In this document: positions 1-64,000 of the stretch, in pieces
How positions within the stretch are numbered: the stretch's first letter is position 1
Layout: each line of letters starts with the position of its first letter
Source: Hyphomicrobiales bacterium
GTDB taxonomy: Bacteria > Pseudomonadota > Alphaproteobacteria > Rhizobiales > Xanthobacteraceae
Assembly (NCBI GenBank): GCA_017305715.1
Contig: JAFKKG010000012.1
Coordinates: forward strand, 62,001-126,000
Reading direction: 5' to 3'
Length of the DNA stretch: 64,000 nt
Position numbers and translations under genes: made by a program
The notes under the pieces: model-generated
What the model saw: only the letters and a program-made list of their open reading frames with translations
Told to the model about the DNA's origin: nothing
Database searches by the model: none

Positions 1-1
1 C

Positions 2-136
2 GACATCAAGGATTACTTCGCGGCGCGCGGCTTCATCGTCGACGGCACGACCCCCGAGGCGTTCAAGACCTTTATCGCGAGCGAGGTGAAGAAGTGGACG
101 CCGATCGTGAAGGGGGCGGGCGTCCAGGCCGATTGA
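2..136 (+). CDS. Bug/TctC-family solute receptor, C-terminal fragment
   Basis: The window opens inside a reading frame whose last 44 codons are visible and end in TGA. The residues DGTTPEAFKTFIASEVKKW followed by a short tail ending GVQAD match the usual C-terminal end of Bug-family periplasmic receptors of tripartite tricarboxylate transporters, where a TPxEF..FI..E..KW segment is typical. Compare the end of the complete Bug protein at 10069-11061 (TPAEFGKLVADETEKWRKV). The rest of the gene lies left of the window, so transporter partners and ligand cannot be judged. It stops 74 bases before the tRNA remnant that I take as the left boundary of a genomic island, so it probably belongs to the core chromosome. 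Confidence 0.75.
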   Translation, partial: DIKDYFAARGFIVDGTTPEAFKTFIASEVKKWTPIVKGAGVQAD

Positions 137-209
137 GATGGTGACGCCAGCTATGTGCCTGGTGCGGTGACGCTGCGTGGCAACCTTCGTCGTTTTCGCA
201 AGCGAAGGC

Positions 210-256
210 TGGTGGGCCCGGCTGGACTCGAACCTGCAACCGGACCGTTACGAGCG
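210..256 (-). pseudogene. 3'-half remnant of the CAU-anticodon tRNA (putative island attachment repeat)
   Basis: These 47 bases match positions 9910-9956, the 3' part of the intact tRNA at 9910-9985, at 44 of 47 positions and in the same orientation. The three differences are C/T at the tip of the T arm, one in the variable region and one in the anticodon (CAT becomes CGT). Similarity stops abruptly after 256, so the 5' half (acceptor strand, D arm) is missing and it cannot fold as a tRNA. A detached 3' tRNA end at the far side of inserted DNA is the usual scar of integration into a tRNA gene. Confidence 0.8.
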
Positions 257-377
257 ACGTGGCGAGGCGATGGCGTGTCTTCTGCCGCCATGAAGCTTTC
301 AAGAAATCGGGTATCCATCAACGAAGCTTTGCGTCGATATGAATGGCGGCTTTACGCTCGAACACCGGCATCTGGGA

Positions 378-1115
378 TCACAGGGGGGCGGGCGAGAATG
401 CGTGGACGTCCTGCTCATACTGATCGATGTGTCGCGCGACCGCTTGATAGGCGGCTTCCGGGTTGGAAGCTTCGACCGCGGACAGAATGTCCTGGTGGCA
501 GATGACGATTCGTTCGCGGACGGCTCTGAGCATTTTGTGCGGGCTCATCACCGTGAGGTTTTTTATGATCGGCTCCAGCCATACCGGATATAGCCTGTTC
601 CCGGATGCGCGAGCCAACAGGGTATGAAAATCGATGTCTTCCTTGAAGAACGACTCCGCGTCCCCGATCGCGGCCTTCATCGTGCGAAGATTCTTCGTGA
701 GCGTCTTCAGGTCGGCTTCCGTCCGGTGTCTGGCAGCCAGTGTCGCAATGTGACCCTCAAGAAACCTTCGAGCGTCGATGAATTCCTCGAGCGGGATCGC
801 TTCACGAAGCAGGTGTTCCGACAATGCGACCGTCGTTTTCTGAAAGCCTCCGTCAATCACGAACACACCGCGCGCGGCGCTTGTCTCGACGATGCCTTTG
901 CTCTCCAGTATGTCGATGGCCTCACGCAGGACGGTCCGGCTTATTCCGAACGATCGACTGAGGAAGCGCTCACCGGGGAGCTTTGAACCCACGGTCATTC
1001 CGGAGGACCGGATATATTCCTCGATCTGTTCGGCCACGCCCGGCGAAAGGTTCTGCCGCGCGGGATGTGGAGAATGCGCGCCCGGGCTGACTCTCATAAT
1101 GTTCGGTACCTTCAC
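378..1115 (-). CDS. GntR-family (FadR subfamily) transcriptional regulator
   Basis: The N-terminal winged helix-turn-helix is clear (segments KLPGERFLSRSFGISRTVLR and EAIDILESKGIVE), followed by an all-helical FCD-type effector domain containing FLEGHIATLAARH and the ligand/metal-site style histidines of DIDFHTLL and VARHIDQYE. Length, about 245 residues, fits the FadR subfamily. The open frame extends upstream to 1295, but I favour the GTG at 1113-1115 because GAGGAAAGG precedes it by six bases; an ATG at 1095-1097 is the alternative. It is divergent from the catabolic genes that begin at 1514, and a FadR-type operator lies between them. It is therefore probably the local, ligand-responsive repressor of the island's operon. 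The effector is unknown. Confidence 0.88.
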   Translation of the reverse strand: MKVPNIMRVSPGAHSPHPARQNLSPGVAEQIEEYIRSSGMTVGSKLPGERFLSRSFGISRTVLREAIDILESKGIVETSAARGVFVIDGGFQKTTVALSEHLLREAIPLEEFIDARRFLEGHIATLAARHRTEADLKTLTKNLRTMKAAIGDAESFFKEDIDFHTLLARASGNRLYPVWLEPIIKNLTVMSPHKMLRAVRERIVICHQDILSAVEASNPEAAYQAVARHIDQYEQDVHAFSPAPL

Positions 1116-1341
1116 GTCCCGCCTTTCCTCGGAAATCAAATTGCCTACCCGCCAGGCGTTCATGCCACCAACGGAATAGCCTTTGCGCTGCGCAACGGAA
1201 AGCCCGGCGCGCCACAGGTCTATTCTGTCGCGGGACGCCTCCCGCAAGCAATCAGCAGCCAGTTCCTGTGCACGATGTGATTGAAATTTGCTCAATCAAG
1301 CTGCTTGCCAGCAAAAGATTAATGCCCTAGCGTGCAAGTCT

Positions 1342-1359
1342 AACTGGTCCAACCAGATT
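1342..1359. promoter_or_regulatory. FadR/GntR-type operator
   Basis: The sequence AACTGGTCCAACCAGATT contains the perfect dyad CTGGT-N3-ACCAG (1344-1356), the same architecture as E. coli FadR sites. It lies in the roughly 400-base divergent region between the GntR gene and the catabolic operon, so it is the natural site for autoregulation and control of the operon. Confidence 0.7.
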
Positions 1360-1376
1360 GAATATTGCTTAAAAGG

Positions 1377-1391
1377 CAAGGTTTTACCTTG
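1377..1391. promoter_or_regulatory. Second perfect dyad in the divergent promoter region
   Basis: CAAGGT-TTT-ACCTTG is a perfect 6-base inverted repeat with a 3-base spacer, 20 bases downstream of the FadR-type operator. It shares the GGT-N3-ACC core with that site, so it may be a second, weaker operator for the same regulator. A small RNA hairpin in the leader is the alternative. Confidence 0.4.
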
Positions 1392-1513
1392 TCAAAGCAG
1401 GTATTTGGGTGAGTGGACTCAAGAGAAGCGCGACAACGCTCTCGGCGCCTGGATGGGCGCCCGGGCCTGACGCGCCCGAAATAAAAGATGAGAGAACCGG
1501 GGGTATTGTAATC

Positions 1514-2182
1514 GTGTACGATCTCTTTCCTCTTCCGTCGCAAGTCGAGCCTCGGCTTCTCGACATTCTGCGCAAGGCCGAGCCGGCCACGATCGGTCAC
1601 TTCATGGACACCGGATTCATGGACCCCGCGATCCGCGGCTTGCTGCCTGATTTCCGCATTGCCGGCACCGCCATCACGGTCAGGATGCCTGGTCCCGACG
1701 GGACGATGATGCATTATGCGATTGGACAGGCGCGCCCTGGCGATATCATCGTCGTCGACCGCTGCCACGACCTCAAATACGCATGTCTGGGGGGTGCGGT
1801 CGCGTATGCCGCGAAGAAGGCGGGCGTTGCGGGCATCATCGTCGATGGTCTTGTGACCGACATCGGAGAATTGCGCCAATACGGGGTGCCGGTGTGGGCG
1901 CGCGGACTGTCGCCGGTCACCACCAAGCGCATGGGTCTTGATGGCGAGTTTTGCTCGACGATTTCCTGCGGTGGGGTTTCGGTGAAGCCGGGGGCTGCGG
2001 TGTTTGCCGACGAGAACGGGATTCTGGTCCTTGATGCGGATCAGATCGAGGCGGCCGCGACACGTGCGGTCGGCATGCAGCAAGAAGAAAAGAAGACGCT
2101 GGCGCGTCTCGATGCTGGGGAGAAGTACCCGGACATCATCGGCGCGACCCCGTTCATTCAAGAGCGTGCACGCATCCGATAG
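1514..2182 (+). CDS. RraA/HMG-aldolase-like family protein (paralogue 1)
   Basis: This is an RraA-fold protein of the family containing 4-hydroxy-4-methyl-2-oxoglutarate aldolases, which cleave hydroxy-oxo-diacids and decarboxylate oxaloacetate. Family marks are the GQARPGDIIVVD strand-turn, the AGIIVDG segment and the late PGAAVFADENGILVLD segment. Where catalytic family members read DGxxRD, this copy reads DGLVTD, so the Arg is Thr at about residue 115; the reaction may differ. I chose GTG 1514 because it gives the usual length of about 222 residues; the open frame begins at 1409. It is the first gene of the island operon behind the predicted operator. A second RraA-like gene with an intact Arg-Asp pair closes the operon. 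Confidence 0.75.
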   Translation: MYDLFPLPSQVEPRLLDILRKAEPATIGHFMDTGFMDPAIRGLLPDFRIAGTAITVRMPGPDGTMMHYAIGQARPGDIIVVDRCHDLKYACLGGAVAYAAKKAGVAGIIVDGLVTDIGELRQYGVPVWARGLSPVTTKRMGLDGEFCSTISCGGVSVKPGAAVFADENGILVLDADQIEAAATRAVGMQQEEKKTLARLDAGEKYPDIIGATPFIQERARIR

Positions 2183-2252
2183 CTGAATTGGCCGCGTGGC
2201 ATGCCGCGCGGCCCGGTCCTTCATCGCACTTTGTGCATTCCTTGGTATCCCA

Positions 2253-3641
2253 ATGGACATTTCACCGAAGCAACTGGCAAGCTTGCCGGTTCATGTACTT
2301 TCTGCGGAGATTGCCGCCCGGCGGCTTTCACCCGTCATGCTCGTCGAGGCCTATATCGCGCGGATCGAGGCTCTCGACGAAAAGCTTCATGCGTTCGTCG
2401 AGCCGTTCATCGACGATGCCAGGCTTGCCGCGGAGGCGGCGGACAAGGCGATACGCTCGGGACATTCCGTCGGGCCGCTGCATGGAATTCCGGTGGCGCT
2501 AAAGGATCTCGTTGAGCTGGAAGGGCGCTCGATCACCGGGGGCTCGCTGATCTGGAGCGACCGCAGGGCCGCGCGCACCGCGTCGCTTGCAAAAAAGATG
2601 ATTCAGGCCGGAATGATTGTGATCGGCCGCACGCACATGGTGGAGTTCGCGCTCGGCGGATGGGGAGCGAATCCCAAGATGGGTACGCCCTGGAATCCCT
2701 GGGATCTGCAGACGCATCGAATTCCCGGCGGATCGAGCAGCGGTTCAGCCGTGGCTGTCGCTGCGGGCATGGCCCCGTGGGCGATCGGCACCGATACCGG
2801 CGGCTCGGTTCGTCTGCCTGCCGCCTATTGCGGACTAACGGGCCTGAAGCCGACAGCCGGGCGGATCAGCAGCCATGGGCTGATGGCGCTCAGCTCGACG
2901 CTCGACACGGCCGGCGTGATCACCCGGTCGGTGGAGGATGCTGCGGTACTCTACGAACTGCTGCGAGACCGGAATACGCAGCGCGACGGTGGCTGCGATC
3001 CGCGCTCAAACCTGAAGCGCGGCATAGCCGGGATGAAGTTCGGAAAAATGCCGGACGAGGAACGAGAGGCCGTCGCTGCCGACGTGCTTGAGGCTTTTGA
3101 CCGCGCTGTCGATGTTCTGGCGGATGCGGGCGCAGACATCCAGCCAATTCGTTTGCCCTGTCGGTTCGACGATTACGCGGACATGTCCGCGCGCATCATG
3201 CTTGCCGAGGCGTATTCCGAGTTTGGCGCGTTCGCCGAGGATTCCAGTCTCGACATCGATGAGACGGTGCGCGGTCGGGTGCTCGCTGGAGCGAGCCTTT
3301 CGGCGCGGGATTACCTCAAGGCGCTTAGCGAACGGGCCGTCCTGAAGGAACAGTTCTCCGCAGCTTTCTCGGGCTTCGACGCGCTGCTGACGCCGACCGC
3401 GGCAACTCCGGCGATCCCGGTGGCCGCGATTCCTCCGCAAAGCAATCCCACGCGGTTCACCCGGGTTGCGAATTTCCTGGACCTTGCGGCGCTCTCGGTG
3501 CCGAACGGCCTCTCCGGCGAGGGACTTCCGATCGCGCTCCAAATCGTTTGCCGCGGTTTCGACGAAGCGACCGCACTGCGGATCGGCTGGGCCTACGAAA
3601 GCGCCACCGATTGGCATTCGCATCTTCCACCCGTGTTCTGA
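2253..3641 (+). CDS. Amidase-signature family amidohydrolase
   Basis: This is a cytoplasmic amidase of the amidase-signature family (462 residues), which hydrolyses carboxamides to acid plus ammonia through a Ser-cisSer-Lys triad. All three elements are visible: Lys near residue 84 in PVALKDLVELEG, the cis-Ser region GGSSSGSAVAVAAGM near 159-165, and the nucleophile Ser near 185 in GTDTGGSVRLP. The ATG at 2253 (MDISPKQLASL) starts the conserved fold; the open frame reaches 2196. It follows the RraA-like gene by 70 bases. It is not GatA by context, since no gatB or gatC is nearby, so a catabolic substrate amide is more likely. Confidence 0.88.
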   Translation: MDISPKQLASLPVHVLSAEIAARRLSPVMLVEAYIARIEALDEKLHAFVEPFIDDARLAAEAADKAIRSGHSVGPLHGIPVALKDLVELEGRSITGGSLIWSDRRAARTASLAKKMIQAGMIVIGRTHMVEFALGGWGANPKMGTPWNPWDLQTHRIPGGSSSGSAVAVAAGMAPWAIGTDTGGSVRLPAAYCGLTGLKPTAGRISSHGLMALSSTLDTAGVITRSVEDAAVLYELLRDRNTQRDGGCDPRSNLKRGIAGMKFGKMPDEEREAVAADVLEAFDRAVDVLADAGADIQPIRLPCRFDDYADMSARIMLAEAYSEFGAFAEDSSLDIDETVRGRVLAGASLSARDYLKALSERAVLKEQFSAAFSGFDALLTPTAATPAIPVAAIPPQSNPTRFTRVANFLDLAALSVPNGLSGEGLPIALQIVCRGFDEATALRIGWAYESATDWHSHLPPVF

Positions 3642-3828
3642 CGCGCGGTTGGCAACGGGCCGATGCTTCGACTGGCGACCGGTCCCATCGGCCCATACAG
3701 CAAAGGCGATCTGCACAGGCTTCGGGCTGTTCAGGTTGCTCTCTCGACGGAAGCTTCCACCGGACCCAGGCGGCACGCCAGTTCGGTTTCTCCACCGTGT
3801 CCAACACTCGAATGAGGAAGAAAGTGAA

Positions 3829-4944
3829 ATGATGAGGATGAATTCCGTATGCGCAATCGCGCTCGGTTGCGCACTATCGCTGGGGGCAGTTGCCGCCAGG
3901 GCAGAAGACAGTGCGCGCGTCACCGAGCTCAAGAAAATCGCGAGCGAAATGAAGCCGTTCTCGCTTCGCGTGCTTGGATTGCCGTCCGGTACGTCGGAGT
4001 GGAGCTTTCTCGATAAGCCGTTCTGGAATGACAAGGTCAAGGAACTCGGCGGCGGCAAGGTGACTGCTCAGCTCAGCAGCATGAGCGAGCTGAATCTTCA
4101 GGGCGGCGATGCCTTCAAGGCGACCGCGCAAGGCATGTTCGACGTGGCTGATCTCGTCGCCAACTACGGCGCCGGCGAGGTAATGCAACTCGACGCGCTG
4201 GATCTCGCTGGCGTGGCGGGGACCTATGAAGAGCAGCGAAAGATGCTCGATGCCTACATGCCGGTGCTGGCGGATGCTCTGAAGGACCGTTTCGGCATTG
4301 TGTTGCTTGGCGCCACGCCTTCCACCGCCCAGACCTTCTTCTGCAAGCCGGAAATTCGCAATCTGGCCGACCTGAAGGGCAAGAAGGTGCGTACCAGCAG
4401 TGCGTCGGTCGCCGATATGCTGTCCGGCCTCGGCGCGGTGCCAGTCACCATCGCCTTTGCCGAAGCGATTCCGGCCATGCAGCGCGGCGTGGTCGATTGC
4501 ATCGTCACCGGCACGATGTCGGCCAATACCGCAAAGGTGCCCGAGGTTGCTGATCACATCTATCCGTTGACGGTCGGCTGGGCGCCACGTGTGCGAATGG
4601 TGAGCAAGCAGCTCTGGAACAAGCTCGACCCGACCCAACGCAAGTGGATGGAAAAGGTCACCGAATACTATGTCCACGAGATGTCCGACCCGCTCGAGGT
4701 CCTGAATACCGAGCAGGGCATTCTGTGCTCCGCCGGCGCCGACACCTGCAAATACGACGGGCAGTTCGGGGTCAAGAAGGCCAAGATGGGACTCAGCAAG
4801 GTGTCCGACGATGATCGCACGGCGCTCCGCGGTGTCGTCGAAGCCAAGGTATTGCCTGCCTTTGCAAAGGCGTGCGGCGACAAGTGCGCCGCCCGCTGGC
4901 AGGACACCGTCGGCAAGGCGATGAATCTCAAAATGGTGAAGTAA
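3829..4944 (+). CDS. TRAP transporter DctP-family substrate-binding protein
   Basis: This is the periplasmic solute receptor of a tripartite ATP-independent (TRAP) transporter, 371 residues. A Sec signal peptide is evident (MMRMNSVCAIALGCALSLGA, cleavage after ARA). The mature part has the DctP-fold features: LADLKGKKVRT, FAEAIPAMQRGVVDCIVTG and the long helix EVADHIYPLT. The start is set by GAGGAAG eight bases before ATG 3829. The dctQ and dctM genes follow directly, so the system is complete. The binding pocket appears to use the Arg of KKVRT, the usual carboxylate ligand in this family, which favours an organic-acid substrate. The exact ligand cannot be read from sequence. Confidence 0.9.
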   Translation: MMRMNSVCAIALGCALSLGAVAARAEDSARVTELKKIASEMKPFSLRVLGLPSGTSEWSFLDKPFWNDKVKELGGGKVTAQLSSMSELNLQGGDAFKATAQGMFDVADLVANYGAGEVMQLDALDLAGVAGTYEEQRKMLDAYMPVLADALKDRFGIVLLGATPSTAQTFFCKPEIRNLADLKGKKVRTSSASVADMLSGLGAVPVTIAFAEAIPAMQRGVVDCIVTGTMSANTAKVPEVADHIYPLTVGWAPRVRMVSKQLWNKLDPTQRKWMEKVTEYYVHEMSDPLEVLNTEQGILCSAGADTCKYDGQFGVKKAKMGLSKVSDDDRTALRGVVEAKVLPAFAKACGDKCAARWQDTVGKAMNLKMVK

Positions 4945-4952
4945 CGAAGAGT

Positions 4953-4979
4953 GGCGGGAGATTTTCCAGATCTCCCGCC
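4953..4979 (+). terminator. Strong intercistronic stem-loop between dctP and dctQ
   Basis: Bases 4953-4962 (GGCGGGAGAT) pair perfectly with 4970-4979 (ATCTCCCGCC) around a 7-base loop. There is no T-run, so it is more likely a partial terminator or an mRNA-stabilising hairpin that raises receptor over membrane subunits than a full stop. Confidence 0.65.
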
Positions 4980-5029
4980 TCGCTCTGAACCCCGGGTTTC
5001 AATTGGCGATTGCTCAAAGGCTTTCCGAT

Positions 5030-5581
5030 ATGAGGAAACTTTCCCAGATCAGAGCGACTATCGAGATCTTGTCGCGCTACCTGACGTTGGTCACCGGCTA
5101 CATACTTTTTGCCGCCGGGCTCCTTGTCTGCTTCGACGTCATCGTTCGCCGGCTCTTCAATTACAGTCTGGCGGGCGCCGATGAATTGTCCGGATACGCG
5201 CTCGCTGCTGCAACCGCTGGCGGCTTGTCCTATGCGCTTTTTACCCAGAGCCATATCCGGATCGACGCGATCTACCGGCTTCTTCCGCTCAAGACCAAGG
5301 CCGTGCTGGATGTGCTCGCTGGGCTGTCGTTCGTTCTTGTCGCAGGTCTGCTCGCCTACATGGGGACGGCCGAGGTCATCGAATCGGCTACTTACCATAC
5401 CGTCGCAAGTACCCCATGGCGCACGCCGCTCTGGATTCCGCAGGCGGTGTGGGCGCTCGGGCTGATCCTTTTCGCTCTGGCTGCGATCGTAACGACCCTC
5501 GAGGCCATATTGAAACTGATGTCGGGCGATGCGGCCGGCGCGCACGCGCTGACGGGCATTTCCGAAGGATCAATCGAGTAA
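5030..5581 (+). CDS. TRAP transporter small permease (DctQ family)
   Basis: The 183-residue membrane protein has four predicted helices, the first near residues 15-40 (LTLVTGYILFAAGLLVCFDV). It carries the DctQ hallmarks VIVRRLFNYSLAGADELSGY and the HIRIDAIYRLLP stretch after helix 2. It forms the small inner-membrane subunit that pairs with DctM in Na+-driven solute uptake. The ATG at 5030 is preceded by AAAGG at good distance and keeps the normal length. The gene ends six bases before dctM and follows the dctP hairpin. Confidence 0.88.
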   Translation: MRKLSQIRATIEILSRYLTLVTGYILFAAGLLVCFDVIVRRLFNYSLAGADELSGYALAAATAGGLSYALFTQSHIRIDAIYRLLPLKTKAVLDVLAGLSFVLVAGLLAYMGTAEVIESATYHTVASTPWRTPLWIPQAVWALGLILFALAAIVTTLEAILKLMSGDAAGAHALTGISEGSIE

Positions 5582-5587
5582 GCGCCC

Positions 5588-6874
5588 ATGAGCCTCACCC
5601 TTATTTTCACAACCGTCTTTGTTTTTCTGCTGGCTCTGGGGCTTCCCGTTGCCGCAGTGATCATCATTATCGGATTGATGACCGAGTGGGTCTCGCCGGT
5701 TTCCTTTCTGGCAAGCCTTGGGCCAACGGCCTGGACGCAGTCGCAGAGCTACCTGCTCGTTTCCATCCCACTGTTCATTCTGTTCGGCGAAATTCTGGTC
5801 CGAAGTGGTATCGCCGGAAACATGTACGGTGCGATTACGCCCTGGTTGAACCGCGTGCCTGGAAAGCTGATGCAGACCAATATCGCGACGTCCGCGATTT
5901 TCGCCGCGACGTCGGGCTCCAGCGTGGCCACCGCGGCGACGGTCGCATCTGTCGCGATCCCGGAAATTCGCAAGGGGGGCTACAACGAACGTCTCTTCCT
6001 GGGGTCCATCGCAGCCGGCGGCACGCTCGGGATTTTGATTCCGCCGTCGATCAACATGATCGTGTATGGCGCGCTCACCAATACGTCGATCCCCCAGCTG
6101 TATCTCGCCGGCTTCGTTCCCGGGATATTGCTGATGCTGCTGTTCATGCTGGTGGCCGGAATCTGCTGTTTGTTCCGGCCGGACTGGGATGGGCAGGCCG
6201 TTAAGGCAACCTGGAAGGATCGCCTTCGTTCGCTCCCGGCCCTGCTGCCGCCGATTATGATCTTTCTCGTGGTGGTTGGATCGATCTATGCGGGCATTGC
6301 GACGCCCACGGAAGCAGCCGCGCTTGGCGTGTTGGCGTCGGTTCTGCTCGCCGCGGCGCATCGCAAGATGACCATCAGCCTTCTGAACGAGTCCATTCTC
6401 GCGACGATGCGCACCACGTCGATGCTGATCCTGATCATGATCGCCGCCTCGTTCCTCAACTTCGCCATCGGGTTCATGGGATTCACCAAGGCTGTCGAAG
6501 ACGCCATCGTCAATTCGAATCTGGGGCCCTACACGGTCATCGCCTGGATCATCGTTGCCTATCTCGTCCTGGGCTGCTTCCTCGACGGCCTCTCGATGAC
6601 GGTACTGACCGTCCCGATCCTGGCGCCAGCAATCGTCAAATTGGGGTTCGATCCCATCTGGTTCGGAATCATCGTGATCCTCTCGACGGAAATGGGACTT
6701 CTCACGCCGCCAGTCGGAATGAATTGCTACGTTGTGCAAGGTGTGCGCGGGCGAGGCTCGATTACTGATGTCTTCGTCGGTGTCGCTCCCTACGCCGCCG
6801 TCCTCATGCTGTTCATCGTAATGCTTATTGTCTTCCCGCAGATCGCACTGTGGCTGCCCGATTTGCTGAAGTGA
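5588..6874 (+). CDS. TRAP transporter large permease (DctM family)
   Basis: The 428-residue, roughly 12-helix protein is the Na+-coupled transport subunit of the TRAP system. Family marks include IFAATSGSSVATAATVASVA and AAGGTLGILIPPSINMIVYG, and late in the protein MGLLTPPVGMNCYVVQG, where the two pseudo-symmetric GxLxPPS/GLxTPPVG loops form the transport site. It starts six bases after dctQ. With the upstream receptor it completes the importer of the island and is co-transcribed with the downstream amidohydrolase. Confidence 0.92.
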   Translation: MSLTLIFTTVFVFLLALGLPVAAVIIIIGLMTEWVSPVSFLASLGPTAWTQSQSYLLVSIPLFILFGEILVRSGIAGNMYGAITPWLNRVPGKLMQTNIATSAIFAATSGSSVATAATVASVAIPEIRKGGYNERLFLGSIAAGGTLGILIPPSINMIVYGALTNTSIPQLYLAGFVPGILLMLLFMLVAGICCLFRPDWDGQAVKATWKDRLRSLPALLPPIMIFLVVVGSIYAGIATPTEAAALGVLASVLLAAAHRKMTISLLNESILATMRTTSMLILIMIAASFLNFAIGFMGFTKAVEDAIVNSNLGPYTVIAWIIVAYLVLGCFLDGLSMTVLTVPILAPAIVKLGFDPIWFGIIVILSTEMGLLTPPVGMNCYVVQGVRGRGSITDVFVGVAPYAAVLMLFIVMLIVFPQIALWLPDLLK

Positions 6875-6896
6875 TTAACCGAGCGGCCAGCACGAG

Positions 6897-8111
6897 ATGG
6901 AAATCATGAAGACTGTTATTCGCTGTGGGACGCTGTTCGATGCGACATTCGCCGGTCCACGACGCAATATGGCGGTTGTCGTCAGTGACGGCCGGATCGT
7001 CGAAGTCATTGGTGGCGACGAGCTTGCGCGCCGCCCCGACCTGGGCGACGCCGAGGTCGTGGATGCGTCGACCCACTGGGTGATGCCGGGGCTCATCAAT
7101 GTCCACGAGCATCTGGTTTTCCGGGACCTGATCGGAAATCCGATCGGCACCATGGCCGCCTCTCAGCCCCAGCTTACGCTCAACGCGGTACGCAATGCCC
7201 TGACCGCCTTGCGGCGTGGCTGGACCACGGTGCGCGACATGGGAGCCGCGCACGGCATCTCGTTCGCGTTCCAGGACTACATCGGCAAGGGGCTGCTGCC
7301 CGGACCGCGGGTTCTGGCGTGTGGCTCGCCGATTTGCGTCACGGGAGGCCATGCGAATCCCGTCTGCATCCAGGCCGATGGTCCTTACGAAGTTCGCAAG
7401 GCGGTGCGTTCTCAACTCTTTGCAGGTGCCGATTTTATCAAGGTGATGGCGAGCCATGATCCGATCCTGATCGACGGGCTGGAGAAGACCCGGCCGGAAA
7501 TGGCTGCGGACGAAATTCGCGCCGCGTTCGATGAGGCGAAGGCGCATGGCAAGCGTACGGCCTGCCACGTCATGGGCACTGTCGCGATAGGTCGCGTGCT
7601 CGACGCTGGTGTTGACGTGATCTCCCACGGCTTTTACCTCAACGACGACCTCGCCCAGCGGATGGTGGAGCAGGGTGTCTACCTCGACCCGACCCTCAGT
7701 TCGTACGGGCGCCAGACGATCAACCCGCAACTCCAGCGTGGCGCGAAATGGACCGAGGATCACCTGCCGCTTATTCCTGCGATGGAATCCGCGTTCCGGG
7801 CCGCGGTTCGCGCGGGTGTGAAGATCGTGACAGGCACTGATTCCGCCGGCCGGTATGCGGAAGACGTGGCCATGATGCGTGAACTCGGTCTCGGTGCCGA
7901 GGAAAGTCTGTTTGCCTGCACACGCAACGCTGCCGCGGCCCTTGGACTGTCTCATGAAGTCGGAACGATCGAAGTCGGAAAGGTGGCGGACCTGGTCGTT
8001 CTGGACGGCGACCCGCTGGCAGATCCCTACAAGCTGGAGGCAGTCAAGGTGGTCATCCAGGCCGGACGCGCCATGACGCCGGAGTCGATCACGCTGCATT
8101 CGTTGGTTTGA
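6897..8111 (+). CDS. Metal-dependent amidohydrolase (imidazolonepropionase/prolidase-like)
   Basis: This is a 404-residue amidohydrolase-superfamily enzyme with the split beta domain typical of imidazolonepropionase-like and Xaa-Pro dipeptidase-like members. Metal ligands are visible: HEH in MPGLINVHEHLVF near residues 67-73, His in KRTACHVMG, His in DVISHGFYL and Asp in IVTGTDSAGRY. The C-terminal strand VGKVADLVVLDGDPL is diagnostic. Family members hydrolyse cyclic amides, ureas or peptide-like C-N bonds. In this operon ring opening of an imported cyclic amide, ahead of the amidase, is a reasonable guess but only a guess. A second ATG lies at 6906. Confidence 0.85.
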   Translation: MEIMKTVIRCGTLFDATFAGPRRNMAVVVSDGRIVEVIGGDELARRPDLGDAEVVDASTHWVMPGLINVHEHLVFRDLIGNPIGTMAASQPQLTLNAVRNALTALRRGWTTVRDMGAAHGISFAFQDYIGKGLLPGPRVLACGSPICVTGGHANPVCIQADGPYEVRKAVRSQLFAGADFIKVMASHDPILIDGLEKTRPEMAADEIRAAFDEAKAHGKRTACHVMGTVAIGRVLDAGVDVISHGFYLNDDLAQRMVEQGVYLDPTLSSYGRQTINPQLQRGAKWTEDHLPLIPAMESAFRAAVRAGVKIVTGTDSAGRYAEDVAMMRELGLGAEESLFACTRNAAAALGLSHEVGTIEVGKVADLVVLDGDPLADPYKLEAVKVVIQAGRAMTPESITLHSLV

Positions 8112-8140
8112 AAGAAGCTGCACTGGACAGGTCGAAACGA

Positions 8141-8863
8141 ATGAATATTAAACGCATTGGGCTGCTGGTTCCGTCGACCAACACGTCCGTGGAAGCAGAC
8201 TTTCAGCAAACATGTCCCGAGGGAGTGACAACCCATTCCCAGAGACTTTGGATTCCCGCCGGGGAATTGACGGAAGATCTTCTCGACGAGATGAACTCAC
8301 GCCTCGAGGAGAGTGCCGTTGCTCTCGCGTCGGCCAATGTCGATCTGATCGTCTACGGGTGTACCTCGGGCAGCTTCTACAAGGGGCTCGAATGGGACGA
8401 GGGGGTTGTCGAGCGCATTCACGCCGCAACCGGCATACGGGCTTTCACCACCAGCCAGGCCGTGTCGCGAGCGTTGCAGACGCTCGGCGTTCGCCGCCTG
8501 TCGGTCGCGACCCCCTATATGGCCTGGACCAATGAGCGCTTGCGCAAATACCTCGAGAAACTCGGCTTCGAGGTCGTCAACATCGAAAGCGATGAGAGAG
8601 CCGCCGCGGGCGGGCATCGCTTCATCAACGATCAGGACCCGGCGCAGATCGTCGCCTTTGCAAGCTCGATCTTCAGGCAGGAAGCCGATGCGTTGTTCTG
8701 CTCGTGCACCGCCTGGCGCGCCCGGGAGGCGGCGGATGCGATCGAGGCGTCGATCGGAAAGCCTGTCGTGACCTCGAACCAGGCCACGCTGTGGCATGCG
8801 TGCCGCGAGATCGGCATCTCGGGTCCGATCGATGGCGGAGGGGGCCAACTCCTGCGCCGCTGA
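8141..8863 (+). CDS. Asp/Glu racemase superfamily protein (maleate isomerase / arylmalonate decarboxylase-like)
   Basis: The 240-residue protein opens with IKRIGLLVPSTNTSVEADF, the phosphate-loop-like start found in maleate cis-trans isomerases and arylmalonate decarboxylases. Two cysteines sit at the expected active-site places: Cys74 in VYGCTSGSF and Cys187/Cys189 in LFCSCTAW. Family members isomerise maleate to fumarate, racemise acidic amino acids or decarboxylate malonates. The ATG 8141 is chosen because the fold starts there; the open frame begins at 8108. It lies 29 bases after the amidohydrolase. Amidase plus maleate-isomerase-like enzyme resembles the end of maleamate-type pathways. 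Confidence 0.82.
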   Translation: MNIKRIGLLVPSTNTSVEADFQQTCPEGVTTHSQRLWIPAGELTEDLLDEMNSRLEESAVALASANVDLIVYGCTSGSFYKGLEWDEGVVERIHAATGIRAFTTSQAVSRALQTLGVRRLSVATPYMAWTNERLRKYLEKLGFEVVNIESDERAAAGGHRFINDQDPAQIVAFASSIFRQEADALFCSCTAWRAREAADAIEASIGKPVVTSNQATLWHACREIGISGPIDGGGGQLLRR

Positions 8864-8953
8864 TCGAGACTTCCGGAATATCCGTACGACTTACAGAACG
8901 CCGGCCAGAAATCTGGTGGCAAAGCAGCACTCAAAGAAGAGGTACATCTCGAC

Positions 8954-9586
8954 ATGATCGGAGATAGACGAAATCCGCCGCCGAAGACCGCGGATCCGGC
9001 CCTGATTGAAGCATTCGGTACCATGGCGACCGCAATCCTGAGCGACAACCTTGCGCGCCTCTCCGGTGTGGTCGGCTTGCGACAGTTTCACCGAAAGGGA
9101 AAGCTGGTCGGGTCTGCCTTTACGGTGCGCACCCGCTCGGGTGACAATCTGGCGATCCATCAGGCGCTCGGCCAGGTCCGGCCCGGCGACGTGATTGTCG
9201 TGGACGGCGGTGGAGACACCAGCCGCGCGCTGGTCGGCGAAATCATGAAGGCGATCGCGGAAAGCCGCGGCGCCGTGGGATTTGTCATCGATGGCGCCAT
9301 TCGCGACACCGCCGTATTTGCTGCCGCAGACTTTCCCTGCTACGCGCGTGGATACACGCATCGAGGGCCATACAAGAACGGTCCGGGTGAAATCAACGTG
9401 CCGGTATCCATTGGCGGTTTGGTGATCGAGCCAGGTGACATCGTCGTGGGAGACGAGGACGGCATCGTTGCTTTCCCGCAGTCGGTCGCACCAGCGTTGC
9501 TGGAGGCGGCTCGGGCGCAGGCAGCCAAGGAGGCCGACATCATGAAGACGATCAGCGAAGGCCGATACCAGAACGAGTATGGTTGA
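8954..9586 (+). CDS. RraA-family aldolase/decarboxylase-like protein (paralogue 2)
   Basis: This 210-residue RraA-fold protein retains the catalytic signature missing from its paralogue at the start of the operon: VIDGAIRD with Arg117 and Asp118, plus the preceding GQVRPGDVIVVDG loop and the ending EPGDIVVGDEDGIVAFP. The known family chemistry is Mg2+-dependent retro-aldol cleavage of 4-hydroxy-4-methyl- or 4-carboxy-4-hydroxy-oxoadipate-type acids to pyruvate, and oxaloacetate decarboxylation. As last gene of the island operon it is a plausible final step delivering pyruvate. It should not be called the RNase E inhibitor RraA on this evidence. Confidence 0.82.
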   Translation: MIGDRRNPPPKTADPALIEAFGTMATAILSDNLARLSGVVGLRQFHRKGKLVGSAFTVRTRSGDNLAIHQALGQVRPGDVIVVDGGGDTSRALVGEIMKAIAESRGAVGFVIDGAIRDTAVFAAADFPCYARGYTHRGPYKNGPGEINVPVSIGGLVIEPGDIVVGDEDGIVAFPQSVAPALLEAARAQAAKEADIMKTISEGRYQNEYG

Positions 9587-9909
9587 TTCGAGCGTTGTGA
9601 CGATTCCTGAGGCATTGCCTGACGCGCCCCGCTCAGGAATGTCTATCGGCGTTCAAACTTGGTATGCCGAATGACAGGCAGTTTTTCGGACATGGTGAGG
9701 ATGCTGGAGACAACGCGCCTCAAGGATGATCTTCATTTCACCGTAGAGGACGGAGCCAACGGCTTCTGGCCAGTGTTTAGCTGGGGCATGTCGGCGGCTT
9801 TTGCTCGGCGATCATGATTGAGCCGATTGCCGCCTGTTGCTTCCAGTGAGGAGCGAGGTGATGAAACGGTCCGCGGAAAAATCGCCAGTATTGCAAGCCA
9901 TTGATTTAC
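9587..9909. other. Gap between island operon and tRNA; only a weak short ORF
   Basis: No recognisable gene or integrase remnant was found. A 48-codon ATG frame runs 9671-9817 on the plus strand, but it lacks a convincing ribosome-binding site and resembles nothing I know. If an integrase was once carried here, as expected next to a tRNA target, it has gone. Confidence 0.4.
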
Positions 9910-9985
9910 TGGTGGGCCCGGCAGGACTCGAACCTGCAACCAGACCGTTATGAGCGGCCGGCTCTAACCATTGAGCTACAGGCCC
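9910..9985 (-). tRNA. tRNA with CAU anticodon, probably tRNA-Ile2
   Basis: The 76-base reverse strand folds as a full cloverleaf. Acceptor GGGCCTG pairs with CGGGCCC, the D stem is GCTC/GAGC, the anticodon stem is GGCCG/CGGTC with loop CTCATAA, the T arm is GCAGG-TTCGAGT-CCTGC, and CCA is encoded. The anticodon CAT (9950-9952) means Met or lysidine-modified Ile2. The short D loop AATGGTTA and acceptor resemble E. coli ileX, so Ile2 is favoured. Its 3' end points into the putative island, whose far end carries a copy of its 3' half. Confidence 0.93.
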
Positions 9986-10068
9986 CGCCGCGAGCGGCCG
10001 CTGTGAGGCGGCCGGCAACGGTGCGGGCATCGTTTACAGGGGGGATTGCGATCCCGCAATGCCAAGGG

Positions 10069-11061
10069 TTAATCCACCGAAACGCCGGAAAATTCAACCA
10101 CTTTGCGCCATTTCTCGGTCTCGTCTGCGACCAGCTTGCCGAATTCGGCCGGCGTCATCGGCTTCGGGATGCCGCCGACCTCGGCGAGCCGCGCCACCAG
10201 CTTGGGGTCCTTCAAGGCTTCGCCGACCGCCTTGTTGAGGATATCGATGACTTCCCGCGGCGTGCCCTTAGGCACCGAAATGCCATAGAAGCCGACCGAC
10301 TCGAATCCCGGCACGGTTTCGGCGATCGCGGGCACGTCGGGCACGGTCGGCCAGCGCTGCGGCGAAGTGACGCCGAGCGCCCGCACGCTGCCGCCGCGCG
10401 CCTGCTCGAGCGCCGACGGCAGATTGTCGAAGATCAGCTGTACCTTGTCGGAAATGATGTCCGGAAACGCCAGCGCCGAGCCGCGATAGGGCACATGCAG
10501 CATGTCGCATTTGGTCATCGCCTTGAACAGCTCGGCGGACATATGCACCGAGGTGCCGTTGCCCGATGAGGCGTAGGAGATCTTGCCCGGGTTGGCCTTG
10601 CAGTAATCGATGAATTCCTTGACGGTCTTGGCGGGCGTCGCGTTTGACACGACCAGCATGTTGGTGAGCTGCATGATGCTGGCGACCGGCGCGGTGTCGC
10701 GCAGGAAATCATATGGCAGCTTCTTGTACAGCGAGGTCGAGATCGCGTTGTTGGGGGCGACGAACAGCAGCGTGTAACCGTCGGGGGGCGACGTGATGGC
10801 CGCTGCGGCGGCGATATTGCCGCCGGAACCGGTGCGGTTCTCGACCACGAATTGCTGGTTGAAATGGTCCGACAGCCACTGGCTCATGATGCGCGCAACG
10901 ATGTCGACCGGGCCGCCAGCGGCAAAACCGATCAGCCAGCGCACCGGGCGGTTGGGATAATCGGCGGCGGTGGAGGGCGAGGTGCCGGCCGCCAGGCTCA
11001 AAAGGAAAACCAGGCCAAAAAGGGCTTGTCGCGAAAATCCGATCATTATGCTTCCCGTCAT
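10069..11061 (-). CDS. Bug/TctC-family periplasmic solute receptor (TTT system)
   Basis: This is a complete 330-residue tripartite tricarboxylate transporter receptor. A Sec signal peptide (FGLVFLLSLAAG, cleavage near TAA) is followed by the family start DYPNRPVRWLIGFAAGGPVD, the motif VVENRTGSGGNIAAAA, and the C-terminal AEFGKLVADETEKWRKV. Such receptors bind small carboxylates or similar solutes. No TctA or TctB membrane gene is in the window, so it is an orphan receptor, as is common in this family. The alternative start ATG at 11044-11046 is also plausible. It is divergent from the TAXI receptor at 11166. Confidence 0.92.
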   Translation of the reverse strand: MTGSIMIGFSRQALFGLVFLLSLAAGTSPSTAADYPNRPVRWLIGFAAGGPVDIVARIMSQWLSDHFNQQFVVENRTGSGGNIAAAAAITSPPDGYTLLFVAPNNAISTSLYKKLPYDFLRDTAPVASIMQLTNMLVVSNATPAKTVKEFIDYCKANPGKISYASSGNGTSVHMSAELFKAMTKCDMLHVPYRGSALAFPDIISDKVQLIFDNLPSALEQARGGSVRALGVTSPQRWPTVPDVPAIAETVPGFESVGFYGISVPKGTPREVIDILNKAVGEALKDPKLVARLAEVGGIPKPMTPAEFGKLVADETEKWRKVVEFSGVSVD

Positions 11062-11165
11062 TTTCTTGTTAACCTTGCGGCCATGCTTTCACAAAAGTCC
11101 GCAACTGCCTACAACCTCCGCTGCGCGTCGATTAATCACTTATGCGGACACGCTTGAGGCCGAAC

Positions 11166-12131
11166 ATGAAACTCGCTCATATGGTCTGCGCCGGCGCTAT
11201 GCTGCTGGCGGGCGGCGCTGCGGCGCAAGATGGAGGCAAGGCCATTACGAAAACCACGATCAGTTTGGGAACCGCGACCCCGGGAGGGGGCTTTCCCGTC
11301 TATGGCGATGCGTTCACGGAAGTGATGAATGCCGCCGACCCGACGCTGTCGATCGAGCCGCGCAACACCACGGGCAGCAACGAGAACATCCCGCTGCTGG
11401 AACAGGACAAGCTCGACATCGCGCTGGTGGCGGGCGAGCCTTCCTACGAGGCCTTCATGGGCATCGGGCGGCCCGCGACCAGGCTGAAGATCCTGACCGC
11501 GATGTACTCCAGCCCCGGCATGTTCGTGGTGCGCGCCGACAGCCCCTACAAGACGATTCGCGATCTCGTCGGCCAGCCGGTGGCGTTCGGCGCCAAGGGG
11601 TCGGGCCTGCCGATCCTGTCGCGCTACATCCTCGACGGGATCGGGCTGAAGCAGGACGAGGACTTCAAGTCGATCTATCTCGACCGCGCCGGTGATGGGC
11701 CGGCCATGGTGCAGGACGGACGGGCCGCGGCGCTGTGGGGCGCCGGCATCGGCTGGCCCGGTTTTGCGGCCATGGCGGCAGCGCCCGGCGGCGCCCGTTT
11801 CATCGCCCCCGATGCCGGCGAGATCGCGCAAGTCCGCGCCAAGCACACCTTTCTCAAGCCGCTGACGGTGCCCGCCAACAGCTATCCGAACCAGCCCACG
11901 GCGATCGCTTCGATCGGCTCCTGGAGCTTTGTCCTCGTGCGCGAAAGCCTGCCGGACGATGTCGCCTATCGGCTGGCCAAGACGCTGCACGGGGCGGAGG
12001 GCGACCTGTGCAAGCGGCTGCCGCAGGCCTGCGAGACGACAGCGGTGAACACGGTCGCCGCCGCGCCGAATGTCGGGCTGATCCATCCGGGCGTGTTGAA
12101 ATATTTCCGGGAGATCGGGGTGGTGAAGTAG
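11166..12131 (+). CDS. TAXI-family TRAP solute receptor
   Basis: A 321-residue exported protein of the TAXI (TRAP-associated extracytoplasmic immunogenic) receptor family. After a signal peptide ending GGAAAQ come the typical segments LGTATPGGGFPVYGDAF, NTTGSNENIPLLEQDKLDIA and IRDLVGQPVAFGAKGSG, with a late MVQDGRAAALWGAG loop. ATG 11166 is preceded by GAGG six bases upstream; a frame-extending ATG at 11142 is less likely. The usual fused DctQM permease is absent from the window, so this is another orphan receptor. The dyad after its stop may end transcription. Confidence 0.88.
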   Translation: MKLAHMVCAGAMLLAGGAAAQDGGKAITKTTISLGTATPGGGFPVYGDAFTEVMNAADPTLSIEPRNTTGSNENIPLLEQDKLDIALVAGEPSYEAFMGIGRPATRLKILTAMYSSPGMFVVRADSPYKTIRDLVGQPVAFGAKGSGLPILSRYILDGIGLKQDEDFKSIYLDRAGDGPAMVQDGRAAALWGAGIGWPGFAAMAAAPGGARFIAPDAGEIAQVRAKHTFLKPLTVPANSYPNQPTAIASIGSWSFVLVRESLPDDVAYRLAKTLHGAEGDLCKRLPQACETTAVNTVAAAPNVGLIHPGVLKYFREIGVVK

Positions 12132-12145
12132 AGGGGCGAATAGGG

Positions 12146-12191
12146 AGTAGCGAATGGCGAATAGGGAAGGTCGTTTGGACCATTCGCTACT
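12146..12191. repeat. Perfect 12-base inverted repeat between convergent genes
   Basis: AGTAGCGAATGG (12146-12157) is the exact reverse complement of 12180-12191. The CGAATAG/GCGAATGG unit also recurs several times on each arm between 12137 and 12210. The position between two convergent stops suggests a bidirectional terminator built from a repeated element. Confidence 0.7.
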
Positions 12192-12213
12192 CGCCACTCG
12201 CCATTCGCTCTCT

Positions 12214-13440
12214 TCACTTCTTCGCCATCCCGCACGCCGGATCGATCGGGCCGAACGCTTCGTCGCCGGGGATCTTGGCCAGGATCTTGTAATAGTCCCA
12301 CGGATATTTTGACTCTTCCGGTTTCTTGACCTCGACCAGCCAGAGGTCATGCACCATCAGATTGTCCTCGCGCAGCTTGCCGTTGCGGGCGAAGAAATCC
12401 TCGACCGGCTTCTCGCGCATCTTGGCGGCGACCTTCAGCGGATCGTCGGTGCCGGAATCCTTGATCGCGTTCAGATAATACGTGACCGAGGAATAGACGC
12501 CGGCCTGCCACATCGTCGGCATCCGGTTCATCTTGGCGAAATAGCGCTTCGACCATTCGCGGGTCTTGTCGTCCAGATCCCAGTAGAACGAGGTCGTCAG
12601 CAGCAGGCCCTGCGCCGCCGGCAGTCCCAGCGAATGAATGTCGGTGATCAGCGCCAGCAGTGCCGCCATCTGCTGGCCGCCCTTGAACACGCCGAATTCC
12701 GAACCGGTCTTGATCTCGTTCATGTTGTTGGGTGGGCCGGCCGCGATGCCGATGATCTTGGCTTTTGACGCCTGCGCCTGCAGCACGAAGGACGATAAAT
12801 CAGGTGTCGCGAGCGGTGGCCGCACCGAACCCAGCACCTTGCCGCCATTGGCGGTGATCACGGTAGAGGCGTCACGCTCCAGCGAATGGCCGAACGCGTA
12901 GTCGTCGGTGATGAAGAACCAGCTGTCGCCGCCGCGCTTGACCACGGCCTGCGCGGTGCCGACCGCCAGCGCGCGGGTGTCGAACACCCATTGCATCGCA
13001 TAGGGCGAGCAGAATTTGCCGTGGAAATCCGCCGTGCCGGTGGAGTGGGTGATGAACAGCTTCTTCTTTTCGTTGGCGACGTTCTGCACCGCGAGGCCGA
13101 CCGCCGACACCGGCACGTCGACGATCAGATCGACCTGGTCGACATCGTACCAGCGCCGCGCGATGCCGCCGCCGATATCCGGCTTCAACTGATGGTCGCC
13201 GACGATCAGGCTGATCGGCTTGCCCAGCACCTTGCCGCCGAAATCGTCGATCGCCATCTGTGCGGCCGTGACCGAGCCCTGGCCGGTCGGCGTGGACGCC
13301 GGGCCGTTCATGTCGGTGAGAACGCCGATCTTGACGATGTCGTCGGAAACTTGCGCGAGCGCCGCTGTGGACGCCAATGTCGCGGCTGCAAGCGCGCCGA
13401 ATACGGATAGGCTGCGTATGGACAAGTTCTTGGCGAACAT
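12214..13440 (-). CDS. ABC transporter substrate-binding protein, branched-chain amino acid type
   Basis: A 408-residue periplasmic binding protein of the Leu/Ile/Val-type ABC family (peripla_BP_6). A signal peptide (VFGALAAATLASTAALAQ) precedes the characteristic N-terminal KIGVLTDMNGPAS, GQGSVTAAQMAIDDFGGKV and the IARRWYDVDQVDLIVDVPVS region. The start at 13440 is supported by GGAGG eight bases before the ATG. Substrates of this subfamily range well beyond amino acids, including aromatic acids and urea. No LivHMGF permease or ATPase genes are adjacent, so it is an orphan receptor here. Confidence 0.9.
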   Translation of the reverse strand: MFAKNLSIRSLSVFGALAAATLASTAALAQVSDDIVKIGVLTDMNGPASTPTGQGSVTAAQMAIDDFGGKVLGKPISLIVGDHQLKPDIGGGIARRWYDVDQVDLIVDVPVSAVGLAVQNVANEKKKLFITHSTGTADFHGKFCSPYAMQWVFDTRALAVGTAQAVVKRGGDSWFFITDDYAFGHSLERDASTVITANGGKVLGSVRPPLATPDLSSFVLQAQASKAKIIGIAAGPPNNMNEIKTGSEFGVFKGGQQMAALLALITDIHSLGLPAAQGLLLTTSFYWDLDDKTREWSKRYFAKMNRMPTMWQAGVYSSVTYYLNAIKDSGTDDPLKVAAKMREKPVEDFFARNGKLREDNLMVHDLWLVEVKKPEESKYPWDYYKILAKIPGDEAFGPIDPACGMAKK

Positions 13441-13619
13441 CCGGTCTCCTCCCTCTGGATCGGCACATTGGCCGTTGTGTCTGCGGGCGGTTGCGGCCGC
13501 CATTTGGTCTCATTTGCAACTAATCGGCGCTGGCGTCAACTTGGCCGGAGGTAGGGGGCCGGCTGCCGGCGGTATCGGGTTCTGTTTATTTCCGGCCCGA
13601 TTCAGGGCATACGCGCTCC

Positions 13620-14732
13620 ATGACCTCGAACCAGCGCCTGCCGGCCTCGTTGACCCCGCTCGATGCGGCGCTTGCCGCCCTGTTGAATGGCGTCGAGCCG
13701 GTAACCCCCGCGGAATTGCCGCTCGCCGAAGCGTTGCGGTGCATTGCCGCCGAGATGCCGCCATCGGGCGCGCTGCCGCCGCACGACATCGCCGCCAGCG
13801 ACGGCTTTGCGCTGCGGGCCAGTGATCTCGTCGGCGCCTCCTCCTATTCGCCATTGCCATTGCCCGCATTGCCGCACTGGGTCGAAGCCGGTGACGCCAT
13901 GCCCGACGGTTGCGATTGCGTGCTCGACGCCGATTCCGTCGACCAATCCGGCCCGATGCCACAGGTGCTGGCGGAAGCGATCCCGGGGCAGGGCGTACGC
14001 CGCGCCGGCGGCGATATCGCCGCAGGCAGCGGCGTCGCCAGAGCCGGGCGGCGCGTGCTGGCGCGCGACCTCATGATCGCGCGCGGGGCGGGAATAGCGC
14101 GCTTGCGCGTGCGCCGGCCGCGCCTGCGTATCGTCAATATTCCCGGCGGCACGGTGACATCGGATCTAATCGCGGAGAGCGCACGCACCGCCGGCGCCGA
14201 GGTGGTGTCCGTCACCGCCTCGGGGCGCGAGGCCGCATCGATCGCCGCGGCGATCGATGTCGCTGCGTGCGATCTGCTGCTGCTGGTTGGCGGCAGCGGC
14301 GTCGGCCGTACCGACGCCACCGTGACGGCGCTCGTTAGATGCGGCGAGGTGCTCGCCCACGGTATCGCCGTGCAGCCCGGCCGCACCGCGGCGGTCGGCC
14401 GCATCGGCAAGACGCCCGTGGTTGTGCTGCCGGGGGCGCCGGACCAGGCGTTCGCGGCGTGGTGGACACTGGCGCTGCCCGCGCTTGACCGCCTGTCGGG
14501 GCGGCGGCCGCGCAAGACCCTCAATTTGCCGCTGGCGCGCAAGATCGCCTCCGGGGTTGGCATTGCGGAGATGGTGCTGCTGGAGCGCAAGCAGGGCGCC
14601 TGGGTGACGCTGGCGGTCGGGGAACTGTCGCTCGATGCGATCGCCCGTGCCGAGGCCTGGCTAACCGTGCCCGGCGGCACCGAAGGATTTGCTGCGGGCA
14701 CGGCCGTCGATGGCTATATGCTGCGGGAATGA
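13620..14732 (+). CDS. Degenerate MoeA-like molybdopterin biosynthesis protein
   Basis: The 370-residue protein follows the MoeA domain plan, with an N-terminal PPHDIAASDGFALRASD matching the MoeA PPF..S.MDGYA motif. The catalytic landmarks are eroded: the STGDEL motif is replaced by VNIPGGTVTSD, GGVS.G..D..K by LVGGSGVGRTDAT, and LPGNPxS by LPGAPDQAF. It therefore probably cannot carry out normal molybdate insertion and may be an accessory partner. It is 13 bases upstream of a second MoeA-family gene in the same operon. Confidence 0.75.
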   Translation: MTSNQRLPASLTPLDAALAALLNGVEPVTPAELPLAEALRCIAAEMPPSGALPPHDIAASDGFALRASDLVGASSYSPLPLPALPHWVEAGDAMPDGCDCVLDADSVDQSGPMPQVLAEAIPGQGVRRAGGDIAAGSGVARAGRRVLARDLMIARGAGIARLRVRRPRLRIVNIPGGTVTSDLIAESARTAGAEVVSVTASGREAASIAAAIDVAACDLLLLVGGSGVGRTDATVTALVRCGEVLAHGIAVQPGRTAAVGRIGKTPVVVLPGAPDQAFAAWWTLALPALDRLSGRRPRKTLNLPLARKIASGVGIAEMVLLERKQGAWVTLAVGELSLDAIARAEAWLTVPGGTEGFAAGTAVDGYMLRE

Positions 14733-14745
14733 CAGGAATGCCCGC

Positions 14746-16695
14746 ATGACCTCTACGCCTTCGCCCAATAGCCGCGACGCTCTCGATCAGGACCAGTTCC
14801 TGACCATTTTGTCGCGTGAGCATGCCCTGGCGCGCTTCGAAGCCGCGTTGTTTCCGCGCGCCGTGCCGAGCGAACGGCGGCCGCTCGCCGACGCACTCGG
14901 CCGCGCGCTGGCTGACGACGTCATGGCGCCGATCGACGTGCCGCCGTTCGACCGTTCCAATGTCGATGGCTTTGCGGTGCGCTCCGCCGATCTCGCCTCC
15001 GCCGGTGAAGCGACACCGGTCCGAATGATGCTGAACGACGAGGTGATCGCCTGTGGCGTTGCGCCAATGCGGCCGGTGCTGTCGGGAACCGCCACGTCGA
15101 TCGCCACCGGCGGCCCGGTGCCGCGCGGCGCCGACGCCATCGTAATGCTCGAACATACCCAGCCCGTGGGACCGCGCGCGATCGAAATCCGCCGCGCCGC
15201 CTCGCCCGGACAATTCGTTTCCTATGCCGGCTCCGACATCGCGCGCGGCGAGGCGCTGCTGCGCGCCGGCACCATCATCGGCTCGCGCGAAATCGGCATG
15301 CTGGCGGCCTGCGGCATTGCGCAAGTCACCGTTGCGCGCCGGCCCCGCGTTGCCATCATCTCGACCGGCGACGAACTGGTGCAGCCGGGTTTGCCGCTGC
15401 GGCCCGCTGCGATCTACGACACCAACGGCGCGATCGTCACCGCGGCGATCTCGGAGAATGGCGGCGAGGCGACGTTTCTCGGCGCCATTCCCGACGACGA
15501 AGCGCAGCTTGAAGCGGCGATGCGCCGCGCGCTTGAGAGCAGCGATATGCTGGTGCTCTCGGGCGGCACCTCCAAGGGCGCCGGCGATGTGTCGCATCGC
15601 ATCATCTCGCGCCTCGGCAAGCCCGGCATCATCGCGCATGGCGTCGCGCTGAAGCCGGGCAAGCCGTTGTGTCTTGCGGTCTGCGACGGCAAGCCGGTGA
15701 TCATCCTGCCGGGATTTCCGACCTCGGCGATGTTCACCTTCCACGACATGATCGTGCCGGTGCTGCGGCGCATGGCCGGCCTGCCGCCGCGCTCGGACGC
15801 CAATGTCAGCGCCAGAATCCCGGTGCGGATTGCCTCCGAACTGGGCCGAACCGAATTCGTGATGGTGTCGCTGGTCGAGGGCGCCGACGGCCTGATCGCC
15901 TATCCGAGCGGCAAGGGGTCCGGCGCCATCACCTCGTTCGCGCAGGCCGACGGTTTCCTGCGCATCGATGCGCTGGCCGATCAGATGCCGGCAGGCGCGG
16001 AGGCCGAAGTCACGCTGTTCACGCCGCATGTGCGGGTGCCGGACTTGGTCATCGTCGGCAGCCACTGCACCGGGCTCGACCTCGTGACCGCGCCGCTGGC
16101 CCATGCAGGTCTTTCCGTGCGATCGATCGCCGTCGGCAGCCTCGGTGGACTCGCCGCGGCCAAACGCGGCGAATGTGATTTCGCGCCGATCCATCTGTTC
16201 GACGACAAGACCGAGACCTACAACACGCCATATCTCTCCAGCGGTCTCGAACTGGTGCCGGGCTGGCGGCGGATGCAGGGCATCGTGTTCCGCAAGGGCG
16301 ACACGCGTTTCGAGGGCCTGAGCGCGGAGGCCGCGGTGCGCGCCGCGCTCGCCGATCCCGCCTGCATCATGGTGAACCGCAACCAGGGCGCCGGCACGCG
16401 CATCCTGATCGACCGGCTGCTCGCGGGCGCGAGGCCCGACGGTTACTGGAATCAACCGCGCTCGCACAACGCGGTCGCCGCCGCGGTGGCGCAGCATCGC
16501 GCCGATTGGGGCATGACGATTGCGCCAGTGGCCCATGCGTCCGACCTGGGTTTCATTCCCTTCGCCGAAGAGCATTATGATTTCGCGCTGGTGACCGCGC
16601 GCAAGCAGCGGGCGGCGGTGCAGGCTTTTCTGGTCACGTTGGCGTCGCGAGAGAGCCGCGCGGCGCTTGAAGGGGCCGGGTTTCGACCGGCCTGA
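14746..16695 (+). CDS. MoeA fused to periplasmic-binding-like (LysR-substrate-type) domain
   Basis: In this 649-residue fusion, residues 1 to about 425 are a full MoeA (PPFDRSNVDGFAVR, ISTGDELVQPG, LSGGTSKGAGD, LPGFPTSAMFTF), and the rest, from about VPDLVIVGSHCTGLDL, is a PBP-like domain (VGSLGGLAAAKRGECDFAPIH and LVTARKQRAAVQAF). MoeA inserts Mo into adenylylated molybdopterin; the PBP-like domain is thought to bind molybdate or another small ligand. The first Asn of the LPGNP motif is Phe here. Such fusions occur in archaea and many proteobacteria. Downstream is an FAD monooxygenase 15 bases away, upstream the degenerate MoeA. Confidence 0.9.
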   Translation: MTSTPSPNSRDALDQDQFLTILSREHALARFEAALFPRAVPSERRPLADALGRALADDVMAPIDVPPFDRSNVDGFAVRSADLASAGEATPVRMMLNDEVIACGVAPMRPVLSGTATSIATGGPVPRGADAIVMLEHTQPVGPRAIEIRRAASPGQFVSYAGSDIARGEALLRAGTIIGSREIGMLAACGIAQVTVARRPRVAIISTGDELVQPGLPLRPAAIYDTNGAIVTAAISENGGEATFLGAIPDDEAQLEAAMRRALESSDMLVLSGGTSKGAGDVSHRIISRLGKPGIIAHGVALKPGKPLCLAVCDGKPVIILPGFPTSAMFTFHDMIVPVLRRMAGLPPRSDANVSARIPVRIASELGRTEFVMVSLVEGADGLIAYPSGKGSGAITSFAQADGFLRIDALADQMPAGAEAEVTLFTPHVRVPDLVIVGSHCTGLDLVTAPLAHAGLSVRSIAVGSLGGLAAAKRGECDFAPIHLFDDKTETYNTPYLSSGLELVPGWRRMQGIVFRKGDTRFEGLSAEAAVRAALADPACIMVNRNQGAGTRILIDRLLAGARPDGYWNQPRSHNAVAAAVAQHRADWGMTIAPVAHASDLGFIPFAEEHYDFALVTARKQRAAVQAFLVTLASRESRAALEGAGFRPA

Positions 16696-16710
16696 AACGG
16701 CAGGGAGGCG

Positions 16711-17841
16711 ATGGCAACACCTCTGTCGATTGCAATCGTGGGCGCGGGCATGGGCGGCCTCGCGTCGGCCGCGGCGCTGCGGCGGGTCGGCGTCGACGTC
16801 TCCGTCTACGAGCAGGCATCGCAGTTCGCGCGGCTTGGCGCCGGCATCCAGATCGGCTGCAACGCCATGCAGGTGCTGCGCGGAGTGGGGCTCGAAGCGC
16901 GGCTGCGCAGCCAGTCGTTCTATCCGCGCTCCTGGAACAACCGGGATTGGAAGACCGGCGAAGTCAAATTCGACATGATTTTTGGCGAGAGCGCCGAACG
17001 GAAATTTGGCGCGCCCTATCTGCTGGCGCATCGCGGCGATTTGCATGCGGCGCTGGCGAGCGCTGTCCCCGACGAGCACCTCAAGCTGAGCCACAAACTG
17101 GTTGGACTGGACGAGACCGGCGATGGCGTCCGGCTGTCGTTTGCAAATGGCGTGACCGCTGTCGCCGATGCCGTCATCGGGGCCGACGGCATTCACTCCG
17201 TCGTGCGCGATATCCTGTTCGCCACCTCGCCGGTGCACTTCACGGGACGCATCGCCTACCGCACCACCTATCCCGCAGCCTTGCTTCGTGGTGAGAAGAT
17301 CGACGACTGCACCAAATGGTGGGGCGAGGACCGCCACATCGTCATCTATTACGTCAAGCCGGACCGCAGCGAAATCTATCTCGTCACCAGCCAGCCGGAG
17401 CCGGAATTCCGCATCGAGTCCTGGTCGGCCAAGGGGGACGTTCGCGAGTTGCGCAAGGCGTTTGCCGGCTTCGATCGCCAGGTGGAGCAGGTGTTGGCGG
17501 CGTGCCCGGACGTGCACAAATGGGCCATCGTCGATCGCAACGCGCTGGAACGCTGGGGCGAGGGGAAGGTGACGCTGCTCGGCGACGCCTGCCACCCGAT
17601 GACGCCGTACATGGCGCAGGGTGCGGCGATGGCGATCGAAGATGCCGCGGTGCTGTCGCGTTGCCTCGACGGCGTCGAGCGCGACGGCGTTGCGAATGCC
17701 TTCCGAAGGTTCGAGGCGACCCGCAAGCAGCGGACCGCGCGGATCCAGCAGACCTCGCGCGCCAATACCTGGCTCAGCGGCAAGACCGACACCGATTGGG
17801 TCTATGGCTACGACGCCTGGACCGTGCCGCTGGCGGCGTAG
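16711..17841 (+). CDS. FAD-dependent aromatic hydroxylase (salicylate hydroxylase-like)
   Basis: A 376-residue class A flavoprotein monooxygenase. The nucleotide fold IAIVGAGMGGLASAAALRR, the second dinucleotide-linked motif VIGADGIHSVVRD near residues 155-168, and the flavin GD motif LLGDACHPMTPYMAQGAAMA are all present and spaced normally. It is expected to hydroxylate a small aromatic or N-heterocyclic acid with NAD(P)H and O2. Relatives act on salicylate or 6-hydroxynicotinate. Its place directly behind two MoeA-family genes is notable, because N-heterocycle catabolism often starts with a molybdenum hydroxylase, though none is visible here. Confidence 0.88.
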   Translation: MATPLSIAIVGAGMGGLASAAALRRVGVDVSVYEQASQFARLGAGIQIGCNAMQVLRGVGLEARLRSQSFYPRSWNNRDWKTGEVKFDMIFGESAERKFGAPYLLAHRGDLHAALASAVPDEHLKLSHKLVGLDETGDGVRLSFANGVTAVADAVIGADGIHSVVRDILFATSPVHFTGRIAYRTTYPAALLRGEKIDDCTKWWGEDRHIVIYYVKPDRSEIYLVTSQPEPEFRIESWSAKGDVRELRKAFAGFDRQVEQVLAACPDVHKWAIVDRNALERWGEGKVTLLGDACHPMTPYMAQGAAMAIEDAAVLSRCLDGVERDGVANAFRRFEATRKQRTARIQQTSRANTWLSGKTDTDWVYGYDAWTVPLAA

Positions 17842-17864
17842 GTACGGAGCGTAACTCTGTCTAT

Positions 17865-17986
17865 CGTCGTCCCCGCGCACGCGGGGACCCATAACCACAG
17901 GACGTTTTGAGTTAAGCAAGGTGTCGACCACTGCCTTTCATCAACCGGGCCGCGGCGTATGGGTCTCCGCGTGCGCGGGGACGACG
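17865..17986. repeat. Long intergenic dyad (29-base arms)
   Basis: The arm 17865-17893 (starting CGTCGTCCCCGCGCACG) is the reverse complement of 17958-17986 at 28 of 29 positions, around a 64-base centre. It lies between the convergent monooxygenase and mobA genes. A related CGTCGTCCC...GGGACGACG dyad with the same GGGACCCATA edge occurs at 33203-33261, so this is one family of dispersed palindromic elements. Confidence 0.8.
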
Positions 17987-17999
17987 GAGAGAGTCGAAT

Positions 18000-18623
18000 C
18001 TACCCCCCATCCAGCGCCGCCAGCCGGTCGGCTTCCGCGATATCATCCATGGTGTTGGCGTTGAAGAACGGGTCGAGCGGCGTTGTCGGCCAGGTCACAG
18101 TGGCGAGCCGGTAGCGTGCGGTCCAGCGGTCGATCTTCCTGACGTCCTCGACCACCAGTGCGTGGCGGAGTTGTTCGCGCAGGCTGACGCTCCATAGGCC
18201 GATCACGGGATGCGACTGGCCGTCGGAGGCGGCGACCGCAAGTTCTGCGTCCTCTTCGCGCAACGCCGCGACGAGACGCGCCACGAGATCGCGCGGCAGG
18301 AACGGGCAATCCGCCGCGGCGCTCAGCACCCATTTGACCTCGGGCCGGTTCGCTGCCGCCCAATCGAGACCGGCCAGAATGCCGGCGAGCGGTCCGGGGA
18401 AATCGGCGACGCCGTCGGGGATGACAGGCAGGACGAACGCCGCGAAGCGCGCGGGGTCGCCATTGGCATTGAGGATCAGCCCGTCGCATTGCGGTTGCAG
18501 CCGCGCGGTCACGCGGTCGAGGATGGTGCGACCACCGATGGTGCGCATCGGCTTGTCGCCGCCGCCCATCCGCCGTGCCAGGCCGCCGGCGAGCAGCACG
18601 CCGGGAATCACTTCACTCGTCAC
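18000..18623 (-). CDS. mobA: Molybdenum cofactor guanylyltransferase
   Basis: MobA links GMP to Mo-molybdopterin to form the bis-MGD used by formate dehydrogenase. The 207-residue protein has the nucleotidyltransferase signature [16 protein letters not shown], the substrate region [13 protein letters not shown] and the metal-site ADCPFLP. I chose GTG 18621-18623, preceded by AAGGGCG; it overlaps the last codons of fdhD by 11 bases, implying translational coupling. The product is needed by the FdsA protein encoded about 6 kb downstream. The late NANTMDD segment is also typical. Confidence 0.92.
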
Positions 18624-19503
18624 GGTCTTCGCCCTTGCGCTTGTGCCGCGCCGATTCCTCTTCGACAAAGGCGAGATTCTGGTCGAACACGATGCGCTCC
18701 TGACCGGACAGCGCGATGAAGCGTTTTCCGCGCGTGCGCCCGACCAGCGTCAGCCCGACCTGCCGCGCCAGCTCGACGCCCCATGCGGTAAAACCCGAGC
18801 GCGACACCAGGATGGGAATGCCCATCCGCACCGTCTTGATCACCATCTCGGAGGTCAGGCGTCCCGTGGTGTAGAGGATCTTGTCGGCTGGATCGACGCC
18901 GTGGCGGTAGATCCAGCCCGCGATCTTGTCGACGGCGTTATGGCGCCCGACATCCTCGGTGTAGCACACCGGCGTGCCCTGCCGGCACAGCACGCAGCCA
19001 TGGATCGCGCCGGCCTCGAGATAGAGCGAGGGCATGGTGTTGATCGCATGCGTCATTTCGTAGAGCCATGAGGTGCGTAATTCCGCTTTCGGCAGTGCGA
19101 CGCTTTCGACGGCCTCCAGCAGATCGCCGAACGCGGTACCCTGCGCGCAGCCCGAGGTCTGCGTGCGCTTCTTCAGTTTGGCTTCGAAATTGGTGTGGTG
19201 CTCGGTGCGCACCACCACCACCTGAAGATCGTCGTCATATTCGACCTCGGTAACGACGTCGTCATATTTCAGCATGTTCTGGTTCAGGAGATAGCCGAGC
19301 GCGAGATATTCCGGATAGTCGCCGATCGTCATCATGGTGACGATCTCCTGCGCGTTCAGATACAGCGTCAGCGGCCGTTCCACCGGCACCCGGATTTCGA
19401 TCGTCGCGCCGGTCTGGTCGGTCCCGGTGACGCGCTCGGTCAGCCTGGGATCATCAGGGTTGGGCACGATCAGGGGGACGGGGGCTTTGTCGATTTTCAT
19501 CAT
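18613..19503 (-). CDS. fdhD: Formate dehydrogenase accessory sulfurtransferase
   Basis: FdhD passes sulfur to the bis-MGD cofactor before insertion into formate dehydrogenase. The 296-residue protein shows [29 protein letters not shown], the Cys-bearing [12 protein letters not shown] loop, [19 protein letters not shown] and [20 protein letters not shown]. The usual two-Cys CxxC loop is reduced to one Cys in this loop, as in several alphaproteobacterial homologues. The ATG at 19501-19503 is chosen; a second ATG follows immediately. The same frame is open far upstream but that part is a shadow of plus-strand genes. It is coupled to mobA and divergent from mobB. Confidence 0.92.
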
Positions 19504-19596
19504 ATGGGTCAGGTTAGCATGACAATGGCTCGCAGCCGATATAAAGCACCTCGTGAGAAAACCCAGCCCGGTTCCGGCTAGGGTGCGGAGAATGCG

Positions 19597-20124
19597 ATGA
19601 AAGTGATTGGCCTCGCCGGCTGGAGCGGCGCCGGCAAGACCACCCTGCTGACGCGGGTGATCCCGCATGTGCTCAAGGACGGCCTGCGCGTCTCCGTGAT
19701 CAAGCACGCCCATCATGCCTTCGACGTCGACATTCCCGGCAAGGATTCCTGGCGGCACCGCCAGTCCGGCGCCACCGAAGTGCTGGTGTCTTCGACCCAG
19801 CGCTGGGCCCTGATGCATGAATTGCGCGGCGCCGAGGAGCCGCGGCTGCCGGAACTGCTGGCCAAGATGTCGCAGGTCGATCTCGTCGTCGTCGAGGGGT
19901 TCAAGCGCGAACCGCTGCGCAAAATCGAGGTCTATCGCGCCGCCAACGGCAAGCCGTTCCTGTTCCCCGACGATCCCGGCGTGGTCGGCATCGCGACCGA
20001 CACCGCGGTTGAAACCACGCTGCCCACGGCCCATCTCGATGATATCGAGGCTGTCGCCGCGATGATGCTGCGCTCGGCGATTTCGGTCGAGGACGTGCTG
20101 GCAAGAAGCGAAGCGGAGAGCTAG
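19597..20124 (+). CDS. mobB: Molybdopterin-guanine dinucleotide biosynthesis protein B
   Basis: MobB is a GTP-binding partner of MobA. The 175-residue protein begins with the Walker A motif GWSGAGKTTLL (residues 8-18), then VIKHAHHAFDVDIPGKDSWR, which is conserved among MobB proteins, and the VDLVVVEGFKREPLRKIEVY Walker B-like region. It is divergent from fdhD with a 93-base intergenic promoter space and ends six bases before moeA, so the two are co-transcribed. Confidence 0.92.
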   Translation: MKVIGLAGWSGAGKTTLLTRVIPHVLKDGLRVSVIKHAHHAFDVDIPGKDSWRHRQSGATEVLVSSTQRWALMHELRGAEEPRLPELLAKMSQVDLVVVEGFKREPLRKIEVYRAANGKPFLFPDDPGVVGIATDTAVETTLPTAHLDDIEAVAAMMLRSAISVEDVLARSEAES

Positions 20125-20130
20125 TTCGCG

Positions 20131-21384
20131 ATGGCGCAATTGTCCGACGATTGCTTTGCCTTCGGCGGGCCGATGATGTCGGTCGATGAGGCCGTCGGCA
20201 TTATCGCCGCCAGGGTCACCGCGGTGCGGGAGGTCGAGACCGTCGCGCTCGCGCAGGCCGACGGACGCGTGCTCGCGCAGGACGTGGCGGCGCCGCTGCC
20301 GCTGCCGCCGTTCACCAATTCCGCCGTCGACGGCTATGCGGTAGCGGGCCGCGACCTGCCCGATGACAAGGAGCAGGCCTTTGCCGTGGCGGGGCGCGTC
20401 CAGGCCGGCGCTTCCGCGCGCGCCCCGGTCAAGCCGGGCGAGGCCGTGCGCATCTTTACGGGCGCGCCGATGCCTGATGGTGCCGATACCGTGTTCATGC
20501 AGGAAGATGTCCGCGTTGAGGACGGCAAGGTGGTGCTTCCAGCCGGGCTGAAGCGGGGGGCCAATGTGCGGCCCGCGGGCGAGGACATTCCGTTGCATCA
20601 TGCGGCGCTGAAGGCCGGGCAGCGGCTGCGGCCGCAGGATGTCGCGCTGGCGGCCGCATTCGGCCTGACGGAACTCGGCGTCGTCAGGCGGATTCGGGTC
20701 GCGGTGTTCTCCACCGGCGATGAGCTGGTTTCGCCGGGTGAAGCGCGCGGCGCAGCGCAGTTGTTTGACAGCAACCGCTTCATGCTGATGGCGATGCTGG
20801 CCCGGCTCGGCTGCGAGGTCAGCGATCTCGGTATTTTGCGCGACGAGCGCGCCCCGCTGGCGGGCGCGCTGCAAAAGGTCGCCGGCGCGCACGACCTGAT
20901 CCTGACCACCGGCGGCGTGTCGACCGGCGAAGAGGACCACGTCAAGGCCGGCGTCGAAAGCGTCGGCACGCTGGTGCTGTGGCGGATGGCGATCAAGCCG
21001 GGACGTCCGGTCGCGATGGGGATCATTGGCGGCACGCCGTTCATCGGCCTGCCGGGAAATCCGGTGGCGAGTTTTGTCACTTTTGTCCATGTGGTGCGGC
21101 CGACCATCCTGGCGCTGTCGGGCGCGCGGCCGCAAAAACTGGTGCCGATGCCGGTTCGCGCCGGGTTCAGTTACAAGAAGAAGATCGCCCGCCGCGAATA
21201 TGTCCGCGTCACCCTGCGTCACGATGAGGATGGCGCGCTGGAGGCGGTGAAATTTCCGCGCGAAGGGGCGGGGCTGCTGTCCTCGCTGGTCGACACCGAC
21301 GGGCTGGTCGAACTCGGCGAGGAGATCACCCGTGTTGAACCCGGGCAGATGGTCGGGTTCCTGTCCTATGCAAGCCTGATCTGA
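20131..21384 (+). CDS. moeA: Molybdopterin molybdenumtransferase
   Basis: The third MoeA-family gene of the window and the only fully canonical one, 417 residues. Motifs PPFTNSAVDGYAVAGRD, FSTGDELVSPGEA, TTGGVSTGEEDHVKA and GLPGNPVASFVTF are all intact, so this should be the working enzyme that inserts Mo from molybdate into adenylylated molybdopterin. It is co-transcribed with mobB. A TusA-like gene follows 54 bases later. Confidence 0.95.
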   Translation: MAQLSDDCFAFGGPMMSVDEAVGIIAARVTAVREVETVALAQADGRVLAQDVAAPLPLPPFTNSAVDGYAVAGRDLPDDKEQAFAVAGRVQAGASARAPVKPGEAVRIFTGAPMPDGADTVFMQEDVRVEDGKVVLPAGLKRGANVRPAGEDIPLHHAALKAGQRLRPQDVALAAAFGLTELGVVRRIRVAVFSTGDELVSPGEARGAAQLFDSNRFMLMAMLARLGCEVSDLGILRDERAPLAGALQKVAGAHDLILTTGGVSTGEEDHVKAGVESVGTLVLWRMAIKPGRPVAMGIIGGTPFIGLPGNPVASFVTFVHVVRPTILALSGARPQKLVPMPVRAGFSYKKKIARREYVRVTLRHDEDGALEAVKFPREGAGLLSSLVDTDGLVELGEEITRVEPGQMVGFLSYASLI

Positions 21385-21438
21385 CGGCTGCAAGGACCTT
21401 GGGTTGACGATGCCCGTCCGCTTCGACATGTTCCCCGC

Positions 21439-21666
21439 ATGAACACGACAAAGCTCGATCTCACCGGCCTCAAATGCCCGCTGCCGGCGCTGAAGACGCG
21501 CAAGGCGCTCAAGTCGGTCAAGCCCGGCGAGCGGCTTGAAGTTCACTGCACCGATCCGCTGTCGGTGATCGATATCCCGAACCTGATCCGCGAGACCGGC
21601 GACAAGGTCGAGATCACCGAGCGCGCGGAGGCGCGCATCGTGTTCCTGATCGAGAAGGCGGGATGA
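21439..21666 (+). CDS. TusA/SirA-family sulfur carrier
   Basis: A 75-residue TusA-fold protein with the diagnostic CPLPALKTRKAL motif, the Cys at residue 14 being the persulfide carrier, and the conserved late segment VHCTDPLSVIDIPNLI. TusA relays sulfur from cysteine desulfurase to tRNA thiolation and to molybdenum cofactor biosynthesis. Its position beside moeA, fdhD and the formate dehydrogenase genes suggests a role supplying sulfur for FdhD or molybdopterin, although general tRNA thiolation is equally open. Confidence 0.88.
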   Translation: MNTTKLDLTGLKCPLPALKTRKALKSVKPGERLEVHCTDPLSVIDIPNLIRETGDKVEITERAEARIVFLIEKAG

Positions 21667-21747
21667 AGGATACATGCACGGATCCGCGATCTCGCGACGC
21701 ATTGCGCCCGAGTTTTGCTGGAAACTTCCCGCCCTTTCAAAGATAGG

Positions 21748-21858
21748 GCGCAGGGAAGACCGGGTGCGCGCTGCACCCGCGGTCTCATGTGCGTCGTGCA
21801 CAAAACAAAATGCACATGAGCATACAGGGCAGCGGAGAACACCCGGCCTTCCCTGCGC
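21748..21858. repeat. Nested two-tier palindrome
   Basis: Outer arms 21748-21766 (GCGCAGGGAAGACCGGGTG) and 21840-21858 pair at 18 of 19 positions. Inside, CTCATGTGC (21784-21792) pairs perfectly with GCACATGAG (21812-21820). RNA from either strand would form a long two-part hairpin. It looks like a dispersed intergenic element, not a gene; it could also stop read-through from the tusA-like gene. Confidence 0.75.
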
Positions 21859-22563
21859 AACGGCTTTACGGCTTATAACGCGCTCTCCCTGGTGAACGGG
21901 CTTTCTTGCCACCATCGCCCCTGATCGGCTTTTGGCCTCTCGGGAACTTGACGCCAGCAACGGGGCGCCAGGACCACGCGTCTTTACCGTACGCCAAAGG
22001 CTGCGATCGTCTTCGCAACCCCGGCGTCCATCGCTCCCCGCCCAACGTCCGTGACGACGGCCGACGCCCTCCGAGTGGGACGGGATGGGCATAGATATGT
22101 GCCTGATTTGGTCTTCCGCAAAAGAGAAATATTTTTTACTTTAGGGCTTGACACTATTTCCGAATATCAGCAAGGGCTTGCGCCGGCTTTGTTGCAAGCC
22201 TAATCCTCTTCGTCGTTATTCCCCGATGCGCAACGGCGCATCTGAGGATTGCGCCAAGCGCGCCCCGTTGGAATGACGGAAACGATTCATTGAGAATGCG
22301 TATCGACCGATCGTAATTCCAAATCGATGCGCGTTTGCTATCCCCCGAATGAGACGGCTTTGTTGATCTTTGGACCGATTCCAGTTCTCATTCGCCGATC
22401 GGCAGCGGTCCGACCGACATACGGCTCGCCGCGGGCGGTGAGCGGTATGATCTCGCCGCGGCCTGCCGCTTAAATGCTTATCACAACGCGATAATTCGCT
22501 TGGCATCTGGCATGCCACGGATTAAGCTCGCTGAAACTGGCAGACAGGAACGAGACGTTTTCC
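21859..22563. other. Long leader/promoter region of the formate dehydrogenase operon
   Basis: About 700 bases hold no gene I can support. The stretch 22110-22170 is strikingly AT-rich for this genome and contains TTGACA at 22148-22153 but no well-spaced -10 box. A 7-base dyad (GGCTTGC 22175-22181 with 22194-22200) follows. The length suggests regulated expression of fdsGB-fdsA, but I could not assign an operator. Confidence 0.4.
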
Positions 22564-24273
22564 ATGGTTCACGACGTGCAGAAAGTACGCTCCTTCGAGC
22601 ACCCCGGCGCGGGGCGGAAGCGGGCCAAGGCGACGCCAAAGGGCCGCCAGGTCGATCCGACGGCCGCGCACGAGATCGAACTGCTGCTCGGCGAGCGCTC
22701 GCGGCAACGCGATCTGTTGATCGAACATCTGCATTTGATCCAGGACAAATATCACCAGATCTCGGCGGCGCATCTTGCCGCCCTTGCCGACGAAATGAAG
22801 CTGTCGTTTGCCGAAGTGTTCGAGACCGCGACCTTCTACGCGCATTTCGACATCGTAAAGGAGGGCGAGCCTGACATCGCGCCGCTGACCATCCGCGTCT
22901 GCGATTCCCTGACATGCGCGATGCTGGGGGCGGAAAGACTGGTGCACGAATTGCAGGACAAAGCCGGCCCCGGAATCCGCGTGGTGCGCGCGCCCTGTGT
23001 CGGCCGTTGCGATACCGCACCGGCTGCCGAAGTCGGCCATCACTTCGTCGATCATGCCACCCCCGCAAGCGTGCTGGCCGCAGCGAAAGCCGGCGAGACG
23101 CATGCGCATCTGCCCAACTATGTCGACTACGACGCTTACGTCGCCGGCGGCGGTTACGCGCTGCTCAAACGGCTGCGCTCCGGTCAGCTTCCGAGGGAAG
23201 ATCTGCTGAAGTCGCTCGACGACGCCTCCCTGCGCGGGCTCGGCGGCGCGGGCTTTCCCACGGGACGCAAATGGCGCGCGGTGCTCGGCGAGCCCGGTCC
23301 GCGGCTGATGGCGATCAATGGCGACGAGGGCGAGCCTGGTACCTTCAAGGATCGCTTTTATCTCGAGACCGACCCGCACCGCTTTCTCGAGGGCATGCTG
23401 ATCGGCGCCCATGTGGTCGAGGCTGATGACGTCTACATCTATTTGCGGGACGAATATCCGGCCAGCCGCGAAATCCTCGAACGCGAGATCGCAAAACTGC
23501 CGCCGGGCGGACCGGTGCTGCATATGCGCCGCGGCGCGGGCGCCTATATCTGCGGCGAGGAATCCTCGCTGCTCGAAAGCATCGAGGGCAAGCGCGGGCT
23601 GCCGCGGCACAAGCCGCCTTATCCGTTCCAGGTCGGCCTGTTCGGCCTGCCGACGCTGATCAACAATATCGAGACGCTGTGGTGGGTGCGCGACATCGTC
23701 GAGAAGGGCGCTGACTGGTGGAAGGGCAACGGCCGTAACGATCGTCACGGTTTGCGCAGCTATTCGGTGTCGGGCCGCGTGAAAAATCCCGGCATGAAGC
23801 TGGCGCCGGCCGGTGTCACCGTGCGCGAACTGATCGACGAGTTCTGCGGCGGCATGGCCGACGGGCACGTTTTCCACGCCTATCTGCCGGGCGGCGCATC
23901 CGGCGGCATCCTGCCGGCGTCGATGGACAACATCCCGCTAGATTTCGGCACGCTGGAAAAATACGGCTGCTTCATCGGCTCCGCCGCGGTCGTGATCCTG
24001 TCCGAACAGGACAGCGTGCGGGGCGCGGCGCTGAACCTGATGCGCTTCTTCGAGGATGAGAGCTGCGGACAGTGCACGCCGTGCCGGGTCGGCACCCAGA
24101 AGGCGGCGATCCTGATGGAACGCCCGGTCTGGAACCGCGAACTGCTCGACCAGTTGAGCCAAGCGATGCGCGATGCGTCGATCTGCGGATTAGGGCAGGC
24201 GGCCTCGAATCCGCTGACATCGGTGATTAAATATTTTCCGGAAGAATTCGTGCCGAAAGAGGCCGCGGAATGA
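22564..24273 (+). CDS. fdsB: NAD-dependent formate dehydrogenase, fused gamma-beta subunit (FdsG-FdsB)
   Basis: This 569-residue protein joins two subunits. Residues about 35-170 are a NuoE/FdsG-type thioredoxin-fold 2Fe-2S domain with ligands Cys113, Cys118, Cys145 and Cys149. The rest is NuoF/FdsB-like with the FMN/NADH segment LRGLGGAGFPTGRKW, INGDEGEPGTFKDRF, and the 4Fe-4S site ESCGQCTPCR. It passes electrons from the FdsA subunit to NAD+. In Rhodobacter and Cupriavidus these are separate fdsG and fdsB genes, so the fusion is a real difference. Its stop overlaps the fdsA start by four bases. Confidence 0.93.
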   Translation: MVHDVQKVRSFEHPGAGRKRAKATPKGRQVDPTAAHEIELLLGERSRQRDLLIEHLHLIQDKYHQISAAHLAALADEMKLSFAEVFETATFYAHFDIVKEGEPDIAPLTIRVCDSLTCAMLGAERLVHELQDKAGPGIRVVRAPCVGRCDTAPAAEVGHHFVDHATPASVLAAAKAGETHAHLPNYVDYDAYVAGGGYALLKRLRSGQLPREDLLKSLDDASLRGLGGAGFPTGRKWRAVLGEPGPRLMAINGDEGEPGTFKDRFYLETDPHRFLEGMLIGAHVVEADDVYIYLRDEYPASREILEREIAKLPPGGPVLHMRRGAGAYICGEESSLLESIEGKRGLPRHKPPYPFQVGLFGLPTLINNIETLWWVRDIVEKGADWWKGNGRNDRHGLRSYSVSGRVKNPGMKLAPAGVTVRELIDEFCGGMADGHVFHAYLPGGASGGILPASMDNIPLDFGTLEKYGCFIGSAAVVILSEQDSVRGAALNLMRFFEDESCGQCTPCRVGTQKAAILMERPVWNRELLDQLSQAMRDASICGLGQAASNPLTSVIKYFPEEFVPKEAAE

Positions 24274-27035
24274 CCAAGATCCAGTTCGAACTCGACGGCA
24301 AACAGGTCGAGGCCAACGCCGGCGAGACCATCTGGCAAGTGGCAAAACGCCAGGGCCAGGAAATCCCGCATCTGTGCTATTCGCCCGCGCCCGATTATAG
24401 GCCCGACGGCAATTGCCGCGCCTGCATGGTGGAGATCGAAGGCGAGCGCGTGCTGGCGGCATCCTGCAAGCGCACGCCCACCGTCGGCATGAAGGTCAAA
24501 TCCGAAAGCGCGCGGGCCGTCGCAGCGCAGAAGATGGTGATGGAGCTGCTGGTCGCCGACCAGCCGGCGCGCGAGACCTCGCACGATCCGGACTCGAAAT
24601 TCTGGCACTGGGCCGAGAAGGTCGAGGTCACCGAAAGCCGTTTCCCCGCCGCCGAGCGCTGGGAAAGCGATACCAGCCATCCCGCGATGAGCGTCAATCT
24701 CGATGCCTGCATCCAGTGTGGCTTGTGCGTGCGCGCCTGCCGCGAAGTGCAGGTCAACGATGTCATCGGCATGGCTTATCGCAGTCACGGGTCGAAGATC
24801 GTGTTCGATTTCGACGATCCGATGGGGGAATCGACCTGCGTCGCCTGCGGCGAATGCGTGCAGGCCTGCCCGACCGGCGCGCTGATGCCGTCCGTGATGC
24901 TGGACGAGAAGCAGACCCGCGTGACCTACGCCGACCGGAAGGTGGATTCGCTGTGCCCGTTCTGCGGCGTCGGCTGCCAGGTCACCTATGAGGTCAAGGA
25001 CGAGAAGATCATTTATGCCGAGGGCCGCGACGGCCCGGCCAACCATAACCGGCTCTGCGTCAAGGGCCGCTTCGGCTTCGACTACATCCATCACCCGCAT
25101 CGTTTGACAAAACCGCTGGTGCGGCTGCCGAATGCGAAGAAGGATGCCAACGACCAGGTCGATCCGGCCAATCCGTTCACGCATTTCCGCGAGGCCTCCT
25201 GGGAAGAGGCGCTGGATATCGCCGCCAAGGGCCTCGTGAAGATCCGCGATGAGAAGGGCGTCAAGGCGCTGGCCGGCTTCGGCTCCGCCAAAGGCTCGAA
25301 CGAGGAAGCCTATCTGTTCCAGAAACTGGTGCGCACCGGTTTTGGTTCCAACAATGTCGATCACTGCACACGGCTGTGCCACGCCTCGTCGGTGGCGGCG
25401 CTATTCGAAGGCCTGAGCTCCGGCGCGGTGTCGGCCCCGTTCGCAGCGGCGATGGACGCCGAGGTCATCATCGTGATCGGCGCCAATCCGACCGTGAACC
25501 ATCCGGTGGCGGCGACCTACATCAAGAACGCGGCGAAGAAGGGCGCAAAGCTCTTCGTGCTGGATCCGCGCCGGCAGACGCTGTCGCGCCACGCTACCAA
25601 GCATTTGCAGTTCAAGCCCGGCTCCGACGTCGCCATGCTGAATGCGATGATCAACACGATCATCACCGAAGGCCTGACCGACGATCAGTACATCGCGGGC
25701 TACACCGAGGGCTTTCAGGAGCTGGAGGAGAAGATCAAGGAGTTCACGCCGGAGAAGATGGCGCCGATCTGCGGCGTCCCGGCGGAAACCCTGCGCGAGG
25801 TGGCGCGGACCTATGCGCGCGCCAAATCGTCGATCATCTTCTGGGGCATGGGCATCAGCCAGCATGTCCACGGCACCGACAATGCGCGCTGCCTGATCGC
25901 GCTGGCGCTCATCACAGGACAGGTCGGCCGTCCCGGCACCGGCCTGCATCCGCTGCGCGGCCAGAACAACGTGCAGGGCGCGTCCGACGCCGGCCTGATC
26001 CCGATGTTCCTGCCGGACTACCAGCCGGTCGGCCGCGACGACATGCGCGGCAATTTCGAGAAGCTGTGGAGCCAGGAGCTCGATCCGGTACGTGGTCTTA
26101 CCGTGGTGGAGATCATGAACGCGATCCACGCCGGCGAGATCAGGGGCATGTATATCGAGGGCGAAAACCCCGCGATGTCCGATCCCGATCTTCAGCATGC
26201 GCGCGGAGCGCTCGCCATGCTCGATCATCTCGTGGTGCAGGACCTCTTCGTCACCGAGACCGCATTCCACGCCGACGTCATCCTGCCGGCCTCGGCGTTT
26301 GCGGAAAAGGAAGGCTCCTTCACCAACACCGACCGCCGCGTGCAGTTGGCGCGCCAGGTGATCAAGCCGCCGGGGGAGGCGCGACAGGATCTCTGGATCA
26401 TCCAGGAGATCGGCAAGCGCATGGGCCTGCCGTGGAATTATTCCGGCCCCGGCGACGTCTACACCGAGATGGCGCAGCTGATGCCGTCGCTCAAGAACAT
26501 CAGCTGGGAACGGCTGGTCCGTGAAGGCGCCGTCACCTATCCGGCGGACGATCCGAACAAGCCCGGCAACGAGATCATCTTCACCACGGGCTTCCCGACC
26601 GAGAGCGGTCGCGGCAAGATCGTCCCGGCCAAGGTCATTCCGCCGGACGAGCTGCCGGACGACGAATATCCGATGGTGCTCTCGACCGGGCGCGTGCTCG
26701 AACACTGGCACACCGGTTCGATGACGCGGCGGGCATCGGTGCTCGACCAGATCGAACCGGAGGCGGTGGCGTTCATGTCGCCCAAGGACATGCGGCGGCT
26801 CAGCGTCTGGCCCGGCGATTTCATCAAGCTGGAAACCCGCCGCGGCGCCGTCGAGGTCAAGGTGCGCTCCGACCGCGACGTGCCGGAAAACATGGTGTTC
26901 ATGCCGTTCTGCTACGCGGAAGCGGCGGCGAACCTGTTGACCAACCCGGCGCTCGATCCGTTCGGCAAGATCCCCGAGTTCAAGTTCTGCGCCGTGCGCG
27001 CCGAAAAGGCCGAACTGCGGACGGCCGCGGAGTAG
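24270..27035 (+). CDS. fdsA: NAD-dependent formate dehydrogenase, catalytic alpha subunit
   Basis: The 921-residue cytoplasmic Mo/W-bis-MGD enzyme oxidises formate to CO2. In order: a ferredoxin-like 2Fe-2S domain (Cys36, Cys49, Cys52, Cys66), a NuoG-like His/Cys cluster region (HWAEKVEV is near), two 4Fe-4S sites (CIQCGLCVRACRE and CVACGECVQACP), the catalytic-domain cluster CPFCGVGC, and the molybdenum-binding pair Cys370-His371 in CTRLCHASS. The ligand is Cys, not selenocysteine. The C-terminal molydopterin-binding domain ends near residue 915. It depends on the mobA, moeA and fdhD products encoded just upstream. No fdsD gene is seen after it. Confidence 0.95.
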   Translation: MTKIQFELDGKQVEANAGETIWQVAKRQGQEIPHLCYSPAPDYRPDGNCRACMVEIEGERVLAASCKRTPTVGMKVKSESARAVAAQKMVMELLVADQPARETSHDPDSKFWHWAEKVEVTESRFPAAERWESDTSHPAMSVNLDACIQCGLCVRACREVQVNDVIGMAYRSHGSKIVFDFDDPMGESTCVACGECVQACPTGALMPSVMLDEKQTRVTYADRKVDSLCPFCGVGCQVTYEVKDEKIIYAEGRDGPANHNRLCVKGRFGFDYIHHPHRLTKPLVRLPNAKKDANDQVDPANPFTHFREASWEEALDIAAKGLVKIRDEKGVKALAGFGSAKGSNEEAYLFQKLVRTGFGSNNVDHCTRLCHASSVAALFEGLSSGAVSAPFAAAMDAEVIIVIGANPTVNHPVAATYIKNAAKKGAKLFVLDPRRQTLSRHATKHLQFKPGSDVAMLNAMINTIITEGLTDDQYIAGYTEGFQELEEKIKEFTPEKMAPICGVPAETLREVARTYARAKSSIIFWGMGISQHVHGTDNARCLIALALITGQVGRPGTGLHPLRGQNNVQGASDAGLIPMFLPDYQPVGRDDMRGNFEKLWSQELDPVRGLTVVEIMNAIHAGEIRGMYIEGENPAMSDPDLQHARGALAMLDHLVVQDLFVTETAFHADVILPASAFAEKEGSFTNTDRRVQLARQVIKPPGEARQDLWIIQEIGKRMGLPWNYSGPGDVYTEMAQLMPSLKNISWERLVREGAVTYPADDPNKPGNEIIFTTGFPTESGRGKIVPAKVIPPDELPDDEYPMVLSTGRVLEHWHTGSMTRRASVLDQIEPEAVAFMSPKDMRRLSVWPGDFIKLETRRGAVEVKVRSDRDVPENMVFMPFCYAEAAANLLTNPALDPFGKIPEFKFCAVRAEKAELRTAAE

Positions 27036-27077
27036 GCTTGGGTCAGCTCGAACGGCCCGACGCTTGCCTGCTGAGGC

Positions 27078-27872
27078 TCAGTTGGGGCCGTTCGCGGCGG
27101 CCGCCTGCTGCAAGGACTGGTGTTGCGCGACGATCGCCTCGAGCCGCGCAATGTTTTCCAGCAGGCGCTGGCTGGTCAGGACCAGGAAGTAATAGCCGAA
27201 TTGCGGGTTCTGAAAGTAGATCTCGAGCAGCTTGTCGTAGGTGATGGTCAGCACATGACCATCCTCGATGCATTCGATCGTCGCGGTGCGTCGGTTGTCG
27301 GGCGTGAGGAAGCCGAATTCTCCCATCAGACGTCCCGGCGGAAGCTCGACGCTGATTTCCTTGACCAGGAATTTTCCGGTGACGGTCAGCAGCATCTCAT
27401 GGGCCGCATCGTCCTTCTTGAACAGAATATCGCCCTTGCGATATTTGCGCTCGGTCATGAACGGCTTGAGCCATTCGAGCGAGGTATCGCCTTTCGTGGC
27501 GCTGCGGGCCTTCTTCACGAGGACCAGCATTTGCCGGAGGCGATACGCATTGATGGGCACCATCAGGAGATACAACAGGAAGGTCGTGACGGATGCGGTG
27601 AGCGCGCCGAACAGGGCGAAGAATGCGCAGCCGATCATGTTGGCGACGCGCAGCGGCACCATGGTCTGCGTCAGCAGCGTGGCGACAAAGAAGATGGCGC
27701 CGACCAGGGCAAACATGTTGGCCAGCGTGATATTGTGGAGGAAGATCTCCAGCAGGCGATTGAACAGCGCATCGTAGGTGATGTTGTTGGGGTCGAGGCC
27801 AAGTTGGACCAGGATCTTTGCTATCCTGAGATTATCCGTGGCCGCGTCGAGAATTCGATCAAATATTGTCAC
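27078..27872 (-). CDS. Membrane protein with C-terminal cyclic-nucleotide-binding domain
   Basis: A 264-residue protein. Two to three hydrophobic helices lie at about residues 50-75 and 85-110 (ALVGAIFFVATLLTQ and FFALFGALTASVTTFLLYLL), followed by a cNMP-binding beta roll from about 143 (FMTERKYRKGDILFKKDD, LPPGRLMGEFGFLTPDNRRT, DGHVLTITYDKL). It has no helix-turn-helix and no pore or kinase domain. It may tether a cAMP or cGMP sensor to the membrane. The PGRLMGEFGFL loop keeps the Gly-Glu pair used to bind the ribose. It is convergent with fdsA and downstream of the CorA-like gene on the same strand. Confidence 0.8.
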   Translation of the reverse strand: MTIFDRILDAATDNLRIAKILVQLGLDPNNITYDALFNRLLEIFLHNITLANMFALVGAIFFVATLLTQTMVPLRVANMIGCAFFALFGALTASVTTFLLYLLMVPINAYRLRQMLVLVKKARSATKGDTSLEWLKPFMTERKYRKGDILFKKDDAAHEMLLTVTGKFLVKEISVELPPGRLMGEFGFLTPDNRRTATIECIEDGHVLTITYDKLLEIYFQNPQFGYYFLVLTSQRLLENIARLEAIVAQHQSLQQAAAANGPN

Positions 27873-28060
27873 TGGCTTGCACCGCTATACTTCTTTCTAG
27901 CCGCTACACAAAAGAATACAGGCGTATCTCGACGGTTGTACCGCTTCACAGCTCGGCAGGGAAGCGGGCCGGGCGCAGGCACGGGTCACAAATGATTAAA
28001 ACACGAAGAATCGCGCTGCGCCCTTCGCGCCGGTATCACGGCCGCGCGGAGGGCAATGGC

Positions 28061-29077
28061 CTACAGCCATCCGACGCGCCGGAAACGCCAGAATAGTCCC
28101 ATACACACGACCAGGATCGTGCCGACGACGGTGAAGTAACCGTACTCCCACTGCAACTCCGGCATGTTCTTGAAGTTCATGCCGTAGATGCCGGCGATGG
28201 CGGTGGGGACGGCGATGATGGCAAGCCATGAAGCGAGTTTCTTGGAGACCGCGGTTTCCTGCGCCTGGCCGACCAGCAGGCTGGCTTCAAAGGCAAATGC
28301 AAGCACTTCCCGGAGCGAATTGATCTGCTCCTGAACCGTCCGGACGTGGTCGGTGACATCCCGGAACAGCGGCTGCATGGTGGGCCGAATCATCGGCAGA
28401 TGGTCATGCTCGAGCCGGCGGCAGACCTCGACCAATGGCCCCACCGCATTGCGCAGGCGCAGCAGGTCGCGACGCAGCAGATAAAGCCGCTCGATCTGCG
28501 CGCGTGTCATCGCGCTCGCCAGCACCTGCTCCTCCATCGCCTCGACTTCTTCCTGGATGGTTTCGAGCACCGGCGAATAGTTATCGACGATGAAATCGAG
28601 GATGGCATAGAGGATGTAGTCTTCGCCGCGGGCGAGCGCCCGCGGGCAGCTTTCGCAGCGTGCGCGCACCGGCGCGTAGGACGTCGATGCGCCGTGGCGA
28701 ACCGAGACGAGATATCCTTCACCGACGAAAAGGTGGGTTTCGCCGAATGCGATGCTCTCGCCCACGAGCTGGGCGGTGCGCGCGACGATGAACAGGCCCT
28801 CGCCATATTGTTCGATCTTCGGTCGTTGATGGGCGTGATCGGCGTCTTCGATGGCGAGATCGTGCAACTGAAACTGCTGCTGCACGCTCGTCAGGATCGC
28901 CATGTCAGGTTCGTGCAGCCCGATCCAGACCACGTGGCCGGGCTTGCTGCGCCAGCTCGCGGCTTCCTCGATGGCGATGTTGGCAACCCGCCGGCCATCG
29001 ACATAGGCCCCGGCGGCGACCACGCCTTCGGAAGCGACGGGATCGCCGGGCATGACCGCTTGCGACGCGATGTTCAT
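28061..29077 (-). CDS. CorA-family divalent metal ion transporter
   Basis: This is a CorA-type Mg2+/Co2+/Zn2+ channel of 338 residues. The long cytoplasmic funnel is followed by two C-terminal helices, the first ending in the YGMNFKNMPE signature (GMN selectivity motif), the second in FTVVGTILVVCMGLFWRF. The intervening LQWEYGY loop is typical. I selected the second in-frame ATG (29075-29077), nine bases after GAGGG; the first ATG at 29084-29086 sits on top of that site. It lies upstream of the cNMP-binding membrane protein with a 188-base gap. Confidence 0.9.
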   Translation of the reverse strand: MNIASQAVMPGDPVASEGVVAAGAYVDGRRVANIAIEEAASWRSKPGHVVWIGLHEPDMAILTSVQQQFQLHDLAIEDADHAHQRPKIEQYGEGLFIVARTAQLVGESIAFGETHLFVGEGYLVSVRHGASTSYAPVRARCESCPRALARGEDYILYAILDFIVDNYSPVLETIQEEVEAMEEQVLASAMTRAQIERLYLLRRDLLRLRNAVGPLVEVCRRLEHDHLPMIRPTMQPLFRDVTDHVRTVQEQINSLREVLAFAFEASLLVGQAQETAVSKKLASWLAIIAVPTAIAGIYGMNFKNMPELQWEYGYFTVVGTILVVCMGLFWRFRRVGWL

Positions 29078-29254
29078 GGTTTCCATCCCTCAATGTTCGT
29101 GGCCGAAACCTGTTTCGACGCCGTGTTCTTCGGCGAGGCTAGCACCGGGGAATTCGCGGTCAAACATATGTTCCGCCGCTCGTGTCGGTATGGTCGATGC
29201 GCCCTTCGATTCAAAGCAGGTTGCAGGGCTTGGTTCCAGTGCCGCTGGGTCGTT

Positions 29255-29452
29255 TCAATAGTTGACGCGCGAGAGGAAGATCGCGGCCCTGATCGCGATG
29301 AGCCCGGCGAGAGCCCCGCCCAGCAGCAGGGGTCCAAAGGCGCGCAGGCAGAACCGCTTCAGCATTGTATGGCTCGGGGCGGCGGTATCCCGCCGGGCCG
29401 ACCGACAGGAGGCCGGTTCGAGCTGGCCGCCGGGATGCGTGAGCATCGTCAT
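29255..29452 (-). CDS. Small single-helix membrane protein, coupled to the upstream gene
   Basis: A 65-codon frame whose ATG overlaps the stop of the gene at 29449-29829 in an ATGA arrangement, implying translational coupling. The C-terminal half is a clear transmembrane helix (FGPLLLGGALAGLIAIRAAI) after a basic segment (MLKRFCLRAF). No known family comes to mind. An internal ATG at 29363-29365 would give a 36-residue form that is little more than the helix. Confidence 0.5.
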   Translation of the reverse strand: MTMLTHPGGQLEPASCRSARRDTAAPSHTMLKRFCLRAFGPLLLGGALAGLIAIRAAIFLSRVNY

Positions 29453-29829
29453 GTCAAACATCCTGTGAGGGTGGTCAGTCGCTCCCAGGCGCGCGCTGCG
29501 AGGCGTTTGAGCGATAGCAGCGGCGCAACGAGCGGATTGCCCATGTCCTGGAGGTCGAGCTCGAACGTGGTGGACGGGTAAATCGTCGCGCATCCGGTCG
29601 GCGCGCTGTTTGTCCTTGCAAAGGCCAGCGCTCCGGCCTCGAACAAAAAGAGCCCGCCGATCCGGCCTTTTGCGTCGCGGGCGACCCAAACTCCTTCTTT
29701 GTTGCGGCCGATAAAGAACGCTGGAATCGCGTCGCTGATGCAGCCGGGATCGAGCTGCGGAAACGGCTCGCTGTTCGCAGCGGGTGCAGCGGCGATTTGA
29801 TCAGGACTGTTCAAAGCGATCGCGGCCAT
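29449..29829 (-). CDS. Orphan protein with IGRN...WVA...GGLF module
   Basis: A 126-residue protein that I do not recognise. Its centre, FFIGRNKEGVWVARDAKGRI followed by GGLFLFEAGALAFA, is shared with the smaller protein at 31877-32134, which supports it as a real gene. No signal peptide or membrane helix is seen. The module looks like a small beta-rich domain of about 40 residues. The downstream membrane peptide overlaps its stop, so the two may act together. Confidence 0.65.
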   Translation of the reverse strand: MAAIALNSPDQIAAAPAANSEPFPQLDPGCISDAIPAFFIGRNKEGVWVARDAKGRIGGLFLFEAGALAFARTNSAPTGCATIYPSTTFELDLQDMGNPLVAPLLSLKRLAARAWERLTTLTGCLT

Positions 29830-30075
29830 GGCGGCCTCCTACGGCTCCGGAGTGCCAGATGTGCCGTCGATGCCATAGGAATGCGAGATGAGCAGGCCGC
29901 TCGTCTCATAGGAGACGCATAGGAATTGTCGAGGCAAGACCGGGCCACGGCGGTCCCGGCCGTCACTTATGCGGCGGCTATGAGAGGGAGCGGCAGGTCG
30001 CCTCGATTTCCTATGCCACCCGACGCATCTTCAGTCTCAATCGCTCGTGCTGCTGGCCGACCGTGGAGATGCAAG

Positions 30076-30321
30076 ATGGCTCATTTGACTGCGAGTAGTG
30101 ACTACCGGTTTGGCCGGACTCACGACAGGCGCGTCGGCGTCCGTGCCCGCCGCGGGTTGGGACGCGTCAACGGTTTCCTGAAAAGCCTTATCGAGGCCAT
30201 CGCCGATTCGAAGATGCGCCGTATCGAGCGCGAACTCGAGCTTCGCGGCTATCGTTACGACCGTTCCAGCCATCATTGGATGCCGTACGATTCCGGTCCA
30301 GCCGATACCCGAAAAGTTTGA
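30076..30321 (+). CDS. Small basic conserved-looking hypothetical protein
   Basis: An 81-residue protein rich in Arg and His, with a helix FLKSLIEAIADSKMRRIERE followed by LELRGYRYD. The ATG at 30076 has GGAG seven bases upstream; the open frame extends to 29926 without a better start. Similar short proteins with the SKMRR.ERELELRG helix seem familiar from Bradyrhizobium genomes, but I cannot give a function. No membrane segment is present. Confidence 0.6.
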   Translation: MAHLTASSDYRFGRTHDRRVGVRARRGLGRVNGFLKSLIEAIADSKMRRIERELELRGYRYDRSSHHWMPYDSGPADTRKV

Positions 30322-30372
30322 CGGCGGCGGCTTGTGCCGACTCCCAGCCCGATTGTTCGCGTGGAGGATTAC

Positions 30373-30525
30373 ATGCGGCAACTTGTTTCTGTTCTGCACC
30401 GCGTCGTCGGCGCCGTGGTCACGTTTCTCGGTCCATCATGGGACGGCGGGGTCGTGAAATACCGGCCGGAAGACCACTATATGCGCGGTCCCGGGCCGAA
30501 ATGGCGCGAGAAGCACAGCCTCTAG
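30373..30525 (+). CDS. Hypothetical 50-residue protein
   Basis: A short frame with an excellent ribosome-binding site (GGAGG, five bases before ATG 30373) encoding MRQLVSVLHRVVGAVVTFLG and a polar tail ending WREKHSL. The first half could form an amphipathic or membrane-surface helix. Its stop overlaps the stop of the convergent gene at 30522 by four bases. Function unknown. Confidence 0.55.
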   Translation: MRQLVSVLHRVVGAVVTFLGPSWDGGVVKYRPEDHYMRGPGPKWREKHSL

Positions 30526-30911
30526 AGCAGCCCCTTCCACAGGCCAGGCCGCCGGGTGGCTTGATGAATCGGAGCGACGGCCGGCTTGGCGGCGCCGATC
30601 GCCGCGGCAAAGGCCCGCTTGAGACGGTCATCATCGAGCCTGACCAGATAGCGATGCAAGACCGCGGAAGTTGCTTCGTTCGGCTGCAGGATCGCGGCGC
30701 AAAGCTCCGCACTGGTGCGGCGGAAAAATGTGAACGCGGTACAGCCATCCTGACGCGGACAGAGTTCGTCGATTTCATGGGCGACCCGAAGCACCGCCAG
30801 CCGGTCGGCATTGTCAAGCGTCACGGCAAAGCGCAGCATCGCCAGATGCCAGGCGCGCAACGTGCCGGCAAACCAATCCTTGCCGTGAAGCTCGGACCCC
30901 ATCCGTGCCAT
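30522..30911 (-). CDS. Hypothetical protein downstream of dapA-like gene
   Basis: A 129-residue, mostly helical soluble protein without a recognisable domain (segments HLAMLRFAVTLDNADRLAVL and FFRRTSAELCAAILQPNEAT). It starts only two bases after the stop of the DapA-family gene, so the two are in one operon with the 85-residue IGRN protein. No signal peptide or membrane helix. I do not recognise the family. Confidence 0.6.
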   Translation of the reverse strand: MARMGSELHGKDWFAGTLRAWHLAMLRFAVTLDNADRLAVLRVAHEIDELCPRQDGCTAFTFFRRTSAELCAAILQPNEATSAVLHRYLVRLDDDRLKRAFAAAIGAAKPAVAPIHQATRRPGLWKGLL

Positions 30912-30913
30912 GC

Positions 30914-31864
30914 CTAAGGTGGGGTCACGGCGTCCTCGCGACCACGAGGCCCGTGCCAGTGCTCGACCGGGCAGGCGATATCCTCACCGTCGATGTCAGC
31001 GATTGCGCTTGCGACTTCCGCTTTCGCTTCGTCGGTGAGTTCGGCGATGGGCAGGCGCGTGGCCGGGGACGTCAAGCCGAGCAGGAAAAGTGCATATTTC
31101 AGTGCGGCCGGGCTGTCCTTTGTGAGGCAGTTCGTCAGCCGCGACAGGCGGTCGTGCAGGTATCGCGCGGTCTGCGGCCGCGCCAGCCGCCAATTCGAAA
31201 ACACGGCCTGGCACAATTCCGGCGCGACGTTCGAGAGAATAGAAATGCAACCGTCACCGCCGTTGGCGATGAAGGGCAGCGCGGTCGTGTCCTCGCCGGA
31301 CAGCAGCCGAAATCCGGCAGGCAGACGTTGTCGCAGGCGCCATGGCCGCGCGAGGTCGCCCGTCGCATCCTTCAACCCGATGAAATGTCTCGAACTGGCG
31401 AGCTGCAACAGCGTGTCATCTGACAGTTCGCGCATGGTCCGTGATGGAACGTCGTGCAGGATGATGGGCAACGCGGTCGAAATCGCAATCGCCCTGAAAT
31501 GCGCCTGAATTCCGGCCTGCGTCGGCTTGTTGTAGTAGGGCACCACCGAAAGCAGCGCGTCGGCGCCGGCCGCTTCGGCGCGCTGCGCTAGTTCGATCGC
31601 GTGACTGGTCGAATTGGATCCGGCGCCGGCCACGATGCGGGCGCGGCCTCGCGCGACTTCGGCGGTGGCGCGAACGATGCTTTCCTGTTCCTCAGGTGTC
31701 AGCGTCGAGGCTTCGCCGCCGGTTTCGCAGACCACGACGGCGCCGACGCCGGCCTCAATCTGGCGCTCGCAAAGCCTTGCGAGAGCTGCCAGATCGACGG
31801 CGCCCTGCTGGTCGAACGGGGTGGGAATGTCGGGTATGTAACCGGCCAGCCAGGAAGCGGACAT
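30914..31864 (-). CDS. DapA-family (class I aldolase-like) protein with altered catalytic residues
   Basis: The 316-residue TIM barrel belongs to the dihydrodipicolinate synthase/N-acetylneuraminate lyase family. The Schiff-base Lys165 is present in FIGLKDATGD and Tyr110 or Tyr111 in VVPYYNKPT. The GTTGE loop reads ETGGE (second Thr to Gly), and the YNVPSRT motif reads HDVPSRT, so the catalytic Tyr of DHDPS is His. It is thus unlikely to be the lysine-pathway enzyme and more likely an aldolase or dehydratase on another keto acid. It lies 12 bases after the IGRN-module gene and two bases before a hypothetical gene, an odd three-gene operon. Confidence 0.85.
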   Translation of the reverse strand: MSASWLAGYIPDIPTPFDQQGAVDLAALARLCERQIEAGVGAVVVCETGGEASTLTPEEQESIVRATAEVARGRARIVAGAGSNSTSHAIELAQRAEAAGADALLSVVPYYNKPTQAGIQAHFRAIAISTALPIILHDVPSRTMRELSDDTLLQLASSRHFIGLKDATGDLARPWRLRQRLPAGFRLLSGEDTTALPFIANGGDGCISILSNVAPELCQAVFSNWRLARPQTARYLHDRLSRLTNCLTKDSPAALKYALFLLGLTSPATRLPIAELTDEAKAEVASAIADIDGEDIACPVEHWHGPRGREDAVTPP

Positions 31865-31876
31865 CTGATCGGCCGG

Positions 31877-32134
31877 CTATGCAACGCGCCGGACGGCGCT
31901 GGCGATGGCAGGCGCCTCGCCCATATCGAGTTCGATCTCACGCGCCAGTTCGATGATGGTCTCGGGATGATGGCCGTTCTCGAACAGCGCATATTTGACG
32001 GCTTGCGCACGGCTGACGAACAGGCCGCCATAAAGGCCGCTCTGTTCCTGGGCGACCCATTGGCCGGCCCGGTTCCGGCCGATGAAGACGATGGCAGAGG
32101 GGGAGTTACACGAGGGAGGTTCGACGAGCTTCAC
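31877..32134 (-). CDS. Small orphan protein with IGRN...WVA...GGLF module (paralogue)
   Basis: An 85-residue protein made almost entirely of the module also found at 29449-29829: IVFIGRNRAGQWVAQEQSGL followed by YGGLFVSRAQAVKYA. A short helix (ETIIELAREIELDMG) follows. Both copies keep I-G-R-N, G-x-W-V-A and G-G-L-F with a similar gap to a conserved Ala. It heads the operon with the DapA-like gene. Function unknown; I know of no named domain that fits. Confidence 0.65.
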   Translation of the reverse strand: MKLVEPPSCNSPSAIVFIGRNRAGQWVAQEQSGLYGGLFVSRAQAVKYALFENGHHPETIIELAREIELDMGEAPAIASAVRRVA

Positions 32135-32247
32135 GTTGGTATTCCTTCATATGAACGCGCCCTCAATATCTTTAGGGCCGGATATGAATGCGAGAGGGGT
32201 GGGATCACGATCGCATAGGGGCTGTATAGGATCGCGCGCCGGGTGCT

Positions 32248-32532
32248 TCACACGGGAGCGGTTCGGACGAAACCGGCGGCGAGGCTGCACAAGGCAGCAT
32301 AAGCCATCAATTCATCCCAGTGATTGAGGACCGTGTCGAACGGCGGCTCGCGCCGCATCGCGCCGACAATGCCGCTGAGGATGGCGGCCATCCACAGCAA
32401 CGCGACGAGGCTTCGTTCGAATCCAATGCTGCCAAACGCGGCGAAAGCCGTGAGAATGGCCATGCGCAGGAAGAAGCGAACCAGAACCTGGATCGATTTC
32501 AGTTCGTGCGGCAGGTTTGGAAGCTGCGCCAA
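32248..32532 (-). CDS. Hypothetical small membrane protein
   Basis: A 94-residue frame with two or three hydrophobic helices (MAILTAFAAFGSIGF, LVALLWMAAILSGIVGAM and LMAYAALCSLAAGFV) separated by a polar loop RREPPFDTVLNHWDE. The HWDE loop before a helix seems familiar from short Bradyrhizobium membrane proteins. An internal ATG at residue 24 is an alternative start. No adjacent gene explains it. Confidence 0.5.
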   Translation of the reverse strand: MAQLPNLPHELKSIQVLVRFFLRMAILTAFAAFGSIGFERSLVALLWMAAILSGIVGAMRREPPFDTVLNHWDELMAYAALCSLAAGFVRTAPV

Positions 32533-32588
32533 GGCGGCAGACTCTTTTATATATTACGGATCCCGACTGGAGCGGCGACGCTGTCGCG

Positions 32589-33056
32589 TCATGCGAAATT
32601 GTCGCTCAGGACCGGCTCGTAAAATGGGTCTGTCCTGTGCGGCACAAAGGGGACGCTGCTGCGGGCCGCCGGTGCGCCGATCCGCTTGGCCTCGACGAAG
32701 GCGCTGAGGATCGCGAGTGCGAGATCGGCGTGGCGGCCCTCGGCCGATTGATCGAGCCAGTCCGGCAATTCGCGCTCGCGCGACAACGCGCAATGCCATT
32801 CGCCCTCATCATAGGCGATGCGGCGAAGCTGCCATTGCGGCAGTTCCAGCTCGATCAGCGCCAATGCGGCATCGGTCCAGGCGCCGGACTGGATCAGCCG
32901 CTCGATGCGGGCGGTCCTGGCGCTCTGGCCGGTGGACGGAAAGCGCCGGCAGGTCAGGCTGATGATGTCGGACAGGAACTCCGCGGTCACGGCGTAGGCG
33001 TTGTGAAGCCGATCACCGAGATCAGCGGGGTTCTGGGATTGTGCAAGGATTGACAT
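32589..33056 (-). CDS. Hypothetical soluble protein
   Basis: A 155-residue protein with no family that I recognise. It contains helical segments (LGDRLHNAYAVTAEFLSDII and ADLALAILSAFVEAKRIG) and a central ALALIELELPQWQLRRIAYD followed by EGEWHCALSRE. It has no membrane helix. It lies 56 bases upstream of the small membrane protein gene on the same strand and upstream of a palindromic intergenic element. Confidence 0.6.
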   Translation of the reverse strand: MSILAQSQNPADLGDRLHNAYAVTAEFLSDIISLTCRRFPSTGQSARTARIERLIQSGAWTDAALALIELELPQWQLRRIAYDEGEWHCALSRERELPDWLDQSAEGRHADLALAILSAFVEAKRIGAPAARSSVPFVPHRTDPFYEPVLSDNFA

Positions 33057-33154
33057 GGCGTGATCTCACTCATGGCATGGCTGACATGGGCAGCCACCTT
33101 GCCAAGGTGGGTCGAAACGCCGTTTGAAAACGAGGTGGGACGAGGGACGGAGAT

Positions 33155-33280
33155 ATAGGGATTTCATAAGTGCGGGAGCGATGCTGCCGCACTCTCTATC
33201 CGCGTCGTCCCGACGAAGACCGGGACCCATAGCCATCGTCCGGAATTATGCCGGGACGACGGCACTTATGAGATTCCTAT
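33155..33280. repeat. Compound palindromic intergenic element
   Basis: Outer arms 33155-33173 (ATAGGGATTTCATAAGTGC) and 33262-33280 pair at 17 of 19 positions. Inner CGTCGTCCC (33203-33211) pairs with GGGACGACG (33253-33261). The inner part, with its GGGACCCATA edge, resembles the element at 17865-17986. The rest of the 33057-33385 gap holds nothing else that I can support; its right edge is the kdp leader. Confidence 0.7.
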
Positions 33281-33385
33281 AACGTCGCCATGGCCCCCAT
33301 CTCGAAAACCTATGCGCCGGGTGGCACTTCAGCCGTCCAGAGCGAGGCCATTCGTTCGGCCCGCGATTTCGCACAGGAACATCCC

Positions 33386-33469
33386 ATGCTGGACATTGTC
33401 ATGCTGGCGCTTGGCGCAGGCTTCTTCCTGGCAGGCATTGGTTACGCTTATGCCTGCGAACGACTCTAG
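33386..33469 (+). CDS. 27-residue membrane peptide upstream of kdpF
   Basis: MLDIVMLALGAGFFLAGIGY then AYACERL is one hydrophobic helix with a short charged end, the same layout as KdpF. ATG 33386-33388 has AGGAA seven bases upstream. The frame is open to an ATG at 33290, giving a 59-residue alternative. It is the first of three micro-ORFs leading to kdpA. Confidence 0.55.
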   Translation: MLDIVMLALGAGFFLAGIGYAYACERL

Positions 33470-33562
33470 ATTTTGCCGCGTTTTCCTGACGCGAACCGGT
33501 ACCCGCCCCTGGATCAAGTCCGAGGGCATGCTTCGCTCGAAAACGTTACGGAGGGTAAGGCC

Positions 33563-33652
33563 ATGATCTTCGATTACTCGCTTGCCGGGCTCGTGTCGCT
33601 GGGCCTGCTGTTCTACCTGACCTACGCGCTGCTGCGGCCCGAGCGCTTCTGA
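33563..33652 (+). CDS. kdpF: K+-transporting ATPase KdpF subunit
   Basis: The 29-residue peptide MIFDYSLAGLVSLGLLFYLT then YALLRPERF is a textbook KdpF: one transmembrane helix and the conserved YALLRPE end. KdpF is a lipid-like stabiliser of the KdpFABC complex in the inner membrane. A GGAGGG sequence lies upstream. It ends five bases before the next micro-ORF. Confidence 0.9.
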   Translation: MIFDYSLAGLVSLGLLFYLTYALLRPERF

Positions 33653-33657
33653 GCGCC

Positions 33658-33753
33658 ATGATTACGCTGGTCGAAGTCGTTCTGGCGTTCATCGTCACCT
33701 CGGCGATCCTGATCGCGCTCATTCACCTGCTACTGCCCGCAAAGAAATCCTAG
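33658..33753 (+). CDS. 31-residue membrane peptide between kdpF and kdpA
   Basis: A one-helix peptide (MITLVEVVLAFIVTSAILIA then LIHLLLPAKKS) in the exact gap between kdpF and kdpA, five bases after the kdpF stop and 12 bases before kdpA. Its spacing and membrane-helix content argue that it is translated as part of the operon. It may be a second KdpF-like stabiliser or a translational spacer for kdpA. Confidence 0.6.
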   Translation: MITLVEVVLAFIVTSAILIALIHLLLPAKKS

Positions 33754-33765
33754 GGGTTCACGACC

Positions 33766-35469
33766 ATGACCATCATCGGCTGGATTCAAATTCTGCTCTA
33801 TTGCGCCATCGTGGTCGCCCTCGCCAAGCCGCTCGGCTGGTACATGACCCGCGTGTTCAACGGCGAGTCAACTTTCCTGTCACCGGTATTGCGCCCGGTC
33901 GAGCGGGGGCTGTACTGGATCGGCGGCGTCGACGAGAAGCGCGAGCAACATTGGCTGACCTATACGGTCGCGATGCTGCTGTTCCATGTCGGTGGCTTCC
34001 TCGTCATTTATGGATTGATGCGGCTGCAGGCGCTGTTGCCGTTCAATCCGCAGGACCAATCCGCGGTCGCCGCGGACCTTTCCTTCAACACCGCGATCTC
34101 CTTCATCACCAACACCAACTGGCAGAACTACGGCGGCGAAAGCACGCTGTCCTATCTGGTGCAGATGCTGGGCCTGACGCACCAGAACTTCCTGTCGGCG
34201 GCGACCGGTATCGCGCTCGCGGTGGCGGTGATCCGCGGTTTCTCGCGCTCCTCGATGCGTACCATCGGCAATTTCTGGGTCGACGTGACGCGTGGCACGC
34301 TCTATGTGCTGCTGCCGATCTGTGTCGTCTATACGCTGTTCCTGGTCTGGCAGGGCATGCCGCAGACGTTAGGTGCCTATGTCGAGGCCACGACGCTGGA
34401 GGGCGCCAAGCAGACCATCGCGGTCGGCCCGGTCGCCTCGCAGGTCGCGATCAAGATGCTGGGCACCAATGGCGGCGGCTTTTTCAACGCCAATGCCGCG
34501 CACCCCTTCGAGAACCCCACCGCGCTGTCGAACTTCGTGCAGATGCTCTCGATCTTCGTGATCGGTGCGGCCATGACCAACGTGTTCGGCCGCATGGTAG
34601 GCAACCAGCGCCAGGGCTTTGCGATCCTCGCCGTGATGGGCGTGCTGTTCCTCGCCGGCGTCGCCGTCACCTATTGGGCCGAGGCCGGCGGCACGTCGGC
34701 CATGCATGCGCTGGGGCTCACCGGCGGCAACATGGAAGGCAAGGAAGTCCGGTTCGGCATCGTCGCCTCCAGCCTGTTTGCCGTCATCACCACGGCGGCC
34801 TCCTGCGGCGCGGTCAACGCCATGCATGATTCATTCACCGCGCTCGGCGGCATGATTCCGCTGATCAACATGCAGCTCGGCGAGATCATCGTCGGCGGCG
34901 TCGGTGCCGGCCTCTATGGCATGCTGCTGTTCGTCGTGCTGGCGATCTTCGTCGCCGGCCTGATGGTCGGCCGCACGCCGGAATATGTCGGCAAGAAGAT
35001 CGAGGCGCGCGAGGTCAAGATGGCGATGCTCGCGATCCTGGTGCTGCCTTTGATGTATCTCGGCTGGACCGCGGTGGCCGTGGTGTTTCCGCCGGCCGTG
35101 GCGTCGATGGCCAATGCCGGGCCGCACGGTTTTACCGAGGTGCTCTATGCCTATACCTCGGCGACCGGCAATAATGGTTCGGCCTTCGGCGGCCTCACCG
35201 GCAATACCCTGTTCTACAATCTGACGCTCGCAAGTTCGATGTTCGTCGGCCGTTTCTTCATGATCGTTCCGGCGATGGCCATGGCGGGCTCGCTGGCGGC
35301 CAAGAAGGCGATCCCGGCATCGGCCGGCACGCTGCCGACCACCGGCGGCCTGTTCGTCGGCCTCGTCGTCGGCGTCATCCTGATCATCGGCGGTCTGACC
35401 TTCTTCCCGGCGCTGGCGCTCGGGCCGATCGTCGAGCACCTCGCGATGAATGCCAACACCCTGTTCTGA
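33766..35469 (+). CDS. kdpA: K+-transporting ATPase, channel-like KdpA subunit
   Basis: The 567-residue membrane protein is the K+-binding subunit of the high-affinity Kdp pump, related to SKT channels. The selectivity-filter-like loops are visible: [47 protein letters not shown], and [13 protein letters not shown]. The length fits the family. It follows the three micro-ORFs and precedes kdpB, giving the order kdpFABCDE. Confidence 0.97.
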
Positions 35470-35494
35470 TCGATCCCTCTTCGGAGCTACGTCC

Positions 35495-37609
35495 ATGGAA
35501 ACCACAAGACTGCAGAAAAAAGTGACGGCCTCGACGATGCTCGACCCGAAGATCCTCGTGCCGGCCATCAAATCGTCGTTCGTCAAGCTCGATCCGCGGC
35601 TGATGATCAAGAGCCCCGTGATGTTCGTGGTCGAGATCGTGGCTGCTCTGACGACCGTGATCTTCCTGCGCGATCTCGTGACCGGAGGCTCAAATCTCGG
35701 ATTCACGTTCCAGATCATCCTGTGGCTGTGGTTCACGGTGCTGTTCGCCAATTTTGCCGAGGCGGTGGCCGAAGGCCGCGGCAAGGCGCAGGCGGAATCG
35801 CTGAAGAAGACCCGTACCGAGAGCCAGGCCAAGCTGCTGACGGGTTCGGACAAGACGTTTCGTCTGGTGCCCGGCACCGCGCTCAAGGTCGGCGATATCG
35901 TGCTGGTCGAGGCCGGCGACAATATCCCGAGCGACGGCGAGGTGATCGAAGGCGTCGCCTCCGTCAATGAGGCCGCGATAACAGGTGAGTCCGCGCCCGT
36001 GATCCGGGAATCCGGCGGCGACCGCTCGGCGGTGACCGGCGGCACCCAGGTGCTGTCGGACTGGATCCGCGTCCGCATCACCGCGGCGCAAGGCTCGACC
36101 TTCATCGATCGCATGATCCGGCTGGTGGAAGGCGCCGAGCGGCAAAAGACGCCGAACGAGATCGCGCTCAATATCCTGCTCGCGGGCCTTACCATCATCT
36201 TCGTGTTCGCGACCGTGACGATCCCGAGCTACGCGGCCTATGCGGGCGGCTCGATCTCGGTGGTCGTGCTGGTGGCGCTGTTCGTGACGCTGATCCCGAC
36301 CACCATCGGCGCGCTGTTGTCGGCGATCGGTATCGCCGGCATGGACCGCCTGGTGCGCTTCAATGTGCTGGCGATGTCCGGCCGCGCGGTGGAAGCCGCC
36401 GGCGACGTCGACACGCTGCTGCTCGACAAGACCGGAACCATCACGCTCGGCAACCGCCAGGCAACCGCGTTCCGGCCCGTCCGCGGCGTCACCGAGCAGG
36501 AGCTGGCGGATGCCGCGCAACTGGCCTCGCTGGCGGATGAGACCCCCGAGGGACGCTCGATCGTCGTGCTGGCCAAGGAAAAGTACAACATCCGCAGCCG
36601 CGACATGAAGGAGCTCGCCGCGACTTTCGTGCCCTTCACCGCGCAAACCCGCATGAGCGGCATCGATGCGGGTTCGTCTTCGGTCCGCAAGGGTGCGGTG
36701 GAGGCGATCCTGAACTATATCGGCGGCGGTACGGCGCAAACCATGTCGTCCGGCAACACCGTTCGTGCCCTCCAGAGCGGAGTCTTGACGGAAGCTGGCC
36801 GCGAGATCCAGGCCATCGCCGACGGTATTGCCAAGGAAGGCGGTACGCCGCTTGCCGTTGCCAAGGACGGGCGTCTGCTCGGCGTCATTCACCTCAAGGA
36901 TATCGTCAAGGGCGGCATCCGCGAACGCTTTGCCGAACTGCGCCGCATGGGCATCCGCACCGTGATGATCACCGGCGACAACCCGATGACGGCAGCGGCG
37001 ATCGCGGCCGAAGCCGGCGTCGACGACTTTCTGGCCCAGGCCACCCCTGAGGACAAGCTGAAGCTGATCCGCGACGAGCAGGCCAAGGGCAAGCTGGTGG
37101 CGATGTGTGGCGACGGCACCAACGACGCGCCGGCGCTGGCGCAGGCCGATGTCGGCGTCGCCATGAATACCGGCACGCAGGCCGCCCGCGAGGCCGGCAA
37201 CATGGTCGACCTCGATTCCAACCCCACCAAATTGATCGAGGTGGTCGAGATCGGCAAGCAGCTGTTGATGACGCGCGGCGCGCTGACCACGTTCTCGATC
37301 GCCAACGACGTCGCAAAATATTTCGCGATTATCCCGGCGATGTTCCTGGCGTTCTATCCGCAGCTCGAGGTGCTCAATGTCATGCATCTGGCAAGCCCGC
37401 AAAGCGCGATCCTGTCGGCGATCATCTTCAATGCGCTTGTCATCATCGCGCTGATCCCGCTGGCGCTGAAAGGCGTGGCCTATCGCGCCGTCGGCGCCGG
37501 CGCACTGCTGCGCCGCAACCTGCTGGTCTACGGCGTCGGCGGCATCATCATTCCCTTTATCGGCATCAAGGCGATCGACCTCGTGGTCGCGGCCTTGAAC
37601 CTGGCCTGA
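35495..37609 (+). CDS. kdpB: K+-transporting ATPase, catalytic P-type subunit
   Basis: The 704-residue P-type ATPase hydrolyses ATP to drive K+ uptake through KdpA. The phosphorylated Asp311 is in [12 protein letters not shown], the actuator loop TGESAPV is at about residues 163-169, and the hinge and metal-binding motifs [20 protein letters not shown] and [18 protein letters not shown] are intact. ATG 35495 has GGAG upstream. It starts 25 bases after kdpA and kdpC follows after 11 bases. Confidence 0.97.
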
Positions 37610-37620
37610 GGAGACACACC

Positions 37621-38226
37621 ATGCTTCGCGAAATTCGCCCCGCCATCCTCCTGCTGCTCCTGCTGACGGCCATCACGGGTCTTGCCTATCCGCTCGCGAT
37701 GACCGCAATCGCCGGCGTGATCTTTCCGAGGCAAGCGCAGGGCAGCCTGATCGAGAAAGACGGCAAGGTGATCGGGTCAAGCCTGATCGGGCAGGAGTTC
37801 AAGGACGACAAATATTTCCATGGCCGCCCCTCGGCGACTTCGGCGCCGGACCCGGCCGATGCCAGCAAGACGGTGTCGGCGCCCTATAACGCCGCCAATT
37901 CCGGTGCCTCCAATCTCGGGCCGACCAGCAAGGCCTTGGCCGACCGGGTCAAGGAGGACGTCGAGAAACTGAAGGCCGAAAACCCCGGCGCCGCCGTCCC
38001 CGCCGATCTCGTGACCACCTCGGGCAGCGGGCTCGATCCGGACATTTCGCCCGACGCGGCGCTGTTTCAGGTGCCGCGGGTGGCCAAGGCGCGGGGCATG
38101 GCGGAAGCCCGGGTCCGCCAGCTGGTCACGGAGCACACCCAGGGCCGCCTGGCTGGATTGCTCGGTGAGCCCAGGGTTAACGTCCTGGCGCTCAATCTGG
38201 CGCTGGACGCCGGCGCTTCGAAGTGA
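37621..38226 (+). CDS. kdpC: K+-transporting ATPase, KdpC subunit
   Basis: The 201-residue subunit has a single N-terminal membrane helix ([20 protein letters not shown]) and a periplasmic domain with the KdpC signatures [29 protein letters not shown], and [20 protein letters not shown]. It stabilises the ATP-bound pump. It is the last of the pump genes; kdpD follows after 41 bases. Confidence 0.96.
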
Positions 38227-38267
38227 GGGGAGCTAGGCTGGCCGCGATGCGATGACTATATTGCCGC

Positions 38268-40991
38268 ATGGCAAATCAGCGCCACGATCTTGAGAAACGA
38301 CCCTCGCCGGACGCGCTGCTGGAAGCCGCCCGGCGCGAGAGCGATCCCACCGGAAAGCTGAAGATCTTCGTCGGTGCCGCCCCCGGCGTCGGCAAGACCT
38401 ATGAGATGCTGCAGAGCGCGCATGCCAAGGTCAAGGCCGGGCTGGATGTCGTCGTGGGCGTCGTCGAGACCCACGGGCGGGCGGAGACCGAGGCGCTGCT
38501 GGCAGGGCTTGAAGTGCTGCCGCGCAAGCGGCTGGCCTACAAGGACCAGACGCTGGAGGAAATGGACCTCGACGCGCTGATTGCGCGCCGCCCGCAAATT
38601 GCCCTGGTCGACGAGCTGGCGCATACCAATGCGCCCGGCAGCCGCCATCCCAAGCGCTATCTCGACGTCGAGGAATTGCTCTCCCATGGCATCGACGTCT
38701 ACACGGCGGTCAATATCCAGCACATCGAAAGCCTCAACGACGTCGTTGCGCAGATCACGCATGTGCGGGTGCGCGAGACCGTGCCGGACACCGTGTTCGA
38801 CCGCGCCGACGCCATCGAGCTGATCGACCTCACGCCCGATGATTTGATCCAGCGGCTCAAGGAGGGCAAGGTCTATGTCCCCAAGCAGGCCGAACGCGCG
38901 CTGGAGCATTATTTCTCGCCGGGCAATCTGACCGCGCTGCGCGAGCTCGCCCTGCGGCGGACCGCCGAGCGGGTCGACGAGCAATTGCTCAACCATATGC
39001 AGGCCAATGCCATTGCCGGGCCCTGGGCCGCCGGCGAGCGCATCCTGGTTTGTCTGAGCGAGGATCCGCGTGCGGCGGGCCTCGTGCGCTATACCAAGCG
39101 GCTGGCGGACCGGCTGCATGCGCCATGGACCGCCATCTGCATCGAGACAAGGCGCAGCCTGCAACTGACCGACGAGCAGCGCGACCGGCTGGCGGACACC
39201 CTGCGCCTGGCCGAATCGCTGGGCGGCGAGGCCATCACCATTCCCGGCGTCGGACGCCGCATTGCCGATGACATCGTCCAGTTCGCGCAAGCCAACAACG
39301 TGACCCAGATCATCATCGGCAAGTCGACGCGTTCGCTGTGGTTCGAGCTCACGCGCGGCTCTGTCGTGCACGATCTGGTGCGGCGCGCCGGCAATATCAC
39401 CGTCAACGTCATCGCCGGCGACGAACTCGCATCCGAGCCGGTTCCCAAAAAGACGGTGCGCACGGCCGAACGGCGCGAGCCGTTCGATCCGGTTCCCTAC
39501 GCGATATCCCTGCTGTTCGTCGCCATGGCGCTCGGGGCCGGTCTGCTGGTTCATCCGCGGCTCGGCATCGAGAATGTCGATCTCATCTTCCTGACCGCCG
39601 TGGTCGGGGCCGCCGTCCGCTACGGTCTGCTGCCGTCGCTGCTCGCAAGCGTGGTGGCGTCGCTCTGCTACAATTTCTTCTTCCTGCCGCCGGTCTACAC
39701 CTTCACGATCACCGATCCGACCAATGTTGCCGCCTTCTTCTTCTTCATGCTGATCGCGATCCTGGTTTCCAACGTCGCAGCAAGGGTGCGCACCCAGGCT
39801 GTGACAGCGATGGGCCGGGTCCGCACCACGGAATCGCTCTATGCCTTCTCCCGCAAGCTGGCGGGCACCGCGACGCTCGATGACGTGTTGTGGGCGACCG
39901 CCTACCAGACGGCGCTGATGCTGAAGGTGCGCGTGGTGCTGCTGTTGCCGGAGGACGGCATCATTACGGTCAAGGCGGGCTACCCGCCCGAGGACCAGCT
40001 CGACAAGGCCGATCTTGCCGCCGCCAACTGGGCATGGGGCAACGACCGCGCCGCAGGGCGCGGCGCCGACACGCTGCCGGGCGCCAAGCGCCTGTTCCTG
40101 CCGATGCGCACCGGACGCGGGCCGATCGGCGTCATCGGCATCGATGACGACAAGACCGGGCCGCTGCTCACCCCGGATCAGCGCCGCCTGCTCGATGCCC
40201 TGATGGATCAGGGCGCGCTGGCGATCGAACGGGTGCTGCTGGTGGAGGACATGGACCGCGTCAAGCGGTCCGTGGAGTCGGATCGGCTTCGTTCGGCATT
40301 GTTGACCTCGATCTCGCACGATCTCAAGACGCCGCTCGCCTCGGTACTCGGCGCCGCGAGCATGATGCGGGACCTCGACAGCGGCCTGAGCGATGTCGAG
40401 AAGCGGGATCTGCTGGCAACCGTGATCGACGAGTCCGAGCGGCTCAACCGCTTCATCGCCAATCTGCTCGACATGACCAAGCTGGAATCCGGTGCCGTGG
40501 TGCCGAATACGGCGCTGCATGACATCGGCGAAATCGTTGGCAGCGTGCTGCGGCGCGCCAGCAAGATTCTCGGAAACCACAAGATCTCGCTCGAGCTTGC
40601 CGCGGACCTGCCGATGCTGCAGCTCGATGCGGTGCTGTTCGAGCAGGTGCTGTTCAATTTGCTGGACAATGCGGCGAAATACGCACCGGCCGATACCACG
40701 ATCTCGATCAGGAGTTCGCGGGACCGGAATTTTGTATCGCTGCAAATTCTCGACGAGGGCGATGGTATTCCGCCCACGGAGCTGGAAATGATATTCGACA
40801 AATTCCACCGCGCGCAGAAGGGCGACCACGTGCGCCCCGGCACTGGCCTCGGCCTTGCGATTTCGCGGGGCTTTGTCGAGGCCATGCATGGTACGATTTC
40901 GGCCGCCAACCGCGCTGACCGGAGTGGCGCCGTGCTGACCGTCCGCTTGCCGATCCCGGCAGCCTCAGATGCACTGGACACCGCCGCATGA
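38268..40991 (+). CDS. kdpD: Osmosensitive K+ sensor histidine kinase
   Basis: The 907-residue sensor has, in order: the KdpD N-terminal domain with Walker A GAAPGVGKTYEM (about residues 32-43), a universal-stress-protein-like segment, four closely spaced membrane helices at about 405-510, a GAF-like linker, then HisKA with phosphoacceptor His684 in SISHDLKTPLASV and an HATPase domain (LLDNAAKYAP, DEGDGIPP, GTGLGLAISRGFVEAM). It senses low K+ and phosphorylates KdpE. It overlaps kdpE by four bases. Confidence 0.96.
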   Translation: MANQRHDLEKRPSPDALLEAARRESDPTGKLKIFVGAAPGVGKTYEMLQSAHAKVKAGLDVVVGVVETHGRAETEALLAGLEVLPRKRLAYKDQTLEEMDLDALIARRPQIALVDELAHTNAPGSRHPKRYLDVEELLSHGIDVYTAVNIQHIESLNDVVAQITHVRVRETVPDTVFDRADAIELIDLTPDDLIQRLKEGKVYVPKQAERALEHYFSPGNLTALRELALRRTAERVDEQLLNHMQANAIAGPWAAGERILVCLSEDPRAAGLVRYTKRLADRLHAPWTAICIETRRSLQLTDEQRDRLADTLRLAESLGGEAITIPGVGRRIADDIVQFAQANNVTQIIIGKSTRSLWFELTRGSVVHDLVRRAGNITVNVIAGDELASEPVPKKTVRTAERREPFDPVPYAISLLFVAMALGAGLLVHPRLGIENVDLIFLTAVVGAAVRYGLLPSLLASVVASLCYNFFFLPPVYTFTITDPTNVAAFFFFMLIAILVSNVAARVRTQAVTAMGRVRTTESLYAFSRKLAGTATLDDVLWATAYQTALMLKVRVVLLLPEDGIITVKAGYPPEDQLDKADLAAANWAWGNDRAAGRGADTLPGAKRLFLPMRTGRGPIGVIGIDDDKTGPLLTPDQRRLLDALMDQGALAIERVLLVEDMDRVKRSVESDRLRSALLTSISHDLKTPLASVLGAASMMRDLDSGLSDVEKRDLLATVIDESERLNRFIANLLDMTKLESGAVVPNTALHDIGEIVGSVLRRASKILGNHKISLELAADLPMLQLDAVLFEQVLFNLLDNAAKYAPADTTISIRSSRDRNFVSLQILDEGDGIPPTELEMIFDKFHRAQKGDHVRPGTGLGLAISRGFVEAMHGTISAANRADRSGAVLTVRLPIPAASDALDTAA

Positions 40992-41677
40992 GTGCCGCAC
41001 CGATCAAGGTCCTGGTGATCGACGATGAGCCGCCGATCCGCAAGCTGTTGCGGATGGGATTGACCACGCAGGGTTACGAGATCCTGGAAGCCTCCAACGG
41101 GAAAATCGCGCTGGAAAAGCTCGCCGAGGGGCCGGCATTGATCATCCTCGATCTCGGCTTGCCCGATATCCAGGGCCATGAATTGCTGCGCATGATCCGC
41201 GGGCGCAACGACAGCGTGCCGATCGTGGTGCTGTCGAGCCGCGGCGACGAGGCCGGCAAGGTGCAGGCGCTCGACCTCGGCGCCGACGATTATCTGACAA
41301 AGCCGTTCGGGATGGACGAGTTGCTGGCGCGGATGCGCGCCGCGTTGCGGCACCAGTTGCAGGTGCAGGGCGAGCGCCCGGTGTTTCGTGCCGGCGATCT
41401 CTCGGTCGATCTGGTGCGCCGTATCGTCAAGGTCGGTGACAAGGACGTCAAGCTGTCGCCCAAGGAATATGAACTGCTGCGCGTGCTGGTGCAGCACGCC
41501 GGCAAGGTGCTGACCCATCGTTTCCTGCTCAAGGAACTGTGGGACGAACTGACCGACGCGCAATATCTGCGCGTCTATGTGCGTCAGCTCCGGCAGAAGA
41601 TCGAGGCCGATCCGGAGCGCCCGCAATTCGTTTTGACCGAAACCGGCATAGGCTATCGGCTGCGCGCGCCGGATTGA
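40988..41677 (+). CDS. kdpE: Kdp response regulator (OmpR/PhoB type)
   Basis: The 229-residue regulator has a receiver domain with Asp55 as phosphate acceptor in LIILDLGLPDI and Lys in DYLTKPFGMDEL, followed by a winged-helix output domain (LSPKEYELLRVLVQHAGKVL, YLRVYVRQLRQKIE, TGIGYRLRAPD). It activates kdp transcription. The ATGA overlap with kdpD implies coupled translation. The ptsN-like gene begins 25 bases later. Confidence 0.96.
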   Translation: MSAAPIKVLVIDDEPPIRKLLRMGLTTQGYEILEASNGKIALEKLAEGPALIILDLGLPDIQGHELLRMIRGRNDSVPIVVLSSRGDEAGKVQALDLGADDYLTKPFGMDELLARMRAALRHQLQVQGERPVFRAGDLSVDLVRRIVKVGDKDVKLSPKEYELLRVLVQHAGKVLTHRFLLKELWDELTDAQYLRVYVRQLRQKIEADPERPQFVLTETGIGYRLRAPD

Positions 41678-41702
41678 GGGTCGGTGCAGGCCTGGAGTTG
41701 TG

Positions 41703-42149
41703 ATGAAGATTTCCGATCTGCTATCGCCAGCCGACGTCCTGATTGACGTTCGGACTTCGAACAAGCGGTCGCTGCTGGAGCAATTGGCGGCCAATGCCGC
41801 GGCCAGCCTCGGTCTGCCTGTCGAACAGGTGACGTCCCATCTTCTGAAGCGGGAGGAGCTGGGTTCGACGGGGACGGGCAATGGTATCGCCATTCCTCAT
41901 GCCCGGCTGCCGGGTTTGAAGCGGCCCCATGGGCTACTTGCGAAGCTGAAGCAGGGCATCGAGTTCGAGGCCATCGACGGACGGCCGGTGGACGTGGTGT
42001 TCGTCCTGTTGCTGCCAGCGGCGGTCGAGAACGAAGCGCTCACGGCGCTGGCGCTGGTGGCCCGGACGCTGAGATCGCCGGATACGCTGGTGCGATTGCG
42101 GGGTGCGAAGAATCCGGCCGAACTCCATGCCGCGCTGACGCGGGGGTAG
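41703..42149 (+). CDS. ptsN: PTS IIA-like nitrogen-regulatory protein (EIIA-Ntr)
   Basis: The 148-residue EIIA-Ntr protein carries the phosphorylatable His66 in GIAIPHARL and the family motifs LLSPADVLIDV and DVVFVLLLPA. In E. coli, unphosphorylated EIIA-Ntr binds KdpD and TrkA and so tunes K+ uptake. ATG 41703 follows GGAG by six bases. The alphaproteobacterial ptsN usually sits next to rpoN, so this copy, last in the kdp operon, is probably a second, Kdp-dedicated paralogue. Confidence 0.9.
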   Translation: MKISDLLSPADVLIDVRTSNKRSLLEQLAANAAASLGLPVEQVTSHLLKREELGSTGTGNGIAIPHARLPGLKRPHGLLAKLKQGIEFEAIDGRPVDVVFVLLLPAAVENEALTALALVARTLRSPDTLVRLRGAKNPAELHAALTRG

Positions 42150-42213
42150 TGGCGGGCGCGGGAACCTTCATGCCATGCGGCGATTATTTTCCCGAAACGC
42201 GGGAGGATATTCC

Positions 42214-42444
42214 ATGGCGAAATACTCAAAAAAGGCTTCTGCCGACGTCGAGCGCGCGATGAAGAAGCGCAAGGCCGGCACCTTGAAGAGCGGCCGATCG
42301 GGCAGGACGGTGAAGAGCAGGAAGCAGGCGATTGCGATCGGCCTTTCCGAGGCGCGGGCCAAGGGCAAGAAGGTGCCGAAGCAGGCGGCCAAGAAGAAGG
42401 CGAGCAAGAAGAAGACGGCGAAGAAGCGTAAGGCGAGGAAGTAA
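42214..42444 (+). CDS. Lys-rich DUF6496-type small protein
   Basis: The 76-residue protein is about one third Lys/Arg, with AMKKRKAGTLKSGRSGRTVK and SRKQAIAIGLSEARAKGKK, which matches my memory of the DUF6496 family. The C-terminal tail is a run of Lys-Ala repeats. ATG 42214 is preceded by GGGAGG. Strong positive charge suggests nucleic-acid binding. It is next to ku and separated from it by a palindromic element. Confidence 0.75.
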   Translation: MAKYSKKASADVERAMKKRKAGTLKSGRSGRTVKSRKQAIAIGLSEARAKGKKVPKQAAKKKASKKKTAKKRKARK

Positions 42445-42446
42445 TA

Positions 42447-42549
42447 CTCTCTCCGCGTCATTGCGAGGAGCACTTGCGACGAAGCAATCCATCTATCCGT
42501 TTTGCCGGGCGATGGATTGCTTTGCTGCGCTCGCAATGACGGCGAGAGA
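42447..42549. repeat. Palindromic element between DUF6496 gene and ku
   Basis: The ends CTCTCTCCGCGTCATTGCGAG and CTCGCAATGACGGCGAGAGAG are near-perfect reverse complements, with a second pair GCAATCCATC (42484-42493) and GATGGATTGC (42511-42520) inside. It lies between two convergent genes and could form a long bidirectional terminator hairpin. It looks like a dispersed element of a different family from that at 17865. Confidence 0.8.
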
Positions 42550-42551
42550 GT

Positions 42552-43436
42552 TCAGCCCGCCTTGCGAGCCCTGGCCGCTGACCGATGCGCTTTCCTGGCC
42601 GCGCGCCGCTGTGGCGCCCGCCGCGATGCCGGGGCGCTGGTTCGCCGCTTTGCAGCGCTCTTGCCCTTCAGGCTCTGCTTCAGCGCATCCATCAGATTGA
42701 TGACGTTGTCCGGCTTCTCCTCGCGCGGGGTGGCCTTGATCGGTTTGCCTGATGCCTTGCGACGTACCAGCGCCTTTAGCGCATTCTCGTATTCGTCCTT
42801 GAACTTGGAGGGATCGAAATGGGCCGCCTTGGTATCCAGGATATGGCCGGCCAGTTCGATCATGTCCTTTGAAATCCTGGGGTTCTTGATGTCATCGAAA
42901 TAGCTGTCCTCGTCGCGCAGCTCGTAGGGGTATCGCAGCGTGGTGCCGAGCAGGCCCTTGCCGAGCGGCTCGATCGCGATGACATGCTCGCGGTTGGTCA
43001 GCACGATCCGCGCCAGCGCGACGCGGTCCTGGTCCTTCATGGCGTCGCGGATCACGGCAAAGGCGTCGATGCCGGCCTTGCCGTCCGGGACAATGTAATA
43101 GGGGTTGTTGAGATAGCGCTTGTCGATCTCGTCACGGGGCACGAAACTGTCGATGTCGATGGTGTGGTTGCTCTCGATCTGGACCGCTTCCAGCTCCTCC
43201 TTCTCGATCTCGACATATTCGCCTTTTTTCAGCTCGTAGCCGCGGCCTTTCTGGTCGCCCTCGACGACGTCGCCGGTTTCACTGTCGACCATCTGCTGCT
43301 TCAGCCGGTTGCCGGTTTCGGTGTTGATCATGTGGAATCGGGTTTTCTCGGCCGAGGTCGAGGCCGGGTACAGCGCCACAGGGCACGACACCAGCGACAG
43401 CTTGAGAGAGCCTTTCCAATAGGCGCGAGGGGCCAT
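42552..43436 (-). CDS. ku: Ku DNA end-binding protein
   Basis: Bacterial Ku forms a ring on broken DNA ends and recruits LigD for non-homologous end joining. The 294-residue protein shows RAYWKGSLKLSLVSCPVALY, FHMINTETGNRLKQQMVDSE, YYIVPDGKAGIDAFAVIRDA and RYPYELRDEDSYFDDI, then a basic Ala/Arg-rich tail (about residues 260-294) likely to contact DNA. The second in-frame ATG (43434-43436) is chosen for its GGAG six bases upstream. It is divergent from ligD over a 96-base shared promoter region. Confidence 0.95.
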   Translation of the reverse strand: MAPRAYWKGSLKLSLVSCPVALYPASTSAEKTRFHMINTETGNRLKQQMVDSETGDVVEGDQKGRGYELKKGEYVEIEKEELEAVQIESNHTIDIDSFVPRDEIDKRYLNNPYYIVPDGKAGIDAFAVIRDAMKDQDRVALARIVLTNREHVIAIEPLGKGLLGTTLRYPYELRDEDSYFDDIKNPRISKDMIELAGHILDTKAAHFDPSKFKDEYENALKALVRRKASGKPIKATPREEKPDNVINLMDALKQSLKGKSAAKRRTSAPASRRAPQRRAARKAHRSAARARKAG

Positions 43437-43464
43437 TACCATCTCCGGGGGACATTTTGGGTTT

Positions 43465-43489
43465 GGAACTTCAACGGGTAGTATGGGTT
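43465..43489 (+). promoter_or_regulatory. Candidate EcfG-type promoter for ligD
   Basis: GGAAC (43465-43469), 16 bases, then GGTT (43486-43489) differs by one base from the alphaproteobacterial general-stress sigma consensus GGAAC-N16/17-CGTT. It overlaps the opposite promoter for ku and would start RNA about 35 bases before the ligD GTG. Confidence 0.45.
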
Positions 43490-43497
43490 TTGGTTCC
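43473..43497 (-). promoter_or_regulatory. EcfG-type general stress promoter for ku
   Basis: On the minus strand, GGAAC (43493-43497), 16 bases, then CGTT (43473-43476) match the EcfG consensus perfectly. The -10 element is 37 bases upstream of the chosen ku ATG, a fitting distance. Confidence 0.7.
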
Positions 43498-43532
43498 TGT
43501 TGCTGCTGTGCACGCGGATGTGAGGCTTGATC

Positions 43533-46181
43533 GTGTCGCTACGAAATCTGAGCACGTACCGGAAGAAGCGGGATTTCGAAAAGACCAATGAGCCTTCCGG
43601 CGACGTCGAGGTGGCGCCGTCAAAGCAGCGGCGGTTCGTGATCCAGAAGCATGATGCGACCCGGCTGCATTACGACCTGCGGCTGGAGTTCGACGGCGTC
43701 TTCAAGTCGTGGGCGGTGACGCGCGGTCCCTCGCTCGATCCGAGCGATAAGCGCCTCGCGGTCGAAGTGGAGGACCATCCGCTGGACTACGGCGATTTCG
43801 AAGGCACGATTCCGAATGATCAATATGGCGGCGGCACGGTACAGCTCTGGGATCGCGGCTATTGGGAATCCGAGGATCCCGATCGCGGCTTCAAGAAGGG
43901 CGATCTGAAATTCACCCTGCACGGCGAGAAGCTGCATGGCAGCTGGGTGCTGGTGCGGATGAAGGGCGACCGCTATGGCGGCAAGCGCACCAATTGGTTG
44001 CTGATCAAGCACCGCGACGAATTCGTCAGGCAAGGCGAGGACAACGACATTCTCGAGGAGGACAAATCGGTCGCATCCGGCCGATCGATGGACGAGATTG
44101 CGAAGGGCAAAGGGCGCGCACCAAAGCCGTTCATGCTGGCCAGGGGCGGCAAGCCCAAGGCCGATGCGGTGTGGCAATCGAACCGCGGCGAAGCCGCGGA
44201 GGCGCGGGCGAAGGGCAAGGCGGCATCACGTCCCGCGCTCCAGGGGATGGTCGAGCCGAAGGCGCGCGCTCCTGCGAAGGCGAGGAAGGTCACGGCCATC
44301 CCGGACTTCGTCGCGCCACAGCTTTGCGCCTCCGTCGAGCGTCCGCCCAATTCGGACGGCTGGTGTCACGAGATCAAGTTCGACGGCTACCGCGTGCAGC
44401 TTCGGGTCGAGGATGGCAGCGTTGCGCTGAACACCCGTAAAGGCCTGGACTGGGCCGAGAAGTTTGGCGCCATCGCCCGGGAGGCGAAATCGCTTCCCGA
44501 TGCCTTGATCGACGGCGAAGTCTCGGCGCTCGATGGCCACGGCGTGCCACACTTCTCGACGTTGCAGGCGGCGCTATCGGAGGGCAAGACGGATGCCCTG
44601 ATCTTCTTTGCGTTCGACCTGCTGTTTTTGGGCGATGAGGATCTGCGCGGCCTGCCGCTCAGGGAGCGCAAGGCGCGCCTGAAGCAGTTGCTGGAGACAC
44701 GAAAGAGCAACGGCAAACGCATCCGCTACGTCGATCATTTCGAGGAACGTGGCGATAGGGTGATGCAATCGGCCAGCAAATTGTCGCTCGAAGGCATCAT
44801 CTCGAAGAAACTCGACGCACCCTATCATTCCGGCCGTTCGGAGAGCTGGACCAAAACCAAGATACGCGCCGGGCAGGAAGTCGTGCTCGGCGGCTGGAAA
44901 ACCACCAACGGCAAATTCCGTTCGCTGATGGCCGGCGTCCATCGCGGCGGGGAACTGGAATTTGTCGGTATCGTCGGCACCGGCTTCGGCGCGGATACGG
45001 TCCGGCGCATCATGCCGGCGCTGAAAGCGGCGAGTTCCAGCAAGAGTCCGTTCGGCGGCAAGAATGCCCCGAAAAAGACCCGCGATGTGCATTGGCTGAA
45101 GCCTGAACTGGTCGCCGAGATCGAGTTCGCCGGCTGGACCGATGGCGGCAATATCAGGCAGGCGGCGTTCAAGGGGCTCCGGCAGGACAAGCCTGCGGAT
45201 GAGGTTGAGGCAGAGAGGCCTGTCATGACCAAGCAAGCAAAACCGTTGATCAGGTCCGCCACCTCGTCGGCCAAGAAATCCGCCGAAGTGATGGGCGTCG
45301 TCATCTCCAAGCCCGACAAGGCGCTATGGCCGGACGGCGGCGACGGCAAGGCGGTGACAAAACTCGATCTCGCCAAATATTTCGAGGCGGTAGGCGAATG
45401 GATGATCGGCCACATCAGGGGACGGCCGTGCTCCGTGCTGCGCGCGCCCGACGGCATCAAGGGCGAGACGTTCTTCCAGCGCCACGCCATGCCGGGCAAA
45501 TCGGAATTGTTGTCGCTCACCAAGGTTTCGGGCGACCGCAAGCCGTATCTGCAGATCGACCGCATCGAGGGCCTCGCGGCCGTGGCCCAGAGCGGCGGGC
45601 TGGAGCTGCATCCCTGGAATTGCGCGCCGGATGCGCCCGACGTGCCGGGCCGGTTGGTGTTCGACCTCGATCCCGCGCCGGACGTCGAATTTGCCGACGT
45701 GATCGAGGCCGCCAAGGAGATGCGGCAGCGGCTGACGGCGGTGGGTCTCGAAAGCTTCTGCAAGACCACCGGCGGCAAGGGGCTGCACGTGGTGACGCCG
45801 TTGCTTCACGGCGCCAAAGACAAGGTGACGTGGAAGGAGGCCAAGGCGTTCGCGCAGGCCGTCTGCCAATGGATGGCCAATGACGATCCCGAGCGCTATC
45901 TGCTCAACATGTCGAAGAAACAGCGCACGGGCAAAATCTTCCTCGACTATTTGCGCAATGACAGGCTCTCCACCGCGGTCGCCGTATTGTCGCCGCGCGC
46001 GCGCGACGGCGCCACCGTATCGATGCCGCTGACCTGGGCGCAGGTGCGCGGCGATCTCGATCCGAAGAAATACACCGTGCGCACCGTCCCGGCGCTGCTG
46101 GCCAAAACCAAGGCATGGCAGGGCTATGACGACGCCGCAGCGTCGATCAAGGCGGCGGTGAAGAAGCTGGCGGGGAAGTAG
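43533..46181 (+). CDS. ligD: Multifunctional ATP-dependent DNA ligase D
   Basis: LigD repairs double-strand breaks with Ku. The 882-residue protein has three domains in the order phosphoesterase-ligase-polymerase: an N-terminal 3'-phosphoesterase ([20 protein letters not shown] and [13 protein letters not shown]), an ATP-dependent ligase with nucleophile Lys282 in [12 protein letters not shown], a ligase C-terminal OB region, and a primase-like polymerase with [11 protein letters not shown] metal-binding acids and [13 protein letters not shown]. The GTG at 43533 follows TGAGG; the frame is open from a TTG at 43527. Divergent from ku. Confidence 0.96.
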
Positions 46182-46266
46182 GGTGGGCAAAGCGAAGCGT
46201 GCCCACCCTCTTGTCTTGTGAGAAATGGAGGTGGGCACGGCGCAGTTGCGCCTTTGCCCACCCTAC
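46178..46266. repeat. Palindromic element overlapping the ligD stop
   Basis: GTAGGGTGGGCAAAGCG (46178-46194) is nearly the reverse complement of CGCCTTTGCCCACCCTAC (46249-46266). GTGGGCA/TGCCCAC units recur in the centre. The left arm contains the ligD stop codon itself, so the element marks the exact gene end and lies between convergent genes; a terminator role is likely. Confidence 0.75.
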
Positions 46267-46277
46267 GATTTATGGTC

Positions 46278-46442
46278 CTACAGCTTCCCAAGCAGCAGCA
46301 GTATCAGCAGGATGACGACGATGAGGCCGAGGCCGCCGCCGCCATAATAACCGGTGCCGTAGAACGGCCCGCCGCCGATGCCGGAAAAACCGCCCAGTAG
46401 CGCGATAATGAGAATGATCAGGATAATTGTGCCGATTGACAT
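46278..46442 (-). CDS. DUF3309-like small hydrophobic protein
   Basis: A 54-residue protein: a hydrophobic N-terminus (MSIGTIILIILIIALLGGF), a Gly/Tyr-rich middle (YGTGYYGGGGLG), and a second hydrophobic stretch (LIVVILLILLLLGKL). This is the layout of the DUF3309 family of short membrane proteins. The ATG has GAGGAG eight bases upstream. Such proteins are common stress-linked orphans in rhizobia; function unknown. Confidence 0.8.
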   Translation of the reverse strand: MSIGTIILIILIIALLGGFSGIGGGPFYGTGYYGGGGLGLIVVILLILLLLGKL

Positions 46443-46611
46443 GTAGTTCTCCTCAGCCCGGTATGGGGGCGCCTGTCTGCTCTGCCTTCACGCAAAAAAA
46501 CAAATGGGAACTGTGAAAGTTCCGCTTTTTGCGGCGCCATATTGAGTCTGGCCCTTCCTTTCGAAGGGAACGGAATTACATCTGGTGGAACAGACCTCAA
46601 GGATTTTGCCG

Positions 46612-46920
46612 ATGTCCGCACCTCTCGTCGTTTCGATCCCACACAGCCTCGGCCGCGAAGAGGCGATGCGCCGCCTCAAGACGGGATTGTCGCGCGCCGC
46701 GTCGAGCGTGCCGGTCCTCAGCGTCGATGAGGAGCGGTGGGAAGATAACCGGATGGTCTTTCGCGTTCGCGCGCTCGGGCAGGCGGCCGCGGGACATGTC
46801 GATGTCGCCGACGATCACGTGAAGGTGGAAGTCGTGCTGCCGTGGTTGCTGCAGCGGTTTGCCGAAGCCGCACAGGCCGCGATCCGAAGCCGCGGCAATC
46901 GGTTGCTGACCAAGAGCTAA
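46612..46920 (+). CDS. Polyhydroxyalkanoic acid system family protein
   Basis: The 102-residue protein resembles the PHA_gran_rgn family, a putative polyhydroxyalkanoate granule-associated group: SAPLVVSIPHSLGREEAMRR, then NRMVFRVRALGQAAAGHVDV and VEVVLPWLLQRFAEAAQAAI. The ATG at 46612 has AAGGA eight bases before it; the frame is open from 46585. Its last codons overlap the end of the convergent treY by four bases. No PHA synthesis gene is nearby. Confidence 0.8.
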   Translation: MSAPLVVSIPHSLGREEAMRRLKTGLSRAASSVPVLSVDEERWEDNRMVFRVRALGQAAAGHVDVADDHVKVEVVLPWLLQRFAEAAQAAIRSRGNRLLTKS

Positions 46921-49700
46921 GCGCGTTTGCGCTTTGTCGCCGGCTTCGCGGCACCATGATATCGGGCCTTCAGCACGGCCACCGGCAGATGGCCGAGCAG
47001 GTCGGAAAGCCGCAGTTGCGAGGCATCGGCGTCGGCAAAGCCCTCTATCGCATAACCGCTGACATTCAGGGCCGCATCGTAGCTTTCCGGGCGAGGCCAG
47101 GCCCGGCCATTGTCGGTGAACGGTGCCAGCGACCGCGCGGCGACGATGATCGCGGCATCGCGGCGATGCCGGCGCGCGAAGGCGATAAAGTGATCGCGAT
47201 GCGGGCCGGTGACATCCATCGGCTGATAATCGCCGTTGGTGAAGACATCAGCCAGTTCGGTCCGCAGTTTGAGCAGATGCCGCGTCCAGGCCAGTTTCAG
47301 TTGGCCGCTGGGCCAATCCTGCGCCAGACGATCCCAGTCCGGGGTCTCCAGTGAAGCCAGCACGCGCGATCGCTCGGCAAAATCGACCGGGCGCCGATTA
47401 TCAGGATCGACCAGCGAAAGATCCCAAAATTCGGTGCCCTGATAGAAGTCCGGCACGCCCGGCATGGTTGCCTTCAGCGTGATCTGGCTCAGCGCGTTCA
47501 AGGCGCCGAGCAGCGCCACGCGCCGCGCCAGCCCGTCAAGCGAATCCAGAAATTCCGCCGCAACCGACCGGTCCAGAATCCGCGCGATGAAGCGCGCTAC
47601 CCCGTTCTCATAGGCGTCATGCGGATTGAGCCAGCTGGTTTCCTCCTTGCCCTCGCGCGCGGCCTTCAGCGCATAGGCCTGCATGCGATCCAGCAGGGAA
47701 TCGTCGTCCTTCTGCCATGCGCCCAGCAGCGCCTGATAGAGCATGTATTCGAATGTCGCCGACGGCGCGCGCATGTCCCCCTCGATCAGCAGATGGGGCG
47801 CATTGAGAACCTTCCAGCGTGCCACCGTGCTGGTCCATTCGCCTGATATTTCCGACAGCGCCATGATGCGGGCGCGGGCATCTTCGCCCCGCTTGGTGTC
47901 ATGCGTGGCGGTCGCCGTCATGCCATACGGCCATTCCCTGGCGCGGGTCAGCATCATCCGGTGAAAGCCGTCGACCGAGAGCGCCCTGGCGGCCGGATCG
48001 CCCCCGACCTCGTTGAGGGCCAGCAGGCGGTGGTAGCGATAGAATGTCGTATCCTCGAGCGATTTGGCCATCATCGGTCCGGTGAATTGCTGCACCTTCA
48101 GCGCAAACCGCCGCACGCGCGGGGCGCTGTGCGGCGGCCGGCCGGGCCCGAGCAGATCCATGGTCAGGGTGTCGCGCAGGAAATCGAAGATGCCGTCGTC
48201 GGCCGCGAACCAGTCGGCGCGGGCCTTTTCGATCGTCTGCGCGATCAGCGCGCGGTCATGGGCGGTCGGGCCCGACGACGTCAGGTAAGTGCGATAGACC
48301 GGAAAGTGCAGCACATAGAGTTCGAGCGCCTGCCGCAGGCTGTCGGCGGAATAGTCGCGCGTCGAGTAATGCCCGCTGGCGATCCGCGCCAGGAGGCGCG
48401 TCAGCACCGTGAATTCGCTGGTCAGCAGGGTTTCCAGCACCCGGCGTTTGGCTTCCTTCAGGATCGGTTCGAGTTTTGGCGACTGGCTGCTGATCTGGCG
48501 GAAGATTTCGCCGAGCGGCTCCAGCCCGTCGCCGTCGACCAGCACCTGCGTGATCGCGTTCATCCACTCATAGCCGGTGGTGCCGTGAACGCCGCTGAAG
48601 GCAGGCAGCTTTTCGTCTTCGCCGAGAATTTTTTCGATCACCATATAGAAGGGCTTGGTACCCTGCGCCGCACGGATCAGGCGGCGCAGGCGCTGAAAAT
48701 ACTGTGCGGGATCGCGCAGGCCGTCGATGTGGTCGAGCCGCAGGCCCTGCAGTTTGCCGTCGGCGATCAGCCGTTTGACCAACCGGTGGGTCGCCTCGAA
48801 AGTGCCGGCATCCTCGACGCGCAATCCGGCCAGCGAATTGACGTCGAAAAAGCGACGATAATTGATGTCGCTGGAAGCCAGCCGCCAGTGGCCGAGCTTG
48901 TAATGCTGCCGTTCGAGGAGATGATGCAGCGCCAGCGTCTGCGCGGGGCGATCCGGTCCGGAGCGGTAGGCGTCCAGCCCGCGTGCGATGATTTCCGCAG
49001 CGCCCGCGATCGCCCGCAGCCCGGCCTTGAAGGCGGGAGCTTCCTTGCGGTTGGGGTGGCGGAGGCCGTGATAGCGCGAGGCCAGGGCAAGGATGTCTTT
49101 GCCGGCAGCACCATCCTCGGCGTCGGCCTGCCTGACGATGGCGCGCAGGATTTCGCTATAGCGCTCGGGTGCGATCGGCAGCCGATGCTCGAAATACCAG
49201 GCGGAAAAGCTGCCTTCATTGGCGTCGTAGCGCAGCTCGATCTCGCCGCTCTCCAGCGCCTGACCATAGGACGAGCCGATGATCGGCAGCAGCACGCCGC
49301 CGCGGGCGCGATACGGCAACAGCTCCCAGTCGATGTCGAAAGACACCGCATGCGGAGAGGCCTGGCCCCATTCCAGCACGTCGAGCCACCATGGATTATC
49401 GGCAAAATGCACGCCGACATGGTTGGGCACGAAGTCGAGGATCAATCCGAGATCGTGTTTCCGTAAGCTCGCGCTCAATCGCTCGAAGCCGGCTTCGCCG
49501 CCAAGCTCGGGATTGAGCTTTGCATGGTCGGTGATGTCGTAGCCGTGCGTGCTGCCCTTGCGCGCCGTCATGAACGGAGAGGCGTAGAGATGCGTGATCC
49601 CGAGCGCCTTCAAATAAGGAACGACGGACGCGGCTGCATCGAAATCGAAATCCGCCGAAAGTTGCAGGCGGTAGGTCGCGATCGGGATCGCCGGGGGCAT
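46917..49700 (-). CDS. treY: Maltooligosyltrehalose synthase
   Basis: TreY converts the reducing end of maltodextrins to a trehalose unit that TreZ then releases. The 927-residue GH13 protein begins with the diagnostic PIATYRLQLSADFDFDAAAS, has the N-terminal LDFVPNHVGVHFADNPWW, catalytic Asp in LQGLRLDHIDGLRDP and acid Glu in FYMVIEKILGEDEKLP, and the C-terminal GVPDFYQGTEFWDLSLVDPD. It starts four bases after the end of treZ, the last step of a five-gene run on the minus strand. Confidence 0.95.
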   Translation of the reverse strand: MPPAIPIATYRLQLSADFDFDAAASVVPYLKALGITHLYASPFMTARKGSTHGYDITDHAKLNPELGGEAGFERLSASLRKHDLGLILDFVPNHVGVHFADNPWWLDVLEWGQASPHAVSFDIDWELLPYRARGGVLLPIIGSSYGQALESGEIELRYDANEGSFSAWYFEHRLPIAPERYSEILRAIVRQADAEDGAAGKDILALASRYHGLRHPNRKEAPAFKAGLRAIAGAAEIIARGLDAYRSGPDRPAQTLALHHLLERQHYKLGHWRLASSDINYRRFFDVNSLAGLRVEDAGTFEATHRLVKRLIADGKLQGLRLDHIDGLRDPAQYFQRLRRLIRAAQGTKPFYMVIEKILGEDEKLPAFSGVHGTTGYEWMNAITQVLVDGDGLEPLGEIFRQISSQSPKLEPILKEAKRRVLETLLTSEFTVLTRLLARIASGHYSTRDYSADSLRQALELYVLHFPVYRTYLTSSGPTAHDRALIAQTIEKARADWFAADDGIFDFLRDTLTMDLLGPGRPPHSAPRVRRFALKVQQFTGPMMAKSLEDTTFYRYHRLLALNEVGGDPAARALSVDGFHRMMLTRAREWPYGMTATATHDTKRGEDARARIMALSEISGEWTSTVARWKVLNAPHLLIEGDMRAPSATFEYMLYQALLGAWQKDDDSLLDRMQAYALKAAREGKEETSWLNPHDAYENGVARFIARILDRSVAAEFLDSLDGLARRVALLGALNALSQITLKATMPGVPDFYQGTEFWDLSLVDPDNRRPVDFAERSRVLASLETPDWDRLAQDWPSGQLKLAWTRHLLKLRTELADVFTNGDYQPMDVTGPHRDHFIAFARRHRRDAAIIVAARSLAPFTDNGRAWPRPESYDAALNVSGYAIEGFADADASQLRLSDLLGHLPVAVLKARYHGAAKPATKRKRA

Positions 49701-49704
49701 TTTC

Positions 49705-51462
49705 CTATCCGATGCGCCAGTGCACCGACCATGGCGGGACGCTCAATCCCAACTCGCTGCCCCAGATCAGGGTTCCCTTGAATTCCGCCGATGTATTGGT
49801 GATCTCCCGGTCCGAGAGATTGGCGAGCAGGCGCAGCGTGGTGCCGTCGCCAAGGCGCCAATCGGCCGTCAGCTGGCCATTGCCGTGGGCCTTCGCTGCG
49901 CCGAAGGCCGCGCCTGCAAGGCGAGGGACAATTTCGCGCCGGCGGATCGCCAGCATCTGCTGCACGATGCTCTGCCGGCGTTGCGCCGCGGGCGCAGCGC
50001 GTTCATGCCAGTCGAGGACGGCCGATTGGAATGTCGACGGCGCCAGCGCGTCCGGGATTTCGTCGCCATATTCCGCATAGGCCCAGGCATATTCGCTGCG
50101 GCGGCCCTTGCGAACTCCCTCGGCGAGATCACCCTTGAAATCGCAGAAGAACGGGAATGGCCTCTTCGAGCCCCATTCCTCGCCCATGAATAGCATCGGA
50201 ATCGCCGGCGCCAGCAGCATGACGGCGAGCGCGGCTTCGATCGCTTCCGGCCGCGCGGCAGCTTCGAGCCGGTCGCCAAAGGCGCGGTTGCCGATCTGGT
50301 CGTGGTTCTGCAGGAAATTGATGAAGGCGGTCGGCGCTAGCGTGCCGCTGGGTTCGCCGCGCGCGCCGCCGCGAAACTGTGAGATTTCGCCCTGGTAGAC
50401 GAAGCCCTGGGACAGCGATCTGGCGATGTCATCGAGCGGCGCGCGCTGATAGTCGCAATAGTAGCCCTGCTTCTCTCCGGTCATCAGCACGCGCCAGGCA
50501 TGGTGATAGTCGTCGTTCCATTGTGCGCGGTATTTGCCGCGCGGTGGGTCCTGCGCCGCGTCCAGGATGCTGGCGCGGTTGTCGCCGTTTTCCAGCACCA
50601 GATGGATGTGGCGTCCGGTTTCCGCGGCGAGCTGTCCCGCCGCCACGCTGAGATCGTGCAGCAGCGACAGCCCGCCGGGCTCGACGATGCTGTTCACCGC
50701 GTCGAGCCGCAGTCCGTCGAAGCGATAATCGCGCAGCCAGTGCAGCGCATTTTCGATCGCAAACGCGCGCACCTGTGGCACGCGGTAATCGATCGCGCTG
50801 CCCCATGGCGTGTGGGCATCCGTGAAGAAACTTGGCGCATAGCGGCCGAGATAGTTTCCCTCCGGCCCGAAGTGGTTATAGACCACGTCGAGCAACACCA
50901 TCAGCCCGCGCAGATGCGCCTCGTCGATCAGCGCCTTGAGATCTTCAGGTCGTCCATAGGCGCTGTCGGGCGCATACCACAGCACGCCGTCATAGCCCCA
51001 GTTGCGGGAGCCGGCGAAATCTGCCAGCGGCAATAGTTCAAGCACGGTGATGCCGGTCTGCACGAGATGATCGAGTTTCTCGATCATGGCGCGGTAGCTG
51101 CCATCCGGCGTGAACGTGCCGACATGGCTCTCGAGGATGACGGCCTCCTGCCAGGGCCGCCCGCGCCATTCCGTGGCGCGCCAGGGATAGGCGCGGTGGT
51201 CGAGCACTTCGCTCGGTCCGAACACATCCTCCGGCTGGAAATCGGAAGCAGGGTCGGGGACGTCGATTTCGTCGTCGATGCGGAATTTGTAACGGGTGCC
51301 GGCGGTCGCGCCCGGCAACTCGATCACATACCAACCGTCTGCGCCGCGCGTCATCGCATGGGGGCGTTGCAGCAGCAGGTCGACACGCTTTGCCGCCGGC
51401 GCCCACAGACGAAAGCGCGTGCCGTTCTTCGTCAGCTCTGGTCCGAATTGCCGTCCATTCAT
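49705..51462 (-). CDS. treZ: Maltooligosyltrehalose trehalohydrolase
   Basis: TreZ cleaves the trehalosyl end made by TreY to give free trehalose. The 585-residue GH13 enzyme has an N-terminal beta-sandwich (RFRLWAPAAKRVDLLLQRPH), then the barrel with VVYNHFGPEGNYLG, nucleophile Asp in FDGLRLDAVNSI, Glu in HLVLENGDN, and QNHDQIGNRAFGDRL. The ATG (51460-51462) overlaps the treX stop by four bases. A longer open frame upstream is the shadow of treX. Confidence 0.95.
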   Translation of the reverse strand: MNGRQFGPELTKNGTRFRLWAPAAKRVDLLLQRPHAMTRGADGWYVIELPGATAGTRYKFRIDDEIDVPDPASDFQPEDVFGPSEVLDHRAYPWRATEWRGRPWQEAVILESHVGTFTPDGSYRAMIEKLDHLVQTGITVLELLPLADFAGSRNWGYDGVLWYAPDSAYGRPEDLKALIDEAHLRGLMVLLDVVYNHFGPEGNYLGRYAPSFFTDAHTPWGSAIDYRVPQVRAFAIENALHWLRDYRFDGLRLDAVNSIVEPGGLSLLHDLSVAAGQLAAETGRHIHLVLENGDNRASILDAAQDPPRGKYRAQWNDDYHHAWRVLMTGEKQGYYCDYQRAPLDDIARSLSQGFVYQGEISQFRGGARGEPSGTLAPTAFINFLQNHDQIGNRAFGDRLEAAARPEAIEAALAVMLLAPAIPMLFMGEEWGSKRPFPFFCDFKGDLAEGVRKGRRSEYAWAYAEYGDEIPDALAPSTFQSAVLDWHERAAPAAQRRQSIVQQMLAIRRREIVPRLAGAAFGAAKAHGNGQLTADWRLGDGTTLRLLANLSDREITNTSAEFKGTLIWGSELGLSVPPWSVHWRIG

Positions 51463-53534
51463 GCGGCGCCCGCAAAGGCCAGCACCGAGCGCGGCGGCGC
51501 TTTCATATCGGCGCCCGCGGCGAAGTCCGCCGTCGCTTGCACGATCTCGGTGGTGTTCAATACTTCCTGCCAGCTGTTGTATTCGGGCATCTTGGGCAAT
51601 TTGAATGCGATCTCTTCGGGCGCAGCGTTCAGAACAATAAAGATCGGCGCCTGCCCTTGTTCCATCGGCCCGAGCACATAGGCCAGGAATCGGCCTTCCG
51701 GAAACTTCCAGTCGGATTCTTTCATCTCCTCGGCGGCCGGCGTCAGCCACAGCACACCGTAGGAGCCGTCAGCGCGTCGGCCGTCGAGCCAGCGCTGGCA
51801 GCGGATCTGGCCGAACCGCCGGCGCAGCGCCGTCAGATGGCCGATGAAGTCGGTGAGGTCTTCGCCCTTCTTGCCGAGATTGTCCCAGCCGACCCAGCCG
51901 GTCTCGTTGTCCTGGCAATAGGCATTGTTGTTGCCGTTCTGCGAATTGCCGACCTCGTCGCCGGCCAGCATCAGCGGCGTACCCTGCGCCAGCATCAGGC
52001 AGGCGAGCTGGTTCTTGCGCAACTGGCGACGCAGCGCCGTGATGGCGGGGTCATCGGTCGGACCTTCATGGCCGCAATTATTGCTGTGGTTGTCGCTGGA
52101 GCCGTCGCGATTGTCCTCGCCGTTGGCCTCATTGTGCTTCTCGTTGTAGCTGAACAGATCCGCCAGCGTGAAACCGTCATGCACGGTGATGTGGTTGATG
52201 CCGGCGCGGGGGGCCCGGTTGTCGTGGTGGAACAGGTCGGAGGAGGCGGTCATACGGGAGGATATTTCGCCGATCAGGCTGCCTTCGCCGCTCCAGTAGC
52301 GCCGCATCGCGCTGCGATAGCGGTCGTTCCATTCCGACCATTGCGACGGGAAGGCGCCGACCTGATAGCCGCCCATGCCGAGGTCCCAGGGCTCGGCGAC
52401 CATCTTGACGGTGGCCAGCACCGGGTCCTGGCGCACGGCGGTGAGGAAAGCGGCGTTGCGGTCGTAACCGTTCGGCCCGCGCGCCAACGTGGTGGCGAGG
52501 TCGAAGCGGAAGCCGTCGACATGGCAGACCTCGACCCAGTAGCGCAGCGAATCCATCACCATCTGCAGCACCCGCGGATGATTGAGGTTGACCGAGCTGC
52601 CGCAGCCGGTGAAGTCGTCGTAGAAACGCGGATTTTCCGGCTTCAGCCAGTAATAGGACGCGTTGTCGATGCCGCGGAACGACAGCGTCGGGCCCAGATG
52701 ATTGCCTTCGGCGGTGTGGTTATAGACGACGTCGAGCATCACCTCGATGCCGGCATCGTGCAGCCGCGCCACCGTGGTGCGGAACGCATCGAGCGCATTG
52801 TCCTGCGCATAGCGCGCTTCCGGCGCGAAGAATGCCAGCGTGTTGTAACCCCAGTAATTGACCAGTTTCTTCTCGACCAGAACGCGGTCGTCGATCAGCC
52901 CGTGGATCGGCAGCAGCTCGATGGTGGTGACGCCGAGCCGCTTGAGATGATCGATCATCGCGGGCGAAGAGAGCCCGCCATAGGTGCCGCGCAAACCCGG
53001 CGGCACGTCGTCGCGCTTCTGGGTCAGGCCCTTGACGTGGGCCTCGTAGATGATCGTGTCTTCCCAGGGGATGTTGGGGCGCATCTCGCGGCGGCCCCAG
53101 TTGAAGGTCTCGTCGACGACGACGGCTTTCGGCATGCCGCGGGCATTGTCACGCCGGTCGAACGAGAGGTCCTCGCGCGAACTGCCGGCGCGATAGCCGA
53201 AATGCGCATCGCTCCAGACCAGCCGGCCGGCGAGCCGCCTCGCATAGGGATCGAGCAACAGCTTGTTGGCGTTGAAGCGGTGGCCCTGTTCGGGCTGATA
53301 GGGGCCGTGGACCCGGTAGCCATAAAGCTGCCCTGGCCCGACATCGTTGAGGTAGCCGTGCCAGACATCCTCGGTTCGCTCCGGCAATTCGACGCGTTCG
53401 AGTTCGCGCCGGCCCTGGCCGTCGAACAGGCATAGCTCGACCTTCTCGGCATTGGCCGAGAACAGCGCAAAATTAGTGCCTCTGCCGTCCCAGCTCGCGC
53501 CGAGGCGTGCCGGGCTTCCCGCTGTCAATCGCAT
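51459..53534 (-). CDS. treX: Glycogen debranching enzyme (TreX/GlgX type)
   Basis: The enzyme hydrolyses alpha-1,6 branches of glycogen, supplying linear chains for TreY. The 691-residue protein carries LGASWDGRGTNFALFSANAE at the N-terminus, VVYNHTAEGNHLGPTLSFRG, nucleophile Asp in HVDGFRFDLATTLAR, Glu in MVAEPWDLGMGGYQ and NHITVHDGFTLADL. The position between glgB and treZ, with an overlap to treZ, is why I use treX instead of glgX. Confidence 0.94.
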   Translation of the reverse strand: MRLTAGSPARLGASWDGRGTNFALFSANAEKVELCLFDGQGRRELERVELPERTEDVWHGYLNDVGPGQLYGYRVHGPYQPEQGHRFNANKLLLDPYARRLAGRLVWSDAHFGYRAGSSREDLSFDRRDNARGMPKAVVVDETFNWGRREMRPNIPWEDTIIYEAHVKGLTQKRDDVPPGLRGTYGGLSSPAMIDHLKRLGVTTIELLPIHGLIDDRVLVEKKLVNYWGYNTLAFFAPEARYAQDNALDAFRTTVARLHDAGIEVMLDVVYNHTAEGNHLGPTLSFRGIDNASYYWLKPENPRFYDDFTGCGSSVNLNHPRVLQMVMDSLRYWVEVCHVDGFRFDLATTLARGPNGYDRNAAFLTAVRQDPVLATVKMVAEPWDLGMGGYQVGAFPSQWSEWNDRYRSAMRRYWSGEGSLIGEISSRMTASSDLFHHDNRAPRAGINHITVHDGFTLADLFSYNEKHNEANGEDNRDGSSDNHSNNCGHEGPTDDPAITALRRQLRKNQLACLMLAQGTPLMLAGDEVGNSQNGNNNAYCQDNETGWVGWDNLGKKGEDLTDFIGHLTALRRRFGQIRCQRWLDGRRADGSYGVLWLTPAAEEMKESDWKFPEGRFLAYVLGPMEQGQAPIFIVLNAAPEEIAFKLPKMPEYNSWQEVLNTTEIVQATADFAAGADMKAPPRSVLAFAGAA

Positions 53535-53537
53535 GTG

Positions 53538-55685
53538 TCAGGTTTCCGGTACGAGAAAAATCGCAGCCAGCGGCGGAATCGTCAGATTGAGTTCGGGGAT
53601 GTTGCCCTCCAGCGTCCGGACCTCGCCGGTATTGCCGACATTGCTGCCGCCATAATGCGCGGAGTCCGAATTCAATAATTCCTTCCACTTGCCGGCAAAC
53701 GGCACGCGGACCCGGTAATCGTAATAGACGTTGGGCGAAAAATTCACGATCACGAGACAGCGCGAGCGCGCATCATGGCCCTTGCGGATCCAGGCAAAGA
53801 CATTACCGCCGGAATCATGGGTGATGACCCATTCGAACCCGGTCTGGCTGCAATCCAGCTCATGCAGCGCCGGTACGGTGCGATAGAGATGGTTGAGGTC
53901 GCGGACCAGCGACTGGATTCCAACATGCCTCGGCTGCTGCAACAGGTGCCAGTCCAGCGAATGATCGTGATTCCACTCGCGTTCCTGGCCGAATTCGCAG
54001 CCCATGAACATCAGCTTCTTGCCGGGATGACCGAACATGAAACTGTAATAGGCGCGCAAATTCGCAAAGCGTTGCCAGTCGTCACCGGGCATCCGCCCCA
54101 GGATCGAGCGTTTACCGTGCACGACCTCGTCATGCGACAGCGGCAGGATGAAGTTTTCCGAGAACGCGTATTGCAGGCCGAACAGGATATCGCCGTGATG
54201 GAATTTGCGATGGATCGGGTCCTTGCCGATGTATTTCAGCGTGTCGTGCATCCAGCCCATGTTCCACTTGTAGCCGAAGCCGAGCCCGCCATATTCGACG
54301 GGACGGGAGACTTGCGGCCATGCGGTGGATTCTTCCGCCGCCGTGGTGGCGTCCGGGAAGCGTCCGAACACTTCGGTGTTGAAGCGGCGCAGGAAGCCGA
54401 TGGCTTCGAGGTTTTCCCTCCCGCCATGCTGGTTCGGAATCCATTCGCCCGGCGGCCTGGAATAGTCGAGATAGAGCATCGAGGCCACCGCATCGACGCG
54501 CAAGCCATCGACGGCATAGCGCTCCAGCCAGAACAGCGCGTTCGACACCAGGAAGTTCACCACTTCGGTGCGGCCGTAATTGTAGATCAGCGTGCCCCAG
54601 TCGAGGTGGCGGCCCTGCAGGGGGTTGGCGTGTTCATACAGCGCCGTGCCGTCGAAATGGCCGAGGCCATGCGGATCGTCGGGAAAATGCCCGGGCACCC
54701 AGTCCAGCAACACCGCGATGCCTTCGCGATGGAAGGCGTCGACCAGCGCGGCAAAATCCTCCGGCGGGCCGAACCGGCTGGTGGGTGCAAACATGCCGGT
54801 CGGCTGGTAGCCCCAGGAGCCGTCGAACGGATGCTCGCTGATGGGCAGAAATTCGACATGGGTAAAGCCAAGCTGCCTGACATAGGCGGGAAGCTGCTCG
54901 GCGAGTTCGCGGTAGGTCAGCCATTCATTGCTGCCCTTGCGCCGCCACGAGCCGAGATGAACCTCGTAGATCGACATCGGCGCGCCCAGCGCGTTCATGC
55001 CGGCTGGCGCCGGGCGGGGACGGGGCAGTTTGGCCTGGTCGAAAACGATCGAGGCGGTTTTCGGGCGGACTTCGGCGGCAAACGCCACCGGATCGGCCTT
55101 CAACGGCAGATGCTGCCCGTTGGGTTCGATGATATCGAACTTGTAGTGGTCGCCGACCCGGGCATGGGGAATGAACAGCTCCCAATAGCCGACGCCGCGC
55201 ACCCGCATCGGATGCCGCCGCGGATTCCAGTAGTTGAAATCGCCGACCACACTGACGCCGCGGGCGTTCGGCGCCAGCACGACGAAGGCAATGCCCTCGA
55301 CGCCTTCCAGCGTCATCGGATGGGCGCCGAGCTTGTCGTAGATGCGCTGATGGGTGCCTTCGCCGAGCAGATAGAGATCGAAATCGCTCAGGACGGGCGG
55401 AAACCGGTAGGGGTCGTCGAGTTCGACCAGTTTGTCGCCGAACTGGGCGCGCAGTTGATAGCGCGTCGAGCCGTTCGGCAGCGCGCCGGCGAACAGGCCG
55501 GCATCATGGATCCGCGCCAGCGGCGCCCGTTCACCATGTTCACCGATGGCCTCGACATTGGAGGCTTCCGGCAGGAAGGCGCGCACGATTTTCCGGTCAC
55601 CCTCGGTGTGCAGCCCGAGATAGCGGAACGGATCGGTGTGATTACCCTGGATGATGGCGTAGGCCTCTGCGGGCAGCTTGGTCAT
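53538..55685 (-). CDS. glgB: 1,4-alpha-glucan branching enzyme
   Basis: GlgB introduces alpha-1,6 branches into glycogen. The 715-residue GH13 protein has an N-terminal GlgB module ([16 protein letters not shown]), then [27 protein letters not shown], nucleophile Asp in [19 protein letters not shown], Glu in [16 protein letters not shown] and [12 protein letters not shown], with an all-beta C-terminus. The ATG at 55683-55685 overlaps the treS-mak stop by four bases. The gene ends three bases before treX, so synthesis and debranching genes are translationally linked. Confidence 0.95.
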
Positions 55686-58600
55686 GAGGCCTCGAGCGAC
55701 TGTTGCGACAAGATACGAAGCATTCCGGTCAAGGCCGTGCGTAACCAATCCGGCCGCCAGGTTAGTTCATATTCGATCTCGTAGCATGCCTTCTCCAGCA
55801 GGAAGAAGTTGAGCATCGCTTCGGCGGCCCTGGGATCCTCCGGCCACAGGCGCCGGTTAACCATAGCCTCGCGATAAGCGCTCCGGAATGCGCCGATTGC
55901 CCGGCCGCGCCATTCGGCGAGTGCCGCCGCCAACCGGCCGTTTTCATCCTGGGCCACCTTTAGTGCGCGCTCAAGGGCTGCGGTCGTCGAATAGTCGATC
56001 GAACGAATCATGCTGGCGACGTCGCGCGCCGCAGGCGCCTTGCGCCGTCGCTCTGCGATCGAGCGCCGCGGCTCACCGTCGAAATCGACGATGAAGATGT
56101 CGTCCTTGACGATCAGCAACTGGCCGAGATGGAAGTCGCCGTGATGGCGGATGTTGAGCCCGTCGATTTTCTGCGGCAACAGGGCCTTCAGCCGGCCGGG
56201 CAGGCCCGACTGCTGGGCCAATAGCTGATCCAGCAGCGGACGATCCGCTTCCTTCAGCGTATCGCGCCGTTGCTTCAGCGTATCGAAGACGCGTTCCGCG
56301 CGGGCAATGATATCGCCGGTCCAGCGCTGGACATCCTCGCGCCGGATCGGCTCCGGAACGAATGCGGGCAGCTCATTGTTGCTGGCGAGCGCGACGTGCA
56401 TCTCGGCGACGCGCCGTCCGGCCTGCGACATGTAGCGCAGATAAGAGACTTGATCTTCGCTCTCCCTGACATGCTCGCTCGCCGCCAGCAGCCGCTGCTC
56501 GTCGACGAAGCGGTCGAGATAGGCCGCAGTCACGGTCCAGGCGTCGCCCTGGTTGGCGACGAAAGCATGCAGGACGCCGATCGCGTTCCGCTCGTCGCCT
56601 TCGATCAGTTCGACACTGCCGAGCAGCGCCGGCGTGTTGGCAAAGTTCGCGACCTCGGTCAGGAAGCGGCCCATCTCGATCTCGGGACTGATGCCGGCCT
56701 GCAGTGTGCGGTAGATCTTGACGACATAGTCGTCATCCACCAGCGCGGTGCTGTCCGGTCGATCGGTTTCGGTCGTGCGGATATGTTCGGGCTGTTTGAT
56801 CACCTTGTCGGAGAAGCGGCTGGTCGGCCGGAATTCCAGCTTCAAACCTTGTTCGCTTTCGTCGACGGTAAGCGATTCCTTCAGGTTTCGCAGCAGAAGG
56901 GCGATGAAAATCTGGTCGTTGGCGACGTCGAGCAGGGTTCCTTCGCGGGCGCCCTGACGCACCGCTGCCAGCGCGCGCGGGTTATAGCGCTCGCGATCGA
57001 ACCGCACCCATTCGATCTGCATCGGCAACACATAGCGCGTCGTGACGCCGCGCTGCGTCGACTTGAAGAAAGCGAGCCACGGCCGGTTGTCGCCGATGTC
57101 GCAGAACGGGATCGCCGAAATCAGCGTTGGCTGGATCGCCTTGGCCGATCGCTCCGGATACCAGCGCGTCCGCGCCAGATGCCCCGGCAGCACGTCGCGC
57201 TCGAACACGCCGCGGGTGCGCGCCAGCGATACCCAGGTCGCGCCGAGCGGCACCACCAGCGTCTCGAATTCGGGGACGGCCCGATGCACAACCGGCGCCG
57301 ACTTGTCGCGCTCCTGCAACTCGAACCAGTAAAAGCCGTACGGTGCCAGCGTGATCATATAGGGCAGTTCGCCGATCGCCGGAAAACGCGTGCGGCCGAG
57401 CATCTCGAGTGGAATGCGATCCTTCCAGGCGGAGAGATCGAGTTCGGTGGCTTGCGCCGATCGCGACAGATTGGCGACGCAGAGAATGGCCTCGTCCTCA
57501 TGCTGGCGCACGTAGCACAGCACCGAACGGTTTTCCGGGCGGATGAACGTCATGGTGCCGCGGCCGAAAGCAAGCGTCGATTTGCGGACCGAGATCAGCC
57601 GTTTGGTGGCCGACAGCAGTGACGACAGGCTGCGCGACTGCGCCTCGACATTGACGGATTCATAGCCGTAGACGGGATCCATGATGGTCGGCGCATAGAG
57701 CCGCGCCGGATCGGCGCGCGAGAAGCCGCCATTGCGGTCCGGCGACCATTGCATCGGCGTCCGCACGCCGTTGCGGTCGCCGAGATAGATATTGTCGCCC
57801 ATGCCGATTTCGTCGCCGTAATAGATGATCGGCGTGCCCGGAAACGACAGCAGCAGCGAGTTCATCAGCTCGATCTTGCGCCGGTCATTGTCCATCAGCG
57901 GCGCGAGGCGACGGCGGATGCCGACATTGATGCGGGCGCGGGGATCGTTGGCGTAGGTCGACCACAGATAATCGCGCTCGACGTCGGTGACCATTTCGAG
58001 CGTCAGCTCGTCGTGATTGCGCAGGAACAGCGCCCATTGGCAATCGGCCGGGATGTCGGGGGTCTGGCGCAGGATGTCGGTGATCGGAAAGCGGTCTTCC
58101 TGCGCGATCGCCATATAGATGCGCGGCATCAGCGGGAAATGATAGGCCATGTGGCATTCGTCGCTGCGGCCGAAATATTCCTGCACGTCCTCGGGCCATT
58201 GATTGGCCTCGGCCAGCAACACCTTGCCCTTGGCGTAAGCGTCGAGTTCGGCGCGCAGCCGCTTGATGATGGCGTGGGTTTCGGGCAGGTTCTCGTTGTT
58301 GGTGCCGTCGCGCTCGCACAGATAGGGAATGGCGTCGAGGCGAAAGCCGTCGACGCCGGTATCGAGCCAGCGCTTCATCACCTTGACCAGGGCGCTGACC
58401 ACGCGCGGATTGTCGAAATTCAAGTCCGGCTGGTGCGAGAAGAAGCGGTGCCAATAGAACTGGCCGGCTTCCGGATCCCAGGTCCAGTTCGACTTCTCGG
58501 TATCGGTGAAGATGATCCGCGTGTCCTGGTATTTCTGATCGGTGTCGCTCCAGACATACCAGTTGCGCGCGCTGGAATCGCGGTCGCTGCGCCGGGCGCG

Positions 58601-59134
58601 CTTGAACCAGTCGTGCTGGTCGGAGGTGTGGTTGATGACGAGTTCGGTGATGACGCGCAGGCCGCGCCGCTTGGCTTCCTGGATGAAACGCTTGAAATCC
58701 TTCATCGTCCCGAAATCGGGATTGATGTCGCCATAGTCGGCGATGTCGTAGCCGTCATCGCGGCCGGGGGAGGGATAGAACGGCAGCAGCCAGAGCGTGG
58801 TGACGCCGAGCTCCTGCAGATAATCCAGCTTCTCGGTCAATCCGGCAAAATCGCCGATGCCGTCATTGTTGCTGTCGGCAAAAGCCTTGACGTGCAGCTG
58901 ATAGATGATGGCGTCCTTGTACCAAAGCTCATCGCTGCCGGCCTCATTGGCTGGCACCTCGTTTGCTTCGAGCGAAAAACGGCCGCCGTTGTTGAGCGGA
59001 TAGGCAGCGTCGAATCGAAAGGAGACCCCGGCTTTGGTGCTTTCGCCGGTCTGGGCTTTTTTGTTCACTGTGATGCCACTGCCATGGAAACGACGCCCCC
59101 GTTTCACTTGCGCGAAAGGAGACGTTCCGGACAT
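55682..59134 (-). CDS. treS: Trehalose synthase-maltokinase fusion
   Basis: The N-terminal half (about residues 60-600) is a GH13 trehalose synthase interconverting maltose and trehalose: [20 protein letters not shown], nucleophile Asp in [18 protein letters not shown], acid Glu in [29 protein letters not shown]. The C-terminal half is a maltokinase (Mak/Pep2) with catalytic loop [11 protein letters not shown] and metal motif FIVDFDGEP, making maltose 1-phosphate. The start is unsure: ATG 59132-59134 or a GTG at 59066-59068; neither has a strong ribosome-binding site. It heads the glgB-treX-treZ-treY run. Confidence 0.93.
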
Positions 59135-59140
59135 ATGTAG

Positions 59141-59166
59141 AAAGCCGCTCGGCCGACTTTGGTTCC
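59141..59166 (-). promoter_or_regulatory. Weak candidate stress promoter for treS operon
   Basis: On the minus strand GGAAC (59162-59166), 17 bases, then CTTT (59141-59144) is a partial EcfG match. It forms a perfect dyad GGTTCC-CTT-GGAACC (59161-59175) with the -35 element of the opposite promoter. If used, RNA would start close to the ATG at 59134, which would favour the downstream GTG start. Confidence 0.3.
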
Positions 59167-59169
59167 CTT

Positions 59170-59194
59170 GGAACCGATCCGGCGGCTGAGCGTT
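59170..59194 (+). promoter_or_regulatory. EcfG-type general stress promoter for malQ
   Basis: GGAAC (59170-59174), exactly 16 bases, then CGTT (59191-59194) match the alphaproteobacterial EcfG sigma factor consensus perfectly. The malQ ATG lies 78 bases after the -10 element. Confidence 0.7.
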
Positions 59195-59272
59195 AGACAC
59201 CCTCTATCCCCTTCCTGTATTTGGACAATTTCGCGACGCCTCCAAGACGTTTGCGTGCAAACTGCGTGCCGA

Positions 59273-61219
59273 ATGGACCTTTTCGCTCAAGCCAAAGCTC
59301 TGGGAATCCAGACCGAATTCGTGGACGGTCAGGGTCACCGCCGTGTGACGGATGCGGCCGCCCTCAAAATCATCCTCGATGCCTTGCCGCCGCAGACCCC
59401 CGGGCCGTTCGTCGGCGGTCCGGTCGTGGTCCGATCCGGGATGCCTGCGCGAACCGGGCTTTCGGCTGTGGCAAAGCTCCCGGTTCGTTGGAAAATCGTG
59501 GGGGATCACGGGGTTATCGCCCAAGGCGACACCACGGACCGGACCGCCGTCTGGCCCCGGGACCTGCCATTGGGCGTCCACCGGCTGCAACTGACGGATG
59601 CCGCATCGATCAGTGAGGACGTGCCGCTGCTATCGGTGCCGCCAAGAGCCTTCGGCGGCGATTTCGACCGCGGCTGGCTGCTCGCCGTCCAGCTCTACGG
59701 CGTGCGTTCGGCGCGCAATTGGGGGATCGGCGATTTCACCGACCTGAAGGGTCTGATCGAACTCGCCCATCAGCTTGGGGCGGACGGTGTCGGCCTCAAT
59801 CCGCTGCACGCCCTGTTTGACGACCGCCCCGGCGATTGCAGTCCGTATTCGCCAAACAGCCGGCTGTTTCTCAACGCGCTCTGTATCGATGTCGATGATA
59901 TCCCGGAATTTCGTATCCATGCCGGGACCAGGGATGCGCTGGCGCGGGTGAGGGAAGGCGACATCATCGACTACGTCGCCGTCGCCGAATTGAAATGGCC
60001 CGCGCTGCGATCGGCATTCGCCGCCTTTCAGAGCGATGCGACACCAGAGCGCAGGCAGGAATTTGAAAAATTTCGCGCCGAGCGGGCGCCGCTATTGTCG
60101 CGCTTCGCCTGCTTCGAGACGCTCCGGCACAGATTTGGCAAGCCGTGGTGGGAATGGCCGGACCAGTGGCGGCAACCCGACGACGCCAAATGCGCGGAAC
60201 TGCGCCAGGGCGCGGACGCTGGGGAAATCGCCTTCGTCGAATTCGTGCAATGGACCGCTGACGCGCAGCTCGCGGCCGCGAAAGGCCGCGCCGACCAGCT
60301 CGGCATGAAGGTCGGGCTTTATCTCGATGTCGCCGTCGGCGTGCAATCCGACGGCTTCGATGCCTGGAACGAGCAGGTGGCGATCTCGCGCCATCTCGGC
60401 GTCGGCGCGCCGCCCGATCCGCTCAACACGGCCGGCCAGAGCTGGGGTCTTGCCGGCTTCAACGCGACCGGACTGGAGCGAAAATCCTTTGCGCCCTACC
60501 GCGAAATGCTGCGCGCCTCGATGCGGCATGCCGGCGCCATCCGGCTCGACCACGTGCTGGGGCTGAAACGGCTCTATCTGGTGCCGCAAGGGTTCAGCGC
60601 CGCCGACGGCGTCTACGTGCAGATGCCGTTCGAGGCGCTCCTTGCCGCAACCGCCCTCGAAAGCGTCGAAAGCCGCTGCGTCGTGATCGGCGAAGACCTC
60701 GGCACCGTGCCGGAAGGTTTTCGCGACCAGATCGCCGGCTGGGGCATCTGGTCCTATCTGGTGATGATGTTCGAGCGAGAGGATCACGGCCCGTTCAAAA
60801 GCCTCGACCGCTATCTCGCCAATGCGCTCGTCACCTTCAACACCCATGATCTGTCGACCTATGCCGGCTGGCGCTCGTTCGGCGACCTCAAGACCAAGCG
60901 CGCGCTCGGCATCGATCCCGGCGAGAGCGATGATGCGCGCTGGCATGCGCTGGCGATGCTCGACGAGGTGCTGCGTCACAACGGCATCGACAACAACGAT
61001 CTCTATTCGGTGGCAAAATTCCTCGCGCGCACCCCATCCCGGCTGCTCGCGATCGCGCTGGAGGATTTTCTGGGCCTGGTCGACCAGCCCAATATTCCCG
61101 GCACCGTCAACGAGCACCCGAACTGGCGCCGCCGGCTTCCGGTGCCGCTCGAGCAGATCGCGTCCACCGTCGATATTGCCGCGCTGAAGGCCGCGACACG
61201 CGGGCGGTCGCCCGCGTAA
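59273..61219 (+). CDS. malQ: 4-alpha-glucanotransferase
   Basis: This GH77 amylomaltase transfers maltodextrin segments between glucans. The 648-residue protein has LYGVRSARNWGIGDFTDLKG, LNPLHALFDDRPGDCSPYSP, catalytic Asp in GAIRLDHVLGLKRLYLVP, Glu in VVIGEDLGTVPEGF, and FNTHDLSTYAGW. ATG 59273 gives the normal length; the frame is open from 59159. It is divergent from treS-mak and 25 bases upstream of the GH15 gene, and could recycle short maltodextrins left by TreX and TreZ. Confidence 0.94.
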   Translation: MDLFAQAKALGIQTEFVDGQGHRRVTDAAALKIILDALPPQTPGPFVGGPVVVRSGMPARTGLSAVAKLPVRWKIVGDHGVIAQGDTTDRTAVWPRDLPLGVHRLQLTDAASISEDVPLLSVPPRAFGGDFDRGWLLAVQLYGVRSARNWGIGDFTDLKGLIELAHQLGADGVGLNPLHALFDDRPGDCSPYSPNSRLFLNALCIDVDDIPEFRIHAGTRDALARVREGDIIDYVAVAELKWPALRSAFAAFQSDATPERRQEFEKFRAERAPLLSRFACFETLRHRFGKPWWEWPDQWRQPDDAKCAELRQGADAGEIAFVEFVQWTADAQLAAAKGRADQLGMKVGLYLDVAVGVQSDGFDAWNEQVAISRHLGVGAPPDPLNTAGQSWGLAGFNATGLERKSFAPYREMLRASMRHAGAIRLDHVLGLKRLYLVPQGFSAADGVYVQMPFEALLAATALESVESRCVVIGEDLGTVPEGFRDQIAGWGIWSYLVMMFEREDHGPFKSLDRYLANALVTFNTHDLSTYAGWRSFGDLKTKRALGIDPGESDDARWHALAMLDEVLRHNGIDNNDLYSVAKFLARTPSRLLAIALEDFLGLVDQPNIPGTVNEHPNWRRRLPVPLEQIASTVDIAALKAATRGRSPA

Positions 61220-61244
61220 CCCTGATCCAGGTGGGTCAAACATT

Positions 61245-63050
61245 GTGCCGTGCAGGATAGAAGACTACGGACTGATCGGCGATTGCGAGACCGCAGCGCT
61301 GGTCGGTCGCGACGGTTCGATCGACTGGTTGTGCTGGCCGGCCTTCGATTCCGACGCCTGCTTTGCCGCACTGCTGGGCAGCCGGAAGCACGGCCGCTGG
61401 CTGATCGCTCCCGCAGGCGAGATCACCCAGACGTCACGCCGTTACCGCGGCAACACGCTGATCCTGGAGACGCGGTTTGAAACCGAGGACGGCGTGATCG
61501 ATCTGGTCGATTTCATGCCGCCGCGCGGCAACGCGTCCGACGTGGTGCGGCTGGTGCGCGGGATCAGCGGCCGGGTGAAATTGCGGATGCAATTGGTGAT
61601 CCGCTTCGGCTTCGGTACGGATATTCCCTGGGTCAAGAAAAACGAAGGCGGTTCCGGCCTGCTCGCGATTTGCGGCCCTGACATGACCGTGCTGCGCACG
61701 CCGGTCGAGACCCGCGGCGAGGATCTGACCACGGTCGCCGATTTCTGGGTAAGTGGGGGCGAGACCGTGCCCTTTGTCCTGACCTACGGACCCTCGCATC
61801 TGCCGGTGCCCGCGCCGATCGATCCGTTGGTGGCGCTGCAGGAAACCGAGGCTTTTTGGAATGAATGGAGCAGCCGCTGCACCTATCAGGGCGAGCAGCG
61901 GGACCTCGTGATGCGCTCGCTGATCACGCTGAAGGCGCTGACCTACGCGCCGACCGGCGGTATCGTCGCGGCACCGACGACATCGCTGCCGGAAAAACTC
62001 GGCGGGCAGCGCAATTGGGACTACCGCTTTTGCTGGCTGCGCGATGCGACGTTTACGCTGCTGGCGCTGATGAACTCCGGCTATACCGAGGAAGCGCTGG
62101 CGTGGCACAATTGGCTGCTGCGCGCGGTGGCGGGATCGCCCGACAACATGCAGATCATGTACGGCATCATGGGCCAGCGGCGGCTCCTGGAATGGGAGGC
62201 CGGCTGGCTGCCCGGTTATGAAGGCGCGCAGCCGGTCCGGGTCGGCAACGCCGCGCATGCCCAGTTGCAGCTTGACGTCTATGGAGAATTGATCGATGCC
62301 TTCCATCAGTGGCGAACGGCCAAGCTCGAACTCGACCAGGGAAGCTGGTCGCTGGAATGCACGGTGCTGGAGCATCTGGCCGAGCAATGGGACCAGCCGG
62401 ATCACGGCATCTGGGAGCGCCGCGGCGACGGCAGGCACTATGTCTCGTCCAAGGTGATGACCTGGGTCGCCTTCGACCGCGGCATCAAGAGCGCCGAAAA
62501 ATTCGGCTTCAAGGCCCCGCTCGCGAAGTGGCGGACCTTGCGCGATACCATCCACCGCGACGTCTGCGAAAAGGGTTTTGATCGCGAGTTGAATTCGTTC
62601 GTGGAATCCTACGGCTCGAAACTGCTCGATGCCAGCATCCTGCTGCTGCCTGCGGTGGGCTTCCTCGCGCCGTCGGATCCCCGCGTGCAGGGAACGCTGG
62701 CCGCGATCGAGAAGTACCTGATGCGCGATGGCTTTGTGCTGCGGCATGATCCGTGCGAGATCTCAAGCGAGCAGCAACCGGTCGAGGGGGCGTTCCTGGC
62801 GTGCAGCCTCTGGCTGGCGGATGCCTATTGTCTGGCCGGAGAGTTCGGCAAGGCGCGGGTCTTGTTCGACCGTGTGGTCGGGATCGCCAACGATCTCGGC
62901 CTGTTGGCCGAGGAATTCGACACCGAAGCAGGTCGCCAGACCGGCAATTTCCCGCAGGCGCTGACGCATATCGCGTTGATCAATACCGCCCACAACCTCA
63001 GCGCGGCCAAACGGGGGGCCGAGAAGCCGGCGATGCAGCGCTCCAAGTAG
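61245..63050 (+). CDS. GH15-family glucosidase (glucoamylase/trehalase-like)
   Basis: The 601-residue protein is a glycoside hydrolase family 15 member. It opens with RIEDYGLIGDCETAALVGRD, then GSIDWLCWPAFDS; the (alpha/alpha)6 barrel has NWDYRFCWLRDATFTLLALM, general acid Glu in PDHGIWERRGD and the catalytic-base region EEFDTEAGRQTGNFPQALTH. Family members hydrolyse terminal alpha-1,4 glucose or, in some actinobacteria and archaea, trehalose; the position in a trehalose/glycogen block leaves both open. The GTG start at 61245 is used. It is downstream of malQ in one operon. Confidence 0.9.
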   Translation: MPCRIEDYGLIGDCETAALVGRDGSIDWLCWPAFDSDACFAALLGSRKHGRWLIAPAGEITQTSRRYRGNTLILETRFETEDGVIDLVDFMPPRGNASDVVRLVRGISGRVKLRMQLVIRFGFGTDIPWVKKNEGGSGLLAICGPDMTVLRTPVETRGEDLTTVADFWVSGGETVPFVLTYGPSHLPVPAPIDPLVALQETEAFWNEWSSRCTYQGEQRDLVMRSLITLKALTYAPTGGIVAAPTTSLPEKLGGQRNWDYRFCWLRDATFTLLALMNSGYTEEALAWHNWLLRAVAGSPDNMQIMYGIMGQRRLLEWEAGWLPGYEGAQPVRVGNAAHAQLQLDVYGELIDAFHQWRTAKLELDQGSWSLECTVLEHLAEQWDQPDHGIWERRGDGRHYVSSKVMTWVAFDRGIKSAEKFGFKAPLAKWRTLRDTIHRDVCEKGFDRELNSFVESYGSKLLDASILLLPAVGFLAPSDPRVQGTLAAIEKYLMRDGFVLRHDPCEISSEQQPVEGAFLACSLWLADAYCLAGEFGKARVLFDRVVGIANDLGLLAEEFDTEAGRQTGNFPQALTHIALINTAHNLSAAKRGAEKPAMQRSK

Positions 63051-63324
63051 CCGCGATATCGCGAATTGACGTCACGCGAGCCGGCAGTAGTCCATCAAGC
63101 TGCAGGCTGGGCTGGGGGGCCTGCCGCACCTTTGGACGAATACCGGCTCGCGCCTGCCGATTCACACCCGATGGAGGTCGGGAAATGGTGGGAATCGGCA
63201 ACCCCGAAACGGGGCGACCGGCGCAATAAAGCGGATATGCCGGCCGAAAGCTTTGACGGCGTCTGGATTTATCCTTGAGATGGCCTTGATATCGCGCCGC
63301 ACGTCGTCCACGACGAGCAGCCGG

Positions 63325-64000
63325 CTAGCCGAGCTTCAAGACCATTTCCATGGCGCGGGCAAAACCGTCGCGCTCGTTGGTTTCCGTGACATGGGTCGCG
63401 CGCTTCTTGACGTCGTCGGCGGCATTGCCCATGGCGAATGAGGTGCCGGCCCTGGCAAACATGGGCAGATCGTTCTGCATGTCGCCGATGGTGGCGACGG
63501 CGTCCAGCGAAACGCCAAGTCGCCCCGCGATGTTCGCGACGAAGGTCCCCTTGTCGTAGCCGGCCGGCGTGACATCGAGATAATAGGTCTGCGAGCGGAC
63601 GGCGGTGGCCTCTCTCCCCACCGCCTGCTGCATCGCCGCCTCGCAGCGCGCCAGCAGCGCCGCGTCGGAACTGGCGCCGACGATCTTGCAGGCCTCGGAC
63701 AGATGCGGGGTGAAATCCCCGATGATGGTCGGATCATGCTTGATCGCCCGTTTCTCGTGCGGAACGTATTCGCCGTCGGGATTGCGGGTATACCAGTGCT
63801 CATTGCTGAACAGCCAGATGTCGACGCCGAATTCATTGAGTACGTCGATGCTGCGCTGCGCCACGTCAGGCGCGATCAGATGCTGCTCGATCGGCTTCAA
63901 TTGCGCATCGAGGATCGAGCTTCCGTTGAAGGCGCCGATCGGCAGCGTGATATCAAGCGGTTCGATCAGAAAACCCATGCCGATGGTCGGGCGGCTGGAG
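63325..64000 (-). CDS. HAD-superfamily (Cof-type) phosphatase, N-terminus cut by window end
   Basis: The C-terminal 225 codons of a Cof/IIB-type HAD hydrolase are visible. The substrate-capping domain (FGVDIWLFSNEHWYTRNPDG, YYLDVTPAGYDKGTFV) is followed by motif IV TIGDMQNDLPMFARAGTSFA then MGNA. The start lies beyond 64000: the frame continues with SRPTIG before the first visible Met, which matches the usual GRP..GM segment after motif I. Members dephosphorylate sugar phosphates or nucleotides. A sugar-phosphate role near the trehalose block is possible but unproven. Confidence 0.85.
   Translation of the reverse strand, partial: SSRPTIGMGFLIEPLDITLPIGAFNGSSILDAQLKPIEQHLIAPDVAQRSIDVLNEFGVDIWLFSNEHWYTRNPDGEYVPHEKRAIKHDPTIIGDFTPHLSEACKIVGASSDAALLARCEAAMQQAVGREATAVRSQTYYLDVTPAGYDKGTFVANIAGRLGVSLDAVATIGDMQNDLPMFARAGTSFAMGNAADDVKKRATHVTETNERDGFARAMEMVLKLG

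What the first reader, a model, noticed from the sequence alone, without database searches (positions are those of the whole stretch)
378..9586. Possible undescribed amide/dicarboxylate catabolic pathway
The set GntR, RraA-like, amidase, TRAP importer, amidohydrolase, maleate isomerase/Asp-Glu racemase-like enzyme and RraA-like aldolase is compact, co-oriented and controlled by one divergent regulator. I do not know a described pathway with this combination. Ring opening, deamidation, isomerisation or decarboxylation and retro-aldol release of pyruvate would fit the chemistry of the families, suggesting a cyclic imide or amidated hydroxy-diacid as substrate.
Basis: inference. Interest (0 to 1): 0.75.

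Follow-up and report, generated by a model that had tools for sequence, protein, structure and literature searches.

The report
Horizontally acquired amide/lactam catabolic gene island
A nine-gene island between a bacterial tRNA gene and a copy of that gene's end encodes uptake and breakdown genes whose importer belongs to a family that often sits beside 5-oxoproline (pyroglutamate) genes, so a 5-oxoproline-like ring amide is the likely food; the combination is unusual but each part is a known kind.

Summary
Observation confirmed. Nine intact genes at 378-9586: a divergent FCD-GntR regulator and eight co-oriented genes. A palindrome in the divergent gap (1344-1356) occurs once in 64 kb. Among 265 genus genomes the whole set was found only in this one.

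New anatomy: tRNA-Met (9910-9985) and a 48-bp copy of its 3' half (209-256) bracket the set: a ~9.7-kb island with no integrase gene, at a tRNA hot spot.

Substrate: relatives of the TRAP importer sit beside a D-glutamate-cyclase homologue (PF07286) at 19 of 29 loci (controls 0 of 19), an amidase at 13 and a 5-oxoprolinase (pxp) gene at 7. Its three best sequence matches among solved receptors are titled pyroglutamate binders.

Enzymes: amidase and amidohydrolase keep their motifs; the AMDase-like protein keeps two cysteines and models closest to maleate isomerases, narrowly. The last RraA keeps the aldolase Arg-Asp; the first lacks the essential Arg, as do the 13 relatives aligned, so it is probably no pyruvate aldolase.

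New variant of a known kind; no step is biochemically shown.

The parts
209..256 (-). copy of the 3' half of tRNA-Met (attachment-site-like direct repeat), left end of the island
   Evidence: 94% over 48 bp with 9909-9956; ends agree within a few bases with most of the eight other truncated copies aligned
378..1097 (-). GntR-family regulator with FCD ligand domain
   Evidence: PF00392 57 bits, PF07729 82 bits; start chosen at ATG 1097 by eye
1344..1356 (.). candidate operator CTGGTCCAACCAG in the divergent gap
   Evidence: unique in 64 kb, 0 expected; fits TNGTNNNACNA (consensus recalled), a form shared by the tested PxpR site of C. glutamicum (passage of PMC13274462)
1514..2182 (+). RraA1: RraA-like protein of an Arg-less subfamily (GTG start inferred, 1409 possible)
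   Evidence: PF03737 113 bits; Thr in place of the aldolase Arg; start codons listed
2253..3641 (+). amidase-signature hydrolase
   Evidence: PF01425 333 bits; Lys and Gly-Ser-Ser-Ser-Gly motifs present (by eye, motif recalled)
3829..4944 (+). TRAP solute receptor DctP
   Evidence: PF03480 85 bits; nearest solved receptors 2pfy, 2pfz, 6wgm, titled pyroglutamate binders
5003..5581 (+). TRAP small permease DctQ (start uncertain)
   Evidence: PF04290 94 bits
5588..6874 (+). TRAP large permease DctM
   Evidence: PF06808 283 bits; tree places it in a fork of 23 rows, 19 of them cyclase-linked, on a long branch
6897..8111 (+). metal-dependent amidohydrolase, Xaa-Pro dipeptidase/carboxypeptidase/ochratoxinase-like
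   Evidence: PF01979 154 bits; aligned to 9kov and 2qs8 with HxH, K, H, H, D kept (read by eye; metal roles recalled)
8141..8863 (+). maleate-isomerase/arylmalonate-decarboxylase-like enzyme with two cysteines (start 8141 or 8108)
8954..9586 (+). RraA2: RraA-like protein keeping Arg-Asp, candidate 2-oxo-acid aldolase/decarboxylase
   Evidence: PF03737 161 bits; above the cut-off of subfamily PRK06201, 303 against 231
9910..9985 (-). tRNA-Met (CAT), right end of the island
   Evidence: ARAGORN

Best explanation
A catabolic island acquired by lateral transfer and inserted at the 3' end of a tRNA-Met gene. Its TRAP importer takes up a carboxylated ring amide of the 5-oxoproline (pyroglutamate) type. 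The metal amidohydrolase and/or the amidase open the ring or remove a side-chain amide. The two-cysteine enzyme isomerises or epimerises the product, and RraA2 cleaves or decarboxylates the derived 2-oxo acid. The GntR/FCD protein represses the set from the palindrome at 1344-1356 until the substrate or a product binds. Shown by computation: gene content, the bracketing tRNA copies, the unique palindrome, kinship of the importer, conserved catalytic motifs, loss of the Arg in RraA1. Inferred: lateral origin, substrate, reaction order, repression. Not assigned: what RraA1 does, and how a 2-oxo acid forms (no transaminase or oxidase in the island; a DAO-family gene lies left of it).
For: DctP relatives: 29 loci (26 genomes) against 19 offset control stretches of the same genomes: PF07286 homologue 19 of 29 v 0 of 19, amidase 13 v 0, DUF2848 12 v 0; any Pxp subunit homologue 7 of 29 v 0 of 19, families checked on two loci. 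An Allorhizobium plasmid has GntR, GGT, an amidohydrolase of another type, LysR, DctPQM, DUF2848, amidase, PF07286; Sagittula has a GLUCM-like cyclase beside DctPQM. Own DctM falls in a fork of 23 rows (99/98), 19 of them cyclase-linked; own DctP is sister to the Sagittula one (97/91). Nearest solved receptors by sequence are 2pfy, 2pfz, 6wgm, all titled pyroglutamate binders. In the same draw of 398 genomes DctP relatives occur in 5 of the 11 non-own genomes that have RraA1, 0.78 expected, p 4e-4. RraA1 relatives have an amide hydrolase close by in 10 of 13 loci. In C. glutamicum a divergent GntR repressor senses 5-oxoproline and controls its uptake and breakdown genes (abstract and passages of PMC13274462).
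Against: The island has neither the cyclase nor PxpABC; this genome carries a cyclase homologue and two PxpA homologues elsewhere. Own DctP is only 26-38% identical to the 27 relatives aligned and on a long branch (1.51), so its ligand may have changed. Structural Z does not single out pyroglutamate binders: 2pfy 33.1 and 2pfz 32.8, but others up to 32.7 and isethionate and ectoine receptors 31.6 and 31.4; 6wgm only rank 20. None of the 29 DctP loci has the island's amidohydrolase or an RraA, nor GGT, CN hydrolase, creatininase or M20. Single Pxp subunits do not differ significantly from controls (p 0.07-0.14), and the Pxp and DUF2848 queries came from two of the 29 loci. The name of PF07286 rests on a mammalian protein that carries DUF1445 and DUF4392 (passages of PMC5339696). 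The counts treat related genomes as independent, and the 10 of 13 count for RraA1 has no random control.
Confidence: 0.45

Rival explanations
1. Maleamate or cyclic-imide route: ring opening by the amidohydrolase, deamidation by the amidase, cis-trans isomerisation of maleate by the two-Cys enzyme, fumarate to central metabolism, with the RraA proteins in side roles.
Against: Arylmalonate decarboxylase entries score nearly as high (32.0, 31.5), so the enzyme type is not settled. The importer's family is tied to 5-oxoproline genes. A maleate product would not need an aldolase. The protein is below both curated family cut-offs (EutA 137 of 318, AMDase 110 of 225).
Confidence: 0.23
2. Uptake and hydrolysis of an N-acyl amino acid, dipeptide or carbamate: the amidohydrolase acts as a carboxypeptidase or aminoacylase and the amidase trims the product.
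For: Solved relatives include an Xaa-Pro dipeptidase, an arginine carboxypeptidase and ochratoxinase; phenylurea and molinate hydrolases are further off. Relatives of RraA1 sit by gamma-glutamyltranspeptidase, creatininase and M20 peptidases.
Against: The Xaa-Pro dipeptidase equivalog scores 228 against a cut-off of 500. The importer is of the TRAP organic-acid kind. Two RraA genes and a maleate-isomerase-like gene are unexplained.
Confidence: 0.17
3. No single pathway: a mosaic of scavenging genes joined on a mobile element, some of them idle.
For: The modules have different nearest relatives: RraA1 plus amidase as on a Comamonas plasmid (66% and 53%), TRAP as in cyclase clusters, the amidohydrolase best 39%. 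The whole set was found in 1 of 265 genus genomes, the own.
Against: All nine frames are intact, closely spaced and led by one divergent regulator with a unique palindrome.
Confidence: 0.15

Closest known systems
TRAP-linked 5-oxoproline-type gene clusters (PF07286 homologue, DctPQM, DUF2848, amidase, sometimes Pxp genes) seen here in the phylum sample
   Same: DctPQM of the same family; amidase in 13 of 29 loci; the Allorhizobium plasmid copy also has a GntR/FCD gene and an amidohydrolase
   Different: The island has no PF07286, DUF2848 or Pxp gene; it adds two RraA-like proteins, a maleate-isomerase-like enzyme and a different amidohydrolase
C. glutamicum pxpR-pxpTABC (PMC13274462, abstract and passages seen)
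   Same: Divergent GntR regulator, uptake gene and amide-ring hydrolysis; operator of the TNGTNNNACNA form
   Different: APC transporter instead of TRAP; ATP-dependent PxpABC instead of amidase/amidohydrolase; no aldolase or isomerase described in what I saw
Bordetella pertussis DctP6/DctP7 pyroglutamate receptors (2pfz, 2pfy)
   Different: Only 20-21% identical over the structure alignment; ligand of the island receptor untested
P. putida HMG/CHA aldolase (3noj) and RraA proteins
   Same: Sequence family of both RraA genes; RraA2 keeps Arg-Asp
   Different: RraA1 has Thr for the essential Arg; RraA2 scores below both aldolase equivalog cut-offs
Maleate isomerases (2xec, 4fq7) and arylmalonate decarboxylase
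   Same: Fold, and the two cysteines of the isomerases
   Different: 26-28% identical; below curated EutA and AMDase cut-offs; substrate unknown

Membership tests
TRAP transporter (DctPQM) | receptor, small permease and large permease together | tested here: met
   three Pfam matches in consecutive genes
TRAP transporter (DctPQM) | receptor arginine that pairs with the ligand carboxylate | tested here: inconclusive
   an Arg (position 163 of the alignment's first row) is invariant in 30 rows; its equivalence to SiaP Arg-147 (PMC4646407 passages) was not aligned
pyroglutamate-binding DctP subfamily | nearest kinship to DctP6/DctP7 | tested here: inconclusive
pyroglutamate-binding DctP subfamily | binds pyroglutamate | not testable with these tools
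   needs protein
TRAP-linked 5-oxoproline cluster | PF07286 homologue or PxpABC beside the transporter | tested here: not met
   no hit in the window or in the left flank L147; homologues elsewhere in the genome
TRAP-linked 5-oxoproline cluster | transporter of that clade | tested here: met
   DctM in a fork with 19 cyclase-linked of 22 others, support 99/98; long branch
RraA-type class II pyruvate aldolase (RraA1) | Arg-123/Asp-124 pair of the P. putida enzyme | tested here: not met
   Arg in 0 of 14 RraA1 rows (Thr in 13, Cys in 1), Asp in 14 of 14; Arg to Ala below detection, R123K kcat down 181-fold (PMC5065237 passages)
RraA-type class II pyruvate aldolase (RraA2) | Arg-123/Asp-124 pair | tested here: met
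   Arg-Asp in own RraA2 and 3 of 3 genus relatives aligned
RraA-type class II pyruvate aldolase (RraA2) | curated equivalog cut-off | tested here: not met
   PRK09262 132 of 179; ligK_PcmE 123 of 304.5
maleate isomerase | two catalytic cysteines | tested here: met
   Cys in YGCTSG and CSCTAW aligned to cysteines of 4fq7
maleate isomerase | acts on maleate | not testable with these tools
   needs assay
tRNA-integrated genomic island | direct repeat of the tRNA 3' end on the downstream side | tested here: met
   same geometry in 12 of 12 fragments near the intact gene, own included
tRNA-integrated genomic island | integrase | tested here: not met
   none among the nine island genes; no relative of the tRNA-Met-linked integrase in this genome at E 1e-60
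tRNA-integrated genomic island | empty site in a relative | tested here: inconclusive
   83 bp of G401 match window 175-256, but most of it is the tRNA copy and the 100-nt flank score does not beat shuffles

The most novel reading that the evidence does not exclude
A 5-oxoproline-type route that opens the lactam without the ATP-dependent oxoprolinases: the metal amidohydrolase/amidase pair replaces PxpABC, and the Arg-less RraA1 subfamily, which recurs near amide and lactam hydrolases, is a new enzyme activity on the opened product (for instance a 4-substituted glutamate that RraA2 later cleaves to pyruvate).
Probability: 0.12. Interest if true: 0.65.

Novelty: new variant of a known kind. Interest (0 to 1): 0.4.

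Why it matters
It turns an open-ended guess about substrate into a short list that one binding assay can settle. It describes a recurrent TRAP-cyclase-amidase neighbourhood, in some genomes with oxoprolinase genes; in the paper passages I saw, Bordetella is the only TRAP case named for 5-oxoproline. It also flags an RraA subfamily (14 of 14 rows without the essential Arg) that should not be annotated as pyruvate aldolase.

Tried and rejected
Led nowhere. Scan of genome contigs with the amidohydrolase: 234 relatives, 80 kept, best 39% identity; in these 80 loci no more than one or two island genes per locus at E 1e-6. Amidohydrolase in 248 family genomes: only the own genome at E 1e-60. AMDase-like protein: 3 of 398 phylum genomes at 1e-30, own included. 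Sigma-70 scan of the divergent gap: no site. Empty-site comparison: inconclusive. Paper searches for the gene combination (0), for D-glutamate cyclase, 5-oxoproline and TRAP (0 with two of three), for tRNA islands with catabolic genes (3 listed, judged by title) and for pyroglutamate with TRAP (3 listed) gave no description of this set. A recalled idea, the legume metabolite methyleneglutamine as aldolase source, was searched badly (one term sufficed, 67,688 papers, 0 occurrences in the 8 listed) and dropped.

Errors and limits of mine. In one search the hydantoinase B query was translated in a wrong frame (20 stops), so its 0 of 29 means nothing. In some searches the simple gene finder misplaced genes of some GC-rich loci (L150, L151, L154, L112, L116), and the neighbours scanned were chosen by reading, so the 10 of 13 is a lower bound without control. 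Of 31 non-own DctP places I fetched 29 (G852 and G630 left out as near copies of G820 and of G564/G665). Of 20 control stretches 19 existed, one cut short at 7.8 kb; one control has an M20 hit and one a DctM hit. The lists are capped. The output was cut, so L183, L184 and parts of L182 and L164 were not seen. The genus is not named by the tools; Bradyrhizobium is my guess.
Full report
1. What is there. The window is contig C36:62001-126000 of a 7.45-Mb genome in 51 contigs. Reading left to right it is: GntR/FCD regulator 378-1097 on the minus strand; then on the plus strand RraA1 1514-2182, amidase 2253-3641, DctP 3829-4944, DctQ 5003-5581, DctM 5588-6874, amidohydrolase 6897-8111, maleate-isomerase/AMDase-like 8141-8863, RraA2 8954-9586. 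The genes are closely spaced. The divergent gap of about 0.4 kb holds one perfect palindrome, CTGGTCCAACCAG at 1344-1356, found nowhere else in 64 kb. It fits the form TNGTNNNACNA (consensus recalled); that looser pattern alone is expected about once in 11.5 kb. The tested operator of the 5-oxoproline repressor PxpR of C. glutamicum, agattgttcaacaatct, has the same form (passage of PMC13274462). No sigma-70-like site was found in the gap.

2. It is an island. ARAGORN finds one tRNA gene in the window, tRNA-Met(CAT) at 9910-9985, minus strand. A 48-bp copy of its 3' half lies at 209-256 in the same orientation, 94% identical, downstream of the tRNA 3' end, as expected for insertion at a tRNA. 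The bracketed DNA has 60.5% GC against 64.9% and 65.2% in the 15 kb on either side, but 63.3% in the rest of the window, so the shift is modest. In 265 genus genomes, own included, the set as a whole was found only here. Truncated copies of this tRNA occur in other genus genomes; of eight aligned, most end within a few bases of the own one. In 16 genomes, most chosen because they held several copies, 12 fragments lie within 75 kb of the intact gene, all 12 on its 3' side in the same orientation. A tyrosine recombinase (PF00589) lies about 40 bp from such a fragment in G429, and its 96% relative does so in G470. Relatives were found in 8 of 19 genomes, not in the own one at E 1e-60, and none of the nine island genes is an integrase. 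A clean empty site was not shown.

4. What the enzymes can do. Amidase: signature family, 333 bits. Amidohydrolase: solved relatives include an Xaa-Pro dipeptidase, an arginine carboxypeptidase and ochratoxinase, with HxH, K, H, H and D kept in the two alignments printed (read by eye); it is far below the dipeptidase equivalog cut-off (228 of 500). Two-Cys protein: model pLDDT 89.7 from 3 rows; best Z to maleate isomerases (33.5-32.7), then arylmalonate decarboxylase entries (32.0-28.2), with racemases far below (17.6 and less); both cysteines align with those of 4fq7. RraA2: Arg-Asp kept, above the cut-off of the unnamed subfamily PRK06201, below both aldolase equivalogs. RraA1: the Arg is Thr in 13 and Cys in 1 of 14 rows, while the Asp is kept in 14 of 14. 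In the P. putida enzyme the Ala change was below detection and R123K lowered kcat 181-fold (passages of PMC5065237). RraA1 is thus a separate subfamily, also marked by an invariant Gly-His near the N-terminus in the 13 rows. Its relatives (11 of 398 phylum genomes besides the own, plus two plasmid loci) have a GGT, creatininase, CN hydrolase, M20, hydantoinase, N-formylglutamate hydrolase or amidase close by in 10 of 13 loci (not seen in L150, L156, L158 among the genes scanned; genes to scan were picked by reading; no random control). DctP relatives occur in 5 of the 11 non-own genomes that have RraA1, 0.78 expected, p 4e-4, two of the five being one genus.

5. Modules. RraA1 and the amidase have relatives together on a Comamonas plasmid (66% and 53%). 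The importer is of the cyclase-cluster kind. The tail (amidohydrolase, two-Cys enzyme, RraA2) was not met as a unit in the loci fetched; RraA2 alone has relatives of 71-74% in the 11 genus loci read. The operon thus looks like a new joining of known modules on a transferred piece. Just left of the island, outside the window except for its last 136 bases, lie a LysR gene and a TTT receptor (by reading) around a DAO-family oxidoreductase, hydantoinase A and hydantoinase B, another amide-ring operon that could supply the oxidase missing from the island. That link is speculation.

6. Verdict. Observation confirmed; interpretation partly supported. Best reading: import and hydrolysis of a 5-oxoproline-type lactam acid followed by isomerisation and aldol cleavage or decarboxylation (0.45), with a maleamate/imide route (0.23), an N-acyl amino acid route (0.17) and a mosaic without one pathway (0.15) as rivals. 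Nothing biochemical is shown. I rate it a new variant of a known kind, interest 0.4. That this combination is not in print rests (0 papers holding 4 of 5 gene terms) and; most subscription papers are not held.

Noticed in passing
window 209-256 and 9910-9985; G313, G235, G348, G288, G276, G400, G434, G282: tRNA-Met(CAT) looks like an insertion hot spot in the genus: cassettes of unlike content between the gene and copies of its 3' half, e.g. a Rieske oxygenase with ABC-type genes in G313 (L163) and a TRAP set in G348 (L179); I saw no integrase in these two in the gene lists (by reading).
   Followed up: partly
G255:C1:8441616-8477933 (L173, L174): Five tRNA-Met 3' fragments in direct orientation within 36 kb, about 6 Mb from the intact gene, with cassettes of about 3-15 kb between them; one holds an amidase, DUF2848 and ABC-type genes (by reading). 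Looks like an array of att-bounded cassettes away from the tRNA.
   Followed up: partly
L175:16066-17268 (G429) and G470:C1:6127531-6128730: Tyrosine recombinase about 40 bp from a tRNA-Met fragment, the likely integrase of this att family; relatives in 8 of 19 genomes searched, none in the own genome at E 1e-60.
   Followed up: yes
left of the window, L147:12644-19136, ending at window 136: LysR, DAO-family oxidoreductase, hydantoinase A, hydantoinase B, TTT receptor operon directly beside the island.
   Followed up: partly
L160 (G343), L161 (G401): At the same tRNA in two other species the 3' side holds other amide genes: CN hydrolase and formamidase (G343), CN hydrolase (G401).
   Followed up: no
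L231, L236 and 10 further DctP loci: DUF2848 (PF11010) sits near the TRAP set in 12 of 29 DctP loci, so it may belong to 5-oxoproline-type metabolism.
   Followed up: partly
window 10069-13503: Three solute-receptor-like genes in a row right of the tRNA without permease genes between them (by reading).
   Followed up: no
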